This document shows positions 1 through 64,000 of a stretch of DNA of 64,000 nucleotides, in pieces. This stretch comes from a virus: the IMG/VR virus record IMGVR_UViG_3300028393_000019, positions 62,001 through 126,000 of that record; one strand, 5' to 3'. The stretch's first letter is position 1. Every line of letters starts with the position of its first letter. Position numbers and translations under genes: made by a program. The notes beneath the pieces were generated by a model. The model was given only the letters and a program-made list of their open reading frames with translations, did no database searches and had not been told where the DNA came from.

Positions 1-1161
1 TTTGAAAACGGATCTAGAATTGTTTCAGCTACTACTACTGGTAATACCGGTCGTGGTATGTCCATATCCTTACTATATTGCGATGAGTTTGCTTTCGTAC
101 AACCTAACATTGCTACAGAATTTTGGACTTCAATATCGCCGACACTAGCAACTGGTGGACGAGCAATTATCACAAGTACACCTAACTCAGATGAAGATGA
201 ATTTGCTATCATCTGGAAGGAAAGCCAGGACCTATTTGACGAGTTTGGCAATGCACGAGATGACGGCAAAGGTCGCAATGGATTTCACGGATTCCGGGCA
301 GAGTGGTATGAACACCCAGATCGGGATGAGGAATGGAAACGTGTTGAGACCGGACGTATCGGCGAAGAACGTTTCCGTCGTGAGTACGGTTGTGAATTCA
401 TCGTGTATGATGAAACACTTATCAGTTCACTTAAACTTATTGATCTAGTGGGCAGAGATCCGCTATGGAAAATGGGGCAAGTGCGATGGTATAAGAAACC
501 CGAACAGGATCGTGTATATCTTGTGGCATTGGATCCCAGTCTAGGCACAGGTGGCGACTACGGTGCCATTGAAGTGTTTGAAATGCCATCCATGATACAG
601 ATAGCAGAGTGGCAACACAACATTACTCCTATACAGCAACAGGTCAAAATATTTAGAGATGTGCTGAAATATATCGCAGACGAAATTGGTGAAAACAGTT
701 ATTCAAGTATCTACTGGAGTGTGGAAAATAACACTGTGGGTGAAAGCGCACTGGTGGTTATTGACAACTTGGGAGAAGAAACTTTTCCGGGAATATTTCT
801 CAGCGAGCCGGCACGTAAAGGGCATGTGAAAAAATTCCGCAAAGGATTCAACACCACATTTGGTAACAAAATAGCCACTTGCGCTAAAACAAAATTCCTC
901 GTTGAAGAGGAAAAAATGACCATAAACAGCAGACCCTTGATATCAGAACTCAAAACTTTCATAGCCGCAGGCACTACGTTCAAGGCCAAAGAAGGACAGC
1001 ACGATGATCTAGTATCTGCCCTGCTTTTGGTAGTACGTATGAGTCAAGTGCTAGCAGAATGGGATCCTCAAGTGCTGGAACGTATTAGAGTTACCAGCGA
1101 TTGGGCTGAAGATCCAGAATTTGAACCGCCTATGCCTATATTCGTATCTTCGGGTATGTGA
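1..1161 (+). CDS. terL: Terminase large subunit (T4 gp17-like), 5' end outside window
   Basis: The frame is open from base 1, so the gene begins upstream of the window and the ATG at 58 is internal. The ATPase end is visible: a Walker B-like LLYCDEF lies at window residues 24-30, after a NTGRGM loop. The nuclease domain follows, with acidic positions in LVALDPSLGTGGDYGA, WSVENNTVGE and QHDDLVSAL matching the three metal-ligand regions of T4 gp17. The protein would pump DNA into proheads using ATP and cut the concatemer. A late-type TAAATA box starts one base after the stop codon, in front of the next gene. Confidence 0.95.
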   Translation, partial: FENGSRIVSATTTGNTGRGMSISLLYCDEFAFVQPNIATEFWTSISPTLATGGRAIITSTPNSDEDEFAIIWKESQDLFDEFGNARDDGKGRNGFHGFRAEWYEHPDRDEEWKRVETGRIGEERFRREYGCEFIVYDETLISSLKLIDLVGRDPLWKMGQVRWYKKPEQDRVYLVALDPSLGTGGDYGAIEVFEMPSMIQIAEWQHNITPIQQQVKIFRDVLKYIADEIGENSYSSIYWSVENNTVGESALVVIDNLGEETFPGIFLSEPARKGHVKKFRKGFNTTFGNKIATCAKTKFLVEEEKMTINSRPLISELKTFIAAGTTFKAKEGQHDDLVSALLLVVRMSQVLAEWDPQVLERIRVTSDWAEDPEFEPPMPIFVSSGM

Positions 1162-1167
1162 TAAATA
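1162..1167 (+). promoter_or_regulatory. Late promoter TAAATA, 4 nt before ATG 1172
   Basis: The T4-type late box TAAATA is preceded by GA. By T4 rules transcription would start about 6 nt downstream, at the ATG itself, which predicts a leaderless mRNA. Confidence 0.65.
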
Positions 1168-1171
1168 TAAC

Positions 1172-3340
1172 ATGAACAAGAATTTAAATAAAATTGCACA
1201 AGATCTGTATGGGAAGATTGAAACACGGTTTCCTAATATCAAGATCGGTGATGAAAATGCTGGTGTTTTGAGCAAAAAGACCGATATTCCCGATGCACGT
1301 TTTTTCGAATTTGAATACGAAGATGACGGAGAAAAGTTGGGAACTATTGCCATCACGCTGGATGCAGATGACGGAATCGTTATTCAAGTCAGCGGACAGT
1401 TGGCTGACAGCAAGCACTACGGAGCATTTAGATTTATCCGCAGTTTTAGACAATTTGCCAAAAATCGCTTGTTAAAATTCCATGTGCAAAATATCGGCAA
1501 AGATCATCTAGACAAACGTGATTACAATTTTCAAGCGAAACCTAAGGAAGAACCAGTTATGCTATCGCAACAACAACCCATGATGGAAAGTAAGATGTAC
1601 GGTAACGCTCGCATGAGTTACCAGGATCTAGGCGAAGCACGCCTAGTGATCAAACACAGTCAACCGGTGAATCCAGAGATTGCCGCTGGCCGCACCATGC
1701 ACATTGACAGCATCTATGTTGAAAACTCACAAGGTGAACGTTTCAAATATCCATTCAAACATCTCAGTGGTGCTCGTGCAATGGCTGAACATCTCAAACA
1801 TGACGGAATTCCCTATGATGCAATCGGCAAACATATTACCAGTCTAAGCGAAGAACTGGCTCAACTACGCAAGTTCAAAGGCTATGTTACACGCAACTCC
1901 ACACTGGCAGAAGCAATGAACGACATCACCCCACGGGTGCTGGAGCGCATTGAAGCAGTTAAAAAAGAAGTAGACATGTTACAACGTCCAGCATACTATG
2001 AAACATTTGCTGAATCATTTGAAGATCAAGAAGACCAAATGATACCAGAAGACATCATGAGTGATTGGATTGATCGACTAACAATACGCACATTCAACGA
2101 AGAATTAAAAACAGCATTTCCTTACATCTTCCGTTTAGTTGATGAAACATCTATCCCAACAAAAGAAGTAACGCCAGATGATTTGCTAGATGAAGCAGGC
2201 GCTGGCGCTATACAAGCCGCTGTTGCAATTGCCAAGAAGAAATCAGGCAAATATGACAAAGATGGCAAACGTTTGAAAGAAAGCCCAGAAGATCAATTTG
2301 AATCATTCCTTGACAGCATTATGACTGAAGCAGAAGATGACGGCCACAATAATCTTTTTAGTCCAGACATTGAGAAAAGGTCTCAAGCACTTGAACAACT
2401 AAAACAGCTGATGTCAAACGGAGAATTCAGTGCAGGCGACGGCGGAATGAATGCTATTGCTAGTATTAAAGGCATAATTGACAGCGAATATCTAAATGAC
2501 GAGTTATCAAGTTTGAGCGGTGATGACGATGCAGGGACAGCAATCAAATTGTATCTTAAACATGTGGCAGATGAAAAAATTAGAGAGCCGTTATCACCCA
2601 AGGCTAAAGAGATTGCACAGGAAATTATAGCTGCCAAGTCACTGGATCAAACAGATGAGGGAGAGCCTCCGATAGGTGGAGAAGAAGTTCCTCCAATGCC
2701 GGACGCAGGTGCTATGCCTCCCCCAGCACCTATGCCTCCCCCAGAAGCAGGAGCTCCCCCCGTTGATATGGCAATGCCGCCGCCCGATGCAGGGTCTGTT
2801 CCCCCTGTACCAGGCGCAGTTCCGCCGGCACCTCCAATGGCTGAAAGTACTGCTATGTCTCGAGTCAAGGCCAAACTGATCAAAGCAATGGAGTGTGGAG
2901 CACAACCAGACGATGTATTAGACTTTGGCCATAGAACCATGACATTTGCAGAAGCCTGTACCACAGTTGGAATGAAACCAATGCAACAAAGTCATGACGA
3001 GCCGCTTAAAGAAATAATCAAATCGATCTCGGGATTCTTTAATCCCCAGAAACAGAATTTTACCATAGGCGGTACTCGTGCCAAAATCAAAGTTTTAAAA
3101 GATTTTAAGAACGGTACCTACAAAGGTGCCAAACCACACCACGTCAAGCAAGTGTTGATGATGATTGATAAATTGGATCCAAGCGGGCAACAGACCCAAC
3201 CATCAATGGATCATGCTAGTCACGCAGAGCCTGGCAATCCTCAAGATGTGCATGTCACAATAGGCAAGGAACAGGCCATGGCTGAAACAACTACCTACGA
3301 CGATTTGAAAAGAATTGTCAACTTAGTACATCATAGATAA
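1172..3340 (+). CDS. Large protein of unknown function, probably virion or head related (722 aa)
   Basis: I do not recognise the family. The start at 1172 (MNKNLNKIAQ) is chosen over the upstream in-frame ATG at 1121 because 1121 lies inside terL and a late promoter box sits 4 nt before 1172. The N-terminal 130 residues look like a compact alpha/beta domain. A middle region rich in acid and helix follows. A proline/alanine-rich linker lies at about residues 515-560 (repeated PMPPP and APPP), then a short basic C-terminal domain. Its place after terL and its late promoter suggest a virion or assembly role; this is inference. Confidence 0.85.
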   Translation: MNKNLNKIAQDLYGKIETRFPNIKIGDENAGVLSKKTDIPDARFFEFEYEDDGEKLGTIAITLDADDGIVIQVSGQLADSKHYGAFRFIRSFRQFAKNRLLKFHVQNIGKDHLDKRDYNFQAKPKEEPVMLSQQQPMMESKMYGNARMSYQDLGEARLVIKHSQPVNPEIAAGRTMHIDSIYVENSQGERFKYPFKHLSGARAMAEHLKHDGIPYDAIGKHITSLSEELAQLRKFKGYVTRNSTLAEAMNDITPRVLERIEAVKKEVDMLQRPAYYETFAESFEDQEDQMIPEDIMSDWIDRLTIRTFNEELKTAFPYIFRLVDETSIPTKEVTPDDLLDEAGAGAIQAAVAIAKKKSGKYDKDGKRLKESPEDQFESFLDSIMTEAEDDGHNNLFSPDIEKRSQALEQLKQLMSNGEFSAGDGGMNAIASIKGIIDSEYLNDELSSLSGDDDAGTAIKLYLKHVADEKIREPLSPKAKEIAQEIIAAKSLDQTDEGEPPIGGEEVPPMPDAGAMPPPAPMPPPEAGAPPVDMAMPPPDAGSVPPVPGAVPPAPPMAESTAMSRVKAKLIKAMECGAQPDDVLDFGHRTMTFAEACTTVGMKPMQQSHDEPLKEIIKSISGFFNPQKQNFTIGGTRAKIKVLKDFKNGTYKGAKPHHVKQVLMMIDKLDPSGQQTQPSMDHASHAEPGNPQDVHVTIGKEQAMAETTTYDDLKRIVNLVHHR

Positions 3341-3390
3341 TTGAGTAAACTGCTCACATTTAGAGCATAATTCCTCTTGTAGAACTAAAT

Positions 3391-3421
3391 AAAAGTGCGT
3401 ATACTGTGTATATGCACTTTT
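3391..3421 (+). terminator. Rho-independent terminator after the 722-aa gene
   Basis: AAAAGTGC pairs with GCACTTTT around a second stem (GTATAC with GTATAT) and a 3-nt loop, ending in a short T run. It separates late transcription from the gp32 unit. Confidence 0.75.
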
Positions 3422-3443
3422 TGTTTTACAGGTGTAAAACAAA
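3420..3443. repeat. Perfect inverted repeat upstream of gene 32
   Basis: TTTGTTTTACA at 3420-3430 is exactly mirrored by TGTAAAACAAA at 3433-3443, with 2 bases between. It fills the spacer of a weak sigma-70-like promoter (TTGTTT 3421-3426, TATAGG 3444-3449). It could be an operator or a hairpin in the gp32 leader. T4 gp32 represses its own translation through a structured leader, so an autoregulatory site is plausible. Confidence 0.6.
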
Positions 3444-3488
3444 TATAGGCACAAAAAGCAATCAAAGGCTATTAATAGGAGAACAATT

Positions 3489-4466
3489 ATGGCAACTTTA
3501 GCTGAAATACGAGCAAAACTTAAGGCATCAGAATCAAAAGGTTCTGGAGAACGTACAGGCGGAGATAATTCAATTTATCCGTTTTGGAATCTCAAAGAAG
3601 GCGGCGAATCTACTCTACGATTCCTACCAGACGGCAATTCAGACAACACTTTTTTCTGGGTTGAACGTGCAATGATCAAACTTCCCTTTGCAGGCATCAA
3701 AGGCGAATCTGAAAGCAAAAATATCACAGTACAAGTACCCTGCATGGAAATGTATGGCGACACTTGCCCAATCTTATCAGAAGTGCGTCCTTGGTTCAAG
3801 GATCCAGCATTGGAAGATATGGGTCGTAAATACTGGAAAAAGCGTAGTTATGTTTTCCAAGGTTTTGTTGTTGAAGACGGCCTTGCAGAAAAAGAAACCC
3901 CCGAAAATCCAATCCGTCGTTTCATTATCGGTCCTCAGATTTTCCAATCAATCCGTGCGGCATTGGTGGATCCAGAATTGGAAGACTTGCCAACTGACTT
4001 TGTACATGGTTTAGACTATCGCATGAAGAAAACTTCAAAAGGCGGTTATGCTGACTACTCAACATCAAGTTGGGCACGTCGTGAGCGTCCACTAAGCGAC
4101 ATCGAAAACGCCGCTGTCAAACAACATGGCTTGTATACCTTGTCAGACTTCTTGCCAAAGAAACCAGGCGAAGTTGAGTTGAAAGTTATGAAAGAAATGT
4201 TTGAAGCAAGTGTTGACGGCGAAGCATATGACTTGGAACGTTGGGGACAATACTTCAAGCCAGCAGGCATTGGTCAAAATACCGGTGATCCTGTTAGGTC
4301 AACTCCTAAAGCAAGTGCTCCGGTAGATAACGACATTGATCCGGATGACATTCCTGCACCAGTTGCAAAGTCAACACCAGCACCAGCCCCAAAAGCTGAA
4401 GCGGCAGCCAGCGGCGATCGTGCCCAAGACATCTTGGCAATGATTCGCAATCGTCAAAAGGCATAA
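3489..4466 (+). CDS. 32: Single-stranded DNA-binding protein (T4 gp32-like)
   Basis: This 325-aa protein has the gp32 plan. A short basic N-terminal segment (LAEIRAKLKAS) would serve cooperativity. The core carries the IYPFWNLKEGGESTLRFLPDG signature and a Cys pair in PCMEMYGDTCP where T4 gp32 has its zinc region. A Pro/Ala linker follows, then an acidic C-terminal stretch (DNDIDPDDIP) for partner proteins, and a terminal helix. It coats single strands in replication and recombination. The RBS is TAGGAGAAC. Promoter-like and hairpin sequences lie 45-70 bp upstream, and uvsX follows closely. Confidence 0.92.
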   Translation: MATLAEIRAKLKASESKGSGERTGGDNSIYPFWNLKEGGESTLRFLPDGNSDNTFFWVERAMIKLPFAGIKGESESKNITVQVPCMEMYGDTCPILSEVRPWFKDPALEDMGRKYWKKRSYVFQGFVVEDGLAEKETPENPIRRFIIGPQIFQSIRAALVDPELEDLPTDFVHGLDYRMKKTSKGGYADYSTSSWARRERPLSDIENAAVKQHGLYTLSDFLPKKPGEVELKVMKEMFEASVDGEAYDLERWGQYFKPAGIGQNTGDPVRSTPKASAPVDNDIDPDDIPAPVAKSTPAPAPKAEAAASGDRAQDILAMIRNRQKA

Positions 4467-4526
4467 AAACGGCTTGGGCCTCTGCAACCTAGTTGTACGC
4501 CCAGGTTATCTATTTAGGAGAAACAC

Positions 4527-4739
4527 ATGGCAACAGCAAAAACAGTAAAGTCTTTTGGTGACAAATTGACTAAGGTAAATGAATCATTTACAATTAATAT
4601 GTATGATAATGGCTTCATGGTAGAAGCAGGTGGACGCAACAAGAAAGGCGATTATGTCAATGCCAAAATCTTGTGTAACACACTAGACGAAGTTGTTTCA
4701 CTGGTACGTGAAGCATGCGAAATGGATAGGGACGTTTAA
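4527..4739 (+). CDS. Small conserved phage protein between gp32 and UvsX (70 aa)
   Basis: I do not recognise a named family. The protein is basic at the N-terminus (AKTVKSFGDKLTKV) and reads like a small beta-rich domain. The RBS AGGAGAAA is strong, and the stop codon TAA ends one base before the uvsX ATG. Its position suggests a helper of replication or recombination, but nothing in the sequence proves it. Confidence 0.85.
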   Translation: MATAKTVKSFGDKLTKVNESFTINMYDNGFMVEAGGRNKKGDYVNAKILCNTLDEVVSLVREACEMDRDV

Positions 4740-4740
4740 T

Positions 4741-5796
4741 ATGGCCACTAAAGCGTTCGATTTATCAAAGTTTAGAAAAACTTTGACCAAGTCAATTGAC
4801 GGGCTTGGTGTTGGATTTAATGATCCAACAGACTGGATCAGTACAGGCAATTATACACTTAACTATCTGATCAGTGGCGATTTTCACAAAGGTATTCCAC
4901 TGGGCAAAGTTACAGTGTTTGCCGGCGAGTCTGGCGCAGGTAAAAGTTTTATCTGTTCGGGCAATCTAGTGCGCAACGCACAGGCACAAGGCATTTATGT
5001 TATCTTGATTGACACAGAAAATGCGCTGGACGAAACTTGGTTACACGCACTTGGTGTAGACACCAGCGAAGACAAACTGCTCAAACTCAATATGGCTATG
5101 ATCGATGATGTGGCTAAAACCATTCACGAGTTCATGAAAGAGTACAAAGAAATGGCAGAGCGTCCCAAAGTCTTATTTGTCATAGACTCATTGGGTATGT
5201 TGCTTACCCCTACTGACATTAACCAGTTCCAAGCTGGTGATATGAAAGGAGACATGGGCCGTAAACCTAAGGCACTTACCAGTTTGGTGCGTAACTGTGT
5301 TAACATGTTTGGTAGTTACAACGTGGGTATGGTTTGTACCAATCACACGTATGCCAGCCAAGACATGTTTGATCCAGATGACAAGATCTCGGGCGGTCAA
5401 GGCTTTGTCTATGCAAGTTCAATCGTAGTTGCTATGAAAAAGCTCAAACTCAAAGAGGATGAAGACGGCAATAAAATAAGTGAAGTAATGGGTATTCGTG
5501 CAAGTTGCAAGATTATGAAAACTCGTTACAGCAAACCTTTTGAAACTGTACAAATTAAAATTCCATATGAAACAGGTATGAATCCCTACAGTGGTATGGT
5601 TGATATGTGCGAAAAGGCAGGCTTGCTGAAACAAGAAGGCAATAGACTCAAGTGGGTTGATCCAGAGACAGGTGAAGAGTTCAAATTCTACCGAAAAGAA
5701 TGGAAAGATGATAAATTAGATATGATAATGAACAAATTTCATATCAAAACGTTAACAACACCTATTCCTGAGGAGACAGAAGAACATGTTGAATGA
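4741..5796 (+). CDS. uvsX: RecA-like recombinase UvsX
   Basis: The 351-aa protein has a Walker A motif GESGAGKS at residues 62-69, an ILIDTENA strand typical of RecA/UvsX, a Walker B strand (VLFVIDSLGML) at about 145, and a later DNA-binding region around VGMVCTNHTYASQ. UvsX forms filaments on single-stranded DNA and drives strand exchange for recombination-dependent replication. The ATG at 4741 is chosen over the longer in-frame ATG at 4693, which lies inside the previous gene. The 3' end overlaps the next gene by 11 nt. Confidence 0.95.
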   Translation: MATKAFDLSKFRKTLTKSIDGLGVGFNDPTDWISTGNYTLNYLISGDFHKGIPLGKVTVFAGESGAGKSFICSGNLVRNAQAQGIYVILIDTENALDETWLHALGVDTSEDKLLKLNMAMIDDVAKTIHEFMKEYKEMAERPKVLFVIDSLGMLLTPTDINQFQAGDMKGDMGRKPKALTSLVRNCVNMFGSYNVGMVCTNHTYASQDMFDPDDKISGGQGFVYASSIVVAMKKLKLKEDEDGNKISEVMGIRASCKIMKTRYSKPFETVQIKIPYETGMNPYSGMVDMCEKAGLLKQEGNRLKWVDPETGEEFKFYRKEWKDDKLDMIMNKFHIKTLTTPIPEETEEHVE

Positions 5797-6019
5797 ACAA
5801 CAAATCGGTGACATCTGGGTATTATTTTCCGACTACATTGATAAAAAGCAAGTTGAAGTTGTAGCTGAACGCTATGTAGATTTACTAGCAGATTTTGGAA
5901 CTACTGATAGGATCATGCAAGGTTCTATGGGAGTAGATCCAATATTAGATCAAGCAATTGAATATTACATGGATGAAGAAAGTGATGATGCAGATGATGT
6001 TGACGAATTGGAGTTTTGA
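5786..6019 (+). CDS. Small acidic protein linked to uvsX (77 aa)
   Basis: The protein is mostly helical (GDIWVLFSDYIDKK, ERYVDLLADFG) with a very acidic C-terminus (DEESDDADDVDELEF). It overlaps the uvsX end by 11 nt and shares the bases TGATG with the next start, so the three are translationally coupled. Similar small proteins sit beside uvsX in other T4-like phages, from memory; the role is unknown. Confidence 0.85.
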   Translation: MLNEQQIGDIWVLFSDYIDKKQVEVVAERYVDLLADFGTTDRIMQGSMGVDPILDQAIEYYMDEESDDADDVDELEF

Positions 6020-6474
6020 TGGGGTGGTATTCTGAGGTTGCAAAAGATATTTCAAATATTCCTGATGCGGCAGTTTATTTTGAAGCTGAACTATTAGAAG
6101 CTAAAAAAGAATGCCGAGTAACTGGCAATGTTGAACGTGCCGCGGCAGCAATGCCCGGAGTAGTTGAAGAACGATTTGCACAACTACAGGAAATTGAAGC
6201 AATTTTAGAATATCTCAACATTGAACTCAGAAGACTCAAGAGTCAGCATTTTCGCAAGTACTTAGAAAGTTATCAACGTGCTCTTAGCAGTCGAGATTGT
6301 GAAAAGTTTGTAGAAGGCGAGGCAGATGTTGTTGACTTTGAAAAAATTATCAACGAATTTGCCTTGCTTCGCAACAAGTGGTTAGGCATCACTAAAGCAC
6401 TTGATCAGAAACAATGGATGCTGACTAATATCGTTAAATTACGTGTGGCGGGCATGGAAGACGCTACACTATAA
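6019..6474 (+). CDS. Putative UvsY-like recombination mediator
   Basis: This 151-aa helical, charged protein is coupled to the uvsX operon. Its second half (YLESYQRALSSRD, then INEFALLRNKWLGITKALDQK and NIVKLRVAGMED) follows the pattern of the T4 UvsY C-terminal half. UvsY loads UvsX onto gp32-coated DNA. The ATG at 6019 overlaps the previous TGA; a TTG one codon earlier is less likely. The call rests on position and weak pattern similarity. Confidence 0.6.
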   Translation: MGWYSEVAKDISNIPDAAVYFEAELLEAKKECRVTGNVERAAAAMPGVVEERFAQLQEIEAILEYLNIELRRLKSQHFRKYLESYQRALSSRDCEKFVEGEADVVDFEKIINEFALLRNKWLGITKALDQKQWMLTNIVKLRVAGMEDATL

Positions 6475-6498
6475 TCAATTCGCCCGAAAGTGAGACTG

Positions 6499-6531
6499 TA
6501 GGCCTTAAATAAAATTGAGGCCTATTTTTTT
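6499..6531 (+). terminator. Rho-independent terminator ending the uvsX operon
   Basis: TAGGCCT (6499-6505) pairs with AGGCCTA (6518-6524), followed by seven Ts. The loop contains a TAAATA look-alike. Confidence 0.85.
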
Positions 6532-6539
6532 CTAAAAGG

Positions 6540-6568
6540 TTGCATTATCAATACCATAAGTGTATACT
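6540..6568 (+). promoter_or_regulatory. Sigma-70-type promoter for the 400-aa gene
   Basis: TTGCAT, 17-nt spacer, TATACT. The -10 ends 7 nt before ATG 6576, so the transcript would have almost no leader. Confidence 0.6.
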
Positions 6569-6575
6569 AACTAAC

Positions 6576-7778
6576 ATGACTACTATAGATAAACTATTAA
6601 TAAAGATTATTAATCAGCCTGATGACTATGCTAAAAATCTTTTTGCGAAACGAGATTTTGACGTACTCAACAATCTCTATGGTTCTATCTTGGCCAATTT
6701 TTTCATTACAGAAAATCAAAGTAGACTATTGATAAAAATCCTCAAAGAAAATCAGAAAAAATTATCAGATTTTTCACAAGAACTTACTTCAGCTCTGGAC
6801 GCACCTGAGTGGTCAAGAAGCTTTAGACACATAGAGCAGGTTAAAAAACTCTATATTGAAAAAACTCCAGAAGACGTGTTGGCATTGACCATAGAGTTTA
6901 CCTTTAGTTCGCAAATTCGTAAACTGTTAGTTGAATTGAACAAGCATTGTGAAAATTTAGAACCAGGGCCAACTGGCAAAAAATACTATGCAGAGCTAAC
7001 TGAAAAGAATATTGTCAAACTGGTCGAGGCATTATCGCCATTGAACTTTGAAATTGACTCTACAGTCAAAACTCATTACGATACCATAAAATCTTGGTCT
7101 CTGCAGGATATCTCCGATCAGTTTCTAATTGCCAACATGCCTGGTAACAACTTTCAAAAACACATTTCTGCGGACTTGGGAATAGAAACAGCAATCGATC
7201 AAAACATTATTGTCGACCGTGGCATGCGCTATCAATACAGTCTGGAACATCCCAGAAAATTCGGTGAAAATCTCGTAGAAATCATCGCCAATAGAACCAA
7301 GTCGAGAATATGGTTGGGTAAAGAAACTTATGACTTGGCTTCAATAATCAGTGCATTAATAGATTTAAAGAGACTACCGTTGTTAGTAGTGTTCGACTCT
7401 CTAGCCGCTGGCAAATATGTAGAAAATTTGGAAATTTTGTCAGATGCACTAGAAAAAAATGGAATTTTTGACAACATTGGAGTTTACTTTAGATTGCCCA
7501 ACGACGAGGTTGGCACAACATTTAATCAGTTGATAAAGGAAAAATCCTATAATGCTAATCTTGATTCAAGTACAAAAGTGGCAGTTGTCATGAGTGGAAA
7601 ATTACCGAAATTTTTCCTTAAAAATATGTGGCAACCTATGAGTGTGCTGACATTGGATACCAAAATGGGCCTACGTCATGGCAAGATTGCAGTATACTCT
7701 AACTGTTGTGATCTTGTAGTTGAATGGTCAGACAAGGAAGTTTTATTTGAAAATAGGATAGTTGGCAAATGGCAGTAA
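6576..7778 (+). CDS. Unknown protein upstream of UvsW (400 aa)
   Basis: The start MTTIDKLL at 6576 is chosen because the longer frame from 6540 begins inside the promoter. I see no named motif. The N-terminal 220 residues are helical and charged. The C-terminal part alternates short strands and helices (LPLLVVFDSLAAG, VAVVMSGKLPK) and looks like a Rossmann-type or helicase-domain-2-like fold. It overlaps uvsW by 10 nt, so the two are coupled and a replication or repair role is likely. Confidence 0.85.
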   Translation: MTTIDKLLIKIINQPDDYAKNLFAKRDFDVLNNLYGSILANFFITENQSRLLIKILKENQKKLSDFSQELTSALDAPEWSRSFRHIEQVKKLYIEKTPEDVLALTIEFTFSSQIRKLLVELNKHCENLEPGPTGKKYYAELTEKNIVKLVEALSPLNFEIDSTVKTHYDTIKSWSLQDISDQFLIANMPGNNFQKHISADLGIETAIDQNIIVDRGMRYQYSLEHPRKFGENLVEIIANRTKSRIWLGKETYDLASIISALIDLKRLPLLVVFDSLAAGKYVENLEILSDALEKNGIFDNIGVYFRLPNDEVGTTFNQLIKEKSYNANLDSSTKVAVVMSGKLPKFFLKNMWQPMSVLTLDTKMGLRHGKIAVYSNCCDLVVEWSDKEVLFENRIVGKWQ

Positions 7779-9235
7779 GACTGATAATCAAAGATGAAGT
7801 CAACATAAAAATTGAGAATCTGCCATTGGATGTTCGCAAGAAATTAGCCAACACCTTTAAGTATGAGATTCCATATGCTCGCTATCACCCGGCATTCAAA
7901 TTGGGGCGATGGGATGGCATGGTCAGTTTATTCGGACTTGGCGGCAACGGTTATCTAAGTCAGTTGGAACAGATATTAGGAATCCTGGCCAAACAGGGAA
8001 TTACCATCGAAGATGTTGAAGATCTACGTACTACACCGCAGTTTAAATTTGAACCTGTGACAGAAACATACTGGGCAGATCAAGGCAAAGTGTGGCCCAA
8101 AGGACATCAACAAGAAGGCCAGCCTATCATGTTGCGTGATTATCAAGTCGAAGCTGTTAATACATTTTTAACCAATCCTCAAGCTCTGCAAGAGATAGCA
8201 ACAGGTGCTGGCAAGACCATTACTACAGCAACTTTGAGTCAATTGTGCGAACAGTTAGGGCGTACAATTACCATTGTTCCCAACAAGAGTCTGGTAGAAC
8301 AGACAGAAGAAGACTTTATTGCTGTGGGGCTAGATGTAGGTGTTTACTATGGTGATCGAAAAGATCTCAACAAGACACATACCATCTGCACATGGCAAAG
8401 TCTGAACATATTAGACAAGAAAAGTAAAAATCATGAGCATGAAATTGTAACACTGACACAATTTCTCGATGGTGTTAAATGTGTAATTGTTGACGAAGTA
8501 CACATGGCCAAGGCCGAAGTTCTTAAAAATTTACTCACTCAAAATCTGTGTAATGCGCCAATTCGCTGGGGATTAACAGGAACTGTTCCCAAAGAAAAAT
8601 TTGAAAGCGAACAAATATTTGCTTCAATAGGTCCAGTGGTAGGCGGCATCAAAGCACACGAATTGCAGGAAATGGGAGTACTATCAAACTGCCATGTTAA
8701 TGTGGTGCAGATGATTGATCTACCTGAATTTAACGGTTATGCAGAAGAATTAAAATATCTTGTCACTGACGATGACAGGATGATCTATATCTCAAAGTTA
8801 ATTAAAAAAATATCTCAAACAGGCAACACTCTAGTTCTAGTTAATAGAATTGATTCAGGCAAATTTATAATAAACGAGTTACCAGATGCAGTATTTGTAT
8901 CAGGTGCAGTGAAAACAAAAGATCGCAAAGAGGAATATGATGAAATTAAAACCAGTGATAACAAAATTATTGTTGCGACCTATGGCGTCGCGGCTGTTGG
9001 TATTAATATTCCTAGGATCTTTAACATGGTACTGCTTGAGCCTGGTAAGTCGTTTGTTAGAGTTATTCAAAGTATAGGCAGAGGCATCCGTAAGGCAGAA
9101 GACAAAGATTTCGTACAGATATGGGACATAACGTCCACATGCAAGTACGCAAAAAGACACCTTACCGAGCGTAAGAAATTTTACAAGGAGGCCAAATACC
9201 CGTTCAATATTGATAAGGTTGATTGGTCTAAATAA
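7769..9235 (+). CDS. uvsW: SF2 helicase UvsW
   Basis: The 488-aa protein has an N-terminal substrate-binding region (FKLGRWDGMVSLF), then SF2 motifs in order: Q-type RDYQ, Walker A ATGAGKT at 144-150, the DEVH box in IVDEVHMAK, LTGTVP, and motif VI QSIGRGIRK. UvsW unwinds D-loops, R-loops and branched DNA and moves T4 from origin to recombination-dependent replication. Length and motif order fit T4 UvsW well. Confidence 0.93.
   Translation: MAVRLIIKDEVNIKIENLPLDVRKKLANTFKYEIPYARYHPAFKLGRWDGMVSLFGLGGNGYLSQLEQILGILAKQGITIEDVEDLRTTPQFKFEPVTETYWADQGKVWPKGHQQEGQPIMLRDYQVEAVNTFLTNPQALQEIATGAGKTITTATLSQLCEQLGRTITIVPNKSLVEQTEEDFIAVGLDVGVYYGDRKDLNKTHTICTWQSLNILDKKSKNHEHEIVTLTQFLDGVKCVIVDEVHMAKAEVLKNLLTQNLCNAPIRWGLTGTVPKEKFESEQIFASIGPVVGGIKAHELQEMGVLSNCHVNVVQMIDLPEFNGYAEELKYLVTDDDRMIYISKLIKKISQTGNTLVLVNRIDSGKFIINELPDAVFVSGAVKTKDRKEEYDEIKTSDNKIIVATYGVAAVGINIPRIFNMVLLEPGKSFVRVIQSIGRGIRKAEDKDFVQIWDITSTCKYAKRHLTERKKFYKEAKYPFNIDKVDWSK
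9229..9234 (+). promoter_or_regulatory. Possible late promoter TAAATA before gene 9241
   Basis: TAAATA overlaps the uvsW stop codon and lies 6 nt before ATG 9241. Flanking bases are weaker than in other boxes, so it may be chance. Confidence 0.35.
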
Positions 9236-9240
9236 AAAAC

Positions 9241-9747
9241 ATGCAGATTTTAACACTAGATAATGAGATGTTCTCATTGAACAATTTACCAGAGGAAGTG
9301 GACGAAAATACTAGATTTGCAGTATTGGACAACAGTGATCCTAAAGAACCAGATTTTATGTTTATGCCTTTGATCTTTTTAGAAAGCTTCAACAGTCCAG
9401 CAATGGTACTGAGAATCGGTGATGATGAAGTGGCTATGCCTATCGATTGGAGCATAGCAGTAGGTGATAGTCAAAGCGGATGCGACATTGAGATCCTGCC
9501 ATTGACAAGTCTAAACGATAGAGGATTTGAAGCATTAATTTTTAATCCGCTGAGTAGCTTTAGGGTTGAGTTTAAGAAAATACAAATTGTTAATTTCTAT
9601 AACGATGTCAAATGGTATTTCCCCAAGATGAAGAATAGCCAGCTGTTAGCAACTCCTATCAAATCCGGACACAAGCCGGACTGTGCATATTTTGTCAAAG
9701 AAATTTCAAGACAAAGTGAAATCATACTGTTAGATAAAATACTATGA
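9241..9747 (+). CDS. Unknown protein (168 aa)
   Basis: No family recognised. It reads as beta-rich and acidic, with short strands such as AMVLRIGDDEVAMP and FEALIFNPLSSFRVEFK. It overlaps the oxygenase-like gene by 4 nt (ATGA), so the two are coupled. Confidence 0.85.
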   Translation: MQILTLDNEMFSLNNLPEEVDENTRFAVLDNSDPKEPDFMFMPLIFLESFNSPAMVLRIGDDEVAMPIDWSIAVGDSQSGCDIEILPLTSLNDRGFEALIFNPLSSFRVEFKKIQIVNFYNDVKWYFPKMKNSQLLATPIKSGHKPDCAYFVKEISRQSEIILLDKIL

Positions 9748-10367
9748 CCCTCAAAATTGCTTATTTTCAGCCCATAACATTGGCAATAGATCAAGTGCCT
9801 CCGATAGAGTTCAGCAAGATATTCAACCTAGCTGAAATGTTACATCAACATCCTGAGCTAAATGACAGTACCAATCCCATGCTCAGTATACGTGGAGGGC
9901 AACAGGTACAAGTGTATCCCAATCAGTTGGGCATGGATGTTGATTGGTTAGTCAATTGGCTTGAAAATATCTGCAAAGGCTACATGGAACTGATCAGCCA
10001 GCAAAGCGGTACTGAAGAATTAAAACTATGTAGACCAAAGATTGTCAGCGCCTGGACCATTAGGCAATATGCCGGTGATTACCAAGAAATGCACAGTCAT
10101 CCAGGCGGGCATCTAAGTGGAAATATCTATATCAGCGCACCTGAACTTGCGGAAGGTAGCTTGCCCAGTGACAGTCAAATATTGTTCCGACTACCACATG
10201 GAAAAGATGTAAGTAAATTTATTATGAACGACACATGGAAATATACCCCCACTCCGGGCACTGTTATTCTGTTTCCCAGTTACTTGCCTCACACAGTGTA
10301 TCCCTGGAAAGGTACTGGACATAGAACTGTGTTGGCGTTTGACGCTATCTTATTGCCCAAGGATTAA
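9744..10367 (+). CDS. 2OG-Fe(II) oxygenase-like protein
   Basis: The 207-aa protein carries the pattern of the phage 2-oxoglutarate/iron oxygenase family. The iron-binding region is MHSHPGGHLSGNIYIS, the distal His is in LFPSYLPHTVYPW, and HRTVLAFD would bind 2-oxoglutarate. Such enzymes hydroxylate proteins, small molecules or bases; the substrate here is unknown. The second ligand of the usual HxD pair is not obvious, so activity is uncertain. Confidence 0.8.
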   Translation: MTLKIAYFQPITLAIDQVPPIEFSKIFNLAEMLHQHPELNDSTNPMLSIRGGQQVQVYPNQLGMDVDWLVNWLENICKGYMELISQQSGTEELKLCRPKIVSAWTIRQYAGDYQEMHSHPGGHLSGNIYISAPELAEGSLPSDSQILFRLPHGKDVSKFIMNDTWKYTPTPGTVILFPSYLPHTVYPWKGTGHRTVLAFDAILLPKD

Positions 10368-10369
10368 TA

Positions 10370-10663
10370 ATGGGCAATCTCAAACCCGGCGTACCGCTAA
10401 TATACGAAAGCCCAGATGGCGGCAACACCATATATGGTAGAGAACCTGGACAAGATCCTAGAGAAAGGAAACTGATTGGATACAAATATCCGGATCCTCG
10501 AACTAGCGACGGCAGACCGTTGCATGAACACATTATAGAAGATAAAATGTGGGGAGAAATACGTCTGATGGCTAAAACCAATTCCACTTTACAAAAGGCT
10601 TTAGATCGTGCTATAATGATATACAAGTTGAGCAAAGATGAACAAACATATAGACCTTTTTAA
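10370..10663 (+). CDS. Small conserved protein (97 aa)
   Basis: No family named. The N-terminal half is rich in Gly/Pro and charged residues (YESPDGGNTIYGREPG) and the C-terminal half is helical (WGEIRLMAKTNSTLQKALD). The 3' end overlaps the next gene by 26 nt. Confidence 0.82.
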   Translation: MGNLKPGVPLIYESPDGGNTIYGREPGQDPRERKLIGYKYPDPRTSDGRPLHEHIIEDKMWGEIRLMAKTNSTLQKALDRAIMIYKLSKDEQTYRPF

Positions 10664-11120
10664 AGAAATTATACCACTGGTTGACCTAGGCGCCAGATCT
10701 GCTTGGTCCGAAGCCACAGAGGATGAGCGTAAAGAAATCAAAGGCGACATGTACAATCTCAATCGCTATATCAGCAGTGTAAAAACCAACAACCGTGAGA
10801 TACAAGAGCACTTTATTCTAACAGTAAACGAGTACTACAACAAACATTGGTCTGTACTACAACAGCATCCTAATCTGTTATGGCAACTGCTGTGTATGTG
10901 CAGTTATGATGGCAAAACCAAATTCTTTCATGAGTGGATACCTAATAAAAAACGTGACAGCAAAGGCGGCAAGCGAGCAAGATTCCTTGAAGAATTAATG
11001 CCTGACAAAAAAATTGATGAGATTGAATTGCTGGCTGAAATGTCTACTGATAAAGAAATTAAGGATCTAGCCCGAAGTCACGGGATGGATGAAGCTACTA
11101 TTGCCAAGAAACTTAAATGA
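10638..11120 (+). CDS. Helical protein, possible clamp-loader small subunit (gp62-like)
   Basis: The 160-aa protein is helical. A segment KFFHEWIPNKKRDSKGGKRARFLEELMP, split here into FFHEWIPNKKR and ARFLEELMP, recalls the VPRGKRYGKW...ED region of T4 gp62, which works with gp44 to load the gp45 clamp. Similarity is weak, and the genes for gp44, gp45 and gp43 are not in this window. It is coupled to the downstream gene through ATGATG. Confidence 0.4.
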   Translation: MNKHIDLFKEIIPLVDLGARSAWSEATEDERKEIKGDMYNLNRYISSVKTNNREIQEHFILTVNEYYNKHWSVLQQHPNLLWQLLCMCSYDGKTKFFHEWIPNKKRDSKGGKRARFLEELMPDKKIDEIELLAEMSTDKEIKDLARSHGMDEATIAKKLK

Positions 11121-11809
11121 TGGCATTGATCAACCAACCGTTCATCTGTCAACACTGTAACAAAGGGTTCATGCAGGAGAAAACTCTATTTGTTCACGTG
11201 TGCGAACAGAAGCGTAGATATCTGGCAAGGACAGAAAAACATGTAATGTTAGGATATGACACTTATAATCGTTTTTACAAAATGAGTCAAAACTTCAAAG
11301 GCGACAAAACATACGATGATTTTGCCCGTAGCCCTTACTATAATGCTTTTGTCAAGTTCGGCAGCTTTGTCAGCAATGTTAATCCTTTATATCCTGATAA
11401 GTTTATCAACTATGTAGTTACCAGTGGAGTTAAACTAGATCATTGGTGCAGGGACGAACTGTATGACGACTATGTTGTTCACTTGATCAAAAATGAACCG
11501 GTTGAAGTTGCACTGGAACGCAGTGTGAGTCATATGCTGTCGTGGGCCAATGATAATAACTCGCAATTCAATCATTATTTTTTATATGTTAGTCTAAGTC
11601 GTGCTTGCTATGACATTCGTGACGGAAAGATAAGTCCTTGGTTGGTTTTAAATTGTACCAGTGGCAAGGACATGCTGAAAAAATTTAACGATGAACAATT
11701 GATGGCAGTCAGTGCAGTAATGGATGTTCCTTTCTGGTTGAATAAATTTAAGAAGCTATCTGCAGATTCCGAACTGGTGAAGCAAGTAGTTAAGGAGTCC
11801 AGTATATGA
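11117..11809 (+). CDS. Zinc-finger protein of unknown function (230 aa)
   Basis: A CxxC...HxC finger occupies residues 11-29 (CQHCNKGF then LFVHVCEQ). A conserved-looking helical body follows (YYNAFVKFGSFV, PDKFINYVVTSG). The finger suggests nucleic-acid binding. The gene sits in a tightly packed replication cluster and its TGA overlaps the next ATG. Confidence 0.82.
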   Translation: MMALINQPFICQHCNKGFMQEKTLFVHVCEQKRRYLARTEKHVMLGYDTYNRFYKMSQNFKGDKTYDDFARSPYYNAFVKFGSFVSNVNPLYPDKFINYVVTSGVKLDHWCRDELYDDYVVHLIKNEPVEVALERSVSHMLSWANDNNSQFNHYFLYVSLSRACYDIRDGKISPWLVLNCTSGKDMLKKFNDEQLMAVSAVMDVPFWLNKFKKLSADSELVKQVVKESSI

Positions 11810-11985
11810 AGACAAGAAAGTTAAAAGATGGAACTGAAGTAAAAGAGTTAGTATTACCAGTTACTCTAACTGTTTATACACGCTGTCCTGAAAAATATAA
11901 ATTAGTCGACATGGAAACTGGCGAAGAATATATTGGATACCCTACCATCGGAAATTCTAGCTGGAAGAAAATTAAAAATGCCTGA
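11806..11985 (+). CDS. 59-aa protein upstream of the DnaE-like gene
   Basis: ATG 11806 overlaps the stop of the zinc-finger gene (ATGA) and follows AAGGAG at 11792. The product is basic with one Cys (VYTRCPEKYKL) and a GEEYIGYPTIGNSSW segment. It overlaps the DnaE-like gene by 8 nt. Function unknown. Confidence 0.75.
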   Translation: MKTRKLKDGTEVKELVLPVTLTVYTRCPEKYKLVDMETGEEYIGYPTIGNSSWKKIKNA

Positions 11986-12559
11986 TATTGATATTGATTT
12001 TGCAGATAGAACACAAGCATTGAGTGTGTTAAAACATGTTGACGCCAGTTTGGATGGTACTTTTAAAAAGCACAATACCGGTGTATACTGTACTAGTATT
12101 CCGTACAATCCTGTCAGCGGTATAAGCACTATTGACTACAAGACAGCCGAAGAACGAGGATATTTTAAATTAGATTTTTTGAATGTCAGCGTGTATGAAG
12201 GCGTCAAAGACAAACAACACTTGACAAAATTAATGGAGACAGAACCACCATGGGAACTACTGGAACAGGACGAATTTACGAATCTGCTATTTCACGTGAA
12301 TGGGCACGGGCGAGTCTTGAGGACGCTGAAACCGAGAGATATCGAACAGCTCGCGGCTTGCCTGGCAATAATACGCCCCGCGAAAAAACACTTGCTAGAC
12401 AAATCGTGGAACGACATAATGAAAGAAGTATGGGTGAAACCAACGACTGACGAGTATTATTTTAAGAAGGCACATGCTGTTGCATATGCACATGTGATTG
12501 TGGTGCAGATGAATTTAATCTGCGAACAATTATCGGACTTTTCGAACAAGCTGGACTGA
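11978..12559 (+). CDS. Miniature DNA polymerase III alpha (DnaE)-like protein (193 aa)
   Basis: ATG 11978 begins MPDIDIDFADR, matching the MPDFDVDF motif that holds two of the three catalytic Asp residues of C-family polymerases. Next come HNTGVYCTSIP (compare HAGGVVIAP), GYFKLDFLN (compare VKFDFL, with the third Asp and its Lys), a LEQDEFTNLLFHVNGHG...LKPRDIEQL stretch (compare QRSETTAVFQLES...LQPDCFEDM), IRPAKK (compare FRPGPL) and YYFKKAHAVAYAHV (compare GFNKSHSAAYALV). Order is conserved but the protein is about one sixth of E. coli DnaE. PHP, most of the fingers and the tau- and clamp-binding parts are missing. Activity is unknown. Confidence 0.7.
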   Translation: MPDIDIDFADRTQALSVLKHVDASLDGTFKKHNTGVYCTSIPYNPVSGISTIDYKTAEERGYFKLDFLNVSVYEGVKDKQHLTKLMETEPPWELLEQDEFTNLLFHVNGHGRVLRTLKPRDIEQLAACLAIIRPAKKHLLDKSWNDIMKEVWVKPTTDEYYFKKAHAVAYAHVIVVQMNLICEQLSDFSNKLD

Positions 12560-12904
12560 TTTACGTTTAACACGTTTCATAGTCAAGTTCATTAGGTTAA
12601 CTACAGGTCCTAGAATAATACGTGTATCTTTGCTGTTGAATGTTTTGATTGCATAAGCATACGGTCCTATTTGATCTCGACAAAATATGCTGATAGGAAA
12701 CTGGCGATTTGACTCCCACCACCAAACTTCTCCTATTTCTAAGAATGCTGTCTTTTCTTCAGGAGTTCTTAAGGCGTTGAGATCATAGAAGCTAGTAACA
12801 TACTGATCTTGATTGATTACGATACCCACGTATTCGTTATCACCGTAGTTTAATACACTGATGAAGGGTAGATTTTGTTGTATGTCGTCTCTTAGTTTTG
12901 CCAT
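12530..12904 (-). CDS. Conserved phage protein on the opposite strand (124 aa)
   Basis: The start MAKLRDDI at 12904 is preferred over the in-frame ATG at 12946, which lies inside the divergent gene. The product is a small mixed alpha/beta protein with a WWWESN motif and a very basic C-terminus (MKRVKRKSVQLVRK). I have seen similar proteins in marine T4-like phages, with no function. Its 3' end overlaps the DnaE-like gene tail to tail by 30 nt. Confidence 0.8.
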   Translation of the reverse strand: MAKLRDDIQQNLPFISVLNYGDNEYVGIVINQDQYVTSFYDLNALRTPEEKTAFLEIGEVWWWESNRQFPISIFCRDQIGPYAYAIKTFNSKDTRIILGPVVNLMNLTMKRVKRKSVQLVRKVR

Positions 12905-12909
12905 AAATA
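12904..12909 (+). promoter_or_regulatory. Late promoter TAAATA, 22 nt before ATG 12932
   Basis: CATAAATACT overlaps the start codon of the divergent gene. The spacing leaves room for a short leader with an RBS (AAAGG). Confidence 0.6.
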
Positions 12910-12931
12910 CTACTAATAAAGGTTCCTGGTA

Positions 12932-14035
12932 ATGCAAAAAGTTCAAAGTTATTTATATCCTAATAGAGTAGTACTATTGGCTGATTTGGCAGGATTCACT
13001 GTGGAGAACAAGGTCGTGTACGCAAAAACAATTAAAATTTATCAAGGTGTTGACAATGTCATAGAATTTGACATACAAAACGTTGACCAGAAACGTTTGG
13101 ATTTATCAACTCTGTCAAATCTCAAAGTCAACATCATGGATGCTGGAGGCAAGGCACTGAATAATAGTCCTTACCCTATGACTTTAGTAACCAGTGCCAC
13201 TGCTACTGGCGCAACTGTCAATGCTACAACTGGCCAAGCGTCAACAACAACAATCACTGTACCTACTGCAAATATTTCAGGTAATGGATTTGCTGTGGGC
13301 TACACTATCACTGGTACTGGGATCAAAGGAACTGTTACAGTAAGTGCAGTAAACACAGACATTGACTCAGCTACCACTACAATATCCGTAACCTTTGCCA
13401 AGCAAACTGTGTTAAGAGCAACTGGAGTTGTTATAGCCAACACAATCATGGGATTGGCCAAGATAATTATTCCAATAGCAGATATTAGTACACTCAGCGA
13501 TCAGTTTTTAACTTACAGTGCTACCGCTGTAAACACATCGGGCAACACAGTTATGTTGTACAACGACAGCCAATTTGGCGGAAGTGGTACTATGCAATTT
13601 ATTACCAATGCTTCACCTAAAACTCGTGCTACAGTCATACACGATGAGTTTGCCAGTGAAATAAATTTTATGGGCAATGTGATAACTCATACTTCGGCTA
13701 TCCCTTGCAAATTCTACGAAGCTCAATCAACTGCCAGTATGAATTTTCAAGTTACTTTGAATGCATTTATCGGCACTGTGTATGTTGAAGGAACCGAGGA
13801 TATGACCATTTCAGTGAGCAGTTGGCTCAATACTCCAAAATTGCAGTCATTTACCTGCACTACACCTACTAGCCAAACAATACCATTTAGTCTTGTTCCG
13901 GTTCTCAACCCGGTCACAGGCAAGAACTACAGCTACATGCGAGTTAGTTGGTTCTATCCAGATGTTTGGTCCTATGGCAGTCAACAAAATGCTGCCGCGG
14001 TCTACGGATCAATTACCAAAGTCGTTGCTTCCTAA
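12932..14035 (+). CDS. Probable virion structural protein (367 aa)
   Basis: The product is rich in Thr, Ser, Val and Ala and reads as beta-sandwich sequence. An inserted Thr/Ala-rich domain lies at about residues 90-160 (TATGATVNATTG, GYTITGTGI) and resembles sequence in the large fibre proteins downstream. A late promoter precedes it. It probably sits in the tail, baseplate or head decoration; the exact role is not visible. Confidence 0.8.
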   Translation: MQKVQSYLYPNRVVLLADLAGFTVENKVVYAKTIKIYQGVDNVIEFDIQNVDQKRLDLSTLSNLKVNIMDAGGKALNNSPYPMTLVTSATATGATVNATTGQASTTTITVPTANISGNGFAVGYTITGTGIKGTVTVSAVNTDIDSATTTISVTFAKQTVLRATGVVIANTIMGLAKIIIPIADISTLSDQFLTYSATAVNTSGNTVMLYNDSQFGGSGTMQFITNASPKTRATVIHDEFASEINFMGNVITHTSAIPCKFYEAQSTASMNFQVTLNAFIGTVYVEGTEDMTISVSSWLNTPKLQSFTCTTPTSQTIPFSLVPVLNPVTGKNYSYMRVSWFYPDVWSYGSQQNAAAVYGSITKVVAS

Positions 14036-14053
14036 CGCAGAATCTGTTATACT
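14025..14053 (+). promoter_or_regulatory. Sigma-70-like promoter for the primase
   Basis: TTGCTT, 17-nt spacer, TATACT, preceded by TG. The -10 ends 5 nt before ATG 14059, so the mRNA would be leaderless. Confidence 0.5.
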
Positions 14054-14058
14054 TAGGC

Positions 14059-15051
14059 ATGAGCCTAATCGCGGATACACTACTACAATACCTTCCGGGC
14101 AAGCGTAAACATACTCCAAGTGGTTGGATATCGTTCAATGCTGTCTGTTGCGATGACCAGCGGCAACGTGGCGGATTCATAGTAAATGCAGGTGATGCTG
14201 TCAGCTATCATTGTTTCAATTGTGGATTCAAATGCAGTTGGCAACCTGGTAGGCACATCAGCAAAAACATGAACAAGTTCATGCGAGATTTGAATATTCC
14301 CGACGGTACTATTAGCCAACTGAGATTAGAAGCACTTAGATTAGATAACAACAATACCGCAGAAATTCGTAGTATAATTCCTAAATTCGATGTTAGGGCA
14401 CTGCCACTGGATGCTATTAGTTTTGAAGAGCTAACTACATTTTTAAAACTGCCAGATGGAGATTATGCAGTTCCGACTAAGTTTGCCGAGTCGGTTGCCT
14501 ACTTAGTTGAGAGAAAAATTGATCCTTTTGATTATCCGTTTTACTGGACTAACAAGGTGGGATTTAACAATAGAATTATTATTCCGTTTTTATACAAAGG
14601 TGAGATTGTAGGCTGGACTGCCCGTGCTATCAACGATGCCAAACCTAAATATCTAAGCGAACAACAACCTGGATACGTTTTTAATTTAGACAGTCAACAA
14701 GACGATAGGGAATTCGTGATTGTTAGCGAAGGCCCATTTGATGCGCTAAGTATTGATGGGTGTGCGTTGCTAGGAGCGGAGATAAAAGACAGTCAAAACT
14801 GGTTATTAAAGCAGTTAGGAAAAGAAATTGTACTGGTACCAGATAAGGATGCCGCTGGCAAAGCGACCTTAGAACAAGCATTGGAATTTGGGTGGGGTGT
14901 GAGCATGCCTGACTGGCCCGAAGGTATCAAAGACATCAACGATGCTGTGGTCAAACTAGGCAAGTTAGCGACACTTTGGTTGATAGTATCAGCTAAAGAA
15001 TCAAACAATCTTAAAATACAATTGAGGGCAAAAAAATGGTTCAACGAATAA
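14059..15051 (+). CDS. 61: DNA primase (T4 gp61-like)
   Basis: The 330-aa start at 14059 (MSLIADTL) is chosen over 13948, which lies inside the previous gene. A zinc-ribbon is visible in the first 60 residues (CC at 30-31, HCFNCGFKC at 51-59). A TOPRIM domain follows, with IVSEGPFDALS (catalytic Glu) and LVPDKDAAG (metal Asp). It would make RNA primers at the fork with the helicase encoded downstream. A tiny coupled gene overlaps its 3' end. Confidence 0.9.
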   Translation: MSLIADTLLQYLPGKRKHTPSGWISFNAVCCDDQRQRGGFIVNAGDAVSYHCFNCGFKCSWQPGRHISKNMNKFMRDLNIPDGTISQLRLEALRLDNNNTAEIRSIIPKFDVRALPLDAISFEELTTFLKLPDGDYAVPTKFAESVAYLVERKIDPFDYPFYWTNKVGFNNRIIIPFLYKGEIVGWTARAINDAKPKYLSEQQPGYVFNLDSQQDDREFVIVSEGPFDALSIDGCALLGAEIKDSQNWLLKQLGKEIVLVPDKDAAGKATLEQALEFGWGVSMPDWPEGIKDINDAVVKLGKLATLWLIVSAKESNNLKIQLRAKKWFNE

Positions 15052-15152
15052 TTGATTTTATTTTATCTCCTTGGCGAATGTGGCAAGAGCATCGAGCATT
15101 CAAAAAACGACTGGAAGAATTGCGGAAACGTGATCCTTTTATCTACAAATGA
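15036..15152 (+). CDS. Conserved 38-aa microprotein
   Basis: It starts inside the 3' end of the primase gene and ends in an ATGA overlap with the carbamoyltransferase gene. The product MVQRIIDFILSPWRMW..., ending RKRDPFIYK, has an amphipathic start and a charged helix. The KKRLEELRKRDPF ending is familiar from small ORFs in marine T4-like phages. Function unknown. Confidence 0.75.
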   Translation: MVQRIIDFILSPWRMWQEHRAFKKRLEELRKRDPFIYK

Positions 15153-16621
15153 TCAGTTGGGGGATTTCGGCAAATAGCCACGATGCGGCACTGGCAGTAT
15201 TTGCTGACGAAAAACTGGTATTTGCCAGCCACAGTGAAAGATACAGCGGCATAAAAAATGACAGAGATTTATGTAAAGAATTGGTAGCGGATGCCAAACG
15301 GTTTGGGTATCCAGAAAAAGTTTATTGGTATGAACGGCCTTTTCTCAAGTCATTGAGACAATTATATGCCGGGCAAGGCTGGAAAGGCCGAGACAATGAT
15401 ATTGATATTTACATGGCACGTTATGAAATTGATGCGCCAGTTGAGTATGTTGATCACCATCTTAGTCATGCCGCAGGCGGATACTATACCAGCGGATTTG
15501 ACAATGCGTGTGTGATAGTTGTAGATGCTATCGGAGAATTTGAAACATTTACTATTTGGGAAGGCAACGGCACTAAACTTAAAAAACGATTTAGTAAAAG
15601 TTATCCATACAGCATGGGATTATTTTACAGTGCTATGACACAACGAGTAGGGTTGAAGCACAATGAAGACGAATATATTTTAATGGGCATGGCTGCATAC
15701 GGCGATCCTAAAAAACATATACAGCGAATTTATGATGATTTTTTTAAAGGGCCGTATGACAGTTTTAAAATGAAAAGAAATCTTCATAGAGGGTGTATGG
15801 ACTGGGCTCCTGATTTGATTATAAAAGACAGTTTTGACATTGCGGCCGCAGTTCAGTGTATATATGAAGAATGGCTTGATGATATATTGGTCAAGGCAAG
15901 ACTGTTGGTTGACAGTGACAATTTGGTGTTAATGGGCGGTTGTGCATTGAACTGTAGTGCTAATAGACTGACCGGAGACTATTACAGTAAAACATGGATC
16001 ATGCCTAATCCAGGAGATGCTGGCAGTTCAATAGGTGCAGTGTTGGCCAAGAATCCCAAGTGGCGTATGACTCAGGATGCATTTACTCCATTCTTGGGAT
16101 ATGATATGGGCAGTCGTACTAACAACAAAGAAATAGTTGACTATCTAGTAGACAACAAGATTTGCGGATTGGCCCGTGGACGAGCAGAATTTGGTCCACG
16201 AGCATTGGGCAATAGAAGTCTGTTAGCGGATCCCCGCGGTGAAGATATAAAGGATCGAGTAAATGCAATCAAACAACGACAAGAATTTAGACCTTTTGCT
16301 CCGGCAATACTTGAAGAGCATGTGGACATGTACTTTGATATGCCTAGCGGTTGGAATACTAGTAGGTATATGCAAGTGGTCGCTCGTTGCAGGCATCCTG
16401 GCCACTATCCTGCCATTGTGCATCGTGATGGAACTTCACGTGTACAAACTGTACCAAACGATGGAAGCCCGTTTAGACAACTCTTAGAAGAGTGGTATGC
16501 TCGAACTGGATGCCCAATGTTACTCAACACCAGTTTAAATATCAAAGGCAAACCCATGGTGAATGATCACGCAGACTCAAGAAACTTTCAACGCCATTAC
16601 GGTGTTAAAGTTTTTAATTAA
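15149..16621 (+). CDS. NodU-type carbamoyltransferase
   Basis: The 490-aa protein shows the family signatures: WGISANSHDAALAVF at the N-terminus, VDHHLSHAAGGYY, the MGMAAYGDP loop, GGCALNCSANR, and in the C-terminal YrdC-like part EFGPRALGNRSLLADPR and MLLNTSLNIKGKPMV. The family transfers a carbamoyl group from carbamoyl phosphate via an adenylate to a hydroxyl or amino group. The substrate is unknown. The place between primase and helicase would fit a DNA base modification, which is inference. Confidence 0.92.
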   Translation: MISWGISANSHDAALAVFADEKLVFASHSERYSGIKNDRDLCKELVADAKRFGYPEKVYWYERPFLKSLRQLYAGQGWKGRDNDIDIYMARYEIDAPVEYVDHHLSHAAGGYYTSGFDNACVIVVDAIGEFETFTIWEGNGTKLKKRFSKSYPYSMGLFYSAMTQRVGLKHNEDEYILMGMAAYGDPKKHIQRIYDDFFKGPYDSFKMKRNLHRGCMDWAPDLIIKDSFDIAAAVQCIYEEWLDDILVKARLLVDSDNLVLMGGCALNCSANRLTGDYYSKTWIMPNPGDAGSSIGAVLAKNPKWRMTQDAFTPFLGYDMGSRTNNKEIVDYLVDNKICGLARGRAEFGPRALGNRSLLADPRGEDIKDRVNAIKQRQEFRPFAPAILEEHVDMYFDMPSGWNTSRYMQVVARCRHPGHYPAIVHRDGTSRVQTVPNDGSPFRQLLEEWYARTGCPMLLNTSLNIKGKPMVNDHADSRNFQRHYGVKVFN

Positions 16622-16636
16622 ATGTTACAATAATAT

Positions 16637-18070
16637 ATGGCACAAAATACAGATTACAGTTACGATATACAAAAATTATACTTGGAAATGATGCTGGCAG
16701 ACGCCGCAACATTTGTTCGTTGTCAAAGCATTTTTGATGCAAGTTTGTTTGATCGCAAGCTTCAAGCACCTGCAGAGTTTATCAACAAATATGTTGAAGA
16801 TCACAATGTTATGCCCACGCAAGATATTGTAAATGCCGCAACCAGCAGTGATTTTAAGGTCAGTCAAGATCTACGTGAAGAACATTTTGATTGGTTGTTG
16901 AGCGACTTTGAAACATTTATCCGTCACAAAGGATTAGAAAAGGCCATTCTAGAGTCAGCTGACCTGTTGGAAAAAGGTGAATATGGTCCCGTGGAAGAAA
17001 TGATCAAAAAAGCAGTGCAAGTGGGTCTGACCAAGGATCTAGGCACTGACTATTTCTTGGATCCACGTGCTCGACTGATGCGAATCAAAGACAATAATGG
17101 TCAAGTATCTACTGGTTGGAAAGCCATGGATGACAAATTGTTTGGTGGTATGAATCGCGGTGAGTTGAATATATTTGCTGGTGGTTCAGGTGCTGGAAAA
17201 TCACTGTTTTTGGCCAATTTAGGTATCAACTGGGCCTTGGCTGGATTGAATGTGGTATACCTAACATTGGAACTTAGTGAAGAATTAGTGTCCATGCGTA
17301 TGGATGCCATGTTGACTGGTATGGCCACTAAAGAGATTTTCAAGAACCTAGATGACGTTGAAATGAAAATCAAAGTGATTGGTAAAAAGTCCGGATCTTA
17401 CCAGGTAAAATACATGCCCAGTGGTAAAACTGCCAACGATATTCGTGCTTACTTGAAAGAGTATGAAATCAAAATGGGTCGTAAAGTTGACGTGCTGTTG
17501 GTAGATTACTTGGACTTGCTAATGCCGATTAGCAAGAAGATATCACCAGCAGACTTGTTTATTAAAGACAAGTATGTCAGTGAAGAATTACGCAATTTAG
17601 CGGTGGAAAAGGGCTGTGTGTTTGTAACAGCGGCACAGTTGAATCGCGGAGCAGTTGAGGAAGTTGAATTTGATCATAGTCATATCTCGGGCGGTTTGAG
17701 TAAGATTCAGACAGCAGATAATGTGTTTGGTATCTTTACAAGTCGTGCAATGCGTGAGCGTGGTCGCTATCAAATCCAACTGATGAAAACACGCAGTTCA
17801 AGCGGTGTTGGTATGAAGATTGATCTAGAGTTCAATATAGACAGTTTGCGTATCAGTGACCTAAGCGAGGAAGAAAGCTACGGTAACAACAATAGTCAGT
17901 CAGCTGGCAGCACCTTGTTGAACAGTATCAAACAACGACAGACAGTCAACCCATCTACTGGCGAAATTACAGACCCGATGGCAGGCGCCGCAGTGCCCAA
18001 AGTTCGTGCGCAGGTAGAGTCCAGCAAGCTGAGAGAACTACTTAATAATCTGCCTGGCGATGATATCTAG
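16637..18070 (+). CDS. 41: Replicative DNA helicase (T4 gp41 / DnaB type)
   Basis: The 477-aa protein has an N-terminal helical domain (1-130), then a RecA-like core with Walker A GGSGAGKS at 182-189, LTLELSEE, the Walker B strand VLLVDYLDLL, VTAAQLNRG and a late arginine-containing strand (YQIQLMKTRSS). It would form a hexamer on the lagging strand with the primase. A -10-like TACAAT ends 5 nt before the ATG, so a leaderless message is possible. Confidence 0.93.
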   Translation: MAQNTDYSYDIQKLYLEMMLADAATFVRCQSIFDASLFDRKLQAPAEFINKYVEDHNVMPTQDIVNAATSSDFKVSQDLREEHFDWLLSDFETFIRHKGLEKAILESADLLEKGEYGPVEEMIKKAVQVGLTKDLGTDYFLDPRARLMRIKDNNGQVSTGWKAMDDKLFGGMNRGELNIFAGGSGAGKSLFLANLGINWALAGLNVVYLTLELSEELVSMRMDAMLTGMATKEIFKNLDDVEMKIKVIGKKSGSYQVKYMPSGKTANDIRAYLKEYEIKMGRKVDVLLVDYLDLLMPISKKISPADLFIKDKYVSEELRNLAVEKGCVFVTAAQLNRGAVEEVEFDHSHISGGLSKIQTADNVFGIFTSRAMRERGRYQIQLMKTRSSSGVGMKIDLEFNIDSLRISDLSEEESYGNNNSQSAGSTLLNSIKQRQTVNPSTGEITDPMAGAAVPKVRAQVESSKLRELLNNLPGDDI

Positions 18071-18122
18071 TGATTTATGCGAAAAGAGATAAGTACGTAT
18101 ATAATAACTGTGAAAACCTGCC

Positions 18123-18566
18123 ATGGAACTGTACCACTTACGCTCTATAGACGATCCGCTGACAAAGGTCATTGACGACGATCCTGTTCGTCCCCATATT
18201 CCCTTGGCTCAACGTATCAATGACACTGCTGAAATTCTAATACTCAAAGCAGGAGAAGAAATATTGGCTGCCACTTGTTTACAATGGCTTAAAAATATTC
18301 CGTCTACCGAAGAAGAGCTGATAAATGAGGATAAAAGCAAAGATACTGCGGTGTTTTACACTATCTGGAGCTACAGTCCAGGCGCAGGCGCAGAACTACT
18401 CAAGCAGGCCGCGGCTTGGATATTGGGTGAATTCAAAGACGTTAAAAATATCGTAACTCTAAGTCCTCAGACAGAAATGGCTCGTCGCTTCCACTTGAAA
18501 AACGGTGCAGTGGTACACAAAACCAACGAAACAACCGTTAATTACCAATACTATCGCAAAGACTAA
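18123..18566 (+). CDS. GNAT-like acetyltransferase fold protein, weak call
   Basis: The 147-aa protein has a TAVFYTIWSYSPGAGAELL segment and then LSPQTEMARRFHLKNGA, which looks like the acetyl-CoA pocket and last helix of a GNAT fold. The catalytic machinery is not clear. A TATAAT at 18097-18102 lies in front, without a clear -35. Function unknown. Confidence 0.6.
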   Translation: MELYHLRSIDDPLTKVIDDDPVRPHIPLAQRINDTAEILILKAGEEILAATCLQWLKNIPSTEEELINEDKSKDTAVFYTIWSYSPGAGAELLKQAAAWILGEFKDVKNIVTLSPQTEMARRFHLKNGAVVHKTNETTVNYQYYRKD

Positions 18567-18572
18567 AACGGT

Positions 18573-18578
18573 TAAATA
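18573..18578 (+). promoter_or_regulatory. Late promoter TAAATA, 24 nt before ATG 18603
   Basis: GTTAAATACT. The distance leaves a leader containing AAAGGA as RBS. Confidence 0.6.
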
Positions 18579-18602
18579 CTAGTTATAAAGGACTGGTATT
18601 CC

Positions 18603-19619
18603 ATGAGCAAAACCGTACACAGTGTAAAACTACAAGCATACGCCAGCGTTGATTTAGACCGAATAAGTTATAGCGGTGGTGATATTGTCTACGACAAAAC
18701 TAATGGCACACTACGGGTCATGGACGGCGAAACGCCCGGTGGCGGCAAGTTAGCTACACAATTATGGGTGCAAAACTCTGCAGGCACAATCACTGCTAAT
18801 CTAAAAGGCGACATATATACAGCCGGTGGTTTGCGTGTATTGGACAACGGTACAACCCTAGCCAATCCTGCGTTTTTCGGTGATGTTTATGCTAGTAACG
18901 GCACTAGTAAGATATTAGATAATGGTACTGACGGCACTAACGCATTATTTACAGGATCACTAACTGGTAATGTTACAGGAAATTTAACTGGCAATGTTAC
19001 AGGAAATTTAACAGGTAATGTTACTGGTAATGTTACTGGAAATTTAACAGGTAATGTCACTGGTAATGCAGACACTGCCACTAAACTAGCGGCTACTAAA
19101 AACATTAATAATGTAGCGTTTGACGGATCGGCTAACATAACACTTAGCACACTAGTCAATGGTACTAAAACAATAACTTTAAATTCATCTGGTAACTTAG
19201 TAATACCAGGTGCAAGTGGCGGCGGTCTGATATCGTCAACTGGTTATAATTATCTTAGTACTGTAGGTTCACTTATTATCGATGGCGATCAAGTTGCCTT
19301 AGACTATCGTGGTAACAACAATCTATTTGTTGATGAATTTGGTATTGAATTCTATACTAACTCCACTGGAACTAGCGGCTTCAACGCCAGTATATCAGCT
19401 GATAACCATTGGGCATTTGCGCCGGACGGTACAACTTATCTTCCTGGTAATATTACCATGCCTAGCGGCACTGTTAATGCCAGTGCAGTAACAACGACCA
19501 ATGATGTGACAGTTGGCGGCAACGCTGTGATAAGTACTGCGCCAACATTGACAACACACGCAACGAATAAAAAATATGTAGACAAAAAAGCAACAGCCAT
19601 GTCCATTGCTTTGAGTTAA
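18603..19619 (+). CDS. Tail-fibre-type protein with GN(L/V)T repeats (338 aa)
   Basis: The N-terminal 110 residues have two similar GGLRVLDNGTTLANPAFFGDVY-type segments, split here as GGLRVLDNG and ANPAFFGDVY. A run of nine four-residue units follows (GNVT or GNLT, residues about 120-155), then Gly/Ser/Thr-rich beta sequence, and a C-terminal VDKKATAMSIALS tail of the trimerising-fibre type. A receptor-binding or fibre role is inferred. Confidence 0.8.
   Translation: MSKTVHSVKLQAYASVDLDRISYSGGDIVYDKTNGTLRVMDGETPGGGKLATQLWVQNSAGTITANLKGDIYTAGGLRVLDNGTTLANPAFFGDVYASNGTSKILDNGTDGTNALFTGSLTGNVTGNLTGNVTGNLTGNVTGNVTGNLTGNVTGNADTATKLAATKNINNVAFDGSANITLSTLVNGTKTITLNSSGNLVIPGASGGGLISSTGYNYLSTVGSLIIDGDQVALDYRGNNNLFVDEFGIEFYTNSTGTSGFNASISADNHWAFAPDGTTYLPGNITMPSGTVNASAVTTTNDVTVGGNAVISTAPTLTTHATNKKYVDKKATAMSIALS
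18961..19069 (+). repeat. 12-bp coding tandem repeat in the fibre gene
   Basis: About nine units alternate GGTAATGTTACT-like and GGAAATTTAACA-like 12-mers, encoding GNVT and GNLT. The near identity of units at DNA level suggests copy number may change by slippage. Confidence 0.85.
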
Positions 19620-19637
19620 CCAAGGAAAAGAAGATAA

Positions 19638-22600
19638 ATGTCAAAGAAACAAATAACTAATTATAAGTTTTTTCCAGGAGCGATTCCTCCTGCTTATAAT
19701 CAATATCCAAAAACAGTAGCACTACTAACAGCCAATAGAGCTTTCCTTGTTGCAGAAACCGATGCGTATATTCGTGCCCAAATACTTGCTAATGCATCAA
19801 ACGTTTCAAGTCCCTATTATAACTATGCTTACGATGCAACTAGATCTACTAAATGTAAAAGAGATATCGGTTATAATTTAGATTCGATGGTGTATGATTT
19901 AACTCAAGGCGGTAATAGTTTATCCTATCAGATGGGTGCAAACTATTATGTCAACGGTGTTATACAGATTCTCACACCAGCCGTAGAAGTTGATGTTAAA
20001 ACTTGGTTACGTGGCAGAATTACCAATTATATCTTAACTAATACAACTTATACTAGATTAAACTCAACAGTTACACAAACTACTATTACTGGTAATGCAG
20101 GTGAGTCGACTGGCATTGCACAAACTTCTGTTTTGTTCAATTACATTATCAATGCTATCAATATTGGTCTAAGTTCGCTTCCAACCGTTATAGCACCTGA
20201 TAGTCAAAATGCCGGATTACTACCACAGACAGTTGCACTTCTAGAAGCAAACAAAAGATTTATTCAAGAAGAAGTTATTGCTTTTATTGCCTATAATGTA
20301 GCAAACAATATTGCACCATTTGCATACTACACCTACAATAAAGAAAAATGTTATAGAGACGTTAGTTATGTTTTGGAAGGATACATTAGTGATTTAAAGC
20401 ACGGTGGCAATAGACAAACATATTTTAATGCTAGTAAATATTTTGATAATGGTTATCCACAAGTAGACGGCGATAGGACTCCGGAAGTTGCCGCACATAC
20501 ATTTATTCGAGATTTAGTTTCAAACTATATTTTGACTAATGTTACGGCTACTGCTCGTAACACTAGCGTAAGTCAAGTTATCGAACAAGCGTACACTCCG
20601 GAATTAGGAGGTTCTGCACAATTTGTTGCTCTTACTAATATTGTTATCACTGTTATTACAAACGGTCTATCTAGTCTACCAACTAAAATTTCAAATCGTG
20701 GCTATGTTAAATTTCCTGGATTTTACAAACTTAAAGATTTCTTATTGATTACCAACACTAGTAGAAATACAATTCTTTATAATTTTAGTGATTCAGATAA
20801 TGCGGCAGAAGTAACATATAGTAGCGGATACGACAGTGATTTTGGCGGCGCCAGTTACGGATTTGAACAAGTTACTACTATAACTTTTAATGTCAGTACT
20901 ACTGGTATGATGGTCACTGACAATATACAAATATTTGTTGAAGGTAAAGAACAAGCAGTACGTATGAATAGTATCGGTACAGATGCTATGGAACGTATGA
21001 AGGTTGGTATTCCACAAAGTATGTTGGACGCTGACTTTGAGTACGGACTACAGCCAACCAAGTGGCAAACAATTAGTATGATGCGTAACTATCCAAGTGT
21101 ATATGAAATACCAGGTAGTGATAAAGCAGTTGTTAGTGTGTACACTGATGCATCAGCTGGTACTAGTTTTACAGGTGCCAGCCAACTGACTGTAACCACC
21201 GTAGCGGCTCATAGTTTTAGTGTTGGTGACGTGTTTACAATTAAAGCGTTAGCTAGTAGTGTCTCGGGTTTTAGTCGTGCAGAAGGTACATTCATTGTTG
21301 CTAGTATAGTATCATCTAATGTATTCACGTACTATGCAAAAAGTAAAGTTGGTTCTGTTAATCCGACACTATTAAGTTCTTCGTATACACAACTACGTGC
21401 GGCCGGATTTTATACAGGAGCAAGTGTTGGTAATCCAGCGTTTAACGTTTATTCTAATGGTCAAAGCGGTACTGTCACAACATATTTAAATTCTGCTAGT
21501 GGTAGTACATTTATTGGATTTAGCGGTACAGCACCAATAGCAGGTGCTCCTATCACCGGTACAGGTATTACTGCCGGTACACAGATCACATCAGTGTTTG
21601 GGGCAGGTGGTGCAGTAGCTAGTACAAAATTAACAACTAGTGCCGCAATTAATGATACACAATTAATCGTGGCTAGCACAACAGGAATTATTCCAGGTTT
21701 AGTGTTTGATCGAGGCGATGGCACTGTAGTTCAAGTTACTACTATCAACGGCAATACTGTTGGACTAAGCGGTCCATTAACTAGTACCATATTAGGAACT
21801 AATCAAACATATAGTGGACTATCACAAAGTGCTACAAGTGGAACAGGATCGGGCGCATTATTCAATGTTTCGAGATTGAATACTGTATATGCCGCGGCAG
21901 CGGGAGCAAGTGCTGGCGGCGGTTATATTGCTAATGATACTATTACTATTTTAGGAACAAGTGTGGGAGGTTCAACCACAGCAAATGATGTGACCATAAC
22001 AGTAACTGGTGCTAGTCCAATTAATGCTGTGGATACTTTTGACAATGCCACACTTGTTCCCGGCAGCCTGTATCTGGGCACTGAAGTAAACATAGTCACA
22101 ACTGGCGGTACTGGTACAGGACTCACTGTGGATATTACCGGCATTGGGGTTGGAGGAACAGTAACAGGCGTAGCTATCAATAATGCTGGTCAGGGATATA
22201 CAGTCGGCAACACCATTACCATCAGCGGTGGCGGCAATGCTGATGCAACTATCCAAGTATTAACTGTGCAAGCTGGCGGATTAGTTACAGCATTCTCAGT
22301 TTCAGGAACTCCAGTAACTCCCCCAACAAAGAATTTTATCAGCGCAATTGGACTGACTGACGTTACTACACAAGCTATTGCCAGTGCAAGCACGTTAAAC
22401 TATACTAGTATTGCAACTATTGAAATACAATTTAGTAGTCCTCATGGATTTGTTCCAGGTGATAGTATCACAACTACTATTAGTAGTACGGGTTCAAATG
22501 CTCAATTATCAGCGGGCGCATTTTATGTTGAGCAAGTGCCAAGTACAACTACACTACGATATACAGCAAGAGCTCCAGGAACTATTGCCAATACACTAGT

Positions 22601-25600
22601 TGGTACAGTTTATAGTCGACCAGATAGTTACTACGTGCATAGACCGCTTGATGGCGGAGTACAATTAGGAACTGGTGGTCCAGCACATGGTGCTACCGCA
22701 ATCCGTATGAGTAAAAAATATATTCGTTATCAATCGGGTAAGGGTGTTATGTATAATACAGGTGCGTTGTTCGCTCCTAGCTACGATATTCAAAGTATGA
22801 CATCTACCGGAACTACTGTAGGATCGGTCATTACAATAACCACTGACGACGTAGACCACGGGTGCCAAGTTGGTGCTATAATTCAAATCACTGGCGCAAC
22901 AACTACAGGATATAATGGAATTTATACAGTATCGACTATTATTAATGAGCGAGTTTTTAAAGTAACTGCATCACAAGTACTAGGGGCTACAACTGCAATT
23001 ATTGGCAGTCCGTGTGTAATGAGTGTGCGCAACTGGCACGGAGCAACTGTGCGTTCAGGAACATTTGATGACCAAAACGGTATGTTCTATCAATATGATG
23101 GAATACAGATGGCCGTGGTTAAACGTTCAAGTACATTCCAAATTGCAGGTACAGTTAGTATTCCGGCAAACAGCAATAGTTTAACTGGAACAAATACAAG
23201 ATTTACACAACAGCTAATTGCTGGAGATCGTATCGTTATCCGAGGTATGAGCCATGTGATAACTAATGTGATTAGTGATACTAGTGCATCGGTAAGTCCA
23301 GATTATCGTGGCGTGACAGATGTTGTAGGTACTAAAGTTTGTAAAACTATTGATTTAATAGTACCGCAGAGCCAGTGGAACTTAGATACATTAGACGGAT
23401 CCGGACCAAGTGGCTACAGTTTAGATGTAACTAAGATGCAGATGATTGGTATGCAGTGGACATGGTATGGTGCTGGATTTATTGACTTTATGTTAAGAGG
23501 TCCTACAGGCGATTATGTGTTTGCACATCGTTTCCGTAATAGTAACGTAAACACAGAAGCATATATGCGTACTGGTAACCAACCTGTGCGCTATGAAGTT
23601 ATTAACGAAGGTGCCAAGACATCGTTGTCATCTACTATTAATAGCAGTACAACTACTATACCACTGACAAATGCATTCTATTTTCCAAATAGTGGAACTG
23701 TATTGATTGAAAATGAGCTAATACGTTTTAACAATAATGACGGTACAAATTTATTAAATTGTACTCGCGGCGCAACATTAACACAGTTTGTAGCAGGATC
23801 TAGTAGAACATGGAGTGCAGGTTCAGCGACCACTCATAATACCGGAGTTGGTGTTATTTTAGTTAGTAATACAATTACTCCGATTATCAGTCACTGGGGC
23901 AGTGCATTTATGATTGATGGTCAGTTTGACAGTGACCGTGGGTATATTTTTAACTACGCGGCAACCGGAGTGGTGGCCAGTGTGGACCCTGCGACCTCTT
24001 TCTTGATTCGTCTAGCACCTAGTGTAAGTAACGCTATTGTTGGCGACTTAGGGGAACGAGAATTATTAAACCGTGCGCAATTACTATTGGCCGGTATTTC
24101 AATTACCAGCGACACTGTCAGCGGTGGTGGTGCAATTATTGTTCAGGGTATCTTAAATCCTTCAAATTATCCAACTGACCCAACTAAGATTACATGGACT
24201 GGCCTAGCATCAAGCGCGGCTGGTGGACAACCTAGTTTTGCACAAGTTGCATCAGGCGGTTCTGTAACTTGGAGTGGTAATACTAGCACAAGCAATGCAA
24301 CTGTACAGGGAGCATTTACGACTCCGATTACAGCAAGAAGTTTTGCTCCATTGACCAATACATTGACCGCAAGAAGTTTCAGTGCAACGACACAAACAGC
24401 GGCGTCACAGAGTTTTGGTTATGCATCACAGGGTATTAGCGCACAAGGATTTGCTAGTGGTAGTCCATATACCGCAGTAGTACAGTCGTTGACAGCTATT
24501 GGATTTGCCGCAGGACAACCATATGGTAATAATGCTTATATCAATGCTACAAATACAGGTCGTAGTGATATTTTAATTACTAACACTCAGTATGATGCAT
24601 TGACTGCAATTCAACCGGGAGACAGTGTAACTGGGGGCAATTTTAATGCCGCAACTACCATTGTCAGTATTACTAGAGCCTACAGTGGCGGTGCTTACAC
24701 ACGTATTGTTTTAAGTATCAATCCAACAGTAACTAGTCTAGCAGGTGCTGGAAATAACGTAATAGCTAGTACAAGTACTAACACTAGATATGTTAATGCT
24801 ACTAATACAGTGCGTACAGACATTTTAATTACCAATGCGGCGTTTAGTGCGTTAAGTCCAACACCCCAAGCTGGAGATAGTGTAACCGGTGCTAACGTAT
24901 CTGGTGGAACTACGATTTCGAGTATTACACAAAGTTTTAATGGTGGAACATATACTCGTATAGTATTAAATCAAGCTCCGTCTGCTACTAGTACAGCAGG
25001 TGCCGGAAATAACGTTAGTCTATCAGTTTCAACTGCATACAATCTTACTTACAATAGTGCTATTAGTGCAAGTCGCAACGATTTCTTGATTACAGACACT
25101 GCATATGATGCTTTGCTAGCATCAACACCGATCGCAGTCGGTGATACTGTTAGTGCATCAACTTATTTGACCGGCGCACAAACGGTTAACGGCTTTACAC
25201 GAACATATATTAATATTGGCGGAACAAATTATACTAGAATTACCATGAGTGCTGTGGGAACCAGTACCAGTCCTGCCGCGGCAACCAACGGTGCTCAGAA
25301 TATTACTATAACATTTACCAGCAGTGTCGCCGCTACATACAATACAGCATTAAGTACAAGTCGTAGTGATTTCCTAGTAACACAGGCAGAGTATGCTGGC
25401 GGTACAGCGGCAGTTACTGACGTATTAGCAGTAGCAACTTATATTACAGGTAGCCAGACCGTTTCAAATATTACAGCTAACTACACTGTTATTGCTGGCG
25501 TAAGTTATGCTCGTGTTATTATGAGTGGTAATGCAAATGCTAATAGCTCAGCAGGTACAGGAAATAATATTGCAATTACTGCTACTAGTGCAAGTAGTAC

Positions 25601-26555
25601 AACCTACGCTCGTGCCTTAAACACCACTCGAGCCGACTTTTTGGTAACTGATGCAGATTGGACATTTAGCGGAATTCAAGTAGGAGATTCCTTAAGTGCA
25701 TCTACCTACATTAACGGTGGCCAGACTATTGCTAGTGTAACTACAGGATATATCACTATTGGTGGTACAAGTCATACAAGGGTTGTTATGAGCTCTAATG
25801 CCAATGCTAACAGTACTAGTGGTGCTGGTAATAACATTGCTGTAACTGTAACAGCCGCAGGTAGTGCAAGTTCGTATGCTAGCAAGAACTTCTTGTTCTT
25901 CACTAGTAGCTCATGGTTAGCTAGCGGTGCTACTATTGGTACAAAACTCAATTCAAGTTATACAGCGTTTCCAGCGGGTTCAAGTGTAACACAGGTAGCC
26001 ACACGTATATTCAACGGTACTGCCAGTGTGGTAACGGCAGCTTCTAGCTCAGGCGGTGGAACTACACAAACTTATACACTAACGGGTACTATTGTTTATC
26101 CAGTAGGTTCAAGTGTTACTGTAACAGGAATTACGGGTGGAACTTATAATGGAACTTTTGTAGTATCGTCAAGTGTAGCTGGAACGCTGATTGTAACAGG
26201 TACTGGATCAGGTACTGCTACTGACTTTACTGGTGCTAGTGTAACTGGTGCTACCACGTATCGTATAACATTTACACAGGCCGCTAATGCTACAATTAAT
26301 GCAGGTGACACTCCGCAATTTAAATTTGGAGCGCAATACGCACTGCCGGGAGAACAGGTATTTTCATTCGTATCGAACCCTGGAAATACCGATACCTTAG
26401 ATTTACAACCCCTAAAAGAGCTTACTGCTACTGCTATCGGCGGACGTGGTACATTCCCCAACGGTCCAGACGTTTTAGCTATTAATGTATACAAAGTTGC
26501 TGGATCAAATACTAACTCTAACGTTATTATACGTTGGGGTGAAGCGCAGGCTTAA
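19638..26555 (+). CDS. Giant virion adhesin or tail protein (2305 aa)
   Basis: Domains in order: two diverged copies of an N-terminal module (KTVALLTANRAFL...KCKRDIGYNLDS and QTVALLEANKRFI...KCYRDVSYVLEG), then a core shared with the 1439-aa gene (SMLDADFEYGLQPTKW, RPDSYYVHRPLDGGV, MSKKYIRYQSGK, HWGSAFMIDG). Five ~84-96-residue repeats begin near residue 1634, and the C-terminal domain ends GGRGTFPNGPDV...RWGEAQA. The composition is Ser/Thr/Gly/Ala-rich with no signal peptide. It is probably a large baseplate or fibre component. Confidence 0.85.
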   Translation: MSKKQITNYKFFPGAIPPAYNQYPKTVALLTANRAFLVAETDAYIRAQILANASNVSSPYYNYAYDATRSTKCKRDIGYNLDSMVYDLTQGGNSLSYQMGANYYVNGVIQILTPAVEVDVKTWLRGRITNYILTNTTYTRLNSTVTQTTITGNAGESTGIAQTSVLFNYIINAINIGLSSLPTVIAPDSQNAGLLPQTVALLEANKRFIQEEVIAFIAYNVANNIAPFAYYTYNKEKCYRDVSYVLEGYISDLKHGGNRQTYFNASKYFDNGYPQVDGDRTPEVAAHTFIRDLVSNYILTNVTATARNTSVSQVIEQAYTPELGGSAQFVALTNIVITVITNGLSSLPTKISNRGYVKFPGFYKLKDFLLITNTSRNTILYNFSDSDNAAEVTYSSGYDSDFGGASYGFEQVTTITFNVSTTGMMVTDNIQIFVEGKEQAVRMNSIGTDAMERMKVGIPQSMLDADFEYGLQPTKWQTISMMRNYPSVYEIPGSDKAVVSVYTDASAGTSFTGASQLTVTTVAAHSFSVGDVFTIKALASSVSGFSRAEGTFIVASIVSSNVFTYYAKSKVGSVNPTLLSSSYTQLRAAGFYTGASVGNPAFNVYSNGQSGTVTTYLNSASGSTFIGFSGTAPIAGAPITGTGITAGTQITSVFGAGGAVASTKLTTSAAINDTQLIVASTTGIIPGLVFDRGDGTVVQVTTINGNTVGLSGPLTSTILGTNQTYSGLSQSATSGTGSGALFNVSRLNTVYAAAAGASAGGGYIANDTITILGTSVGGSTTANDVTITVTGASPINAVDTFDNATLVPGSLYLGTEVNIVTTGGTGTGLTVDITGIGVGGTVTGVAINNAGQGYTVGNTITISGGGNADATIQVLTVQAGGLVTAFSVSGTPVTPPTKNFISAIGLTDVTTQAIASASTLNYTSIATIEIQFSSPHGFVPGDSITTTISSTGSNAQLSAGAFYVEQVPSTTTLRYTARAPGTIANTLVGTVYSRPDSYYVHRPLDGGVQLGTGGPAHGATAIRMSKKYIRYQSGKGVMYNTGALFAPSYDIQSMTSTGTTVGSVITITTDDVDHGCQVGAIIQITGATTTGYNGIYTVSTIINERVFKVTASQVLGATTAIIGSPCVMSVRNWHGATVRSGTFDDQNGMFYQYDGIQMAVVKRSSTFQIAGTVSIPANSNSLTGTNTRFTQQLIAGDRIVIRGMSHVITNVISDTSASVSPDYRGVTDVVGTKVCKTIDLIVPQSQWNLDTLDGSGPSGYSLDVTKMQMIGMQWTWYGAGFIDFMLRGPTGDYVFAHRFRNSNVNTEAYMRTGNQPVRYEVINEGAKTSLSSTINSSTTTIPLTNAFYFPNSGTVLIENELIRFNNNDGTNLLNCTRGATLTQFVAGSSRTWSAGSATTHNTGVGVILVSNTITPIISHWGSAFMIDGQFDSDRGYIFNYAATGVVASVDPATSFLIRLAPSVSNAIVGDLGERELLNRAQLLLAGISITSDTVSGGGAIIVQGILNPSNYPTDPTKITWTGLASSAAGGQPSFAQVASGGSVTWSGNTSTSNATVQGAFTTPITARSFAPLTNTLTARSFSATTQTAASQSFGYASQGISAQGFASGSPYTAVVQSLTAIGFAAGQPYGNNAYINATNTGRSDILITNTQYDALTAIQPGDSVTGGNFNAATTIVSITRAYSGGAYTRIVLSINPTVTSLAGAGNNVIASTSTNTRYVNATNTVRTDILITNAAFSALSPTPQAGDSVTGANVSGGTTISSITQSFNGGTYTRIVLNQAPSATSTAGAGNNVSLSVSTAYNLTYNSAISASRNDFLITDTAYDALLASTPIAVGDTVSASTYLTGAQTVNGFTRTYINIGGTNYTRITMSAVGTSTSPAAATNGAQNITITFTSSVAATYNTALSTSRSDFLVTQAEYAGGTAAVTDVLAVATYITGSQTVSNITANYTVIAGVSYARVIMSGNANANSSAGTGNNIAITATSASSTTYARALNTTRADFLVTDADWTFSGIQVGDSLSASTYINGGQTIASVTTGYITIGGTSHTRVVMSSNANANSTSGAGNNIAVTVTAAGSASSYASKNFLFFTSSSWLASGATIGTKLNSSYTAFPAGSSVTQVATRIFNGTASVVTAASSSGGGTTQTYTLTGTIVYPVGSSVTVTGITGGTYNGTFVVSSSVAGTLIVTGTGSGTATDFTGASVTGATTYRITFTQAANATINAGDTPQFKFGAQYALPGEQVFSFVSNPGNTDTLDLQPLKELTATAIGGRGTFPNGPDVLAINVYKVAGSNTNSNVIIRWGEAQA
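24537..25874 (+). repeat. Five ~84-96-residue domain repeats in the 2305-aa protein
   Basis: Units start at 24537, 24789, 25050, 25338 and 25605; a sixth, divergent unit starts at 25875. Each begins Y-x-x-A-x-(N/S)-(T/A)-x-R-(S/T/N)-D-(I/F)-L-(I/V)-T and ends in a GxGNN-type turn. They look like tandem immunoglobulin-like or beta-sandwich modules. Confidence 0.8.
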
Positions 26556-26563
26556 AAATTGCA

Positions 26564-26569
26564 TAAATA
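26564..26569 (+). promoter_or_regulatory. Late promoter TAAATA, 19 nt before ATG 26589
   Basis: CATAAATATA is followed by an AAGGA RBS. Confidence 0.65.
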
Positions 26570-26588
26570 TAGGTATTAAGGATCGACA

Positions 26589-27527
26589 ATGGCGAATACG
26601 CAGATAAAACTAAGAAGAGACACATCCAGTAACTGGAAAACAGTTAATCCTGTACTGGGTGCAGGTGAGCCCGGTCTTGAAACCGATACTCTATTGTTCA
26701 AGTTTGGCGACGGAACCAGTAACTACAACAGTTTGCTTTATCCAACCCTATATGCTACCCCTACCGCAGCCAGTGCCTTAACTGGAACAACTTTGCCATT
26801 GTCCTTGGTCAACAGCAGTTTAACATCAGTGGGTACTTTGACGGGATTAACAGTCAATGGCAATGTTACTGTAAACAGTCCATATGTGATTACTGGTACT
26901 GTGACCTATGCTCAAACAGCTGGAACGGCCAGTAGTGCGGCAACTGCAACCAGTGCAACCAGTGCAGGCACAGCGACCACTATAACTGGCCCTGTAGGCG
27001 GCTCAAACAATGCAATTACCTATTTAAAATCCAACGGAGCAATAGGATTTGTAACAGACCCATCTACCGGTTCGGCAGGAGTATTCTTAACATGGAACGG
27101 ATCAGGATTCACTTGGGCATCTGCACCGTCAGCTTCAGCCAGTACACTGTCGGGCGATACCTTAGCATCAGGGATATTGAACAGTAGCCTAACCAAAGTT
27201 GGAACTATTGCCACTGGCGTATGGAACGGTACAGCTATTCCTGTAGCTTATGGCGGAACTGGATCAACATCCGCCGCGGCAGCTTTGATAGCACTGGGTG
27301 CCGCACCGGCTGCAGGATCTAGTAGCATAACCACAGTGGGTGCTTTGACGTCATTGACTATTAGTGGCACAGCTGATGCTACCACAGCAAATAATGTACA
27401 GTTTGGATCAATTATAACAGCAGGTGGCATTAATGTGGCAAAAAACGCCTATATTGGCGGGAACCTGTTTGTAGGCGGCGTAAACCTTAAAGCATTGGCC
27501 TTAGTCATGGCCGCAGCCTTGGGCTAA
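26589..27527 (+). CDS. Tail-fibre-like protein (312 aa)
   Basis: The N-terminus IKLRRDTSSNWKTVNPVLGAGEPG, seen as RRDTSSNW and LGAGEPGLETD, is the familiar phage fibre N-terminal domain (KFGDGTSNYNSL). The rest is Ala/Thr/Gly-rich fibre shaft sequence with segments such as TGPVGGSNNAITYLKSNG, ending KNAYIGGNLFVGG and a hydrophobic tail. Virion fibre or tail decoration. Confidence 0.82.
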   Translation: MANTQIKLRRDTSSNWKTVNPVLGAGEPGLETDTLLFKFGDGTSNYNSLLYPTLYATPTAASALTGTTLPLSLVNSSLTSVGTLTGLTVNGNVTVNSPYVITGTVTYAQTAGTASSAATATSATSAGTATTITGPVGGSNNAITYLKSNGAIGFVTDPSTGSAGVFLTWNGSGFTWASAPSASASTLSGDTLASGILNSSLTKVGTIATGVWNGTAIPVAYGGTGSTSAAAALIALGAAPAAGSSSITTVGALTSLTISGTADATTANNVQFGSIITAGGINVAKNAYIGGNLFVGGVNLKALALVMAAALG

Positions 27528-27530
27528 AGA

Positions 27531-27536
27531 TAAATA
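27531..27536 (+). promoter_or_regulatory. Late promoter TAAATA, 25 nt before ATG 27562
   Basis: GATAAATAAA is followed by a GGAGA-type RBS. Confidence 0.65.
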
Positions 27537-27561
27537 AAGATAAGTCAATACGGAGATTTAA

Positions 27562-30500
27562 ATGGCAAAAGCACAACTGAGACAGTACGTTTTTAACGCT
27601 AGCACAGGCGCAATTGAGGTACCTGGCAAGATAGATTTACAGCAGTTATTAGTAATTACAGACACTACTAAAAACGTAATTCTGTACAATTTCGCAGATA
27701 CCACATTCACTGGTACTACTGTATCATTTCCTAGAGTTAACAACACTAATTTTGTTACTTCTTTGGATAATAGCGATACTTCCACTATCATACAGCTGAA
27801 TAGTGCCGCACTGTCTCTGATCACGGCCAACAGTATTTCTAGTGGTGATGTATTACAAATTTTATATGAACAGCCATACCAAAATATCCGTATGCCAGAA
27901 ATTGGTACAGACGCATTCGAGCGTACACGTACTAGTAACCCACAAAGCATGTTGGACGCTGACTTTGAGTACGGACTACAGCCAACCAAGTGGTTGACTT
28001 ATGACCTAATGCGCGGTTATCCCAGCGTGTACGAAGTTCCAGGCACTGATCAATCAGTAACCAGTGTTACTACAGATGCATCAGCTGGTACAGGAGGTGT
28101 AGGTGAAAGTTTGATCACAGTGACCAACTCAGTTACTTTTCCAGCCAGTTGGGCAGTAGGCACTCCGATCACTATCAAAGGCTATTTGAACACAGTGCAA
28201 GGATTTGCCCGTGCTGAAGGTAGTTTTTTAATCAACACAGTCAATAATAATGTGTTAACGTACTATGCCAAGGCCAAAGTTGGTACAACCAACGGTGATG
28301 TACTAAGCTCAACTTATACCCAACTGCGTCAAGGTGCATTTTACACCGGATCAAGTGTGGGAACATCAACATTTACAGCCAGTGCAGTCAGTGCAGTTGG
28401 CACAACCAGTTCAGGCAGTATTACCACAGCTGCCACAACAGTAACCGGATCGATCTCCGGAACATTACTAACCACAAGCGGTGGTAGCCCGGCAATCGGA
28501 CAAGTGTTAACAGGTGGCGGCATATTACCATCCACTTACATTGTAAGTGGTAGTGGAAGCAGTTGGACTATTAGCTCAAGTCAAACGATTGCAAGCACTA
28601 CATTTACAGCAACAACCAACACCTTTACTGCCGCCGGCACTTCGAGCGGATTTGCAGTAGGGCAAGTATTGAGTGGCACCGGTGTTGCAACAGGTACAGC
28701 TATCATTGTTAGCGGTTCAAGCGTGGCTCCAGGTGCATTTAGTGGCACCGGCGGCAACGGAACTTATGCTGTTTTACTATACAGCAATGTGACCGGTATT
28801 ACAATCAACGGCACTACGGGATTAAGTACAATCACTGTGACTTTTGCAACCAACCATGGATTTGTTCCAGGATGTACAATTATCAGTCAGATTGCTTCAG
28901 ACTCAGGAACAAATAATCACAGTTTGGCTCAAGGTCCATTCTTTGTAGAATCAACACCAAGTTTGACTACACTAACATTTACAGCCCGCGCCAGCGGACA
29001 GATTACTGGAACACCGACTGGTGTAATTTATTCACGCCCAGATGCATTCTACCAACACAGACCGTTCGACGGCGGTGTTATGTTAGGAACTGGCGGTCCA
29101 GCTCATGGATCAATGGCAGTGCGTATGAGCAAAAAATATATCCGTTATCAATCTGGTAAGAGTATCAATTACAATACCGGTGCGCTGATGGCACCAAACT
29201 ATGACATACGCTCTATTACTGCAACCAACACAGCAATAACAACATTTACAACAACCACAACAGGCACTATCGCAAGTGGAACGTTGGCTATCACTGTGAC
29301 CAGCGCCGCAAGTGCTATAGTTGGTCAGTTGATCAGTGGTACAGGTATTGCAGTAGGCAGTTATATTGTTGCAATTAACAGCAATACATTGACAATCAAT
29401 ATTGCCACACTGGCAACTATCAATGCAGGTACTACAGTTACATTTACTCCTGGTATACAAATTATAACAGATGATACAGATCATGGCCTCCAACCAGGTG
29501 CAACTATCAACGTGCTTGGCGTAACAACCACGGGTTACAGCGGAACTTATACAGTTGGTGCTATCGTTGATGAACGTAGCTTGATTGTAGCAGTAACCAA
29601 TGTGTTGGGAAATACAACTGGTTCTATCAATTCACCATGTACTATGCAGATTACAGGACACTGGGGTGCTACAGTACGATTGGGAACATTTGACGAACAA
29701 AACGGACAGTTTTGGCAGTGGGATGGTCAACAGCTGGCAATTGGACGTCGTAGTTCGACATTCCAAATTGCAGGTACAGTAACTGCCACTGTTGATTCCA
29801 ACAGCGTGGTGGGTGCCAACTCACGTTTTACCAGCCAATTGATAGCAGGCGACCGTGTGGTAATCAAAGGTATGACTCACGTGGTCACTCAAGTGGTAAG
29901 TGATACACAAATCTTTGTAACTCCAGATTATAGAGGAGCAGTCTCTGCTTCCGGTATCAAAATGGTCAAAACTATCGATAGATTGATACCGCAGAGTCAA
30001 TGGAATCAAGATCGTTGTGATGGTTCTGGTAACGGATTCAATGCCAGCGGATACAATATCATTGTCAACAAGATGCAGATGGTTGGACTACAATGGACAT
30101 GGTACGGTGCTGGATTTATTGACTGGATGTTGCGTGGACCAGATGGCAAGTACATCACTGTACACCGTTTGCGCGGCAACAATTTAAATACTGAAGCTTA
30201 CATGCGTTCAGGTAACCAACCAGTTCGCTACGAAGTGGTCAACGAAGCCGCTCGTACCAGTTTGAGTGCATCAGCCGGATCAGGTGACAATACACTAAGT
30301 GTAACAGATGTAACATATTTTCCAAGTGCAAGTGCAACATATCCAGCCTACTGCTATGTGGACAACGAACTTATCAGCTATACTGGACGTACACTAGGAG
30401 CAACAACTCAAACAGTGGTAAATCAGCAATTGACTGCTGGTACACTGACTGGTGTAAGCCGAGCTGTAGCAATGCCAACATATGTAGCTGGCACTACTCG

Positions 30501-31881
30501 TTTGTTTACAGCAGGCTCAGCCAGCACTCACGCTGCCGGCGCAGGTATTATACTAGTGGGACAAACAGCAACACCTAGTATCAGTCACTGGGGTAGTGCG
30601 TTCTTGCAAGACGGTGGTTTTGATACTGATCGTGGATACATTTTCAATTATCAAAGTATCAACACAACTATCAGTACACGTAAGACCACATCGTTTGCTA
30701 TCAGATTAGCACCTAGCGTGTCAAACGCTATAGTAGGCGACCTAGGCACACGTGACTTGATCAATCGTGCGCAGTTGTTGTTACAGGCGATTGAAATTAC
30801 TGTTGGTGGTTCAACCAACAGCAACTCAGCTGTGGTTATTGAAGGTATTTTAAACCCAAGTAACTATCCACTTAACCCAGCTACTGGTATTACTTGGAAC
30901 AGTTTGAACTCAACAGCTCTGCAAACTGGTCAGCCAAGTTTTAGTCAAATTGCCACTGGTACCAGTGTAACATTTGCCAACAGCAACACAGCATCTCCAA
31001 CAGCCAACATTGCTATATCAACAAGCGCAACAACATTACCAGTCAGTTCAATAGCCGGCATACTAGCAGGCGATGACGTATCAAGTGCAACCAGCACAGG
31101 TTTCTTGGGATTGACCAAAGTAACCGCTACTGGCACCAGCACTATAACATTTACTGGTACAACCGTAACTTCTAGTGCATTGGCCACAACCACTGGTGCT
31201 TACATCAGTGGTACTGTACTTTATGTGTTTGGTACTCCAACAGGTGGTACTTTTGCTGTAGGTAGTGTTCTAGGCGGCAACGGTGTGTTACCAGGCACAT
31301 TTATCACTGCGGTATTAACTGGTAGTGTTTCAACAGGTAACTCAACATTCAGTATCAGCCAAAGTCAGTCAGTTGGTAGTCAACAGAGTATAACCACAAT
31401 CACTGCACAGTTGTTTACCTTTGCACCTACAGCACCTACAGCGGCTATTCAAGTAGGTATGCAGTTAACAGGTGGTAGTGTAACTGCTGGCACATATGTA
31501 ACTCTACAGCTAACAGGTAGCGCAGGCGCCGCAGGTACTTACGCTGTTAATCAAACATTCAGCGGTACTCCAACTGGCGCTACAGCTAGCTTTATACAGA
31601 TTAATCAAGCATTGACCAGTACTGTCAACGCAGGTAGTGCAATAACAGTAAGTCGTAATACATATGCACAACCAGGTGAAACTGTATTCTCGTTCATTAG
31701 CTCACCAGCAAACAAAGACTCGCTAGATTTGACACCATTCAAGGAATTGACCAATACGCCAATCGGTGGCCGTGGTACATTCCCCAACGGTCCAGACGTG
31801 CTGTTCATCAATGTGTTCTTGACACAGGGTGCACCAGTGTTGGCCAACTTGGTTCTACGTTGGGGTGAAGCTCAAGCGTAA
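27562..31881 (+). CDS. Large virion adhesin, paralogue of the 2305-aa protein (1439 aa)
   Basis: It shares the core and C-terminus of the 2305-aa protein (SMLDADFEYGLQPTKW, RPDAFYQHRPFDGGV, WGATVRLGTFDEQNG, RSSTFQIAGTV, GGRGTFPNGPDV...RWGEAQA) but lacks the N-terminal duplicated module and the tandem repeats. Its own inserts are Ser/Thr/Gly-rich (residues about 265-430 and 1130-1370). The pair arose by duplication. A strong terminator follows. Confidence 0.85.
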   Translation: MAKAQLRQYVFNASTGAIEVPGKIDLQQLLVITDTTKNVILYNFADTTFTGTTVSFPRVNNTNFVTSLDNSDTSTIIQLNSAALSLITANSISSGDVLQILYEQPYQNIRMPEIGTDAFERTRTSNPQSMLDADFEYGLQPTKWLTYDLMRGYPSVYEVPGTDQSVTSVTTDASAGTGGVGESLITVTNSVTFPASWAVGTPITIKGYLNTVQGFARAEGSFLINTVNNNVLTYYAKAKVGTTNGDVLSSTYTQLRQGAFYTGSSVGTSTFTASAVSAVGTTSSGSITTAATTVTGSISGTLLTTSGGSPAIGQVLTGGGILPSTYIVSGSGSSWTISSSQTIASTTFTATTNTFTAAGTSSGFAVGQVLSGTGVATGTAIIVSGSSVAPGAFSGTGGNGTYAVLLYSNVTGITINGTTGLSTITVTFATNHGFVPGCTIISQIASDSGTNNHSLAQGPFFVESTPSLTTLTFTARASGQITGTPTGVIYSRPDAFYQHRPFDGGVMLGTGGPAHGSMAVRMSKKYIRYQSGKSINYNTGALMAPNYDIRSITATNTAITTFTTTTTGTIASGTLAITVTSAASAIVGQLISGTGIAVGSYIVAINSNTLTINIATLATINAGTTVTFTPGIQIITDDTDHGLQPGATINVLGVTTTGYSGTYTVGAIVDERSLIVAVTNVLGNTTGSINSPCTMQITGHWGATVRLGTFDEQNGQFWQWDGQQLAIGRRSSTFQIAGTVTATVDSNSVVGANSRFTSQLIAGDRVVIKGMTHVVTQVVSDTQIFVTPDYRGAVSASGIKMVKTIDRLIPQSQWNQDRCDGSGNGFNASGYNIIVNKMQMVGLQWTWYGAGFIDWMLRGPDGKYITVHRLRGNNLNTEAYMRSGNQPVRYEVVNEAARTSLSASAGSGDNTLSVTDVTYFPSASATYPAYCYVDNELISYTGRTLGATTQTVVNQQLTAGTLTGVSRAVAMPTYVAGTTRLFTAGSASTHAAGAGIILVGQTATPSISHWGSAFLQDGGFDTDRGYIFNYQSINTTISTRKTTSFAIRLAPSVSNAIVGDLGTRDLINRAQLLLQAIEITVGGSTNSNSAVVIEGILNPSNYPLNPATGITWNSLNSTALQTGQPSFSQIATGTSVTFANSNTASPTANIAISTSATTLPVSSIAGILAGDDVSSATSTGFLGLTKVTATGTSTITFTGTTVTSSALATTTGAYISGTVLYVFGTPTGGTFAVGSVLGGNGVLPGTFITAVLTGSVSTGNSTFSISQSQSVGSQQSITTITAQLFTFAPTAPTAAIQVGMQLTGGSVTAGTYVTLQLTGSAGAAGTYAVNQTFSGTPTGATASFIQINQALTSTVNAGSAITVSRNTYAQPGETVFSFISSPANKDSLDLTPFKELTNTPIGGRGTFPNGPDVLFINVFLTQGAPVLANLVLRWGEAQA

Positions 31882-31893
31882 TCTAAATGTAAC

Positions 31894-31922
31894 AAAAAAG
31901 CACCTTTCGAGGTGCTTTTTTT
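31894..31922 (+). terminator. Rho-independent terminator after the adhesin genes
   Basis: AAAAAAGCACC pairs with GGTGCTTTTTT across a 6-nt loop and runs into Ts. An 11-bp stem. Confidence 0.92.
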
Positions 31923-31933
31923 GTGACCTATTT

Positions 31934-31939
31934 TAAATA
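31934..31939 (+). promoter_or_regulatory. Late promoter TAAATA, 4 nt before ATG 31944
   Basis: TTTAAATACT lies directly after the terminator. The 4-nt gap predicts a leaderless mRNA. Confidence 0.6.
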
Positions 31940-31943
31940 CTGT

Positions 31944-32189
31944 ATGAGGAATTATTTTCCGGATACACACAACTTTGAATATATCGCAGATATTCAATGG
32001 CCTGGATGCGTCGGTGAGCAATTAGACTGGGTTTCAGGTATAGTAAGTGTGGAACAATGGCTACTCAGCTACACTGGCCCCAAATACCAACGCTGGGCAT
32101 GGAACATGGCTACAGAATGTTATCATGTGTCAGTGGCCTTCAAATACGACAAGCATCGTACCCTCTTCCTTATCAACTGGATACAATAA
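31944..32189 (+). CDS. Small protein of unknown function (81 aa)
   Basis: The start MRNYFPDT at 31944 is chosen because the late box sits 4 nt upstream; a GTG at 31923 would lie in the promoter and terminator. The product is rich in aromatic residues (WPGCVGEQLDWVSG, YQRWAWNMATECYH). No family recognised. Confidence 0.7.
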   Translation: MRNYFPDTHNFEYIADIQWPGCVGEQLDWVSGIVSVEQWLLSYTGPKYQRWAWNMATECYHVSVAFKYDKHRTLFLINWIQ

Positions 32190-32194
32190 CTGTA

Positions 32195-32296
32195 TTCGCG
32201 AAGCGGACGCTAAATTTTTTACGCGAAGCGGCAGCGGTAAATTACAGGTTACTACGCGAAGCGTAGCGGCAAACGCAAGTTCCGATAGCGGACGCC
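32195..32296. repeat. Cluster of CGCGAAGCG palindromic repeats
   Basis: CGCGAAGCG occurs at 32197, 32222 and 32255, and GCGGACGC at 32203 and 32288, in about 100 bp between genes. The 12-mer GCGGACGCTAAA here recurs on the other strand inside a gene at 49161-49172. It looks like a small REP-like element. Confidence 0.6.
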
Positions 32297-32358
32297 TCCT
32301 CGTGGCCTCTTCATTCTCAGGGCTGTTTAAAACTAACTGTACAGTTCAGGCCTGGAGA

Positions 32359-32364
32359 TAAATA
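32359..32364 (+). promoter_or_regulatory. Late promoter TAAATA, 4 nt before ATG 32369
   Basis: GATAAATATC starts the block of genes with capsid-targeting-like N-termini. Leaderless start predicted. Confidence 0.65.
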
Positions 32365-32368
32365 TCAT

Positions 32369-32743
32369 ATGCAAATAAAAGACATCATCGGCGAAAACTG
32401 GGCCAACAATGCACATTTAGGTGCCGGCAGTGAACGAGCCCAAGATCAACGCTTGTTGGAAAAACAGCCCAAACGCCGCAAGTCCAAAGTGCGCGAAGGT
32501 CTATTGCCCGTACAACCTGTGTTGGCTGCCATACGCATGTTCAATCGCAAACGTGAAGCATATGAGCTGTTTACTAGACCATTTGCATCAGCAGAAGAAG
32601 CCACAGCATGGGTCAACAAGAACAATGCAGAACTGCATAGTCTAACACCAGCCAAACCCACCGCACAGCCTCAAAGTCCTGCTGATCTACAAAATATGAC
32701 ACAACAGATACAGACAGCACGTAAAATAGGCGACAGCCGCTAA
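32369..32743 (+). CDS. Late protein with capsid-targeting-like N-terminus (124 aa)
   Basis: The N-terminus MQIKDIIGE|N has the spacing of a T4 capsid-targeting peptide with a prohead-protease-type site (I-x-E) at residue 9. The rest is basic in the middle (QPKRRKSKVREG), then helical (AAIRMFNRKREAYELF), and ends in a Gln/Pro-rich tail. It could be an internal head protein that binds DNA; this is inference. Confidence 0.7.
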   Translation: MQIKDIIGENWANNAHLGAGSERAQDQRLLEKQPKRRKSKVREGLLPVQPVLAAIRMFNRKREAYELFTRPFASAEEATAWVNKNNAELHSLTPAKPTAQPQSPADLQNMTQQIQTARKIGDSR

Positions 32744-32756
32744 CCAAGTATACCCC

Positions 32757-33602
32757 ATGACCAAGACCCTAAGAGACTATATCCAAGAAGCTGAGCGCAA
32801 ACGCAAACCCACAGATTCTTCCGATGCGGCCAAGCCCACACAAGAGCGTGATCCGTTCAGTGCATTTGATAACCTATTTGGAGATCAACCTGATCAACCC
32901 CTGGTCAATCGACCTGCAGAGCCAGGAGCCGATGAACCCGGCGCTCAAGCTCCTAGTCATGACCCCCGAACCAATCGTGCTGGTCAAAGTCGTACACAGC
33001 AGGCCACTGGCGGCATACATCATCCGGGCATGCGTGACATGCTGAGTCGACTGCGTGACATAGAAGGTGATCCCGATGATCCTGGTTATCCAGTTCCGGA
33101 TCAAGAAGCTGAAAATCAAATTGTACAGCATGTCAACACTGAAAACTTGCCCGCAGTAGCTGGTCAAGCACTCACAGCAGGCGGTGTACAAAATCCCGAA
33201 TTCCATCAAGTGGCCAACTTGCCCGGCAATATGAATCGTGCCATACGCACACTGGGACGTCACCTGTTTGCATCAATGACTCGTACTCCAACTGATCGTA
33301 TTTGGATGATAGCAAACCTAGATGGACAAGGTCCCAACACTCCGCAAGAAGTCAATGCAGTAGCCGGTTGGTTACGTGACAATGGAGATGATCTAGGTGA
33401 TGGTGACATAGATTTTGCACAGAGCATGCCCGGATATACCGCAGACATACATCAGTATTCAGCCAACGGAATACGCTGGCTGTTGGTGCATGATCAGTTT
33501 GGACACTACATATATTCATGGCCCGAGAACGAAAGTACAGACAATCGTGCCGCTCCCGAACTAGGCCACGCTCGACCACATCGCAGTTTACTGGGCAGAT
33601 AA
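32757..33602 (+). CDS. Late protein with capsid-targeting-like N-terminus (281 aa)
   Basis: It begins MTKTLRDYIQE|A, close to the T4 internal-protein leader MKTYQEFIAE|A. Residues 15-120 are low-complexity and hydrophilic (Asp, Pro, Gln, Ala), followed by a more ordered C-terminal domain (GYTADIHQYSANG, WLLVHDQFGHYIYSW). Its stop codon TAA forms the first bases of the next late box. Confidence 0.7.
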   Translation: MTKTLRDYIQEAERKRKPTDSSDAAKPTQERDPFSAFDNLFGDQPDQPLVNRPAEPGADEPGAQAPSHDPRTNRAGQSRTQQATGGIHHPGMRDMLSRLRDIEGDPDDPGYPVPDQEAENQIVQHVNTENLPAVAGQALTAGGVQNPEFHQVANLPGNMNRAIRTLGRHLFASMTRTPTDRIWMIANLDGQGPNTPQEVNAVAGWLRDNGDDLGDGDIDFAQSMPGYTADIHQYSANGIRWLLVHDQFGHYIYSWPENESTDNRAAPELGHARPHRSLLGR

Positions 33603-33605
33603 ATA
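33600..33605 (+). promoter_or_regulatory. Late promoter TAAATA, 4 nt before ATG 33610
   Basis: GATAAATACA; the first three bases are also the stop codon of the upstream gene. Leaderless start predicted. Confidence 0.65.
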
Positions 33606-33609
33606 CATC

Positions 33610-34479
33610 ATGAGCATACAACTATTCAGCCAACTGTGCGAACAGATCATTACCGAAGCCAGTTCAGCACTGACCTTACTGGGCACACATCCCGGCGCTG
33701 CCGCAGTTATTAAAAAACTGCACGGTGATCAAGCATTGAGCCACAATCAAGACTTTGGCAAGATCACCAAGATCAGCTGGAGCGATCTAAAAAATCGTTT
33801 TCCCAAAGGTTGGGTCTTGGTCACTGGCCCCAAAGGATCTGGTGCCATACAAGCACGTAACGGCAACTATGAAGCACTGGCATCAACTGGTGCAGACCCC
33901 GTGGGATTCAACGATTCCAAGGGCGGCAATGTGCTGGACTTTCTACAGGGACAGCTAGGCGGCAAGTGGGAAAAGTACTCCTACTGGATCGGCACAGAAA
34001 ACAAGTACGCCAGCAACAAGCGCAACGATCGCAAACAAGCGGCTCCCAAACAGCAGTCAATGAATCAAGAAACACTGATGAACAAGTTCCGTCCCCTATG
34101 GGCCAAGAGCATGCAGGCAGCCATTGCAGACGGCAAGGGCATGGCCGGAGTCATGTTGAAAAACGATGCGTTTGAAAAAGTTGAAAAGAAACTCAAACAA
34201 CTACAGTATCTACAGCGCGGACTAGATGAATTGGAATCAGGCAACAAAGAACCACCAGACTGGATCAAGGGTGCCATCAACTCAGCAATCTTGATGAGTG
34301 CGGCCTACTATTATCCCGAAGAAACTGGTGAAATTACTCGTAGCCGTTACGGCGGAGCCAGCTATTCCAGTGAACGTCATGAGGGCGCACAAAAATTACT
34401 ACAGGATCTCAGCAACGGTGACACAGCCAAGTTGGGCACAGTGTTGGGATTCTTCAAACGGAGTTTGATTTCAGGATGA
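33610..34479 (+). CDS. Late protein with capsid-targeting-like N-terminus (289 aa)
   Basis: The N-terminus MSIQLFSQLCEQIITE|A is longer than its neighbours' but ends in a perfect I-x-E|A site at residue 16. The body contains a basic KGWVLVTGPKGSG stretch that is not a Walker motif, and a helical C-terminal half rich in Lys (EKVEKKLKQLQYL). Coupled by 4 nt to the next gene. Function unknown. Confidence 0.75.
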   Translation: MSIQLFSQLCEQIITEASSALTLLGTHPGAAAVIKKLHGDQALSHNQDFGKITKISWSDLKNRFPKGWVLVTGPKGSGAIQARNGNYEALASTGADPVGFNDSKGGNVLDFLQGQLGGKWEKYSYWIGTENKYASNKRNDRKQAAPKQQSMNQETLMNKFRPLWAKSMQAAIADGKGMAGVMLKNDAFEKVEKKLKQLQYLQRGLDELESGNKEPPDWIKGAINSAILMSAAYYYPEETGEITRSRYGGASYSSERHEGAQKLLQDLSNGDTAKLGTVLGFFKRSLISG

Positions 34480-36740
34480 AAACCCTAGACCTAATTAAAG
34501 AAGCCAACGTGGCAGCCAAGATTCGAGATCCTGGCATGATCAAGAAGATCTACATAGCCATGACCAATGATGGCTCAGTACCCAAGGCCGCACTGGCACG
34601 TCTAGGCGTGCGTCCCACTCCCGAACAAGCACTACAGCTATGGAGCCAGCTACTAGATGGTGCATTGAGTAGCACACGCTACGGTGATGTGTCAGCAGAC
34701 GGCAAGTTTGACGAATGGCTCACACGCTTGTACACCAACGGACAAGCAGACTACGAAGACATATCAGGCGAAGGTGGTGACGCACTGGGTGCTTGGAAAG
34801 CACTGAGTATTCGCGGCAAACTAGCGCCAGAACACCAGGATTTCAACAAGTTCCGCAGTATCAAGAACATACAACAGATCATTAACAAGCAGAACTATCG
34901 CGAAGAACTGCGCCGTATTGCCGATGCTGAAGTTATTGAAAAGCACAAGCGTGAGCGCAAAGAAGTTGTGCTGATCGATGATAGTCGTTTTCTAGTGGTG
35001 TTGCCCTTGAACTACGGTGCTTGCTACACATTCAACAATTCAGCTGGCTACCAGGCCAACTTTTGCACAGGCTCAAGCAGTGGTCTGCGTTGGTTCCAAA
35101 ACTACGCACCCGATGGTCCTGTTATCTCAGTAACAGACAAGACCAACATGGAGCATGTGGAAGGCAAGTGGCAACTGCATGCTCAGACACGTCAGATTGT
35201 GGACGCAGATCAAACTCGTCGACATGATACTCAATGGAATGACGAGCGTTTTAGCAAGCTGTTCCCGGGTTTGATGAAGGCCATTGGCTCAGCCATGATG
35301 GCCAAAGCAGAAGAACTGCATGAGGGTAGCAAAGAGCTGACCAACGGCAAGGGCTATGATGTGGCCAAAGACGTGGGCGATCTACAAAAGACCTATCCAC
35401 TAAGCTGGGCCAGTGAGCCAGAAAAATCGGAAGAAACTCCGGATCAAGGTCCAGGCACTTATCTAGTAACACACACTCCCACTGGTAGAACAGCTCGTAT
35501 AGAAGGTGAATCAGCGGAAGATGTCAAGGCCAAACTGCAGGCTCGACACCCCACTGCCAACATGGAAGAGTTTACATTTGTGCTAGATCAGCCTGCTCAG
35601 CAACAACCGGCCAACGATCAACAGGCCGAGCCACCACAGGCAGTGGCTGAAAGTTGGGCACAAAAGATGGCCGAACATGCACTATTGAAACTGGTACCAA
35701 AGAAAAAGACCCTAACAGAAGAAACATTTAATCAGGCCTACGCCGCGGCCAAAGCCAGTGGTCTAACACAGTTTAAATGGAATGGCGGAACTTATGGCGT
35801 GGCTGCTCCGGCAGCAACCAACAGTGGGCCACACCCCGTAGCTCGTCCAGCTGTGGCACCAGCTCCGGTAGCTTCCAATCCAGCTGCCAGCATATATCAA
35901 ACATTGACAGCACAGCCAGCACCCAGCGCCACTGCTGCCGATCCATCAACAGCACAGCCCACAGTCAATATACCGGCAGCCACTGCAGAACCTGCTCCAG
36001 CACCCGAAGGTGACTATCAAGCACCACGCACAGCTCCCGGTCCTGCTCCAGCACCCGAAGGTGACTATCAAGCACCACGTACTGCTCCTACGCTGACACC
36101 ACAACAACAAGCACAGAACGTAATGAGTCCTGGTTCAGCCACTGCTACAAAAGGCCCAAATCCCAACATAAACAACGCCACGAGAGCCAAGGCTGCCAAA
36201 CAGATCAAGGGAACCCAACAGGTAGACCCAGCGGACGGCAGTATCACTATAGGCAATCAAAAGCGTATAGGTGGAAATATAAACTGGCGAGCAAACAATC
36301 CCGGAAACAACATGATGAGCCCGTTGGCCCAGCAGTATGGAGCAGTGGGTTATATTGTAGCCGGAGACAAAGAACCAGTGGCCATCATGCCCAACCTAGA
36401 AGCAGGCACCAAATTGCAAATGGCACAATGGCGCATGCCCAAGTACAACAATCTCACTATAGATCAAGGTTGCCAATTGTGGGCTGTGGCCAACAGGGGC
36501 ATACGCGGCACAGACTATGCTAAAGATCTAGCCAGGGCGGCAGGTGCTACCATAGACACTCCTGTAAAAGATTTATCTGACGAACAACTACGCAAGATGT
36601 GTTTGAAACAGGGACATTGGGAAGGCGGTCCAAACACTGTTCAAGTAGTGGCTGCCAACACACCAACTAATCCCACACAAGCAGTGGGTGAAAGTTGGGC
36701 TCAAAGGATGGCCAACACAGCCTTGCTCAAGGTGGTTTAA
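34476..36740 (+). CDS. Large late protein with C-terminal lysozyme-like domain (754 aa)
   Basis: The N-terminus MKTLDLIKE|A matches the capsid-targeting plan. Residues 30-300 form an alpha/beta domain (EVVLIDDSRFLVVLPLNYG). A duplicated ESWAQ(K/R)MA..ALLK(L/V)V peptide occurs near residue 390 and at the C-terminus. A Pro/Ala linker carries a 17-residue tandem repeat. The C-terminal ~140 residues (WRANNPGN at about 605, KYNNLTIDQGCQLWAV, HWEG) match the gene at 60706 and resemble the NNPGN murein-hydrolase fold of phage virions. It may be a packaged or tail-borne muramidase. Confidence 0.78.
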   Translation: MKTLDLIKEANVAAKIRDPGMIKKIYIAMTNDGSVPKAALARLGVRPTPEQALQLWSQLLDGALSSTRYGDVSADGKFDEWLTRLYTNGQADYEDISGEGGDALGAWKALSIRGKLAPEHQDFNKFRSIKNIQQIINKQNYREELRRIADAEVIEKHKRERKEVVLIDDSRFLVVLPLNYGACYTFNNSAGYQANFCTGSSSGLRWFQNYAPDGPVISVTDKTNMEHVEGKWQLHAQTRQIVDADQTRRHDTQWNDERFSKLFPGLMKAIGSAMMAKAEELHEGSKELTNGKGYDVAKDVGDLQKTYPLSWASEPEKSEETPDQGPGTYLVTHTPTGRTARIEGESAEDVKAKLQARHPTANMEEFTFVLDQPAQQQPANDQQAEPPQAVAESWAQKMAEHALLKLVPKKKTLTEETFNQAYAAAKASGLTQFKWNGGTYGVAAPAATNSGPHPVARPAVAPAPVASNPAASIYQTLTAQPAPSATAADPSTAQPTVNIPAATAEPAPAPEGDYQAPRTAPGPAPAPEGDYQAPRTAPTLTPQQQAQNVMSPGSATATKGPNPNINNATRAKAAKQIKGTQQVDPADGSITIGNQKRIGGNINWRANNPGNNMMSPLAQQYGAVGYIVAGDKEPVAIMPNLEAGTKLQMAQWRMPKYNNLTIDQGCQLWAVANRGIRGTDYAKDLARAAGATIDTPVKDLSDEQLRKMCLKQGHWEGGPNTVQVVAANTPTNPTQAVGESWAQRMANTALLKVV
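35991..36089 (+). repeat. 51-bp tandem repeat encoding a Pro-rich linker
   Basis: Two nearly identical copies (starts 35991 and 36042) encode PAPAPEGDYQAPRTAP plus one residue. Confidence 0.9.
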
Positions 36741-36741
36741 C

Positions 36742-37341
36742 ATGCGAGCACGTGAGTTTGTGATTGACGGTGCTGATCCTGTAAAAAATGCAGTGGGTGC
36801 GGCACTGCCCACAGCAGTCAGTAATATTGCGCCCGAGTTTCTCAAACGATATCCCCAACTGGCACAGGTGGCCGCGTTGAGTCCCTATGCGGCACAGATA
36901 GTACAACAGTTGGCCACAAGACAGCCGACCCAGGCAGCTGTGACTGCACTACAGAATTTTGTGCCTAGTTTTCCGGGAATCCCACGAGAAATAGGCGACC
37001 TACTGAGTCATTGGAGCAACACAGGCACTGTTCGCGGTGTGGCTGGACATTTGGTGGGAGACGCAGTGGCTGCCGCGGGAGCCGTGCCCACTGCACTGAG
37101 CTTGCCTTATATGATGGCCGGACAAGAGCAGGAAAAGATCAATGCAGATCTATGGAATCCTATCTACAACACCAATCCCTATGCTCAACAACAGCGCAGT
37201 CGAGCACAAGGCGGCACACAAACACAAGGTCAAGCTGGTGCACAAAATGCCAGGAACGCAGTGCGCACACAGTCAACTACAGCTAATCCCATGCCGGGCA
37301 CTCCGGAGTTTGCACAGTTACAACAGCAGTATCAACGCTGA
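36742..37341 (+). CDS. Late alanine-rich protein (199 aa)
   Basis: ATG 36742 is taken because the upstream in-frame ATG (36688) lies inside the previous gene. The N-terminus MRAREFVID|G is a variant of the capsid-targeting pattern with Asp for Glu. The middle is Ala/Val-rich and could form helices that touch membranes (VRGVAGHLVGDAVAAAG); the C-terminus is Gln/Asn/Thr-rich and disordered. It ends two bases before the convergent minus-strand gene. Confidence 0.75.
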   Translation: MRAREFVIDGADPVKNAVGAALPTAVSNIAPEFLKRYPQLAQVAALSPYAAQIVQQLATRQPTQAAVTALQNFVPSFPGIPREIGDLLSHWSNTGTVRGVAGHLVGDAVAAAGAVPTALSLPYMMAGQEQEKINADLWNPIYNTNPYAQQQRSRAQGGTQTQGQAGAQNARNAVRTQSTTANPMPGTPEFAQLQQQYQR

Positions 37342-37342
37342 T

Positions 37343-37552
37343 CTAAAACTCAAAAAATCTGTGGGGCCACTGTAGGTACATCCAATTGAGATATCTACGA
37401 GCAGATTCCGCCACATATACTATGTGAAATTCATATTCCTGGCTTTGAAACTGCCAACATTCCTTGCGTAGATCCAACTGATGCTGTTGACAGTATGCTG
37501 TTATCGCCTGTAGTTCAGGGCTGTCTTGGGGAATTGTGATCAAGATGCGCAT
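37343..37552 (-). CDS. Small minus-strand protein (69 aa)
   Basis: MRILITIPQDSPELQAI, with a WQFQSQEYEFHIV core and an aromatic C-terminus (WMYLQWPHRFFEF). No family recognised. A late-type box sits 4 nt upstream of the ATG, unlike most minus-strand genes. Confidence 0.7.
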   Translation of the reverse strand: MRILITIPQDSPELQAITAYCQQHQLDLRKECWQFQSQEYEFHIVYVAESARRYLNWMYLQWPHRFFEF

Positions 37553-37556
37553 CTAG

Positions 37557-37562
37557 TATTTA
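37557..37562 (-). promoter_or_regulatory. Late promoter TAAATA on the minus strand, 4 nt before ATG 37552
   Basis: GTCTAAATACTAG then ATG. Same 4-nt geometry as the plus-strand late genes. Confidence 0.55.
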
Positions 37563-37629
37563 GACCCTGAAAGGGTTCAAGCGGCAAAAAATTTCTAGCG
37601 TAAAAAAAATTGGCCAAGTACTTACGCAA

Positions 37630-37854
37630 TCAGTAGAAGGTTTTTTTGGGCAAGCCAGTTGCTGTGTCCAAACTGGGATCTACTCTAGGACAACAGTGAC
37701 CAAAGCGTAGCTGAAACTCAGTGTATACAGCACCTGCGGGAACCCAAAAACGTGTGCGATTGAGATGCGTTTCCGTCACCAGTTTGTGATCAGTTATCCA
37801 ACGTAACACAGAACTGAAGTTGGGATCCAGCGTAAGCACATAGTACTCGTTCAC
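37630..37854 (-). CDS. Unknown protein, GTG start (74 aa)
   Basis: The frame begins GTG two bases after the upstream stop codon. The product (LTLDPNFSSVLRWITDHK, FWVPAGAVYTEF) resembles a small alpha/beta early protein. No family named. Confidence 0.7.
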   Translation of the reverse strand: MNEYYVLTLDPNFSSVLRWITDHKLVTETHLNRTRFWVPAGAVYTEFQLRFGHCCPRVDPSLDTATGLPKKTFY

Positions 37855-37856
37855 GG

Positions 37857-38135
37857 TTAAACTATGCCGGGTTTATACTCTATGCAGTAAGCACATATGG
37901 CCATTACAACGACTAGGACAAGCCATGCCCATTTGCTGATAACTCCTTCATCTGAGTATCTACAGTAGTAACAGTCCATGTCTGGGTCGTAATGATAGAT
38001 TTTACCGTTGCGAGTTATAGTTTCATTATATAGATCATTCATAGAGTTACCTGTAGATGGTAGGTTAAAGACACGTCCTGTATGCATATTGAGCCATTCT
38101 GTGTCACTTAACTGCTTGTAGTCTTCTGAGTTCAT
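37857..38135 (-). CDS. Tail-anchored membrane protein (92 aa)
   Basis: The first 65 residues are soluble and aromatic, with a CYYC pair (MDCYYCRYSDEG). One membrane helix follows (WAWLVLVVVMAICAYCI) and six residues outside. The topology suggests a C-terminal anchor in the inner membrane. Function unknown. Confidence 0.75.
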   Translation of the reverse strand: MNSEDYKQLSDTEWLNMHTGRVFNLPSTGNSMNDLYNETITRNGKIYHYDPDMDCYYCRYSDEGVISKWAWLVLVVVMAICAYCIEYKPGIV

Positions 38136-38136
38136 A

Positions 38137-38343
38137 CTAGTGTTTCCTTAGATTAGCGCATATACCCGCGATAAGCGCATTGGGATTTGCACTATTGGCA
38201 TTGATACGCTCAATATCTTCTACAGCTACAGTATATAGCTCATGACGCTGAGCCAGTAGATAAAAACGATCTCTAAGCGTGGTAGCTTGAAATACACTGA
38301 CAACAGCGCCTATAATGCGAGCTAGAATGCGGGAATAGTCCAT
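38137..38343 (-). CDS. Small helical protein (68 aa)
   Basis: The N-terminus is mildly hydrophobic (ILARIIGAVVSVFQ), then basic and helical. It ends one base before the next gene start. A TATACT-like sequence touches the start codon. No family recognised. Confidence 0.65.
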   Translation of the reverse strand: MDYSRILARIIGAVVSVFQATTLRDRFYLLAQRHELYTVAVEDIERINANSANPNALIAGICANLRKH

Positions 38344-38587
38344 ACAGTATATAGCACCCGAATGGGTCCTGTGGGTCTATTTCAGATTCGCGTAAAAAAT
38401 TATAAAGAAGTACTTACAGTTTTATGGTGGTGAAAATACTTCGGTACCCATGCGCTACTAGCTATGTTAGTGTGTACTTACATGTATAGCCCCTCACCCC
38501 TCTGTGTCGAGATGAATGCCATTCGGTCGCCGGTCGAGAGAAGAAAAAAAATCCCCACCACCGGGAGCGAATCGGATAGTGAGGATC

Positions 38588-38610
38588 AAAACGAGGATAT
38601 GCCTCGTTTT
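38588..38610. terminator. Symmetric terminator hairpin
   Basis: AAAACGAGG pairs with CCTCGTTTT around a 5-nt loop; A and T runs on both sides let it work on either strand. It probably ends the AAA+ gene transcript. Confidence 0.7.
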
Positions 38611-38614
38611 AGGT

Positions 38615-38658
38615 GGGCTAGACCTAGCGGGAGCGAATCGCGTTGATTGGTCTAGCCC
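38615..38658. repeat. 10-bp inverted repeat next to the terminator
   Basis: GGGCTAGACC (38615-38624) and GGTCTAGCCC (38649-38658) enclose a 24-nt loop that contains one GGGAGCGAATCG copy. Confidence 0.7.
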
Positions 38659-38694
38659 TACTGCTAAGGGCGCTCTTATGTGTGTTGTTGTATA

Positions 38695-39597
38695 CTAGCG
38701 TGAGCCCCTCATGCATGTTACTTCTGCTACAGCTTGCCACTTGTCCGGGAAGCTGGCTGCCAAGTCTGCTACCTTGAGCACTGTGCGCAGGCTCAGCTCA
38801 CGCATGCGATGCTTGTTGGAATCCACGAATGCAACCACTTCCAGCTTCTTCTCGTCAGTGAGCTCGTATGAATCCAGCATGCCATGCTCGGTAACTACCT
38901 GCTTGATGCGTAACACCTTCTCGCGTTCAGTGTCGATGGTAAGGTCCAAATAGTGGCAACGGCTCTCTAGTGCTTCCAAGTGATCCTGTAGCTTCTTGCT
39001 TTTCACGTGATCGAACTTGATGTTGGTAATGAAGATCGCACCGCCCTTGAACTCGAATGTGTTGGGCACACCTTCACTACGTAGCAAGCGACTGTCTGTG
39101 TTCCACGAGATCGTACGCTTCTTTGACGTATCTAACGCGGCCTTCAAGATGTTTAGACTGAGATCATCCAACAGGATCGAATCACAGTCGTCGAACACTA
39201 GGATGCTCTTCTTGTCTGAGAACTCGTACAGCTTGCTATACAAGCCAATGGCACTCATAGCGCCTTTGACGATCTCGTACTTCTTCAGCTTCTGATCCTG
39301 TGCGATATCAGCCAGCACATCATGCTTTGACAGAACCTTCTCTACACCGTAGCTCTTGCCCACGCCTGGGGGGCCTGTCACGATCATAGCTCGCACATCG
39401 CCCTTCTTTACAGCACGAGTCATGTCATCCAAGATCTCAAAGCGATCACGTAGACGATTCAGGATCTGTTCATCTGACTCGTGTGCGATGTTCTTCTTTA
39501 CGGGTTCTTGCTCTAGGCTCGCTGTGGTGCCTTTGCTGGTTTTTGGCTGTTTCTGAAGTGCCATTAGCATCTTACTGGTAACTACCTTTGTTGTCAT
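38695..39597 (-). CDS. AAA+ ATPase (300 aa)
   Basis: A charged N-terminal tail (1-40) precedes an AAA+ core: Walker A GPPGVGKS at 75-82, Walker B ILVFDDCDSILLDD, and GGAIFITNIKFDHV as the sensor 1 strand. A C-terminal helical part (LSLRTVLKVADLA) follows. It resembles single-domain phage AAA+ proteins of unknown role. It is the largest product of the early minus-strand block, with its own consensus promoter and an AGGAGCG RBS, so it acts early. Confidence 0.88.
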   Translation of the reverse strand: MTTKVVTSKMLMALQKQPKTSKGTTASLEQEPVKKNIAHESDEQILNRLRDRFEILDDMTRAVKKGDVRAMIVTGPPGVGKSYGVEKVLSKHDVLADIAQDQKLKKYEIVKGAMSAIGLYSKLYEFSDKKSILVFDDCDSILLDDLSLNILKAALDTSKKRTISWNTDSRLLRSEGVPNTFEFKGGAIFITNIKFDHVKSKKLQDHLEALESRCHYLDLTIDTEREKVLRIKQVVTEHGMLDSYELTDEKKLEVVAFVDSNKHRMRELSLRTVLKVADLAASFPDKWQAVAEVTCMRGSR

Positions 39598-39626
39598 ACA
39601 CGCTCCTGTGTTAAATTAATAATAGT

Positions 39627-39655
39627 ATTGTACAGTCTCGTTGAGTCTGTGTCAA
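39627..39655 (-). promoter_or_regulatory. Early sigma-70 promoter for the AAA+ gene
   Basis: TTGACA, 17 nt, TACAAT. The -35 contains the TGA stop of the upstream gene. Confidence 0.8.
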
Positions 39656-39975
39656 TCCAATCGGCTGCCTGCGTAGGCTGTCAAGCCCAAAGCCTTCAGA
39701 TAGTTGGCCAGGGCATAGGCGCCTGCTTCTTTGATGTCCACGTTTTGCACGGGCAGATCTCCCGGATTCCACATGCTCAAACACTTGGGTTTGTAGTCCT
39801 TCTTGAACCCCGCGGCAATCAATTCCTTAGCCTGCTTTGAGTTGGTACGGTCCACGTAGACATCAACCCAAGCAAAGCCGCAAGCGCCGCGATCTCCGCC
39901 CCACTTTTGATATTCGGCCATGCTGGCTTGTTTGGCCAATGGAATGCCTGCTTGGATCTGTTCTGCTGTAATCAT
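39652..39975 (-). CDS. Conserved early protein (107 aa)
   Basis: Mixed alpha/beta protein (YQKWGGDRGACGFAWVDVYVDR, shown as GGDRGACGFAWV). I recall similar hypothetical proteins from other phages. RBS AGGAGCGA. Confidence 0.82.
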   Translation of the reverse strand: MITAEQIQAGIPLAKQASMAEYQKWGGDRGACGFAWVDVYVDRTNSKQAKELIAAGFKKDYKPKCLSMWNPGDLPVQNVDIKEAGAYALANYLKALGLTAYAGSRLD

Positions 39976-40009
39976 AAGTCGCTCCTATAATTGCGTTGTT
40001 GAAGTGTAT

Positions 40010-40038
40010 ATTATACTACCAAAGCGTGGGGTTGTCAA
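40010..40038 (-). promoter_or_regulatory. Early sigma-70 promoter for gene 39975
   Basis: TTGACA, 17 nt, TATAAT; it begins after the membrane-protein gene's last codons. Confidence 0.85.
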
Positions 40039-40204
40039 CCGGACGCTCAGTGCGTTTCAGCATGAGAACGCCACAGCCCATGGTTGCTAATCCCAGGATC
40101 GCTACAAGGACACAGTCCAGGACGGGACCACCGGTTTCGATCCCACCCACCGCAGCCATGGTTAGCAGTAGGCCTGTAAAGATTAAGAATGTGCTTGATT
40201 TCAT
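40016..40204 (-). CDS. Two-helix membrane protein (62 aa)
   Basis: Two hydrophobic segments (FLIFTGLLLTMAAVGG and CVLVAILGLATMGCGVLML) and a short charged C-terminus. ATG overlaps the upstream TGA (ATGA); RBS AAGGAGC. Its end overlaps the next promoter. Confidence 0.78.
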   Translation of the reverse strand: MKSSTFLIFTGLLLTMAAVGGIETGGPVLDCVLVAILGLATMGCGVLMLKRTERPVDNPTLW

Positions 40205-40533
40205 GCTAGCTCCTTGTGCAGATCGCAGTAGTCAACTTCAGGTTCTTTGTAGGTAATAGAACCTTCGTACTCCAGCTGGCTCCGCTCGAAGTCGCTAAGG
40301 TAGCCTTCTGCTTCCACGCGGAATCCCACGATGTACTCTCTGCAGTAGTCATTTGATCGCTCGATGGAGCCACGTGCCATCTCAACGATCTCTGCAGGAT
40401 CGATGTTGCGAGGTGTGTTGAGGATCTTGTAGCTGGAACCGCCCTTGAACTTCCAATACTGTGGGCAAGCACCTTCGCCGTCCCAATCATGGGCACCGTA
40501 GTTCTCCATGTACTGTGTGTCAATTACTAGCAT
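40201..40533 (-). CDS. Conserved phage protein MLVIDTQYMENYGAHDW type (110 aa)
   Basis: ATG 40533 is chosen over 40593 because AGGAGCGAA lies just before it and the longer frame starts inside the promoter. The motif DTQYMENYGAHDWDGEG and PQYWKFKGGSSY is familiar from many phages, function unknown. Translationally coupled to the membrane gene. Confidence 0.85.
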   Translation of the reverse strand: MLVIDTQYMENYGAHDWDGEGACPQYWKFKGGSSYKILNTPRNIDPAEIVEMARGSIERSNDYCREYIVGFRVEAEGYLSDFERSQLEYEGSITYKEPEVDYCDLHKELA

Positions 40534-40564
40534 AGTTTCGCTCCTAGTTAGTGTGTAAAGTATT

Positions 40565-40593
40565 ATTATACTGCCGTTTGGCCCGTTTGTCAA
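40565..40593 (-). promoter_or_regulatory. Early sigma-70 promoter for gene 40533
   Basis: TTGACA, 17 nt, TATAAT. The upstream gene's TGA stop is inside the -35. Confidence 0.85.
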
Positions 40594-40838
40594 CAGACTG
40601 TGTAGGTTTGTCCCAGGCTGTCCAGTGCTTCTTGTTGTATTTTAGCCACATACTTGTTCACAGTCTTCAGCGCCTTGCGCTCCTTCTCGTCCACGTCAGG
40701 ACAGCCGTAGTTGGCACGGAAGTTGACCCACGCACTGAGTGTGCCCGCTCGATCTACACCAGTCACAGATCCTTTAAAGGATTCCATGTAATTCAACCGA
40801 TCACCGTTCAACAGTTCTATTGCTTTGGATAGTTTCAT
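40590..40838 (-). CDS. Early protein of unknown function (82 aa)
   Basis: Helical ends with a middle AGTLSAWVNFRANYG segment and a Lys-rich helix (EKERKALKTVNKYVAK). RBS AAGGAGCGAA. No family named. Confidence 0.8.
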   Translation of the reverse strand: MKLSKAIELLNGDRLNYMESFKGSVTGVDRAGTLSAWVNFRANYGCPDVDEKERKALKTVNKYVAKIQQEALDSLGQTYTVC

Positions 40839-40862
40839 AGTTCGCTCCTTCTTTGTTAATGT

Positions 40863-41114
40863 TCAGCAGTCTGGGTCAAAGCTCATCCACTCGTCGTACT
40901 CAGAGGGCTGACCGTCGTCCTCGTAGTCCATAGCACGTGGAAACTGATCCTCGGGCTCAGGGGCTTCGCAGATCACCACTTCACCATCGGAATCAAGCTC
41001 AACCCGAGGATGGCTGTAGCCATCGTAGGTCTCGTAACTGCCACGCAAGATCACGTGGGCATCCTGTGGCATTTGCTCCAATGCCTTGATCAAGTCTCTT
41101 ACTGTAGTTGTCAT
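40863..41114 (-). CDS. Acidic early protein (83 aa)
   Basis: N-terminal helix (VRDLIKALEQMPQDAHVIL) followed by a very acidic half (DSDGEVVICEAPEPEDQ). It resembles small phage proteins with an L-x-x-MP-x-DA pattern. Long leader (about 120 nt) from the promoter at 41251. RBS AAGGAGCGA. Confidence 0.82.
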   Translation of the reverse strand: MTTTVRDLIKALEQMPQDAHVILRGSYETYDGYSHPRVELDSDGEVVICEAPEPEDQFPRAMDYEDDGQPSEYDEWMSFDPDC

Positions 41115-41250
41115 ATCTCGCTCCTTCTCTTGTTCAGCTTAGGCCGAGTCTCCAAACTCGCTTCGTATCCCTTGGCTACGACCCTTTTTGCATTTCTGCG
41201 TGGGTCCTTGCATTTGAGGATCGCCTTGCTTTCTAACTGTTCATGTGCTT

Positions 41251-41279
41251 ATTATAGCTTCAAAAAATAACCCGCGCAA
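41251..41279 (-). promoter_or_regulatory. Early promoter overlapping the tRNA terminator
   Basis: TTGCGC, 17 nt, TATAAT. The -35 and most of the spacer lie in the terminator hairpin 41266-41292. Confidence 0.7.
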
Positions 41280-41292
41280 CCGGCGGGTTATT
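41262..41292 (-). terminator. Terminator after tRNA-Ile
   Basis: On the minus strand AATAACCCGC pairs with GCGGGTTATT, followed by Ts, 1 nt after the tRNA CCA end. Confidence 0.88.
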
Positions 41293-41293
41293 C

Positions 41294-41370
41294 TGGTGGG
41301 CCCACCTGGACTCGAACCAGGGACCAAAGGATTATGAGTCCTCTGCTCTAACCAACTGAGCTATAGGCCC
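41294..41370 (-). tRNA. tRNA with CAT anticodon, probably tRNA-Ile2
   Basis: A 77-nt cloverleaf with encoded CCA. The acceptor is GGGCCTA with TGGGCCC (one G-U pair), the D arm AGCTCAGTTGGTTAGAGC, the anticodon loop CTCATAA, and the T arm CCTGGTTCGAGTCCAGG. The CAT anticodon fits Met or Ile2. The GACTCATAATCC...TTGGTC region is like E. coli tRNA-Ile2, where lysidine at the first anticodon position lets it read AUA. Phage T4 also carries a tRNA-Ile2. Its 5' end overlaps the upstream coding sequence by 10 nt. Confidence 0.93.
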
Positions 41371-41546
41371 GTAAATCGGTTGACTTCTACTGGATCTTGC
41401 CCGTCTTCATCTTTGAGGATGTAGACTTCTTCGCATTCCCACATGTGATCTTCAGCTATCAGCTCGGCTTCTTTGAGGGTAGCAACACAATCGATCAGCT
41501 CATCTCGCCCATCGATTGTGCCCCAAACTTCATACTGAACGAACAT
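41361..41546 (-). CDS. Early protein whose stop codon lies in the tRNA (61 aa)
   Basis: MFVQYEVWGTIDGRDELI, acidic with a CxxV core. The last codons and the TAG stop are read from the tRNA acceptor stem (GGGCCTATAG). It starts 2 nt after the upstream stop codon. No family recognised. Confidence 0.78.
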   Translation of the reverse strand: MFVQYEVWGTIDGRDELIDCVATLKEAELIAEDHMWECEEVYILKDEDGQDPVEVNRFTGL

Positions 41547-41548
41547 GT

Positions 41549-41911
41549 TTAGGCTGTGAACGGAGTGTTCTCGTCTTCGGTCACTGCAGGTGCAGCCTTG
41601 ACTGCCTTGGTGGTCTTAGCTGTAGCGGTCTTGGCCACTGCTTTGACAACTGCTGTTGCCTTGGGAGCCTTCTCATCCAAGTACTCCGTGATAGCTGCCT
41701 GAGCATGTGCTCCTGAGAAATCATCCATGCCTTTGATGGCTTGAATACCTGCATACTTGGTGTATGGCTTCTCGAGATCTACCAAGGTGATATCCTCGTG
41801 ACCATGTTTAGCTAGCACCTTGATGCGCATCACATCATTTGCGAAACGTACCTTGTACTCACCGTTGAGCTTTGATACACCAAAAACGTTATACTGTTTA
41901 TCTGTTGCCAT
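41549..41911 (-). CDS. Early protein with Lys/Ala-rich tail (120 aa)
   Basis: The first 80 residues look like a small folded domain (YNVFGVSKLNGEYKVRF, YAGIQAIKGMDDFSG). Residues 82-110 are Ala/Lys/Thr/Val-rich (AVVKAVAKTATAKTTKAV), a histone-H1-like tail that could bind nucleic acid. RBS AGAGGTAAC. Confidence 0.8.
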   Translation of the reverse strand: MATDKQYNVFGVSKLNGEYKVRFANDVMRIKVLAKHGHEDITLVDLEKPYTKYAGIQAIKGMDDFSGAHAQAAITEYLDEKAPKATAVVKAVAKTATAKTTKAVKAAPAVTEDENTPFTA

Positions 41912-41969
41912 GTTGTTACCTCTATGTGTGTGGTTTAAGTTGTTATGCCAGTTTCCTTAGCATGTGTTA

Positions 41970-41998
41970 ATTGTACTATCTTTTGGTCTGCTTGTCAA
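41970..41998 (-). promoter_or_regulatory. Early sigma-70 promoter
   Basis: TTGACA, 17 nt, TACAAT; drives gene 41911, the 61-aa gene and the tRNA. Confidence 0.8.
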
Positions 41999-42260
41999 CC
42001 AATTTCTTCATCTTTTGGACATCTTTTCGGCTAGTTGCCACGGGTAGCGGCTTGCCAAACTCTCTGTCCAAATAGTGTGCCAGCATCTTGCCCTTGATGT
42101 TGGTAACCAGATCAAACTGGTCCTGATCAGGGCAGATGAACCGATACGGGCTGTGTCCCCAGCTCATCGTCTTGAGAAACTGATTGAACAGTCTGCGATG
42201 CTCTTTGATGTCCACGTCGAACTCAACCAGCGGTCGCAGATGGAAATCAAGTAGGCTCAC
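41976..42260 (-). CDS. Basic early protein, GTG start (94 aa)
   Basis: GTG at 42260 follows AGAGG. The sequence has a SWGHSPYRFICPDQDQFD segment and a Lys-rich C-terminus (MKKLVDKQTKR). It overlaps the 46-aa gene upstream by 14 nt. No family recognised. Confidence 0.72.
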   Translation of the reverse strand: MSLLDFHLRPLVEFDVDIKEHRRLFNQFLKTMSWGHSPYRFICPDQDQFDLVTNIKGKMLAHYLDREFGKPLPVATSRKDVQKMKKLVDKQTKR

Positions 42261-42387
42261 AGGGCCTCTCTTTCCACTGCTTGATCACTTGAGCTAGCGG
42301 TTCGAAGTTCCACTCTCGGATCTTGGGGCGAATGCGATCGGTCTGCTTCTGATCGTGCTCTTTATTCTTCTGCTGGTTGGTCTTCAT
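42247..42387 (-). CDS. Small basic protein (46 aa)
   Basis: ATG 42387 follows AGAGGAAACC. The product is very hydrophilic (TNQQKNKEHDQKQTDR) with a short helix (LAQVIKQWKER). It overlaps both neighbours, as expected in this compact operon. Confidence 0.6.
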   Translation of the reverse strand: MKTNQQKNKEHDQKQTDRIRPKIREWNFEPLAQVIKQWKERPCEPT

Positions 42388-42961
42388 TGGTTTCCTCTTC
42401 ATATTCTGCTACTGTTTCTGAAATGCCCATACAGTCATCTAACGCTGTAGGGATCGATTCTCTGATCTGCTCAGAGGTCATTGCTGTGATATCGTAGTAG
42501 TCATCACCGTTCTCGTCGTAGATCCCGCAGAATCCCATGCCCGACTCATAGTAGTAGGCCCGAACTGTGTAGCCCTGCTCCATCAATGCTTCATAGACTC
42601 CACAGGGTGGGGCCCACGCACTGTCGAAGCCGAATGTGACGCCAGTCTTGCCATCATGTGCATCGTCGTATTCCACTGCTTCGTAGGGTTCTACATCCCA
42701 CTTGGTGCCCCACTCGTTCACGCAGTAGTCATACCAAGTGCTGTAGCCATACTTCTCAAGGTTGGACTTCTCTGCTGCCTCAAGAGCGATCTGCTCGGGA
42801 TTGTCAGCGGAACCAACTCGACCCGCTACAATGTGCAGTTCTTTGGGCACAGGCTTGGCAAAGTCGCAGAACTTGCCTTCGTTGATCGCACCTACCAACT
42901 CATACATCTTCGCAGGGTCAGTGTGGTTAATCTCTACTGTGTTGTTGCACCAATTAGGCAT
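42362..42961 (-). CDS. Api92-like (DUF1281-type) protein (199 aa)
   Basis: It begins MPNWCNNTVEINH, the signature of the Api92/DUF1281 family found in phages and islands, with a ferredoxin-like fold. Later markers are KPVPKELH, YDYCVNEWGTKWD and FDSAWAPPCGVYEAL. The acidic C-terminus (EYEEETNEDQPAEE) looks disordered. Function unknown in the family. Own consensus promoter. Confidence 0.88.
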   Translation of the reverse strand: MPNWCNNTVEINHTDPAKMYELVGAINEGKFCDFAKPVPKELHIVAGRVGSADNPEQIALEAAEKSNLEKYGYSTWYDYCVNEWGTKWDVEPYEAVEYDDAHDGKTGVTFGFDSAWAPPCGVYEALMEQGYTVRAYYYESGMGFCGIYDENGDDYYDITAMTSEQIRESIPTALDDCMGISETVAEYEEETNEDQPAEE

Positions 42962-42987
42962 ACGCTGTTCTCCTAAGTTAAAACACT

Positions 42988-43016
42988 ATTATACAACCAA
43001 AAGGCCTAGAAGTCAA
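42988..43016 (-). promoter_or_regulatory. Early sigma-70 promoter for the Api92-like gene
   Basis: TTGACT, 17 nt, TATAAT. Confidence 0.82.
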
Positions 43017-43089
43017 CCGTTGTTTCTACGCCACAGAATAAGTTCCGGGAGGGTTTTGGGAAGTCTCACCCGGGTCGACTAGCAGGTTT

Positions 43090-43132
43090 TGTAGGGTCTC
43101 TTATGAATCGCTAACCTATGGCTAGCCCTACA
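43090..43132 (-). other. Branched hairpin in a 150-bp non-coding gap
   Basis: An outer stem (TGTAGGG with CCCTACA) encloses an inner hairpin (GCTAGCC, ATA, GGTTAGC). The inner stem needs a G-U pair only possible in minus-strand RNA, so the minus transcript is the likely structured one. It may be a terminator or small RNA after gene 43346. Confidence 0.4.
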
Positions 43133-43169
43133 GGAACGCACTTGTCCCTCAGCGATGTCTAGGAGCGAA

Positions 43170-43346
43170 CTAGCTGTTTACCGTAGCATTAGGGCTGAAT
43201 TCTTCATCCTGGATACCATTCAAGGTCAACCAATCGTAGACCATCTCTACGGGTATGTCCAAGGTCTTGGCTATGTTCTTCTCGGTCAAGCCCTCGATGT
43301 AGAGTTGCTCGATGTCATATGCGATTTCTGATAGTTTACTCATCAT
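43170..43346 (-). CDS. Helix-turn-helix-like protein (58 aa)
   Basis: ATG 43346 overlaps the upstream frame. The product has a clear HTH-type segment, LTEKNIAKTLDIPVEMVYDWL (seen as LTEKNIAKTLDIP), after a helix (IAYDIEQLYIEG). It may be a small DNA-binding regulator. RBS AGAGGAA. Confidence 0.65.
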   Translation of the reverse strand: MMSKLSEIAYDIEQLYIEGLTEKNIAKTLDIPVEMVYDWLTLNGIQDEEFSPNATVNS

Positions 43347-43503
43347 TCATTTCCTCTGGTAGATATGCAATTAAGTTGCTTCTGGGAACACTCTTTAACA
43401 GCTCTTCAACAGCAGTTAGATCCCCACCCTCGAGATCTACAGCGATCTGATCTAGAACCCGGTCGATCAAGTCCGATAGGGCTACAGCTCGTTTAGTTTC
43501 AAA
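43336..43503 (-). CDS. Small protein, possibly frameshifted at its start (55 aa from TTG)
   Basis: The frame ...KRAVALSDLIDRVLDQI...YLPEEMNDE is open back only to TTG 43503 or a nearby CTG. A good RBS (AAGGAGATAGA) instead serves ATG 43513, but that frame stops after six codons. One fewer G in TTTGG would join them into a 58-residue protein. Either a real frameshift or a sequencing error. Confidence 0.45.
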   Translation of the reverse strand, partial: FETKRAVALSDLIDRVLDQIAVDLEGGDLTAVEELLKSVPRSNLIAYLPEEMNDE

Positions 43504-43524
43504 TCCAGTCATTCTATCTCCTTG

Positions 43525-44013
43525 CTAAACAGCGGGGCCGGTCTTGGCCTTTTGCTTGAGGGCTGTGAGCACACGCTTCCAGCGACCACTTTCACGAGTA
43601 CGGTAGAACCACTTGCCCGACTCTAGGCTGTCATCGTAGCGATACAGGTAGAAGTATTCGCACCATGAACCCTGGTAGTGATCTACAGCAGTTGCGGCGG
43701 ATTCAAAGCTCTTGTAGGGAGCATCTTCGCCGCGATCACGTGAGTAGAAGGTGGTCATATCGCCGTAGAGCTTCTCGTACTCATCTTCGGGTAACTCGCT
43801 GTCCAGCCTTGAGAACTCGTGCTTGATGCCGATCTCGGCTCGCAGTGAGCTGATGTCGCCCAGGGCGATCAAGTTGTTGACCTTAGGGCTAGCACCGTAG
43901 TTGTTCTCTAAGATCTCGCCGTTGTGTTCAAGGTAGCCATCCCAGTGGCAGTAGACGGCCTTGACACGACCACTACTAGGGTTCTCAATACCAATCATTG
44001 ATCTAGTACCCAT
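43525..44013 (-). CDS. Conserved phage protein MGTRSMIGI type (162 aa)
   Basis: ATG 44013 follows GGAGG, which is within the end of the upstream gene; the longer frame from 44073 is rejected. The pattern MGTRSMIGI...VKAVYCHWDGYLEHNGEIL, with the parts MGTRSMIGI and CHWDGYLEHNG, is common in phage genomes. The C-terminus is basic (WKRVLTALKQKAK). Function unknown. Confidence 0.85.
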   Translation of the reverse strand: MGTRSMIGIENPSSGRVKAVYCHWDGYLEHNGEILENNYGASPKVNNLIALGDISSLRAEIGIKHEFSRLDSELPEDEYEKLYGDMTTFYSRDRGEDAPYKSFESAATAVDHYQGSWCEYFYLYRYDDSLESGKWFYRTRESGRWKRVLTALKQKAKTGPAV

Positions 44014-44014
44014 A

Positions 44015-44221
44015 TCAGCCTCCGAACACTTCTTTGTTAAGGATCTCGTTCTCAACCAAGTCGTAGCAAGCATTCATCGCTTGAGTCACGAAGGTGTAGA
44101 CCAGGGCCTTTTCTTTGGCCGGCAGTTGCTCAATGCGCTCCTGCAGTTCGGGCAAAGTGGGGGTGTAGAAGAACCCATTGCGTGGAATTGGGTTTTGCAC
44201 TTGATCGTAAATACCTGACAT
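44015..44221 (-). CDS. Early protein (68 aa)
   Basis: A Pro-rich start (NPIPRNGFFYTPTLPEL) is followed by one long helix (EKALVYTFVTQAMNACYDLVE). RBS AAGGAGCGAA. No family recognised. Confidence 0.78.
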   Translation of the reverse strand: MSGIYDQVQNPIPRNGFFYTPTLPELQERIEQLPAKEKALVYTFVTQAMNACYDLVENEILNKEVFGG

Positions 44222-44253
44222 AAGTTTCGCTCCTTCTGTGTGTGTAAGTGTAT

Positions 44254-44282
44254 ATTATAACACGGGCCAGGGCCCGTGTCAA
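44254..44282 (-). promoter_or_regulatory. Early promoter with a hairpin in its spacer
   Basis: TTGACA, 17 nt, TATAAT, perfect in both boxes. Positions 44261-44278 form an 8-bp palindromic stem (CACGGGCC with GGCCCGTG) that fills the spacer. Confidence 0.88.
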
Positions 44283-44289
44283 TCTATAG

Positions 44290-44643
44290 TTAAATACCCT
44301 GGAACGCAGTAAGGGCTTCTTGTGCGCCCGCATCCAAATACACCGCATCCATAGCCTTTTGCTTCTCACGTGCTACAGTTGCACGATACACTTCCAGCTC
44401 TGCGCTCTTAGCTTCCATAGCAGGCCACACAACATCAGAGGGGTTAAGGTAAGGACCCGTGTAGTCTACCTTGTCTGCCTTCAGCGTAATGTCGCCGCTC
44501 TTAATGCCTTCAAACACCATGCCCCACGTGGGCTGTTGCGGACGACCGCTGGCACCAAACAGTTCTACTGCCTTAGCCTGCACCTTAGCCTGTGCTACTT
44601 CGTTAAGACGACGAACAAAATACTCTCGAGATTGTGCTTCCAT
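44290..44643 (-). CDS. Early helical protein (117 aa)
   Basis: ATG 44643 (MEAQSREYF) is preferred over 44694 because AAGGAGCGAA precedes it. Two helical parts (VRRLNEVAQAKVQAKAVEL and AELEVYRATVAREKQK) flank a central RPQQPTWGMVFEG loop. No family recognised. Confidence 0.8.
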   Translation of the reverse strand: MEAQSREYFVRRLNEVAQAKVQAKAVELFGASGRPQQPTWGMVFEGIKSGDITLKADKVDYTGPYLNPSDVVWPAMEAKSAELEVYRATVAREKQKAMDAVYLDAGAQEALTAFQGI

Positions 44644-44653
44644 TTTTCGCTCC

Positions 44654-44776
44654 TTAGTTTGCTGTGTTGTAAACTCTGTACTTGCCTTCTGCATCGTAAT
44701 ACCAAACGCCGCCTATGTTGTGGTATCCTTTTTTGCGGAATAGTGTTGCATAATATTTCGCGTAATTAAATGCCAT
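44654..44776 (-). CDS. Microprotein (40 aa)
   Basis: MAFNYAKYYATLFRKKGYHN...YRVYNTAN, rich in Tyr and Asn. RBS AAGGAAG; it lies 27 nt after the -10 of the promoter at 44803. It reads like a small beta-hairpin protein. Confidence 0.62.
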   Translation of the reverse strand: MAFNYAKYYATLFRKKGYHNIGGVWYYDAEGKYRVYNTAN

Positions 44777-44802
44777 CTTACTTCCTTTGTTGCTAAGTGT
44801 AT

Positions 44803-44831
44803 ATTATAGCACCAAACTAAAGCCCTGTCAA
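44803..44831 (-). promoter_or_regulatory. Early sigma-70 promoter
   Basis: TTGACA, 17 nt, TATAAT; its -35 is inside the hairpin 44819-44844. Confidence 0.85.
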
Positions 44832-44844
44832 CCCCAGGGTCTTT
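44819..44844 (-). terminator. Terminator-like hairpin overlapping the -35
   Basis: On the minus strand AAAGACCCTG pairs with CAGGGCTTT (one bulge) just after gene 45106. Short T run. Confidence 0.5.
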
Positions 44845-45106
44845 ACATACTCCAGTAGCTCTCACTGGCGGGCGAGCAATAGTAGGGCGTGTCGTAACGC
44901 TCTGTGAACCGGCCCCCACCCATCATGTTGGTCTTCTCGACCATAGTCACGTGGATCTCACAACGATAGCCCTCACTGGCCGGGTACTTGCGAGCATAGA
45001 CCTCTTGGATAGCACCACGATCAGCAGTGCTATGGTCTACCTTGCGATCCAGTCGCTCCCCGGACTTTCGACGGGCATCACGTTTATAAACTTCTACTGT
45101 GTACAT
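44843..45106 (-). CDS. Basic early protein (87 aa)
   Basis: MYTVEVYKRDARRKSGERL, then RCEIHVTMVEKTN and a GGGRFTERYDTPYYCSP end. Looks like a small beta-rich domain with basic edge. RBS AAGGAGCGAA. Confidence 0.78.
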   Translation of the reverse strand: MYTVEVYKRDARRKSGERLDRKVDHSTADRGAIQEVYARKYPASEGYRCEIHVTMVEKTNMMGGGRFTERYDTPYYCSPASESYWSM

Positions 45107-45139
45107 AAGTTCGCTCCTTATCTAACTGTCTAAGCATTA

Positions 45140-45168
45140 ATTATAGTGCCAAATCAGTTGTGTGTCAA
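45140..45168 (-). promoter_or_regulatory. Early sigma-70 promoter for gene 45106
   Basis: TTGACA, 17 nt, TATAAT. The -35 contains the TGA stop of the upstream membrane gene. Confidence 0.87.
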
Positions 45169-45386
45169 CCCCAGGCCTTGAATAACCCGAATAGGCATAT
45201 GGTTAATGCTACTACGTTGGTAACCAATTGTGGCTTATTTGCCACACGTATGCTCCAGATCAAGTAGCAGATCCCGCCCATGAATCCAGCCACGATGTTC
45301 CATGGATAGATGTCAAAGCTCATGAGCGTATACATGGCCAGGAAGCATCCAGTGCCGATCCACTGGATGATGTCGTTGAACTTCAA
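45165..45386 (-). CDS. Three-helix membrane protein, TTG start (73 aa)
   Basis: Hydrophobic segments WIGTGCFLAMYTLM, NIVAGFMGGICYLIWSI and VTNVVALTICLFGLF predict about three inner-membrane helices. TTG at 45386 overlaps the upstream TGA (TTGA), so it is read by coupling. Confidence 0.75.
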   Translation of the reverse strand: MKFNDIIQWIGTGCFLAMYTLMSFDIYPWNIVAGFMGGICYLIWSIRVANKPQLVTNVVALTICLFGLFKAWG

Positions 45387-46087
45387 GCCGCTTCCTTCAA
45401 ATGGATCACGAACCCACTGTAGTCCTTCTTGGCACGACCCTTGGCTTTCAACCCAATGATGCCTACCCGGGGGTCTAAGAAGCGCAGATCATCTTCATCC
45501 GCACTGTACACACCTTCGGGGATCCGGTCGTAGACCACGGCAACATTCATGCCCTGAGCCACTGCCTTGGGAATGTCTGCGGCATTGGATTCAGCACGGC
45601 TGAACGTGAGGTGATAGTTGGGGATATGTGCGGTCTTGCGTCCTAGGATCTTGGTATAGTCATAGAACTGTACTGTAGGGAACATTTGGAAGATGTTCAA
45701 GCCAGTGTCGCCGATCGTGTACTTTTCCCACGCTAGATCACTAGTACCGTTCAAGCGGAACACGGGCTTTAGGCCCTGCTTACGGGCATAATTAATAGCC
45801 TTGTCGATGTCATTGGTTAGATCCTTCATGAAAGCATCACGATCGAAGAAGAATGCAACCGTCTTGCGTATACGTGCTCGCTGTATAACGTTGGTGTTCT
45901 CACCCCGCTTGAACATGCCCCCACGTCCAGCAGTGTTGAGACAGCTAGCAATGCATCCAGGGGTAGCCTTGGGACAGGTGTTGTGACCGCTCAGGGTGCT
46001 GGGCGCGAGATGCAGGATGAAGCTTAGATAGCCCCGAGCCGTGCCCTTTTGGATCTTGGGGTTAGCTGTACTCAGTAGTTTAAACAT
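45383..46087 (-). CDS. Gp88-like phage protein with Cys cluster (234 aa)
   Basis: The N-terminus (GYLSFILHLAPSTLSGHNTCPKATPGCIASCLNTAGRGG, seen as TCPKATPGCIASC) matches the pattern of the phage gene-product-88 family: a Cys cluster that could bind metal, then an alpha/beta domain (FRLNGTSDLAWEK, VAVVYDRIPEG). Function unknown in the family as far as I know. RBS AAGGAGCGAA. Confidence 0.72.
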   Translation of the reverse strand: MFKLLSTANPKIQKGTARGYLSFILHLAPSTLSGHNTCPKATPGCIASCLNTAGRGGMFKRGENTNVIQRARIRKTVAFFFDRDAFMKDLTNDIDKAINYARKQGLKPVFRLNGTSDLAWEKYTIGDTGLNIFQMFPTVQFYDYTKILGRKTAHIPNYHLTFSRAESNAADIPKAVAQGMNVAVVYDRIPEGVYSADEDDLRFLDPRVGIIGLKAKGRAKKDYSGFVIHLKEAA

Positions 46088-46119
46088 GGTTCGCTCCTTG
46101 TTTTGCAGTGTAAGTGTAT

Positions 46120-46148
46120 ATTATACTGTCAATCGATCTGTATGTCAA
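46120..46148 (-). promoter_or_regulatory. Early sigma-70 promoter for gene 46087
   Basis: TTGACA, 17 nt, TATAAT. Confidence 0.87.
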
Positions 46149-46326
46149 CCACTTGACCCTTTGAAAAGATCCAGTATTCGTTGATAGGGCACGAGCTGGA
46201 TCCAGATGATACCCAAACACACGCATTGCCTGGTTGCACTACCGCATGCTCGGTTCCCCGTTCTAGTAGCCGAGCCAGCACTACCAGTAGCTCAAACTCG
46301 TTGACTCCGGGCCTTACTTCAACCAT
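46129..46326 (-). CDS. Small early protein (65 aa)
   Basis: ATG 46326 lies 1 nt after the upstream TGA (TGATATG); the longer frame from 46512 is a shadow of that gene. MVEVRPGVNEFELLVVLARLL is a helix, then ACVWVSSGSSSCPINEYW. Unknown. Confidence 0.72.
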   Translation of the reverse strand: MVEVRPGVNEFELLVVLARLLERGTEHAVVQPGNACVWVSSGSSSCPINEYWIFSKGQVVDIQID

Positions 46327-46327
46327 A

Positions 46328-46531
46328 TCAACCCCAATCTTTGAAGTCACCGTTGCGCTCGTTGTCCATGTAGCCCTGCCAATAGGCTGCCACTTCTGCC
46401 TCTGTGAGCTCTGTGACGGGTTCACCATTGTAAGTGCCCTGGGGATATTTGTGTGGACGAGCTGGACGACGGTAGTAGCTGTCTGCACTACCTCTATCAT
46501 AGCATCCGCCATGTACTCGATCTATAACCAT
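46328..46531 (-). CDS. Early protein (67 aa)
   Basis: RBS GAGGAGCAG. Basic and Tyr-rich start (YDRGSADSYYRRPARPHKY) and a short helix (EAEVAAYWQGYMDNER). No family recognised. Confidence 0.76.
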   Translation of the reverse strand: MVIDRVHGGCYDRGSADSYYRRPARPHKYPQGTYNGEPVTELTEAEVAAYWQGYMDNERNGDFKDWG

Positions 46532-46557
46532 TTTTCTGCTCCTCTAACTAAAACACT

Positions 46558-46586
46558 ATTATAACGCCAAAAGGCACTGCTGTCAA
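46558..46586 (-). promoter_or_regulatory. Early sigma-70 promoter for gene 46531
   Basis: TTGACA, 17 nt, TATAAT; spacer and -35 lie in a hairpin. Confidence 0.87.
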
Positions 46587-46597
46587 GCAATGCCCTT
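46569..46597 (-). terminator. Terminator-like hairpin overlapping the promoter
   Basis: On the minus strand AAGGGCATTGCT pairs with AGCAGTGCCTT (one mismatch, one bulge), loop TGAC, then TTTT. The loop is part of the -35. Confidence 0.5.
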
Positions 46598-46613
46598 AGA
46601 CTCTACAGGGTTA

Positions 46614-46994
46614 TTACAGTTCCATACTAGCGTAGCCGTCGTCTTGCATGCCCTGCTCTGTAAAGCTAACACTAGTCCCTAGCAAGTCGCTTACAGCCGC
46701 CTCAAAGCCCGTGTCTGTGTACATTCGCCAGCTTCCCTCTACATCAGCGCCGTCTACGCCGTCTACGTCATAGCAGACTGCAATGTGTGTGCTAATGTCG
46801 CCATCGCCGTCGTAGTCTGTCTCTGCAATGTGTATGCTTGTAATTGTAACTTCCTCAATGTCGCAGTCCCACATACTGTCGCCTGCAAGTTGTACTTTTA
46901 CTCGGCACTTGTACTCCGTGTTAACAGTGTCGTCTTCTTGTTTAACTTCTACTCTTTTTAGTTTTTTACTAACTTTAAACTGTGTTGCTTGCAT
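46614..46994 (-). CDS. Acidic early protein (126 aa)
   Basis: Basic first 20 residues (FKVSKKLKRVEVK), then strongly acidic (AETDYDGDGDIS, YDVDGVDGADVEG). The acidic surface could mimic DNA, which is speculation. RBS AAGGAGCGAA. Confidence 0.82.
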   Translation of the reverse strand: MQATQFKVSKKLKRVEVKQEDDTVNTEYKCRVKVQLAGDSMWDCDIEEVTITSIHIAETDYDGDGDISTHIAVCYDVDGVDGADVEGSWRMYTDTGFEAAVSDLLGTSVSFTEQGMQDDGYASMEL

Positions 46995-47016
46995 AAGTTT
47001 CGCTCCTTAAAAAACA

Positions 47017-47045
47017 ATTATACTACACTTTGTCCAAAATGTCAA
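47017..47045 (-). promoter_or_regulatory. Early sigma-70 promoter for gene 46994
   Basis: TTGACA, 17 nt, TATAAT. Confidence 0.87.
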
Positions 47046-47057
47046 TGCACTGTAATA

Positions 47058-47071
47058 AGCCCTTACGGGCT
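47058..47071 (-). terminator. Short terminator-like hairpin
   Basis: AGCCC, GTAA loop, GGGCT, then TTATT on the minus strand, after gene 47320. Confidence 0.4.
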
Positions 47072-47077
47072 GTAGGG

Positions 47078-47320
47078 TTATGCTGTTTGCTTTGCTTGCA
47101 AACGTGCAATCTCTAGTTGCATTTGCACAATTTTTTCTTTTTCTAGTTTAGCAATAAACTTTACTTTTTTTGCTTCGATATCTCTGCGGAACTTTGCTGT
47201 GCTTACATTTAGCATATAAGACGTTTGTCCGTAGCTTTGCATTGTGTTTTGCATACAGTAAACTTTAGCACGAGCGGCAGACATTGCGAATGCATTAACT
47301 GTGTTTGCGTATTGACCCAT
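47078..47320 (-). CDS. Helical early protein (80 aa)
   Basis: Ala/Met-rich first half and a long C-terminal coiled-coil-like helix (KKVKFIAKLEKEKIVQMQLEI). RBS AAGGAGTCG. Confidence 0.8.
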   Translation of the reverse strand: MGQYANTVNAFAMSAARAKVYCMQNTMQSYGQTSYMLNVSTAKFRRDIEAKKVKFIAKLEKEKIVQMQLEIARLQAKQTA

Positions 47321-47346
47321 TTCGACTCCTTTGTTGCTAAGTTGTT

Positions 47347-47375
47347 ATTATAGCGTCGTTTGGCTAACGTGTCAA
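47347..47375 (-). promoter_or_regulatory. Early sigma-70 promoter for gene 47320
   Basis: TTGACA, 17 nt, TATAAT. Confidence 0.87.
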
Positions 47376-47476
47376 CACAGCACACAATACTGGACCCAAA
47401 TGAAGGGTCTTTTGGTCACGCACCGCTACACGAGCACACCCGCCGTGACCTCAGACCATTCTCGGGACCACACCGC

Positions 47477-47593
47477 TTAACTGATGATCTCTGCTCGAGC
47501 TGTTGTGGGGATAGTTTTGGGTTGAGTTCTGGGCAGAGTCAAACAGCTGAGAGCGCCGTTCCAATGCCATTTTTTACAGTTGATGCATTCCAT
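47477..47593 (-). CDS. Microprotein with CxxC (38 aa)
   Basis: MECINCKKWHWNGALSC then a basic tail. RBS AAGGA, about 25 nt after the -10 at 47618. The three Cys and His could bind metal. Confidence 0.55.
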   Translation of the reverse strand: MECINCKKWHWNGALSCLTLPRTQPKTIPTTARAEIIS

Positions 47594-47617
47594 GTGAGTC
47601 CTTGTTGATCAAGCTGT

Positions 47618-47646
47618 ATTATAACACAAGTGATGCCCTCATGCAA
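47618..47646 (-). promoter_or_regulatory. Early sigma-70 promoter for the CxxC microprotein
   Basis: TTGCAT, 17 nt, TATAAT. Confidence 0.75.
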
Positions 47647-47658
47647 CACAAGAAGCAG

Positions 47659-47862
47659 TTATTCGTTGTGAACCGTGACTTGATAACGGGTACGGGGCAA
47701 CTCAGTCAATATGTACTCTGATGCTTCCCATTGATCTGTAAACACAGCAAAGTCACAGGTGCTGTTGTTGTATTTGAAACAGTGTATGTGACCATTGTCT
47801 CCCTGCTTAACATGTACAGCGTGAGTTGAAGTTCTGATAGTGACAGCAAAGGCAGCTCGCAT
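47659..47862 (-). CDS. Early protein (67 aa)
   Basis: Mostly beta (AAFAVTIRTSTHAVHVK, TRYQVTVHNE) with two Cys. RBS GGGAGAA. Its leader carries the operator-like region at 47916-48074. Confidence 0.75.
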   Translation of the reverse strand: MRAAFAVTIRTSTHAVHVKQGDNGHIHCFKYNNSTCDFAVFTDQWEASEYILTELPRTRYQVTVHNE

Positions 47863-48224
47863 GTGATTCTCCCGGTTGTATATAGTACTTATGAGTTAGA
47901 CCTATTTGAACCGTGATTATAGTGTGATCACACGGTACTAGCGTGTGACTCGGTGATCTATCGTGTGGCAAAGTGTGAAATAGATCTCATCATGGCGCAT
48001 AGCGGTGTGTACAGCGGGGCCTTTGGGGCCAAAATGTGTCAAAAAGTGTGACAAAGTGCAATAAAGTGTGACAAGATCAAGACTGTGAATCACTATCTAG
48101 GTTGGGGCCACAGTGGCACAGGGTTGATCAGAATGGTGAACCGTGGGGCAGAGAGGCATAGTTACAATGAATACTAGTCATTACGCCACATCTCCCACAC
48201 TGACCTACACGTACAGCGGGGCCT
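47863..48224. other. 362-bp non-coding region with operator-like repeats
   Basis: No credible gene. It holds a -10 box, a 12-bp palindrome, GTGTGA half-sites and two AAGGCCCCGCTGT boxes. Confidence 0.6.
47916..48074 (-). promoter_or_regulatory. Promoter with palindrome and GTGTGA half-site array
   Basis: TATAAT (47916-47921, minus) abuts the perfect palindrome GTGTGATCACAC (47922-47933). Further GTGTGA copies lie at 47943, 47973, 48046 and 48066. The last two are in an exact AAGTGTGACAA repeat 20 bp apart. No good -35 is seen, so activation or repression by a DNA-binding protein is likely. Confidence 0.5.
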
Positions 48225-48382
48225 TTACACTAGTGTCCATATTGTGCCCACTGCAAATCCCAGGCCCCAGGCCCATAACAGCACAGTCAGCATCAAGGGT
48301 ATATACAACCATTCGTCCATGATGATAGTTTCAAAAGTCATATCAGTATCTCCATTATGATGTACATGCACAGCGGGGCCTT
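48011..48382 (-). repeat. Three copies of AAGGCCCCGCTGT
   Basis: On the minus strand at 48011-48023, 48213-48225 and 48370-48382. The last two are each followed 28-31 nt later by an ATG with a GGAGAT upstream. Confidence 0.7.
48225..48341 (-). CDS. Single-helix membrane microprotein (38 aa)
   Basis: MTFETIIMDEWLYIPL then a hydrophobic helix (MLTVLLWAWGLGFAVGTIW). RBS GGAG at 48353. It lies between two AAGGCCCCGCTGT boxes. Confidence 0.6.
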   Translation of the reverse strand: MTFETIIMDEWLYIPLMLTVLLWAWGLGFAVGTIWTLV

Positions 48383-48460
48383 GTATACTGTAGCTTGTAC
48401 ACAGTGCTAGCAGGCTTTAGAAAGTTCCGCAGTCATCAGTGTATATAGTAAAAAGAACCA

Positions 48461-48491
48461 AAAGAAAAGCACCTGTGCTAACGGGTGCTTT
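48461..48491 (-). terminator. Rho-independent terminator
   Basis: AAAGCACC pairs with GGTGCTTT; the minus strand continues TTTTCTTTT. Ends the transcript of genes 48957 and 48720. Confidence 0.82.
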
Positions 48492-48531
48492 AGTGACAGC
48501 GTAGCTGACGCTTGTAATAGTTCCGGTCCCG

Positions 48532-48720
48532 TTACTGTCCCGTATTGGTGTTCACTAGTGCAGGCTCATTGGGATCAGTGTGAGTAGTCTGTGTTAAGCC
48601 GTTAAAAGCCATTGCTTCACGCAGTGCTCTCACTGTGTCAACGTGTGTGTCGGGCACTGGAGTGCTCACTGGCACTACATCGTTTACACCCGTTTCATTG
48701 TAGGTCACATAGCTGGTCAT
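48532..48720 (-). CDS. Early protein (62 aa)
   Basis: Thr/Val/Asn-rich start (GVNDVVPVSTPVPDTHV), one helix (VRALREAMAFNG) and a polar tail. Weak RBS (AAGGATAA). Follows gene 48957. Confidence 0.68.
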   Translation of the reverse strand: MTSYVTYNETGVNDVVPVSTPVPDTHVDTVRALREAMAFNGLTQTTHTDPNEPALVNTNTGQ

Positions 48721-48726
48721 AGTGTG

Positions 48727-48957
48727 TTATCCTTGATATCCAGGTATAGTGTCAATGCCATGCTGTTCCAATACAACTTGCCCCACCCAATCTGCTGTGT
48801 TCATGTAGCGATTGGTGTTCTGTAGGTGTGCAAACCATTCAGCATGTTCGTGTGCTTCTGATTCAGAGTAGTTGCCCGCATCGGTCAGATCAAATCTTCG
48901 TACAGTTTGATTGGTGCTGGGGCTGTGTGCGTATACTGTGTAACGGCTTGTGGGCAT
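48727..48957 (-). CDS. Protein with late-type promoter on minus strand (76 aa)
   Basis: MPTSRYTVYAHSPSTNQTVRRFDL, then SESEAHEHAEWFAHLQN and a short Gly-Pro end. It looks like small conserved phage proteins with an RRF-D-L...A...A pattern. RBS AAGGAG; TAAATA 23 nt upstream. Confidence 0.75.
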   Translation of the reverse strand: MPTSRYTVYAHSPSTNQTVRRFDLTDAGNYSESEAHEHAEWFAHLQNTNRYMNTADWVGQVVLEQHGIDTIPGYQG

Positions 48958-48980
48958 GAGTGACTCCTTGTTGGTATCAG

Positions 48981-48986
48981 TATTTA
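48981..48986 (-). promoter_or_regulatory. Late promoter TAAATA, 23 nt before ATG 48957
   Basis: GATAAATACT on the minus strand, with an RBS in the leader. Confidence 0.5.
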
Positions 48987-49073
48987 TCGTGTGTTAGCCA
49001 CAAGCAAGGCCGGATCGTATCTGGGCTTGCGCAGTTGTTGACGAGTGTGAATGGTAATGAACGCGAGTTGGCG

Positions 49074-49517
49074 TTATTGTGCCGCTTTACCGGACGCTTT
49101 TCTATCGCTCCGCTTGTGCTTTGCACTGGAAATTTTGCGCTCCGGCTTCTTCTTCAAAATTTTAGCGTCCGCCTGTTTCACAGACTTCTTACGCTTCATC
49201 ATCACATTGGTACTCTGCCGGTTACGATCTAGATAGCCCGCATACTTGGGATCCAATGGCACAGGAGGCGGTATCTGATCTGGAGTTAGACGTGCTATGT
49301 CATCTGCTGTCATGGGCTCCCAATTGGCTCGATCTGCCGCCAACTGTTCAGCTCGATAGCTCACATACACCGCAGGTTCAAATGTCACAATGTGCCAGCA
49401 CAGGGTCGCAAATAGAGCCGCCACTAGGTATACACCCAATTTGTCAATGGGCCATGCTTCGTAGCGCCACCAATACTTGATGTCAGCTAAGGGATCAACT
49501 GAGTTGTAGGTTCTCAT
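49074..49517 (-). CDS. Membrane protein with basic tail (147 aa)
   Basis: One membrane helix (LGVYLVAALFATLCWHIV, residues ~28-45), a soluble Pro-rich region (IPPPVPLDPKYAG) and a very basic C-terminus (KILKKKPERKISSAKHKRSDRK). ATGA overlap with a lipoprotein gene upstream. The pair could be a spanin-like set, but the order and features are not typical. The tail DNA shares a 12-mer with the repeats at 32.2 kb. Confidence 0.72.
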   Translation of the reverse strand: MRTYNSVDPLADIKYWWRYEAWPIDKLGVYLVAALFATLCWHIVTFEPAVYVSYRAEQLAADRANWEPMTADDIARLTPDQIPPPVPLDPKYAGYLDRNRQSTNVMMKRKKSVKQADAKILKKKPERKISSAKHKRSDRKASGKAAQ

Positions 49518-49753
49518 ATGGCTGATCGATTATAGGTTTGGCCGGGGTCTTGTATTTCACAGTAGTGTAGCCGATCTATGATATTCCAAACAGAGCAGTC
49601 ACTATGGGGTATGATCTGCTCCACAGCTCGATCTGTAAAGCTCTTGCCCGTAACAGCCCAAGTGCCTGTTGACGTGGCCGAATATGCAGTTGACAGCACA
49701 GTGTTGGCACAGCCTGACAGCATCACTGAGCCGATCAACAACAGCAGTTTCAT
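49514..49753 (-). CDS. Small lipoprotein (79 aa)
   Basis: A signal peptide with lipobox LSGC (Cys15) predicts a lipid-anchored protein. The mature part is 65 residues with SDCSVWNIIDRLHYCEI, two Cys that could form a disulfide. It may be an outer-membrane component such as an o-spanin or a superinfection factor. Confidence 0.8.
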   Translation of the reverse strand: MKLLLLIGSVMLSGCANTVLSTAYSATSTGTWAVTGKSFTDRAVEQIIPHSDCSVWNIIDRLHYCEIQDPGQTYNRSAI

Positions 49754-49962
49754 TGGGGTCTTTCTGTGAATCTGCTTAAAAATGCTTCCAGCCTACAGGT
49801 GTATTCTTTGTCATCTGTACTGGTGTAGCGTATCCAAGCATCGGGCTCTTCGTTTGGGCACCATACGGCCTGCACTACAAACTGTTCACGTGCTGTACCC
49901 ACCCAATGTGAGCCCACTCGGGGCTGTGCTTGCTGTCTGTCCTGCGTGGTCCATGTGGTCAT
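49750..49962 (-). CDS. Early protein (70 aa)
   Basis: Pattern PRVGSHWVG...FVVQAVW and EYTCRLEAFLSRF is typical of a small phage protein with an SH3-like beta-barrel. Coupled by ATGA to the lipoprotein gene. Confidence 0.78.
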   Translation of the reverse strand: MTTWTTQDRQQAQPRVGSHWVGTAREQFVVQAVWCPNEEPDAWIRYTSTDDKEYTCRLEAFLSRFTERPQ

Positions 49963-50201
49963 TCTATCATTCCTCCTGGGTTGGCCTGCTCAATTTCATC
50001 TAGTTTTTCCCACACATATCGAACCAGCCCTTTGCCAATTTCTGTGTGGGTAGTACACAACAGCGTGACCCTGCTGAGCAACACACCCGTGACATCTATG
50101 GCGTTCAGCATGCCTTCATATTGACGTATCAGGCTGTCCATGTCTTCTACCAGTGCATCTATGTACACTTCTTTTTCTTGTTCTTCTGGGGTCAGTGCCA
50201 T
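49959..50201 (-). CDS. Acidic helical protein (80 aa)
   Basis: Two helices (EQEKEVYIDALVEDMDSLI and LVRYVWEKLDEIE) with a middle VLLSRVTLLCTTHTE. ATGA overlap downstream; overlaps the membrane gene upstream by 10 nt. Confidence 0.76.
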   Translation of the reverse strand: MALTPEEQEKEVYIDALVEDMDSLIRQYEGMLNAIDVTGVLLSRVTLLCTTHTEIGKGLVRYVWEKLDEIEQANPGGMIE

Positions 50202-50485
50202 AGCATCCTTATCAATCCCACACTATCAATGCTGACCAGCAAGCAGTAGTTGGCCAGCATGCCAAATGATTGTCTAGTCCAGCTGGCCCAAGCATACATG
50301 GCACAACCCGTGATCCAAATGGGATACAGCATGATCAGTGGCGGAGTGGGCACAGTAACAGCCATTGTGATACTACAACCAATGCTGATAGCCCAAGCCA
50401 GCAGTTCAACAGCAAAACGAAAAGGATTGCTGGTAAAATCATCACGTATCCAATCCCATGTGGGTTTAAAAATGGTCATTATCAT
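50192..50485 (-). CDS. Three-helix membrane protein (97 aa)
   Basis: N-terminal WDWIRDDFTSNPFRF then three hydrophobic segments (ELLAWAISIGCSITMAV, LIMLYPIWITGCAMYAW, MLANYCLLVSIDSVGLI). I recall similar proteins in marine phages. The ATG lies 6 nt after the -10, so the mRNA would be leaderless. Confidence 0.8.
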   Translation of the reverse strand: MIMTIFKPTWDWIRDDFTSNPFRFAVELLAWAISIGCSITMAVTVPTPPLIMLYPIWITGCAMYAWASWTRQSFGMLANYCLLVSIDSVGLIRMLWH

Positions 50486-50491
50486 ACTGTA

Positions 50492-50519
50492 ATTATACGC
50501 TCAATTGTGCAAAGGTCAA
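50492..50519 (-). promoter_or_regulatory. Early sigma-70 promoter, leaderless type
   Basis: TTGACC, 16 nt, TATAAT, ending 6 nt before ATG 50485. Confidence 0.72.
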
Positions 50520-50562
50520 CAAAAAAGGCTGTTGCCAGCCTTGATTGTCATCAGGGGTAGAA

Positions 50563-50850
50563 TTAACCCTTGATCAGTTCCACTGTCAAACCTGCTTGTT
50601 TGGCAGCATAGCCCAGTGCTACGATTTCACGGCTTGGGCGACCCAATTCGTAAGTGGTAACTGTAACGCCATTGCCAGCTTTGCTAGTATTAGCATACAC
50701 AGCATGACCGTTGGCACGCAACCGGCTGGCTTCTGCTGACAAGTTCTTGATACCAAACTTCTTTTCAGCTTGTGACTGGGTAAATGTATTACCTGCCTTG
50801 AGAGCTTCCAATAGTTTGTAGGTCTTAGTTTCTGGATTGAAATATTTCAT
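50563..50850 (-). CDS. Winged-helix or HTH-type protein (95 aa)
   Basis: KTYKLLEALKAGNTFTQSQAEKKFGIKN (seen as LLEALKAGNTFTQSQ) followed by LRANGHAVYAN and TTYELGRPSREIV looks like the small HTH protein common in marine T4-like phages. It may regulate transcription. RBS AAAGGAAAC. Confidence 0.75.
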   Translation of the reverse strand: MKYFNPETKTYKLLEALKAGNTFTQSQAEKKFGIKNLSAEASRLRANGHAVYANTSKAGNGVTVTTYELGRPSREIVALGYAAKQAGLTVELIKG

Positions 50851-50894
50851 CTTTGTTTCCTTTTAGATTATGCTGAAATTGATCAGCTATATCT

Positions 50895-50923
50895 AGTATA
50901 ACAAAGCAGTCACTTGGTTGCAA
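50895..50923 (-). promoter_or_regulatory. Early promoter for the HTH gene
   Basis: TTGCAA, 17 nt, TATACT; overlaps the end of gene 51281. Confidence 0.6.
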
Positions 50924-51281
50924 CTGTTTTGGCAGAATTGTCTGTGATCATTTCACCAAAAAACTTCTTGTGGGGGAAACGTTCGCTTACACGTTGTGTC
51001 AGCAGTGTCATATCAGGTGCTTGGGCCAGAAACTCACCTGTGTCTCGAGCATAGGCGTACAACACAGAGCCCACCTGTTCCACACGCATCATAACAGCAC
51101 CATCCGGTGCACTGTCAGCTTCTTCAGCTGTGATCTCGGCCAATCGGGTCAACACCTGTTGCATGTTCTCGGGATGCTCCACTATGCTTTGGCTGACCTT
51201 GAGCAGAGCCCAATGCTTGCCCAAATGAAATGCTATGTAAAACACAGCCACATAGCCCATGAAGTCGAATATTGCGTCCAT
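50910..51281 (-). CDS. Membrane-anchored protein (123 aa)
   Basis: An N-terminal membrane segment (FMGYVAVFYIAFHLG) precedes a soluble domain (QQVLTRLAEITAEEAD, MMRVEQVGSVLYAYAR). TAAATA 4 nt upstream of the ATG suggests late expression. Confidence 0.74.
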   Translation of the reverse strand: MDAIFDFMGYVAVFYIAFHLGKHWALLKVSQSIVEHPENMQQVLTRLAEITAEEADSAPDGAVMMRVEQVGSVLYAYARDTGEFLAQAPDMTLLTQRVSERFPHKKFFGEMITDNSAKTVATK

Positions 51282-51285
51282 ATGT

Positions 51286-51291
51286 TATTTA
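51286..51291 (-). promoter_or_regulatory. Late promoter TAAATA on the minus strand, 4 nt before ATG 51281
   Basis: AGTAAATAACAT then ATG. Confidence 0.55.
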
Positions 51292-51292
51292 C

Positions 51293-51601
51293 TCAATCTT
51301 TTATGCATTCCAACATGGCGATTTTGGCAATCTTTTCGCCAAAGTCTTCGTTTTTGCCAATAATGTAGATGTCGTGATCGTGCCTATCTGACTTGCGATC
51401 ATAGCGACTAAACTCTACAACCTTGCCTCCTACCGCATTGTAGATCTTGAACTGTAGGGTAGGATCACTGCCCACATCACGTGTGGCCACTGCGTTCATG
51501 CCGCGGCTCAGTTTGGGTGTTGGGTAGCAATCTTCTTCTCGACCGGCTTTGTCCCAATCATCACGCACCCATTTAACTACCATTCGTTTTAACCAATTCA
51601 T
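51293..51601 (-). CDS. Conserved phage protein (102 aa)
   Basis: ATG 51601 (MNWLKRM) follows AAAGGAAACAAA and is preferred over 51628. The C-terminal half NAVGGKVVEFSRYDRKSDR and GEKIAKIAMLE matches a protein I know from cyanophages, function unknown. Confidence 0.82.
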   Translation of the reverse strand: MNWLKRMVVKWVRDDWDKAGREEDCYPTPKLSRGMNAVATRDVGSDPTLQFKIYNAVGGKVVEFSRYDRKSDRHDHDIYIIGKNEDFGEKIAKIAMLECIKD

Positions 51602-51834
51602 TTTGTTTCCTTTCGCGGAGTTGTGCATGAATCACTCCATGTTTCCTGTGCTTGACGTTGATATTCCTCAAGCTCTTGATCACGTTTCATTTCTTCTTCT
51701 AGCCACAGCATCCGTTGATGAGTATACATTTCTTCTGTGAGCCCGTGCCAACCGATGCACTTGCCTGTGGGTGAGCGGCCACAGCCACACTTGCCAAACT
51801 CTTTACTATCTTCTTTAGCTCTGATCTGCATCAT
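51598..51834 (-). CDS. Protein with CDGSH-like Cys motif (78 aa)
   Basis: KCGCGRSPTGKCIGWH holds Cys-x-Cys...Cys-x3-His, close to the CDGSH iron-sulfur motif but one residue shorter and without the Asp. A charged helix follows (LEEEMKRDQELEEYQRQAQE). It may bind zinc or an Fe-S cluster. ATGA overlaps on both sides. Confidence 0.72.
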   Translation of the reverse strand: MMQIRAKEDSKEFGKCGCGRSPTGKCIGWHGLTEEMYTHQRMLWLEEEMKRDQELEEYQRQAQETWSDSCTTPRKETK

Positions 51835-51929
51835 TCATCTCCTTGTAGTGCTTCTATTGCTTTTAGAATCAGTATGACCACTATATAGGCCACACAGATA
51901 AAAATAACGCCTTCTATAATAACTATCAT
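51831..51929 (-). CDS. Single-helix membrane microprotein (32 aa)
   Basis: MIVIIEGVIFICVAYIVVIL then a short charged end. ATGA overlaps with both neighbours support it. Confidence 0.68.
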   Translation of the reverse strand: MIVIIEGVIFICVAYIVVILILKAIEALQGDE

Positions 51930-52108
51930 AGTTTCATTATCCTTTGTATAGTTGCTGTGGCTTCGGGCCATTCTTTACGTTCCAATTGTGCTTCTATTGC
52001 ACGTTCCACAGCCGCATGCATACTGGCCAAGTGAGGCCTAGTCCAACTGGTTGCATAGGGCTGTGTCCAACTTATGCTCCATAGGTATTTGTTTGGTCTA
52101 TCGTTCAT
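51926..52108 (-). CDS. Small early protein (60 aa)
   Basis: Trp/Thr-rich first half (WSISWTQPYATSWTRP) and an amphipathic helix (AAVERAIEAQLERKEW). ATGA coupling. Confidence 0.74.
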   Translation of the reverse strand: MNDRPNKYLWSISWTQPYATSWTRPHLASMHAAVERAIEAQLERKEWPEATATIQRIMKL

Positions 52109-52383
52109 TTTTCAACTCCGAAATGTTCTTTTAAATCTTTAGCCAGATGTTCGGCAACTCGTTTAACGGTGTTTAGGCACACATCATCAAATCCATCACC
52201 TTCTTCAACATCGGTAATAACACCCATCAGTTCATAGGAGTGATGTTTATTGAGTTTGGCACATTCTAACACAATCAACTCAGCAAACTTTTCCACAAAC
52301 TCATCGGGTAGGCTGTATCTGCTACCACTGGGTCCGTCTGTTAGACTAGCGTCTTCATATAGTTTTTTTATGTTATTGTTCAT
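52105..52383 (-). CDS. Early protein, KFAELIV family (92 aa)
   Basis: Contains EKFAELIVLECAKL and ends EHFGVEK, like the 67-aa protein at 53482, so the two are paralogues. This motif is common in small phage proteins; function unknown. Confidence 0.8.
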   Translation of the reverse strand: MNNNIKKLYEDASLTDGPSGSRYSLPDEFVEKFAELIVLECAKLNKHHSYELMGVITDVEEGDGFDDVCLNTVKRVAEHLAKDLKEHFGVEK

Positions 52384-52840
52384 TTTTATGTTCTCTTGTT
52401 AGTTCTGCTACAAACAAAAACTTCTCGTAGGCCTTGCGCACAGTTGGGTGTTCTAATAGCTTTTCAGCTTCTGCCATCATGGCTTTTACTGCGGCTTCTG
52501 ATGCTTCTCTAGTACTGCCTCTAGTCAAATATCCATCGTTGCCCAATTCTTTCTTGAGTTTTGCCCAGGCTCGTTGAGCCGCTGGAGTAATTGGTGTGGT
52601 CTGTGGACGAAGCTCATTGGCTTTCATCAGTGCTTCACTGATCTTATCTTCAGCAACACGACCAGCCGCAATCATAGGAGCATACGCAGGATCAATATTG
52701 AAACGACGCATGCTACCTCCTGGATAGTTCTGCACTAGGTGAGTGCCTTTGGGAAAACTGTCGCAGAATTCGGCAGAGTATGTGCTGTGCGGAACATAGC
52801 GTCTGCCCTTCTTGACGTAGAAAATTGTTTCTTCTTTCAC
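52373..52840 (-). CDS. Conserved marine-phage protein (155 aa)
   Basis: FYVKKGRRYVPHSTY, SFPKGTHLVQNYPGGSMRR and PAYAPMIAAGRVAEDKI match a hypothetical protein I know from T4-like cyanophages. The C-terminal half is helical. Function unknown. Confidence 0.84.
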   Translation of the reverse strand: MKEETIFYVKKGRRYVPHSTYSAEFCDSFPKGTHLVQNYPGGSMRRFNIDPAYAPMIAAGRVAEDKISEALMKANELRPQTTPITPAAQRAWAKLKKELGNDGYLTRGSTREASEAAVKAMMAEAEKLLEHPTVRKAYEKFLFVAELTREHKNEQ

Positions 52841-53055
52841 TTGTTGTGTCCTAATGTTTCCGGGCTATGATCCAATCTGTTACCCGAGTCATCTGAATAG
52901 AATGTAGCGTCCTTGTCTGTTATTGTAACAGATAAGTCACAATGCAACAGGTCATAATCGGTAAATTCAAAGTTGTCTGTATAAACACGAAACACATATA
53001 CTCCTGCACCTGTGTATATCAATTGTCCTTCTACACCTTCAGCTGACAGTTTCAT
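52837..53055 (-). CDS. Early beta-rich protein (72 aa)
   Basis: GQLIYTGAGVYVFRVYT and DLSVTITDKDATFYS alternate like beta strands. ATGA coupling on both sides. Confidence 0.76.
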   Translation of the reverse strand: MKLSAEGVEGQLIYTGAGVYVFRVYTDNFEFTDYDLLHCDLSVTITDKDATFYSDDSGNRLDHSPETLGHNK

Positions 53056-53291
53056 TTACGCACACCTCGAATATCTTTATATTTCACACGAAGCATTGTT
53101 AGCCAATTGTCATCAATCTTCATAGGCAAGTCTAAATGGACACTTACCATAGGGCCTTCTAGTTCACTACGCATGTTGTCTGTGTAAGCACTACCCACCC
53201 AGGGTATGCCTTTGTACGATCCTTCTACCCTGTCACCAAACTTGTATCGGGGCTTGGGGCGATGCTGTTCAAAGTATTCAGCTAGGTTCAT
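53052..53291 (-). CDS. Early protein (79 aa)
   Basis: RYKFGDRVEGSYKGIPWVG and GPMVSVHLDLPMKI suggest a small SH3-like barrel. ATGA coupling. Confidence 0.77.
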   Translation of the reverse strand: MNLAEYFEQHRPKPRYKFGDRVEGSYKGIPWVGSAYTDNMRSELEGPMVSVHLDLPMKIDDNWLTMLRVKYKDIRGVRK

Positions 53292-53485
53292 TTCTTAAAC
53301 CTCGGCATGACATTATGTCCTGTGTATTGAAAACTATCCAGCATGGGCAATAGGCCAGCCAAATCATCACTAGGGTGTCGTTGTATCAGGGGGTGACCAG
53401 CGCCGTCAGATAGCATAAAGTACAACTTCTCTGTACCCTCTTCAATTTGATATTCAAAGATGTATTGTAAGTCTTCTAAGGTCAT
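53288..53485 (-). CDS. Early protein, LEDLQYIFEYQ type (65 aa)
   Basis: MTLEDLQYIFEYQIEEGTEKLYFML resembles the 79-aa protein at 56234 (MTLTELEHIFRFQ), so these are likely paralogues. Function unknown. Confidence 0.78.
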   Translation of the reverse strand: MTLEDLQYIFEYQIEEGTEKLYFMLSDGAGHPLIQRHPSDDLAGLLPMLDSFQYTGHNVMPRFKK

Positions 53486-53685
53486 TCTTCAACTCCGAAA
53501 TGTGTTAATATATTACCACCAATCCATTCGCACTTGTTTTCATCTGCGATATCAGCAACATTAGCACATTCCCGCACAATCAACTCGGCGAACTTTGCCA
53601 AGGGAACATTATCCCAATTCTCAATAGGAAAGTTAGCATCATCTAAGCCAGCCTGTCTAACAAGTTCTCGAATTCGTTCGTTCAT
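53482..53685 (-). CDS. Early protein, KFAELIV family (67 aa)
   Basis: PLAKFAELIVRECANVA and ILTHFGVEE; paralogue of gene 52105-52383. ATGA coupling. Confidence 0.8.
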   Translation of the reverse strand: MNERIRELVRQAGLDDANFPIENWDNVPLAKFAELIVRECANVADIADENKCEWIGGNILTHFGVEE

Positions 53686-54038
53686 TTTTCAATCCCGTCC
53701 ACACGTTTGCCTTCTTTAAGTGTACGCATCAACTGTCGATTCTTTTCTTTTTGTTCAGCGGCTTCGCGTTTCTTTTCATCGCTAAGACGCAACATCATGT
53801 CGTATTCACGGGCCCAGCGCACACCAGCTAACCAATCTTCAAGTCGTTCCAAACTACCCACAAACAGTTCAGCATCACGTGAGTAAATTGGCAATACATC
53901 TGGATCTTTTGGCTTAAGACTTAGAGCACCGTGATCATCCGACCAATCACTGTGCTTACTTTTGGCAAACTTAAAACCCAGCTGGTCAATTTGTTCTTCA
54001 AGCCGACGAATTCGTTCAATTGTGTTCCAACCGCTCAT
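53682..54038 (-). CDS. Charged helical protein (118 aa)
   Basis: N-terminal coiled coil (TIERIRRLEEQIDQLG), a middle domain (LFVGSLERLEDWLAGVRW) and a second coiled coil (EKKREAAEQKEKNRQL). First gene of a long coupled operon driven by the promoter at 54068. Confidence 0.8.
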   Translation of the reverse strand: MSGWNTIERIRRLEEQIDQLGFKFAKSKHSDWSDDHGALSLKPKDPDVLPIYSRDAELFVGSLERLEDWLAGVRWAREYDMMLRLSDEKKREAAEQKEKNRQLMRTLKEGKRVDGIEK

Positions 54039-54067
54039 AACTGTCCTTCTTAGTTTACGATACAGTC

Positions 54068-54096
54068 ATTATACTATCTTTGATCTATTTTGTCAA
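54068..54096 (-). promoter_or_regulatory. Early sigma-70 promoter of a long operon
   Basis: TTGACA, 17 nt, TATAAT; drives genes from 54038 down to about 51293. Confidence 0.85.
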
Positions 54097-54402
54097 CTCA
54101 CAGCCCCACTTGACCCACCAATATGTGTAGTCTTTTGGACTGAGTTCTGCTAGAATTGTGTAAGTCCAACCAAATGAGCTAGGGTCAATTAGTCTATGCC
54201 AGCTGGGAGTTTGTACAGCGTTAGCCATTACCCATTCGCCCATTTCGGTATTTTGCCATTGCCAAAGTGGTTCAGCCGCATATAGGTCTGGATCTTCTAC
54301 ATCGCCCATTCTAAACTTGTGTACAACTACAGTCAGCGGACCATGTGCTTCTATATGTTCTACTGTGGTAAAGTCGCCGTTGGGCAATGGTATCACGTTC
54401 AT
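54085..54402 (-). CDS. Early protein (105 aa)
   Basis: Trp-rich (PLWQWQNTEMGEWV, YTYWWVKWGCEL), with a LTVVVHKFRMGD strand. No family named. ATGA coupling upstream. Confidence 0.8.
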   Translation of the reverse strand: MNVIPLPNGDFTTVEHIEAHGPLTVVVHKFRMGDVEDPDLYAAEPLWQWQNTEMGEWVMANAVQTPSWHRLIDPSSFGWTYTILAELSPKDYTYWWVKWGCELTK

Positions 54403-54695
54403 CCTGGGAACATGACCTTGAATAGACTGTGTATCTTTGCATCACGGAACATAAACACTACGTGATGGCTTGATCCGCCCATGTCTTGAAATGGCAGTGT
54501 AGCACCAAACCATTTACCTGCCCAAGCATTTGGATATAGTTGCGAATACATAGGGCCAAACGATTGTTTGCACCAATCGGCCATTTCTCGTAATTCAGTT
54601 GTACTCCTGTTACCGTCATACATTTCGTGTATCCAGCCATCGTGTTTGAGTTGGGATGCTATGCGCATCTCTTCTCGTTCTTGTGTTATTGCCAT
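54399..54695 (-). CDS. Early protein (98 aa)
   Basis: Helical start (REEMRIASQLKHDG), central Trp/Gly segment (NAWAGKWFGATLPF) and a C-terminal VVFMFRDAKIHSLFKV, reminiscent of the D-A-x-x-F strand ending the WF(x)LRW family nearby. Confidence 0.78.
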   Translation of the reverse strand: MAITQEREEMRIASQLKHDGWIHEMYDGNRSTTELREMADWCKQSFGPMYSQLYPNAWAGKWFGATLPFQDMGGSSHHVVFMFRDAKIHSLFKVMFPG

Positions 54696-54701
54696 GCTAT
54701 G

Positions 54702-54887
54702 TTACCATCTTAATTCAAACCATATCCAATCTTGTTCATCTCTGAAATAGATTCTATAGTTGCTGAACCACCAGCGTGGGCCAGGGGGTCCAAATGATTT
54801 GTTAAGCCATTCAAATAGGTCAGGAGTAACCTTGTCTACTTCCACTACATCGTAAGTATGATTTGTTTCTACTTGTATTGGAATCAT
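54702..54887 (-). CDS. WF-LRW family protein (61 aa)
   Basis: ATG 54887 (MIPIQVE) overlaps the upstream TGA. Ends IYFRDEQDWIWFELRW. Paralogue of 54884 and 56008. Confidence 0.76.
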   Translation of the reverse strand: MIPIQVETNHTYDVVEVDKVTPDLFEWLNKSFGPPGPRWWFSNYRIYFRDEQDWIWFELRW

Positions 54888-55156
54888 ACACTTCCCCAAC
54901 GCAGTCTAAACCAATTGGCATCTTGTAGGCTTTCAAACATAAAGTCACGCCCATTACGTTCAAAAGAGTTCTTGCAATTATCTTCTAACCAATGAGTGAT
55001 ATCAATGGCATGATTGTTATCTATCAGTCGCGGCAACATAACACGACACCAACCGATGCCTTCAAGCATGCCCCATAGTATTTCTCTATCAATTTCCCTA
55101 GCCATCTCATTACCCAAATTATCGGCTATTTCATCTTCAATACTGTTTCTAGCCAT
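54884..55156 (-). CDS. WF-LRW family protein (90 aa)
   Basis: ATG 55156 (MARNSIEDE) is the best start, after GGGAGG. MLEGIGWCRVMLP then FESLQDANWFRLRWGSV. Similar C-terminal strands occur in T4-like phage small proteins. Overlaps the nucleotidase gene. Confidence 0.74.
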   Translation of the reverse strand: MARNSIEDEIADNLGNEMAREIDREILWGMLEGIGWCRVMLPRLIDNNHAIDITHWLEDNCKNSFERNGRDFMFESLQDANWFRLRWGSV

Positions 55157-55620
55157 GGTTTGCATGCCTCCCAGGTACGATAGATATGTGAGTGGCCACC
55201 AGCATTTTCCCATTCCTCACAGTTGCTGATACGGTCATCGATTAGGATGTCGCCAGGCTTACAATGCTTCCACTTGTCATGACTGTAAGGACCAAACAGC
55301 ACAGGAATACGTTCAAAACGTTCTGTTGCCCACAATACTTTGTCATAGGCCGCATATGGTACACTATAGTCGTGTGGCAATGCTGTGAGGAAACGCAGGT
55401 CGTCTGCTAGTCCATTTGCTACAGCTTCACGGCAAAAGTTAACTAGATCATGTGCACCTGGCTTGACGGGCAAGTCACGATAGAAACGTGCTTTGGCTTT
55501 GACCTTGTTCCAATCTGCCTCTGGAATACGTTCGCCATACTCCCAATTACGATTGACAATGGCACGTGCCGCTGGCATCCAGTTTGCTACAACATCATCC
55601 ATATCTAAATATATAATCAT
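55126..55620 (-). CDS. 5'(3')-deoxyribonucleotidase-like HAD phosphatase (164 aa)
   Basis: IIYLDMDDVVANW is the DxD motif (nucleophile Asp6, Asp8) of the NT5C-type HAD family. Later markers are FYRDLPVKPGAHDLV, FLTALPHD (motif II Thr), KHCKPGDILIDDRISNC (motif IV acids). It would remove phosphate from deoxynucleoside monophosphates and so shape the dNTP pool. Real start ATG 55620, overlapping the upstream TGA. Confidence 0.88.
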   Translation of the reverse strand: MIIYLDMDDVVANWMPAARAIVNRNWEYGERIPEADWNKVKAKARFYRDLPVKPGAHDLVNFCREAVANGLADDLRFLTALPHDYSVPYAAYDKVLWATERFERIPVLFGPYSHDKWKHCKPGDILIDDRISNCEEWENAGGHSHIYRTWEACKPWLETVLKMK

Positions 55621-56015
55621 CAAGGAGCTCCATAAGGGTTGGCCATTGAAGAACTGGTTATAGGATCCGATTCCACAAACTTAGCAAGTATATCAAAGTT
55701 TTGTTCTGCACGTAGGATGGCCTTGTAGGCATTCTGCAGGGCTGGATTGTTTTCAATTAGTTTGGCACGGCCTAGTTCAAGCTCACGTTGATCACGTGCC
55801 CATTTGAGTATGGCTTGGCTTTCACCGTTAAGCTCTACCGTTGCATAGCTGGTGCTCATAGTAATCCAATTGTTACCATCAAACACCTGCATATCACTGC
55901 CGCTAAGACGCAACATGCCTTGCATGGGGTTGCTGATGTTTTGGTTAACATAGGGTACGCTGGTATTGCCACCGTTTACATTTAGGCCAGGGCCGGCCAT
56001 TAGTCCTTTAATCAT
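55620..56015 (-). CDS. Conserved protein, possibly structural (131 aa)
   Basis: Gly/Asn-rich start (GLMAGPGLNVNGGNTS), then MLRLSGSDMQVFDGNNWITM and a helical part (ILKWARDQRELELGRAKLIE). A QVFDGxxW strand is known from phage hypothetical proteins. Overlaps upstream gene by 8 nt. Confidence 0.78.
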   Translation of the reverse strand: MIKGLMAGPGLNVNGGNTSVPYVNQNISNPMQGMLRLSGSDMQVFDGNNWITMSTSYATVELNGESQAILKWARDQRELELGRAKLIENNPALQNAYKAILRAEQNFDILAKFVESDPITSSSMANPYGAP

Positions 56016-56232
56016 CTAGTGACCCCGGCTTGTGCAAGTGATCACTCCAGCGAAGTACAAACCATTCTCTGTGTGCTTCTTTCTTGAAGCTCCAAAGATT
56101 CTCAGTCATGCTCATACCAACGCCTTCTGCTTCTGCCCAGTGTTGCATGTCTTGTATCAATTCAGGTGTTAGCTCGCCTTTTTCAAATACCAGTCCTGGT
56201 AATCGAAACATTCCTACTTCTACATTTTTCAT
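56008..56232 (-). CDS. WF-LRW family protein (74 aa)
   Basis: MFRLPGLVFEKGELTPEL, then FKKEAHREWFVLRWSDHLH. Same terminal strand as genes 54702 and 54884. Confidence 0.77.
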   Translation of the reverse strand: MKNVEVGMFRLPGLVFEKGELTPELIQDMQHWAEAEGVGMSMTENLWSFKKEAHREWFVLRWSDHLHKPGSLDD

Positions 56233-56233
56233 A

Positions 56234-56473
56234 TCACATGGGCACTATGACTTCAGGCACAATGAATACTGGAGTGCGATCACGATAAGCATCAAACACG
56301 TATCCGTCTTTGTTCAGTGCCTCTAGGGTCTTGTCCAATGTGTCAGCATTGGCTACACCTGCTACACGATTTTGTCCATTGATCAACATATAGTCTAGTG
56401 TGTCTTTGGGTGTGTAACTGTCTGTGGCTGTGGTTTGAAAACGGAATATATGTTCTAGTTCTGTTAATGTCAT
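56234..56473 (-). CDS. Early protein, LTELEHIF type (79 aa)
   Basis: ATG 56473 follows AAGGAGAAG; the longer frame to 56674 shadows the next gene. MTLTELEHIFRFQTT resembles the 65-aa protein at 53288. Confidence 0.78.
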   Translation of the reverse strand: MTLTELEHIFRFQTTATDSYTPKDTLDYMLINGQNRVAGVANADTLDKTLEALNKDGYVFDAYRDRTPVFIVPEVIVPM

Positions 56474-56483
56474 TTGCTTCTCC

Positions 56484-56699
56484 TTAATATCCGGGTGCGG
56501 AATAATCTTTGTGTTTCTTATACAGTGCAAACCCATCTGCACCATATGCAGGACAGACCAATACATATTCATACATGCCGTCGTCCTGTTGTTTACCAGC
56601 TTTGCCGCAGATAAAAGGACGATCAACGCCATATAGTCGTTTAAGCTCTTCGGTGAGCCTAGCATTTTCTGCACGTAGTTGTTCTAATTCATTGTCCAT
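56484..56699 (-). CDS. Coiled-coil early protein (71 aa)
   Basis: Leucine-zipper-like ELEQLRAENARLTEELKRL at residues 4-22, followed by a small domain with CGKAGKQQDDGMYEYVLVC. Unknown. Confidence 0.78.
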   Translation of the reverse strand: MDNELEQLRAENARLTEELKRLYGVDRPFICGKAGKQQDDGMYEYVLVCPAYGADGFALYKKHKDYSAPGY

Positions 56700-57015
56700 T
56701 TATCGTCTCTGAAAACTTCAATAGAAACATAGTATACTTGCGCTCACTGTAAAAGTCAAGGCAAATGGCATACTCGTTAACATATGATCTATGAAAGTCA
56801 GCATCCTTTTGAGTTTCATACCGCAAGGTGTCACTCATTTCATACTCCTTCAATTCTTTCGGAGTCTTGAGTCTATATCCACTGTGTTCGCGTACAGTAA
56901 AGCCCAAGATCTGTTTCATCCTGTTGCGCAACATAAAGACACTTTTTGGATGTTCTTCGTGAAGCTGTTCTTTGATCTTACGCCATTTGCTAGGCGTTAG
57001 TTTTAAAGTACTCAC
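56689..57015 (-). CDS. Conserved phage protein, GTG start (108 aa)
   Basis: The likely start is GTG 57015 (STLKLTPSKW); the frame from 57090 shadows the next gene. KWRKIKEQLHEEHPKSVFMLRNRMK, shown as WRKIKEQL and PKSVFMLRNRM, then KYTMFLLKFSE. I know this protein from marine T4-like phages, without function. Confidence 0.78.
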   Translation of the reverse strand: MSTLKLTPSKWRKIKEQLHEEHPKSVFMLRNRMKQILGFTVREHSGYRLKTPKELKEYEMSDTLRYETQKDADFHRSYVNEYAICLDFYSERKYTMFLLKFSETINGQ

Positions 57016-57304
57016 TGAAGTCTCTTTCTTCCCACTGATCAGTAGTGTAGTTCCAATGTCTAGTATCATAGATACGGAAACTGATTCCATATCCTAGCAA
57101 ACCTATACTGAGTTCAAATCCCGCATGATCTTCTTGCGAACTGACAGTGACGTCCATGTCAAACAGCGCAAGACTGTAGTAACAGTGTTCTAGTTCCCAA
57201 GCCTTGTGTTTGGTCAACTTGCCGCTGATACAGCCCAACGATTTGAATTTGTCCCAAGTGTCAAACGGATTGGTCAATTGAGTGCGTAGTGTAAATATTT
57301 TCAT
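56990..57304 (-). CDS. Early protein (104 aa)
   Basis: MKIFTLRTQLTNPFDTWDKF then HCYYSLALFDMDVTVSS and a beta-rich end (FELSIGLLGYGISFRIYDT). Resembles small phage proteins with a W-DKF motif. ATGA coupling. Confidence 0.8.
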   Translation of the reverse strand: MKIFTLRTQLTNPFDTWDKFKSLGCISGKLTKHKAWELEHCYYSLALFDMDVTVSSQEDHAGFELSIGLLGYGISFRIYDTRHWNYTTDQWEERDFSEYFKTNA

Positions 57305-57546
57305 TTTAGTCTAAACTGTTCTAATATTTGATTGGCTTCTGCATATTCCAAACTCATTTCAGCTTCGATAGCCAGTTCATGTGCTTTGAGCTGTAGCTCT
57401 GCTGAGTAAGCATCCATCAGCTCTTGTGCATAGGCTCTGTCGTCCGCATCTGCCTGCGCCCAAAAAGCCTGGAAGTCATCGCCTTTGACATTGAGCAGAA
57501 AGTTGAGATTGTCTCTATCCCAATCATTAGTAATTAAGCCTCGCAT
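57301..57546 (-). CDS. Helical early protein (81 aa)
   Basis: Mostly helix (FQAFWAQADADDRAYAQEL, LQLKAHELAIEAEMSLEYA). Overlaps upstream gene by 13 nt. Confidence 0.78.
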   Translation of the reverse strand: MRGLITNDWDRDNLNFLLNVKGDDFQAFWAQADADDRAYAQELMDAYSAELQLKAHELAIEAEMSLEYAEANQILEQFRLK

Positions 57547-57911
57547 GCTAGTTCCTTTACATGTTTACAAGTACCGCGAAATGTGTAACCAGGGCAAGTA
57601 CAGGTGTTTTCATCTGTGTTCACTTCGTACCAAGTGTTGGGTTTTGAACCCTGCACCTTCTTGATAAACAGCAATGGCTCAGCCACATCAATGTGTGCTT
57701 TTAGCAATTTGGCCCAATTGTTGAACGGATTGGGTTCTACCTTTTCAAACTTGCGTCCTCGCTTGTCAAAGCCTTTGATTGGCTGTTTGAAAAAGTAAGG
57801 CTCTAGTTCGCCCTGCTTGATATAAGCGATAAGGTTGTTGCTGTCCAGCAAGTAGGTATGATTTGGGCATTTGGTATCACCCCAATCAGTTGTTTCCTTG
57901 TATGCTTCCAT
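57534..57911 (-). CDS. SWIM-type zinc-finger protein (125 aa)
   Basis: The C-terminus CTCPGYTFRGTCKHV is a CxC...CxH SWIM finger, used in DNA or protein binding. The rest is an alpha/beta domain (LIAYIKQGELEPYFF, PLLFIKKVQG). First gene of the minus-strand block from the divergent promoter, so expressed very early. Confidence 0.85.
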   Translation of the reverse strand: MEAYKETTDWGDTKCPNHTYLLDSNNLIAYIKQGELEPYFFKQPIKGFDKRGRKFEKVEPNPFNNWAKLLKAHIDVAEPLLFIKKVQGSKPNTWYEVNTDENTCTCPGYTFRGTCKHVKELACEA

Positions 57912-57943
57912 TGCGTGCCTTTCTATGATTGCCTAATACGTAT

Positions 57944-57972
57944 ATTATACAGTCATTTTGAAACAAAGTCAA
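57944..57972 (-). promoter_or_regulatory. Early promoter, minus arm of divergent pair
   Basis: TTGACT, 17 nt, TATAAT. The plus-strand promoter begins 22 bp away. Confidence 0.85.
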
Positions 57973-57994
57973 GAGCATTTTGGCTATCTGGTCC

Positions 57995-58023
57995 TTGACA
58001 TTGTTCATTTTTGGTACTATAAT
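57995..58023 (+). promoter_or_regulatory. Early promoter, plus arm of divergent pair
   Basis: TTGACA, 17 nt, TATAAT; ATG 58040 follows after 16 nt. Confidence 0.88.
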
Positions 58024-58039
58024 AAGCACATCATCAATT

Positions 58040-58921
58040 ATGAAAGACAGCATGAAACGCTCAAACATCAAGGACGCTTTTGGCGGTGAAGTACCATTTA
58101 CCAAATTTATCGCTAGCGATCAGGAAACTTCTAGACGATTGCTGACTGCATTGGATCTTAGTTATGAGGACGGCTATAATATAACACCAGAAGAACATAC
58201 TACACATTCAAAACGTGTTGACCTTGTGGTACGCGATAGAGATCAGGAAATATTCCTTGTGATCGAAAGCCAAGATGCCAGCGGTTGGTTAGATGCTGTA
58301 CATGCCAGTAAGATTACATATTATATGTACGACAAGAAGTGTGATGATGGTGTATTGATTTGTGAAGATGCCGATGAACACATCAAGGGATTCGTCAAAT
58401 GGCTAAATGAAAATACGCCACTGCGTATCACTTTAGTCAATGTGGTTATTTTTGAACTCAAAGACAGTCCGCATTGTGAGTTTATACCTTTGATTAGACC
58501 CAGTCAGATGGCAGACAAGAAAGTTGTTCGACGTGCATCTAACACAACTGAAGGTGAAACACAAGGACATTTTGATCATTTGGCACAGGTGTTTAATGAC
58601 AATCCGGGTATGTTTACCAATCAAACCGGACGTTATGTCAGCAAGAATAACGTAGCCGGTCTGGGTGTTAACGTGGGCATTGTGCCTTATCGTAATGAAG
58701 GATACTATGTTGATATTTGGCATGCTGGCAAGTATGACAACGACACATTCCGTAGGACTTTTAGCGATGTTTGCAATCAAAACGGTTATGAGCCCAAGTT
58801 CCAAAAATCTAGAGCCTATGTCAACGGAGACAAGGTTGTAACTTTGGATGGAGCCATGCAAGCATTTAAGATGATGGTCAATGGCTTAGAAAATAAAGAG
58901 ATCCTAGTACAGCCCGAGTAA
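58040..58921 (+). CDS. PD-(D/E)XK nuclease-like protein (293 aa)
   Basis: ATG 58040 is used because the longer frame (57980) includes the promoter. The core SKRVDLVVRDRDQEIFLVIESQ, seen as KRVDLVVRD and FLVIESQ, gives the D...ExQ pattern of PD-(D/E)XK-like nucleases, followed by ITYYMYDKKCDDGVLIC. The C-terminal half is a separate alpha/beta domain (GVNVGIVPYRNEG, YEPKFQKSRAYV). It may cut host DNA or counter defence. Confidence 0.68.
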   Translation: MKDSMKRSNIKDAFGGEVPFTKFIASDQETSRRLLTALDLSYEDGYNITPEEHTTHSKRVDLVVRDRDQEIFLVIESQDASGWLDAVHASKITYYMYDKKCDDGVLICEDADEHIKGFVKWLNENTPLRITLVNVVIFELKDSPHCEFIPLIRPSQMADKKVVRRASNTTEGETQGHFDHLAQVFNDNPGMFTNQTGRYVSKNNVAGLGVNVGIVPYRNEGYYVDIWHAGKYDNDTFRRTFSDVCNQNGYEPKFQKSRAYVNGDKVVTLDGAMQAFKMMVNGLENKEILVQPE

Positions 58922-58924
58922 ATA
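58919..58924 (+). promoter_or_regulatory. Late promoter TAAATA, 5 nt before ATG 58930
   Basis: AGTAAATATC; its first bases are the stop codon of the nuclease-like gene. Confidence 0.6.
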
Positions 58925-58929
58925 TCTTC

Positions 58930-59748
58930 ATGAAGATATTAGTAACTGGCCACGAAGGCTTTATTGGACGCAACATGCTGGCCTGGCTCCATCAAGAGGA
59001 CGGCTGGCATGTTGACGGCTACGAGTATGATCCTAATGTTTTTCCAGATGTAAGTTCATATGATTGGGTCATACACTTAGGCGCCATTGCCGATATGACC
59101 TACACAGATGTAGAGCAAATACTCAAACAGAACTTGGAGTTTAGTCAACGACTGTTTCACGATTGCAATCTGCACGGTGTTAACCTACAGTATGCCAGTT
59201 CTAGTTCAGTTTATGGTGATACCAAAGACTTTAGTGAACTGGCGCCGTGCAATCCACAAACACCTTATGCATGGAGCAAGTTCCTATTTGATCGTTGGGT
59301 GTTCCAACAAGATGTAAAGATATATGTACAAGGGTTTCGTTACTTCAATGTATACGGCAAATGGATGCACCTACGTGGCAAACGTGCCAATGCTATAGTC
59401 AAGTGGCGCGATCAAGCACGTAAGGAAGGCAAAATCACTGTATGGGAAACAGCAGAACATATCAAACGTGATTGGACTTGGGTTGGCGATGTTTGTCGCT
59501 TGCACATAGACTTTATTAAAACAGTCAACGGATCAGGTATTTGGAATTGTGGCGCAGGACTGGCACACAGTTTTTTAGATATAGCCGAAGAGATAGCCGA
59601 ACAAGAGGGTGTAGAGCTAGAGTTCGTTCCTGTGCCTGAAGCAGAAAAAACACGTTTTAGACACAGAACCAAAGCAGATCTAACACATTTAAAAGAAACA
59701 ATAGGCAAACGCAAGTGGCTAAATGTATTTGAGTTTCTAGCACAATAG
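58930..59748 (+). CDS. NAD-dependent epimerase, ADP-heptose 6-epimerase-like (272 aa)
   Basis: The Rossmann start ILVTGHEGFIGRNM (GxxGxxG), SSSSVYGD, catalytic YAWSK (Tyr-x3-Lys) and FRYFNVYGKWMHLRGK fit extended SDR epimerases, closest by eye to HldD, which makes the heptose of lipopolysaccharide inner core. It acts in the cytoplasm on nucleotide sugars. In a phage it may alter LPS late in infection. Confidence 0.82.
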   Translation: MKILVTGHEGFIGRNMLAWLHQEDGWHVDGYEYDPNVFPDVSSYDWVIHLGAIADMTYTDVEQILKQNLEFSQRLFHDCNLHGVNLQYASSSSVYGDTKDFSELAPCNPQTPYAWSKFLFDRWVFQQDVKIYVQGFRYFNVYGKWMHLRGKRANAIVKWRDQARKEGKITVWETAEHIKRDWTWVGDVCRLHIDFIKTVNGSGIWNCGAGLAHSFLDIAEEIAEQEGVELEFVPVPEAEKTRFRHRTKADLTHLKETIGKRKWLNVFEFLAQ

Positions 59749-59754
59749 AAACAA

Positions 59755-59760
59755 TAAATA
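59755..59760 (+). promoter_or_regulatory. Late promoter TAAATA, 7 nt before ATG 59768
   Basis: AATAAATACA. Confidence 0.6.
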
Positions 59761-59767
59761 CATTACT

Positions 59768-60187
59768 ATGCGAATATCCGAACTATTAAACGAATCTAAA
59801 ACAGACAAAATTGCTCCTAGTAAGCCACGCAATTTCGTGGCTAAGAATGCCAAGGGCAGTGGTTCTGGCGCACACAAAGACAAGAGTAAAACTATTCCTC
59901 GCAAGGAAAAGCACAAGAAGTCTATGCCTGTATGCGAGCATTGCGGTGAACTGCATGAAGTCCAGTTAGATGAGCATGGCAAGGCCAGCAAACAGCTATG
60001 TCAAAGTTCAAAACCTGACAGCGAACTGGGTGCCAGTAATCTAGCATCATGCAAGAGTCAAGGTCTACGTGCTCGTGATGGTGAGAAGAGTCACAAGCTG
60101 GGCAAGAGTCCCAAAAGCCGAATCAAAGTAGGCGGCCATCGTATCAAAGGCAAGAAGTACGGCGGACCTTTGCCTGACTGGAGTTAG
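59768..60187 (+). CDS. Basic late protein with capsid-targeting-like N-terminus (139 aa)
   Basis: MRISELLNE|S gives a perfect L-x-E|S prohead-protease site at residue 9. The rest is very basic (KPRNFVAKNAKG, KHKKSMP, KVGGHRIKGKKYGG), with a CEHCGELH zinc-type motif at about residues 59-66. Likely a DNA-binding internal head protein; inference. Confidence 0.75.
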   Translation: MRISELLNESKTDKIAPSKPRNFVAKNAKGSGSGAHKDKSKTIPRKEKHKKSMPVCEHCGELHEVQLDEHGKASKQLCQSSKPDSELGASNLASCKSQGLRARDGEKSHKLGKSPKSRIKVGGHRIKGKKYGGPLPDWS

Positions 60188-60188
60188 G

Positions 60189-60701
60189 ATGAAAGTTACG
60201 GAACTGGTTCAAGAAAGTTCGTGGGATGAATTCCTAAGCAAAAGTCTCGGTGATGTTACCGGTGGCGGATCTGTCGGTTCCTTACTGAGTAAATCATCTG
60301 ATAAAACAGACATCAGTAAACCATACATCGGTTACAAGACAGGTAAGATGATCCGACCAGTTGATGCTAAGGCAGGCAGTCCTTTTGGCCCTAGGCATGG
60401 CCAATCTCATAATGGAACAGACTTTCCGGTACCAACCGGCACTCCTGTTAAATCGCCCGAAGACGGCGTTATTAAAAAAACAGGATCAGACAGAATGAAT
60501 GGCAATCATGTGGTTATCTCAAGCGGAAACAACGAACACTGGCTCTTACATTTGTCTAAGATCAATGTATCCAACGGACAAAAGGTCAATCAAGGAGATG
60601 TGGTTGGTTTATCAGGCAGTACTGGTAAATCAACAGGACCGCATCTACACTGGGAAGTTCATGTTGCCGGCCGTCCAGTAGATCCAACCACCGTGGCTTA
60701 A
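60189..60701 (+). CDS. M23-family murein endopeptidase with late leader (170 aa)
   Basis: The catalytic zinc site is visible: HNGTD (His74, Asp78) and HLHWEVH near residue 153. The family cuts peptide cross-links in peptidoglycan. The N-terminal 33 residues (MKVTELVQE|SSWDEFL..., GDVTGGGSVGSLL) are nearly identical to the next gene's and carry a protease-type site after Glu9. No signal peptide, so it is probably virion-borne. Confidence 0.88.
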   Translation: MKVTELVQESSWDEFLSKSLGDVTGGGSVGSLLSKSSDKTDISKPYIGYKTGKMIRPVDAKAGSPFGPRHGQSHNGTDFPVPTGTPVKSPEDGVIKKTGSDRMNGNHVVISSGNNEHWLLHLSKINVSNGQKVNQGDVVGLSGSTGKSTGPHLHWEVHVAGRPVDPTTVA

Positions 60702-60705
60702 CAAT

Positions 60706-61317
60706 ATGAAAATAACAGAACTGGTACGTGAAAGCTCATGGGACGAATTTCTGAGCAAGAGTCTTGGAGATGTAACTGGTGGAGGATCTGTCGGTTCATT
60801 GCTTGGTCCATCTGGTAACAGCAAAACAAGTGACACTAGTTCAGACACAGACTCAAGCACAGCAGGTGCAACATCGGCTCGTGTTGACAAAGACGGATCT
60901 ATTGTGATAGGCAATCAAAAACGCAGTGGCGGTACAATATCTTGGAGAGCAAACAACCCGGGTAATGTCATGTACGGCGCATTTGCCAAGAGCCACGGAT
61001 CAATAGGATCGGCCAAAGCTGCCGATGCAGAACCTGTTGCCATCATGCCAACTCTGGATCACGGTATTAAAATGCAGATGGCACTGTGGCGCAGGCCCAT
61101 GTACAACAATTTGACCATTGACAAAGGAGCTCAGCAATGGGCTGTTGCTGTCAAGAAACAAGGACGCGGATCCAAGTATGCTCGAGACCTTGCCGCAGGA
61201 GCAGGTGCAACCATTGATACTAGAGTTTCGGATCTATCCGATGACCAACTCAAAGGATTGATCAAGGCTCAGATGCACTGGGAAGGATTCAAACCAGGAA
61301 CAGTGACCACAGTTTGA
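60706..61317 (+). CDS. NNPGN-type murein-hydrolase-like protein with late leader (203 aa)
   Basis: After the shared 33-residue N-terminus (MKITELVRE|SSWDEFL) and a Ser/Thr/Asp linker (34-60), the C-terminal 140 residues (WRANNPGN at 80-87, EPVAIMPTLDHG, MYNNLTIDKGAQQWAV, HWEG) match the 754-aa protein and recall the NNPGN lysozyme-like domain of phage virions. Likely a virion muramidase; catalytic Glu not assigned. Confidence 0.75.
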   Translation: MKITELVRESSWDEFLSKSLGDVTGGGSVGSLLGPSGNSKTSDTSSDTDSSTAGATSARVDKDGSIVIGNQKRSGGTISWRANNPGNVMYGAFAKSHGSIGSAKAADAEPVAIMPTLDHGIKMQMALWRRPMYNNLTIDKGAQQWAVAVKKQGRGSKYARDLAAGAGATIDTRVSDLSDDQLKGLIKAQMHWEGFKPGTVTTV

Positions 61318-61325
61318 TCTGCAAG

Positions 61326-61331
61326 TAAATA
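61326..61331 (+). promoter_or_regulatory. Late promoter TAAATA, 4 nt before ATG 61336
   Basis: AGTAAATATCTC then ATG. Confidence 0.62.
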
Positions 61332-61335
61332 TCTC

Positions 61336-61884
61336 ATGGAACTAATAGGTAATTTATTAATCGCACCACCGGCTGTGAAAACCAGCTTCTGGCACAAGAG
61401 TGTTATCATGATCACAGAGCATCATGGACAAGGCAGTGTGGGACTTGTGCTGGGCAGACGCAGTGAACTCACTATTAAACAGTTTGGCGCACAGTTGGGT
61501 TTCACTATCAATCAACCTGGACACTTGTATGTGGGTGGTCCAGTCAACAGTCAAAGTCTCAGCTTCTTGCACACCAGCGAATGGTTCAGCAAGAACACCA
61601 TGAAGATCACTGATCGATATTCAGTAAGCTCAGCAGAAGATATACTGCCCAGAATGGCCATGGGAGATGTACCAATCAAATGGCGCTTGTTCTTGGGCAT
61701 GTGTGGTTGGGGTGCAGGTCAGTTGTTGGGCGAGTTGAAGGGTATCGCACCTTGGAATCATGCCACCAGTTGGTGTACGGCCACAGCCGACATGGATCTA
61801 ATATTCGAAAATGACGGCAAAGATCAATGGTGTACAGCTTTGGATCGTTCTGCACAAGAATTTGCTCATAACACGTTAGCGTAA
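61336..61884 (+). CDS. YqgE/A​lgH (UPF0301) family protein (182 aa)
   Basis: MELIGNLLIAPP, FWHKSVIMITEHHGQGSVGLVLGRR (seen as KSVIMITEHH and GSVGLVLGR), YVGGPVN and FLGMCGWGAGQL match the bacterial YqgE/AlgH family of full length. Its biochemical role is unclear, though AlgH affects regulation in Pseudomonas. Unusual in a phage; here under a late promoter. Confidence 0.88.
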   Translation: MELIGNLLIAPPAVKTSFWHKSVIMITEHHGQGSVGLVLGRRSELTIKQFGAQLGFTINQPGHLYVGGPVNSQSLSFLHTSEWFSKNTMKITDRYSVSSAEDILPRMAMGDVPIKWRLFLGMCGWGAGQLLGELKGIAPWNHATSWCTATADMDLIFENDGKDQWCTALDRSAQEFAHNTLA

Positions 61885-61890
61885 TCATTG

Positions 61891-61919
61891 TTGACATAAG
61901 TACATTATGAGCGTATAAT
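61891..61919 (+). promoter_or_regulatory. Early sigma-70 promoter for the HNH gene
   Basis: TTGACA, 17 nt, TATAAT. Confidence 0.87.
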
Positions 61920-61966
61920 GTATACTTCATAGGTTGGGTCTGTAACACAATCAAAAGAGGTTTATT

Positions 61967-62482
61967 ATGGCAGATACTCTGCTACTTAATGCTGATGGCT
62001 TGCCCGTAAGTTACATGCCATTAAGCACACTAATTTGGGAAGACGCTATCAAATACATGGTTCTAGACAAGGCCGATGTGTTGATGTGGCATGACGATTG
62101 GATTGTACATTCAGCCACGTGGGAAACGCCTGTACCCAGTGTTATGATGCTTCGTGAATACATGAAGCCAAAAGTCACAGTTCGATTCAGTCGTGCCAAT
62201 ATCTATCTACGTGACAATGCCACTTGTGCCTACTGTTTGAAACCTGTTGAACGCAAAGTGGCCACTCTGGATCATGTGCTACCGGTCAGCAAAGGCGGCA
62301 AGACCACTTGGGAAAACTGTGTAACAGCCTGTGCACCATGTAACAGTCACAAGAGTGATACTACCAAAGGATGGAAGCCCAAATTCAAACCTTACAAGCC
62401 AGACTTCTACGAACTAGTAAATAAGCGTAAGAAAGAAGCATTTAACTTAAGGTACGAAGAATGGCTACAATTCATCCGGTAA
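61967..62482 (+). CDS. HNH endonuclease (171 aa)
   Basis: The C-terminal half has the HNH zinc-type site: CAYC, LDHVLPVSKGGKTTWENCV (seen as LDHVLPVSKGG) and CAPCNSHKSD. The N-terminal half is a separate alpha/beta domain (LLLNADGLPVSYMPL). It cuts DNA; it could be a free-standing nuclease or homing enzyme. RBS AGAGG. Overlaps the DUF454 gene by 22 nt. Confidence 0.9.
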   Translation: MADTLLLNADGLPVSYMPLSTLIWEDAIKYMVLDKADVLMWHDDWIVHSATWETPVPSVMMLREYMKPKVTVRFSRANIYLRDNATCAYCLKPVERKVATLDHVLPVSKGGKTTWENCVTACAPCNSHKSDTTKGWKPKFKPYKPDFYELVNKRKKEAFNLRYEEWLQFIR

Positions 62483-62895
62483 AGAAGTTCTTATGGACAG
62501 TCCTAGGCTTTTTAAGTCTAGGCATGGCGTATGTTGGGCTGGTCACGCCCGGCATACCCTACAGTTGCTTTGTGGTGGCCGCGGCCTACTGTTTTGCCAA
62601 GGGCAACGAACGTATGCATCGTTGGCTATACAATCATAAGATCTTCGGCCCGTTCCTTACCAACTGGAATACCAAGCGTGTGTTCCCTACCAAGATGAAG
62701 TTCTTCATGCTGGCCATGATGAGCTCTAGCTTGATCATCATGAGCTTTACTGTTCCCGTTAAGGGCGTGATCTATACAGGTATCTTTATGCTGTGTGTGG
62801 CCATATGGGCTTGGCGTTGGCCCGGTAGTGTAGAAGAACACGATCGACGCATCGCAGAGGGCCGTAAGATAGGCTGGTTCAACAATAGCTTCTAA
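62461..62895 (+). CDS. DUF454 (YbaN-like) inner-membrane protein (144 aa)
   Basis: LWTVLGFLSLGMAYVGLVTPGIPYSCFVVAAAYCFAKGNERMHRWL, seen as GLVTPGIPYSCFVVAA and CFAKGNERMHRWL, matches YbaN/DUF454, with two more membrane helices (FFMLAMMSSSLIIMSF, GIFMLCVAIWAWRW). A host-type membrane protein of unknown role. Confidence 0.85.
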   Translation: MATIHPVKKFLWTVLGFLSLGMAYVGLVTPGIPYSCFVVAAAYCFAKGNERMHRWLYNHKIFGPFLTNWNTKRVFPTKMKFFMLAMMSSSLIIMSFTVPVKGVIYTGIFMLCVAIWAWRWPGSVEEHDRRIAEGRKIGWFNNSF

Positions 62896-62897
62896 GC

Positions 62898-62903
62898 TAA
62901 ATA
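62898..62903 (+). promoter_or_regulatory. Late promoter TAAATA, 4 nt before ATG 62908
   Basis: GCTAAATATTGT then ATG. Confidence 0.6.
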
Positions 62904-62907
62904 TTGT

Positions 62908-63111
62908 ATGAGAGCCGCAGAATTCCTAAGAGGGTTAGCAGATATGATCGATGCAATGGATAGTAAATCCAGCAACGATAGTGTCGACGCAGAACAAAAA
63001 GACCTAAACCCTATAATGGTACCACCATTGCAACAGCATATCGAACTGGCCAAAGCCGGACAGGGCAAGGACAGCGAAGTAATTCAAAAACTCACTCGCA
63101 GTGAGCACTAA
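62908..63111 (+). CDS. Small late protein (67 aa)
   Basis: MRAAEFLRGLADMIDAMD has the capsid-leader layout but no I/L-x-E site. NPIMVPPLQQHIELAKAG follows and is familiar from marine T4-like phages. Probably structural. Confidence 0.75.
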   Translation: MRAAEFLRGLADMIDAMDSKSSNDSVDAEQKDLNPIMVPPLQQHIELAKAGQGKDSEVIQKLTRSEH

Positions 63112-63121
63112 TCAAAGCCGA

Positions 63122-63127
63122 TAAATA
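63122..63127 (+). promoter_or_regulatory. Late promoter TAAATA, 19 nt before ATG 63147
   Basis: GATAAATACT with a weak RBS (AGGGT) in the leader. Confidence 0.6.
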
Positions 63128-63146
63128 CTCTAACTAGGGTATTTCG

Positions 63147-63977
63147 ATGGCTTTCGCACAAAAACTATTCACCAGCTTACAGAACTACAACAATCCGGAC
63201 ACTAGGATCGGTGAGCTTAACCGCATTTGGTATGATAGTGTCAATAATGTATTTCGTATACAGTTAGATACTACAACTCCTGGCGGTACTATTATAGGTT
63301 TTAGTGGAGTTACCTATAAAGGTCTATATAACGTAACAACTAACACTCCTGCTATATCAGATGCAACAGGATTGGCAGGCTGGGAATGGACCGTATCAGG
63401 CTCCGGAACTCGTAATTTTGGCAACGGCCCGATAGTTATGCAAGACGGTGACTTGCTAATCCATAATGGATCGCATTATGATTTGATTCCTGGACCAAGA
63501 ACACAACTACAGGCCAACTGGACTGAAACTAATTCAAGTCTTGTATCTTTCATACTTAACAAACCAGTATTGGCCACAGTAGCAACTAGTGGTAGTTATA
63601 CTGATTTAACTAATAAGCCTACTATTCCAGCCGCACAAATACAAAGCGATTGGACACAGGCAACAACTTCAGCACTTGATTATATTAAAAACAAACCTAA
63701 TCTTACTATAAAATCAACTAGACTAGTTACCACTGCTACTTATCTAGCCACTACCAGCGATTACTATATTGGTGTTAACCGAGCAGGCGCAGTTGCTATT
63801 ACACTACCCACGCCTGGCGATGGATATGAACTGGTAATCAAAGACGAAAGCGGTGCGTGTACCACTTATCCAATCAGCATTGTGGGAACTATAGACAATG
63901 ATGCTGGCGGTGCCACACTATCAATTAACAATGGAGCCTTGCATCTAATATATAGATCAGGATGGAGAATAATCTAA
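63147..63977 (+). CDS. Tail-fibre-like protein (276 aa)
   Basis: N-terminus AQKLFTSLQNYNNPDTRIG, then VMQDGDLLIHNGSHYDLI and a QSDWTQATTSALDYIKNKP repeat-type motif used in phage fibres, ending in a beta domain (YYIGVNRAGAVAITLP, HLIYRSGWRII). The stop TAA overlaps the next ATG. Confidence 0.82.
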   Translation: MAFAQKLFTSLQNYNNPDTRIGELNRIWYDSVNNVFRIQLDTTTPGGTIIGFSGVTYKGLYNVTTNTPAISDATGLAGWEWTVSGSGTRNFGNGPIVMQDGDLLIHNGSHYDLIPGPRTQLQANWTETNSSLVSFILNKPVLATVATSGSYTDLTNKPTIPAAQIQSDWTQATTSALDYIKNKPNLTIKSTRLVTTATYLATTSDYYIGVNRAGAVAITLPTPGDGYELVIKDESGACTTYPISIVGTIDNDAGGATLSINNGALHLIYRSGWRII

Positions 63978-64000
63978 TGACATATCTTTTTAACAACAAC
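63977..64000 (+). CDS. Start of a gene cut by the window end
   Basis: ATG 63977 overlaps the upstream TAA; MTYLFNNN is all that is visible. Probably another fibre or virion gene. Confidence 0.55.

Follow-up and report, generated by a model that had tools for sequence, protein, structure and literature searches.

The short leaders with which eight genes in a 64,000-nucleotide stretch of viral DNA (the window) begin are by far best accounted for as cleaved prohead-targeting propeptides of the T4 type, a reading that we hold to be very probable. It draws on the enrichment of the leader pattern, its alignment in the T4 frame, the invariance of the Glu at P1, predicted disorder up to the cut, the S77 protease and gp23 of related phages and the presence of late-promoter boxes. 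On balance we also favour the wider view that [LIV]-x-E is a portable packing code in T4-like jumbo phages and cyanophages, with cargo carried either singly behind a leader or as a polyprotein diced in the prohead. If that is true, a few added residues would be enough to turn any gene product into head cargo.

The window comprises bases 62001-126000 of IMG/VR virus record IMGVR_UViG_3300028393_000019 (265,680 bases), a linear fragment the ends of which do not overlap. Genes for TerL, a gp32-like protein, UvsX, UvsY, a DnaB-like helicase and primase identify the phage as a T4-like jumbo phage; among cultured phages, Sinorhizobium phage Phosso and Pseudomonas phage PA5oct have the nearest TerL proteins, at ∼50% identity. 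A simple purpose-built codon-usage caller gave 321 genes on the whole record, and gene counts are approximate for that reason. Three genes of the tryptophan-halogenase family (PF04820; genome 32553, 42400 and 209300) are unusual content for one phage; the genes at genome 43928 and 45430 have starts that resemble theirs. At genome 203237-206855 lies a row of similar small genes with starts like MKLLANYKDWIKPKWVEE, apparently tandem paralogues.

Leader genes and their frequency

The eight leader-like N-termini listed in a preliminary description of the window were all found at the positions and with the readings given there, and its count of Glu at residue 9 in five of the eight is correct. All are on the plus strand; genes of the window are named here by their first base, and a bar marks the predicted cut. 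Five lie in a row: 32369..32743 (124-aa protein; leader MQIKDIIGE|N, 32369-32395), 32757..33602 (281 aa; T4-like leader MTKTLRDYIQE|A, 32757-32789), 33610..34479 (289 aa; longer leader MSIQLFSQLCEQIITE|A, 33610-33657), 34476..36740 (754 aa; MKTLDLIKE|A, 34476-34502) and 36742..37341 (199 aa; MRAREFVID|G, with Asp at P1). The other three comprise 59768..60187, which encodes a strongly basic 139-aa protein (MRISELLNE|S; net charge +16) whose modules are carried behind other leaders in relatives, 60189..60701, an M23 peptidase (MKVTELVQE|S; Pfam PF01551, E 5e-30), and 60706..61317, an NNPGN lysozyme-like protein (MKITELVRE|S).

As a single pattern the eight starts hold only in part. The strict expression ^M...[DE][LIF][ILV].E, taken from the preliminary description, fits five of them, that of 32369 included, and misses 32757 (Glu at 11), 33610 (Glu at 16) and 36742 (Asp, not Glu, at 9). 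The whole-genome search proposed in that description finds it in 8 of the 321 called genes. Shuffled N-termini give an expectation of 0.13, with no more than 2 matches in any of 1000 shuffles, and internal protein positions one of 0.08. Because the expression was derived from genes in the window, the clean test is provided by genes outside it, where three matches occur (genome 132864, 137036 and 158352). Four relatives, G001, G002, G003 and PA5oct, have 4, 3, 2 and 4 matching genes, with 0.18, 0.10, 0.06 and 0.16 expected. When aligned on the presumed cut, the leaders have the form hydrophobic-x-[DE]-hydrophobic-hydrophobic-x-E (P7-P1), a motif present in 10 genes of the window's own record (0.45 expected) and in 9, 5, 4 and 3 genes of the same relatives (0.60, 0.28, 0.25 and 0.62 expected); for PA5oct alone the value of 3 against 0.62 falls inside the shuffle range. 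One G001 match, 287670 (MSLKELTAE), resembles heme oxygenase and was probably picked up falsely by the relaxed motif. The pattern is not equally common in early-type genes: the P7-P1 motif occurs in none of the 49 genes of the early-type block of small genes on the minus strand of the window.

Could a few duplicated gene starts, or chance, have produced the pattern? The proteins had been described as otherwise unrelated in their bodies, which is mostly so, with two exceptions: 60189 and 60706 share an N-terminal block of 33 codons, in which 79 of 99 bases are identical, and the body of 60706 is matched at 52% identity by the C-terminal part of 34476. The first is just such a pair as recent paralogy would produce. 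Other pairs of leaders have merely 14-18 of 27 bases in common, however, and the enrichment lies far above shuffled expectation both in the window's own genome and in relatives. These results refute chance or recent paralogy as a general account, and we give it next to no probability.

The T4-type late box ATAAATA is rare, with 43 copies when both strands of the stretches are counted. It lies within 80 bases upstream of 34 genes, among them 6 of 14 leader genes as against 28 of 307 others (p = 0.0015), and by this measure the leader genes are predicted to be expressed late. Boxes at 32358..32364 and 33599..33605, both on the plus strand, end 4 nt upstream of the starts of 32369 and 33610, and another at 59754..59760 (+) ends 7 nt upstream of 59768. 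Genome-wide, the box is merely 3-7 nt ahead of the start codon in 14 genes and mostly 18-27 nt ahead in others; both the box and its close spacing are kept in the orthologues of 33610. If transcription starts as in T4, the late mRNAs of the genes with 3-7-nt spacing would be leaderless.

The predicted cut site and the candidate protease

Mutational mapping of the T4 targeting sequence assigns residues 4 and 7 to targeting and residues 8 and 10 to cutting (review PMC9026906). The leaders align in one frame with those of T4 IPII and IPIII, MKTYQEFIAE|A, and, when counted from the cut, have hydrophobic residues at the T4-equivalent positions 4, 7 and 8 and Glu at 10. The proposal that they are T4-like therefore agrees with all four positions mapped in T4. 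Orthologues of 32757 begin MKTFRDYLxE|A, close to the leader of T4 itself. In the 34476 family E9|A10 is invariant in 13/13 orthologues, while the leader varies from ∼8 to 17 residues in length and includes MKTLDLIKE, MKLKQIFE, MKIKHLLTESIVTE and others. The Glu of the 33610 family (E16) is likewise invariant in 13/13 orthologues, with P3 hydrophobic in most, and some members have a one-residue indel just before the cut-site residues. In AlphaFold models the low-confidence N-terminal segment stops at residue 10 of 34476 and residue 16 of 33610, which coincide with the predicted cuts. A PDB fold search with 34476 matched no fold, and the significant matches of 33610 in a viral fold search were only unnamed phage proteins.

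The Asp at P1 of 36742 departs from this pattern. In T4 mutants Asp at P1 still permits targeting and blocks cutting (PMC9026906), and by analogy the 36742 protein may be targeted yet stay uncut.

No gene for the S77 protease, gp20 or gp23 was found on the 265,680-base record, and Pfam PF03420, PF07068 and PF07230 have no match on it. We take the missing S77 and gp23 genes as an effect of the linear fragment, since both are present in five relatives (G001, G002, G003, PA5oct and Phosso). In the relatives inspected the order is that of T4: portal, small core genes, protease, scaffold, capsid protein. The gp23 N-termini of relatives contain KYLSE|SATAGATSAG, KYLAE|AATAGATSAG or RFLVE|NASAGATQAG, with a predicted cut at L-x-E|[SAN] that has the same P3-P1' pattern as the leaders. 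A small G001 protein, MKISDILRE|TATAGATSAG, joins the two, having a leader followed by a copy of the gp23-type sequence, so that the apparent N-terminus of a mature capsid protein, TATAGATSAGNIAS, stands behind MKISDILRE. Proteins other than gp23 (G001 174382, PA5oct gp281 and L127) also have motifs like TATAGATSAGNIAS behind cut-like sites that end in Glu. In PA5oct, the gene between portal and protease, gp333, starts MKINDIITE|G, and its product has been found in virions by mass spectrometry.

Modules and internal sites

The same motif recurs inside longer proteins. Gene 127567 (genome 127567-128988, outside the window) encodes a basic 473-aa protein with the appearance of a polyprotein made up of modules, DUF6321 among them, separated by LQE|K, VAE|G, VAE|G and VAE|D; it contains LQE|KWSQKYKSSINC and VAE|DWNKVN. 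In relatives its modules start separate genes behind leaders (MRAREFITE|KW, MRIFEILNE|DW). As a genome-wide excess, VAE|[GDSNA] was rejected: there are 9 occurrences against 6.3 expected in the window's own genome, with no overall enrichment, and they are concentrated only in gene 127567. The 34476 protein consists of its leader, a body domain (residues ∼11-380) and a C-terminal NNPGN lysozyme-like domain. Most orthologues stop near residue 380; here AVAE|SW (residues 389-392; 35640..35651, +), a predicted internal prohead-protease site, links the ancestral body to the fused lysozyme-like part, and a second copy, AVGE|SW, lies at 36681-36692 (+). In L038 the lysozyme-like part is encoded by a gene of its own, which begins with the leader MRAREFIFE.

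Many copies of such modules were gathered from IMG/VR with queries that omitted the site residues P3-P2'. Of 67 contexts of the KW module, 63 have Glu at P1 and 62 have L/I/V/M at P3; the complete motif precedes the DW module in 58 of 64. Before internal copies [LIVM]-x-E was found in 31/33 (KW), 16/20 (DW), 42/45 (WF) and only 33/52 (DACY) contexts, compared with background rates of ∼0.16-0.19 at P3 and, for the Glu, 0.06-0.11. There is no enrichment of L/I/V/M at P2 or P4, except at P4 of DACY (0.38).

The DW module, which corresponds to Pfam DUF6321, also occurs in eight T7-like phages, and there the site precedes it in 0/8, although as a control these copies are imperfectly matched, lacking the N-terminal W segment. 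S77 is encoded by 9/11 long module contigs and both cyanophages tested, compared with 0/5 of the T7-like control set; P values overstate the independence of all these module counts, because the contigs are related to one another. Two T7-like phages have the DW-module gene between the scaffold and capsid genes, a placement that suggests that its product is a head protein in T7-like phages without S77. Among marine T7-like phages, HTVC168P, Jormungand, S-TIP37 and DSL-LC07 have the DUF6321 gene either between the scaffold and capsid genes or near the capsid-assembly gene.

Two other readings bear on these sites. The N-termini could be docking peptides that remain uncut and hold proteins on the head, neck or baseplate, with the Glu forming part of a docking helix. 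PA5oct gp282, a homologue of a leader gene, begins MKSFRDYYDA, with no cut motif, yet is virion-associated, and the Asp at P1 of 36742 would also suit such a role. Docking does not explain why P3 and P1 are kept while leader length varies, however, and the internal module boundaries at which the motif also occurs would be a senseless place for a docking N-terminus; we consider this reading very unlikely. Nor do we give much weight to the idea that [LIV]-x-E is the initial part of each module's own fold and no protease site, even though the KW and DW modules have Glu at P1 in nearly all contexts. Four unrelated modules and the 34476, 33610 and gp23 families all show the motif, the T7-like copies of DW manage without it, and the leaders are predicted to be disordered up to the Glu, so that an origin in the fold appears highly improbable.

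If the leaders are cleaved propeptides, as we conclude, their proteins would be made late, and each would be docked by its hydrophobic leader on the prohead's scaffold core. The phage S77 protease, of the gp21 type, would then cut after [LIV]-x-E, so that the bodies would be free within the head by the time DNA is packaged. Longer proteins would use an identical cut code internally, and interchangeable modules could thus be supplied singly behind a leader of 9-11 residues or as strings that the prohead protease dices. The cutting itself, the position of the proteins inside the head and their release to the host cell are the steps that we infer. Ejection with the DNA may follow, judging by analogy with T4 and by the peptidoglycan-hydrolase bodies of 60189, 60706 and the end of 34476, which would suit a role in cell entry comparable with that of T7 gp16.

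Known systems and probable virion association

The closest known counterparts are the T4 internal proteins IPI, IPII, IPIII and Alt, which likewise have a short N-terminal leader, hydrophobic residues at 4 and 7, I/L-x-E, late expression and unrelated bodies. Here, in contrast, leaders are mostly of 9 residues, there are many more carriers, the bodies include M23 and lysozyme-like proteins, and module strings have internal sites. The relatives match the T4 gp21 (Pfam Peptidase_S77)/gp23 propeptide system in having S77 beside gp22 and gp23, with a predicted L-x-E cut in gp23, whereas neither S77 nor gp23 turned up on the fragment that contains the window. Many internal head proteins of phiKZ and SPN3US are also cut after Glu, but the phiKZ motif is S/A-x-E and its protease has diverged (PMC9026906); the leaders here are short, and P3 is L/I/V/M, not S/A, in the great majority of contexts. 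The polyvalent proteins and DarA/DdrB of phage P1 resemble the module strings in having many domains per packaged chain and proteolytic release. They are large enzymes, however, with release thought to occur via embedded peptidase domains (Iyer et al. 2017, PMC5512222), whereas the modules here are small and their sites would serve a separate prohead protease; a Pfam search for embedded peptidase or ART domains gave no family in 34476 and only DUF6321 in genome 127567. The same modules are found in the cyanophage T4-GC119 proteins (P-SSM2_123, S-SM1_115), which adjoin gp15 and gp16, are annotated only as hypothetical and have no punctuation or targeting described for them in the accessible part of PMC3037559.

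The open-access papers searched contain no earlier account of module strings that are tagged with leaders or punctuated by protease sites, and we regard the proposed modular, protease-punctuated cargo system as a new variation on the T4 internal proteins. Targeting has so far been studied mainly in T4; the present reading would allow virion-borne proteins to be predicted, by a simple sequence rule, among the many unnamed ones that T4-like jumbo phages and cyanophages encode. It also suggests that bacteriophages have their own counterpart of viral polyproteins, with processing inside the prohead, and the leaders would be compact, naturally occurring tags by which proteins could be brought into phage heads.

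Packaging of the leader proteins in the head is likely, if slightly less certain than the cleaved propeptide. The original suggestion that they are both packaged and cut is partly supported: strongly, by comparative evidence, for the leader and cut site, and indirectly for packaging, through PA5oct homologues and fold matches, while enrichment of leaders among the MS-detected proteins of PA5oct is not significant (5/87 versus 5/216, p = 0.125). The body fold of 34476 matches PA5oct gp279, a structural protein detected in virions by mass spectrometry, at E 1.2e-5, with low TM-scores (0.23) and a weak colinear alignment; a sequence HMM search for PA5oct relatives of 34476 gave nothing significant. 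The PA5oct homologue of leader gene 60278 has also been detected in virions by mass spectrometry. Cyanophage T4-GC119 is a string of the leader-associated modules. The P-SSM2 entries for gp14, gp15, T4-GC119, gp18, gp19, gp20, gp21, gp23 and gp3 carry the note 'similar to Synechococcus phage S-SM1 protein', which is absent from gp16, gp17, gp22 and the replication and recombination genes. Since 41 virion proteins of S-SM1 were identified by mass spectrometry, according to PMC3037559, these notes and that count together indicate that T4-GC119 appears to be virion-associated.
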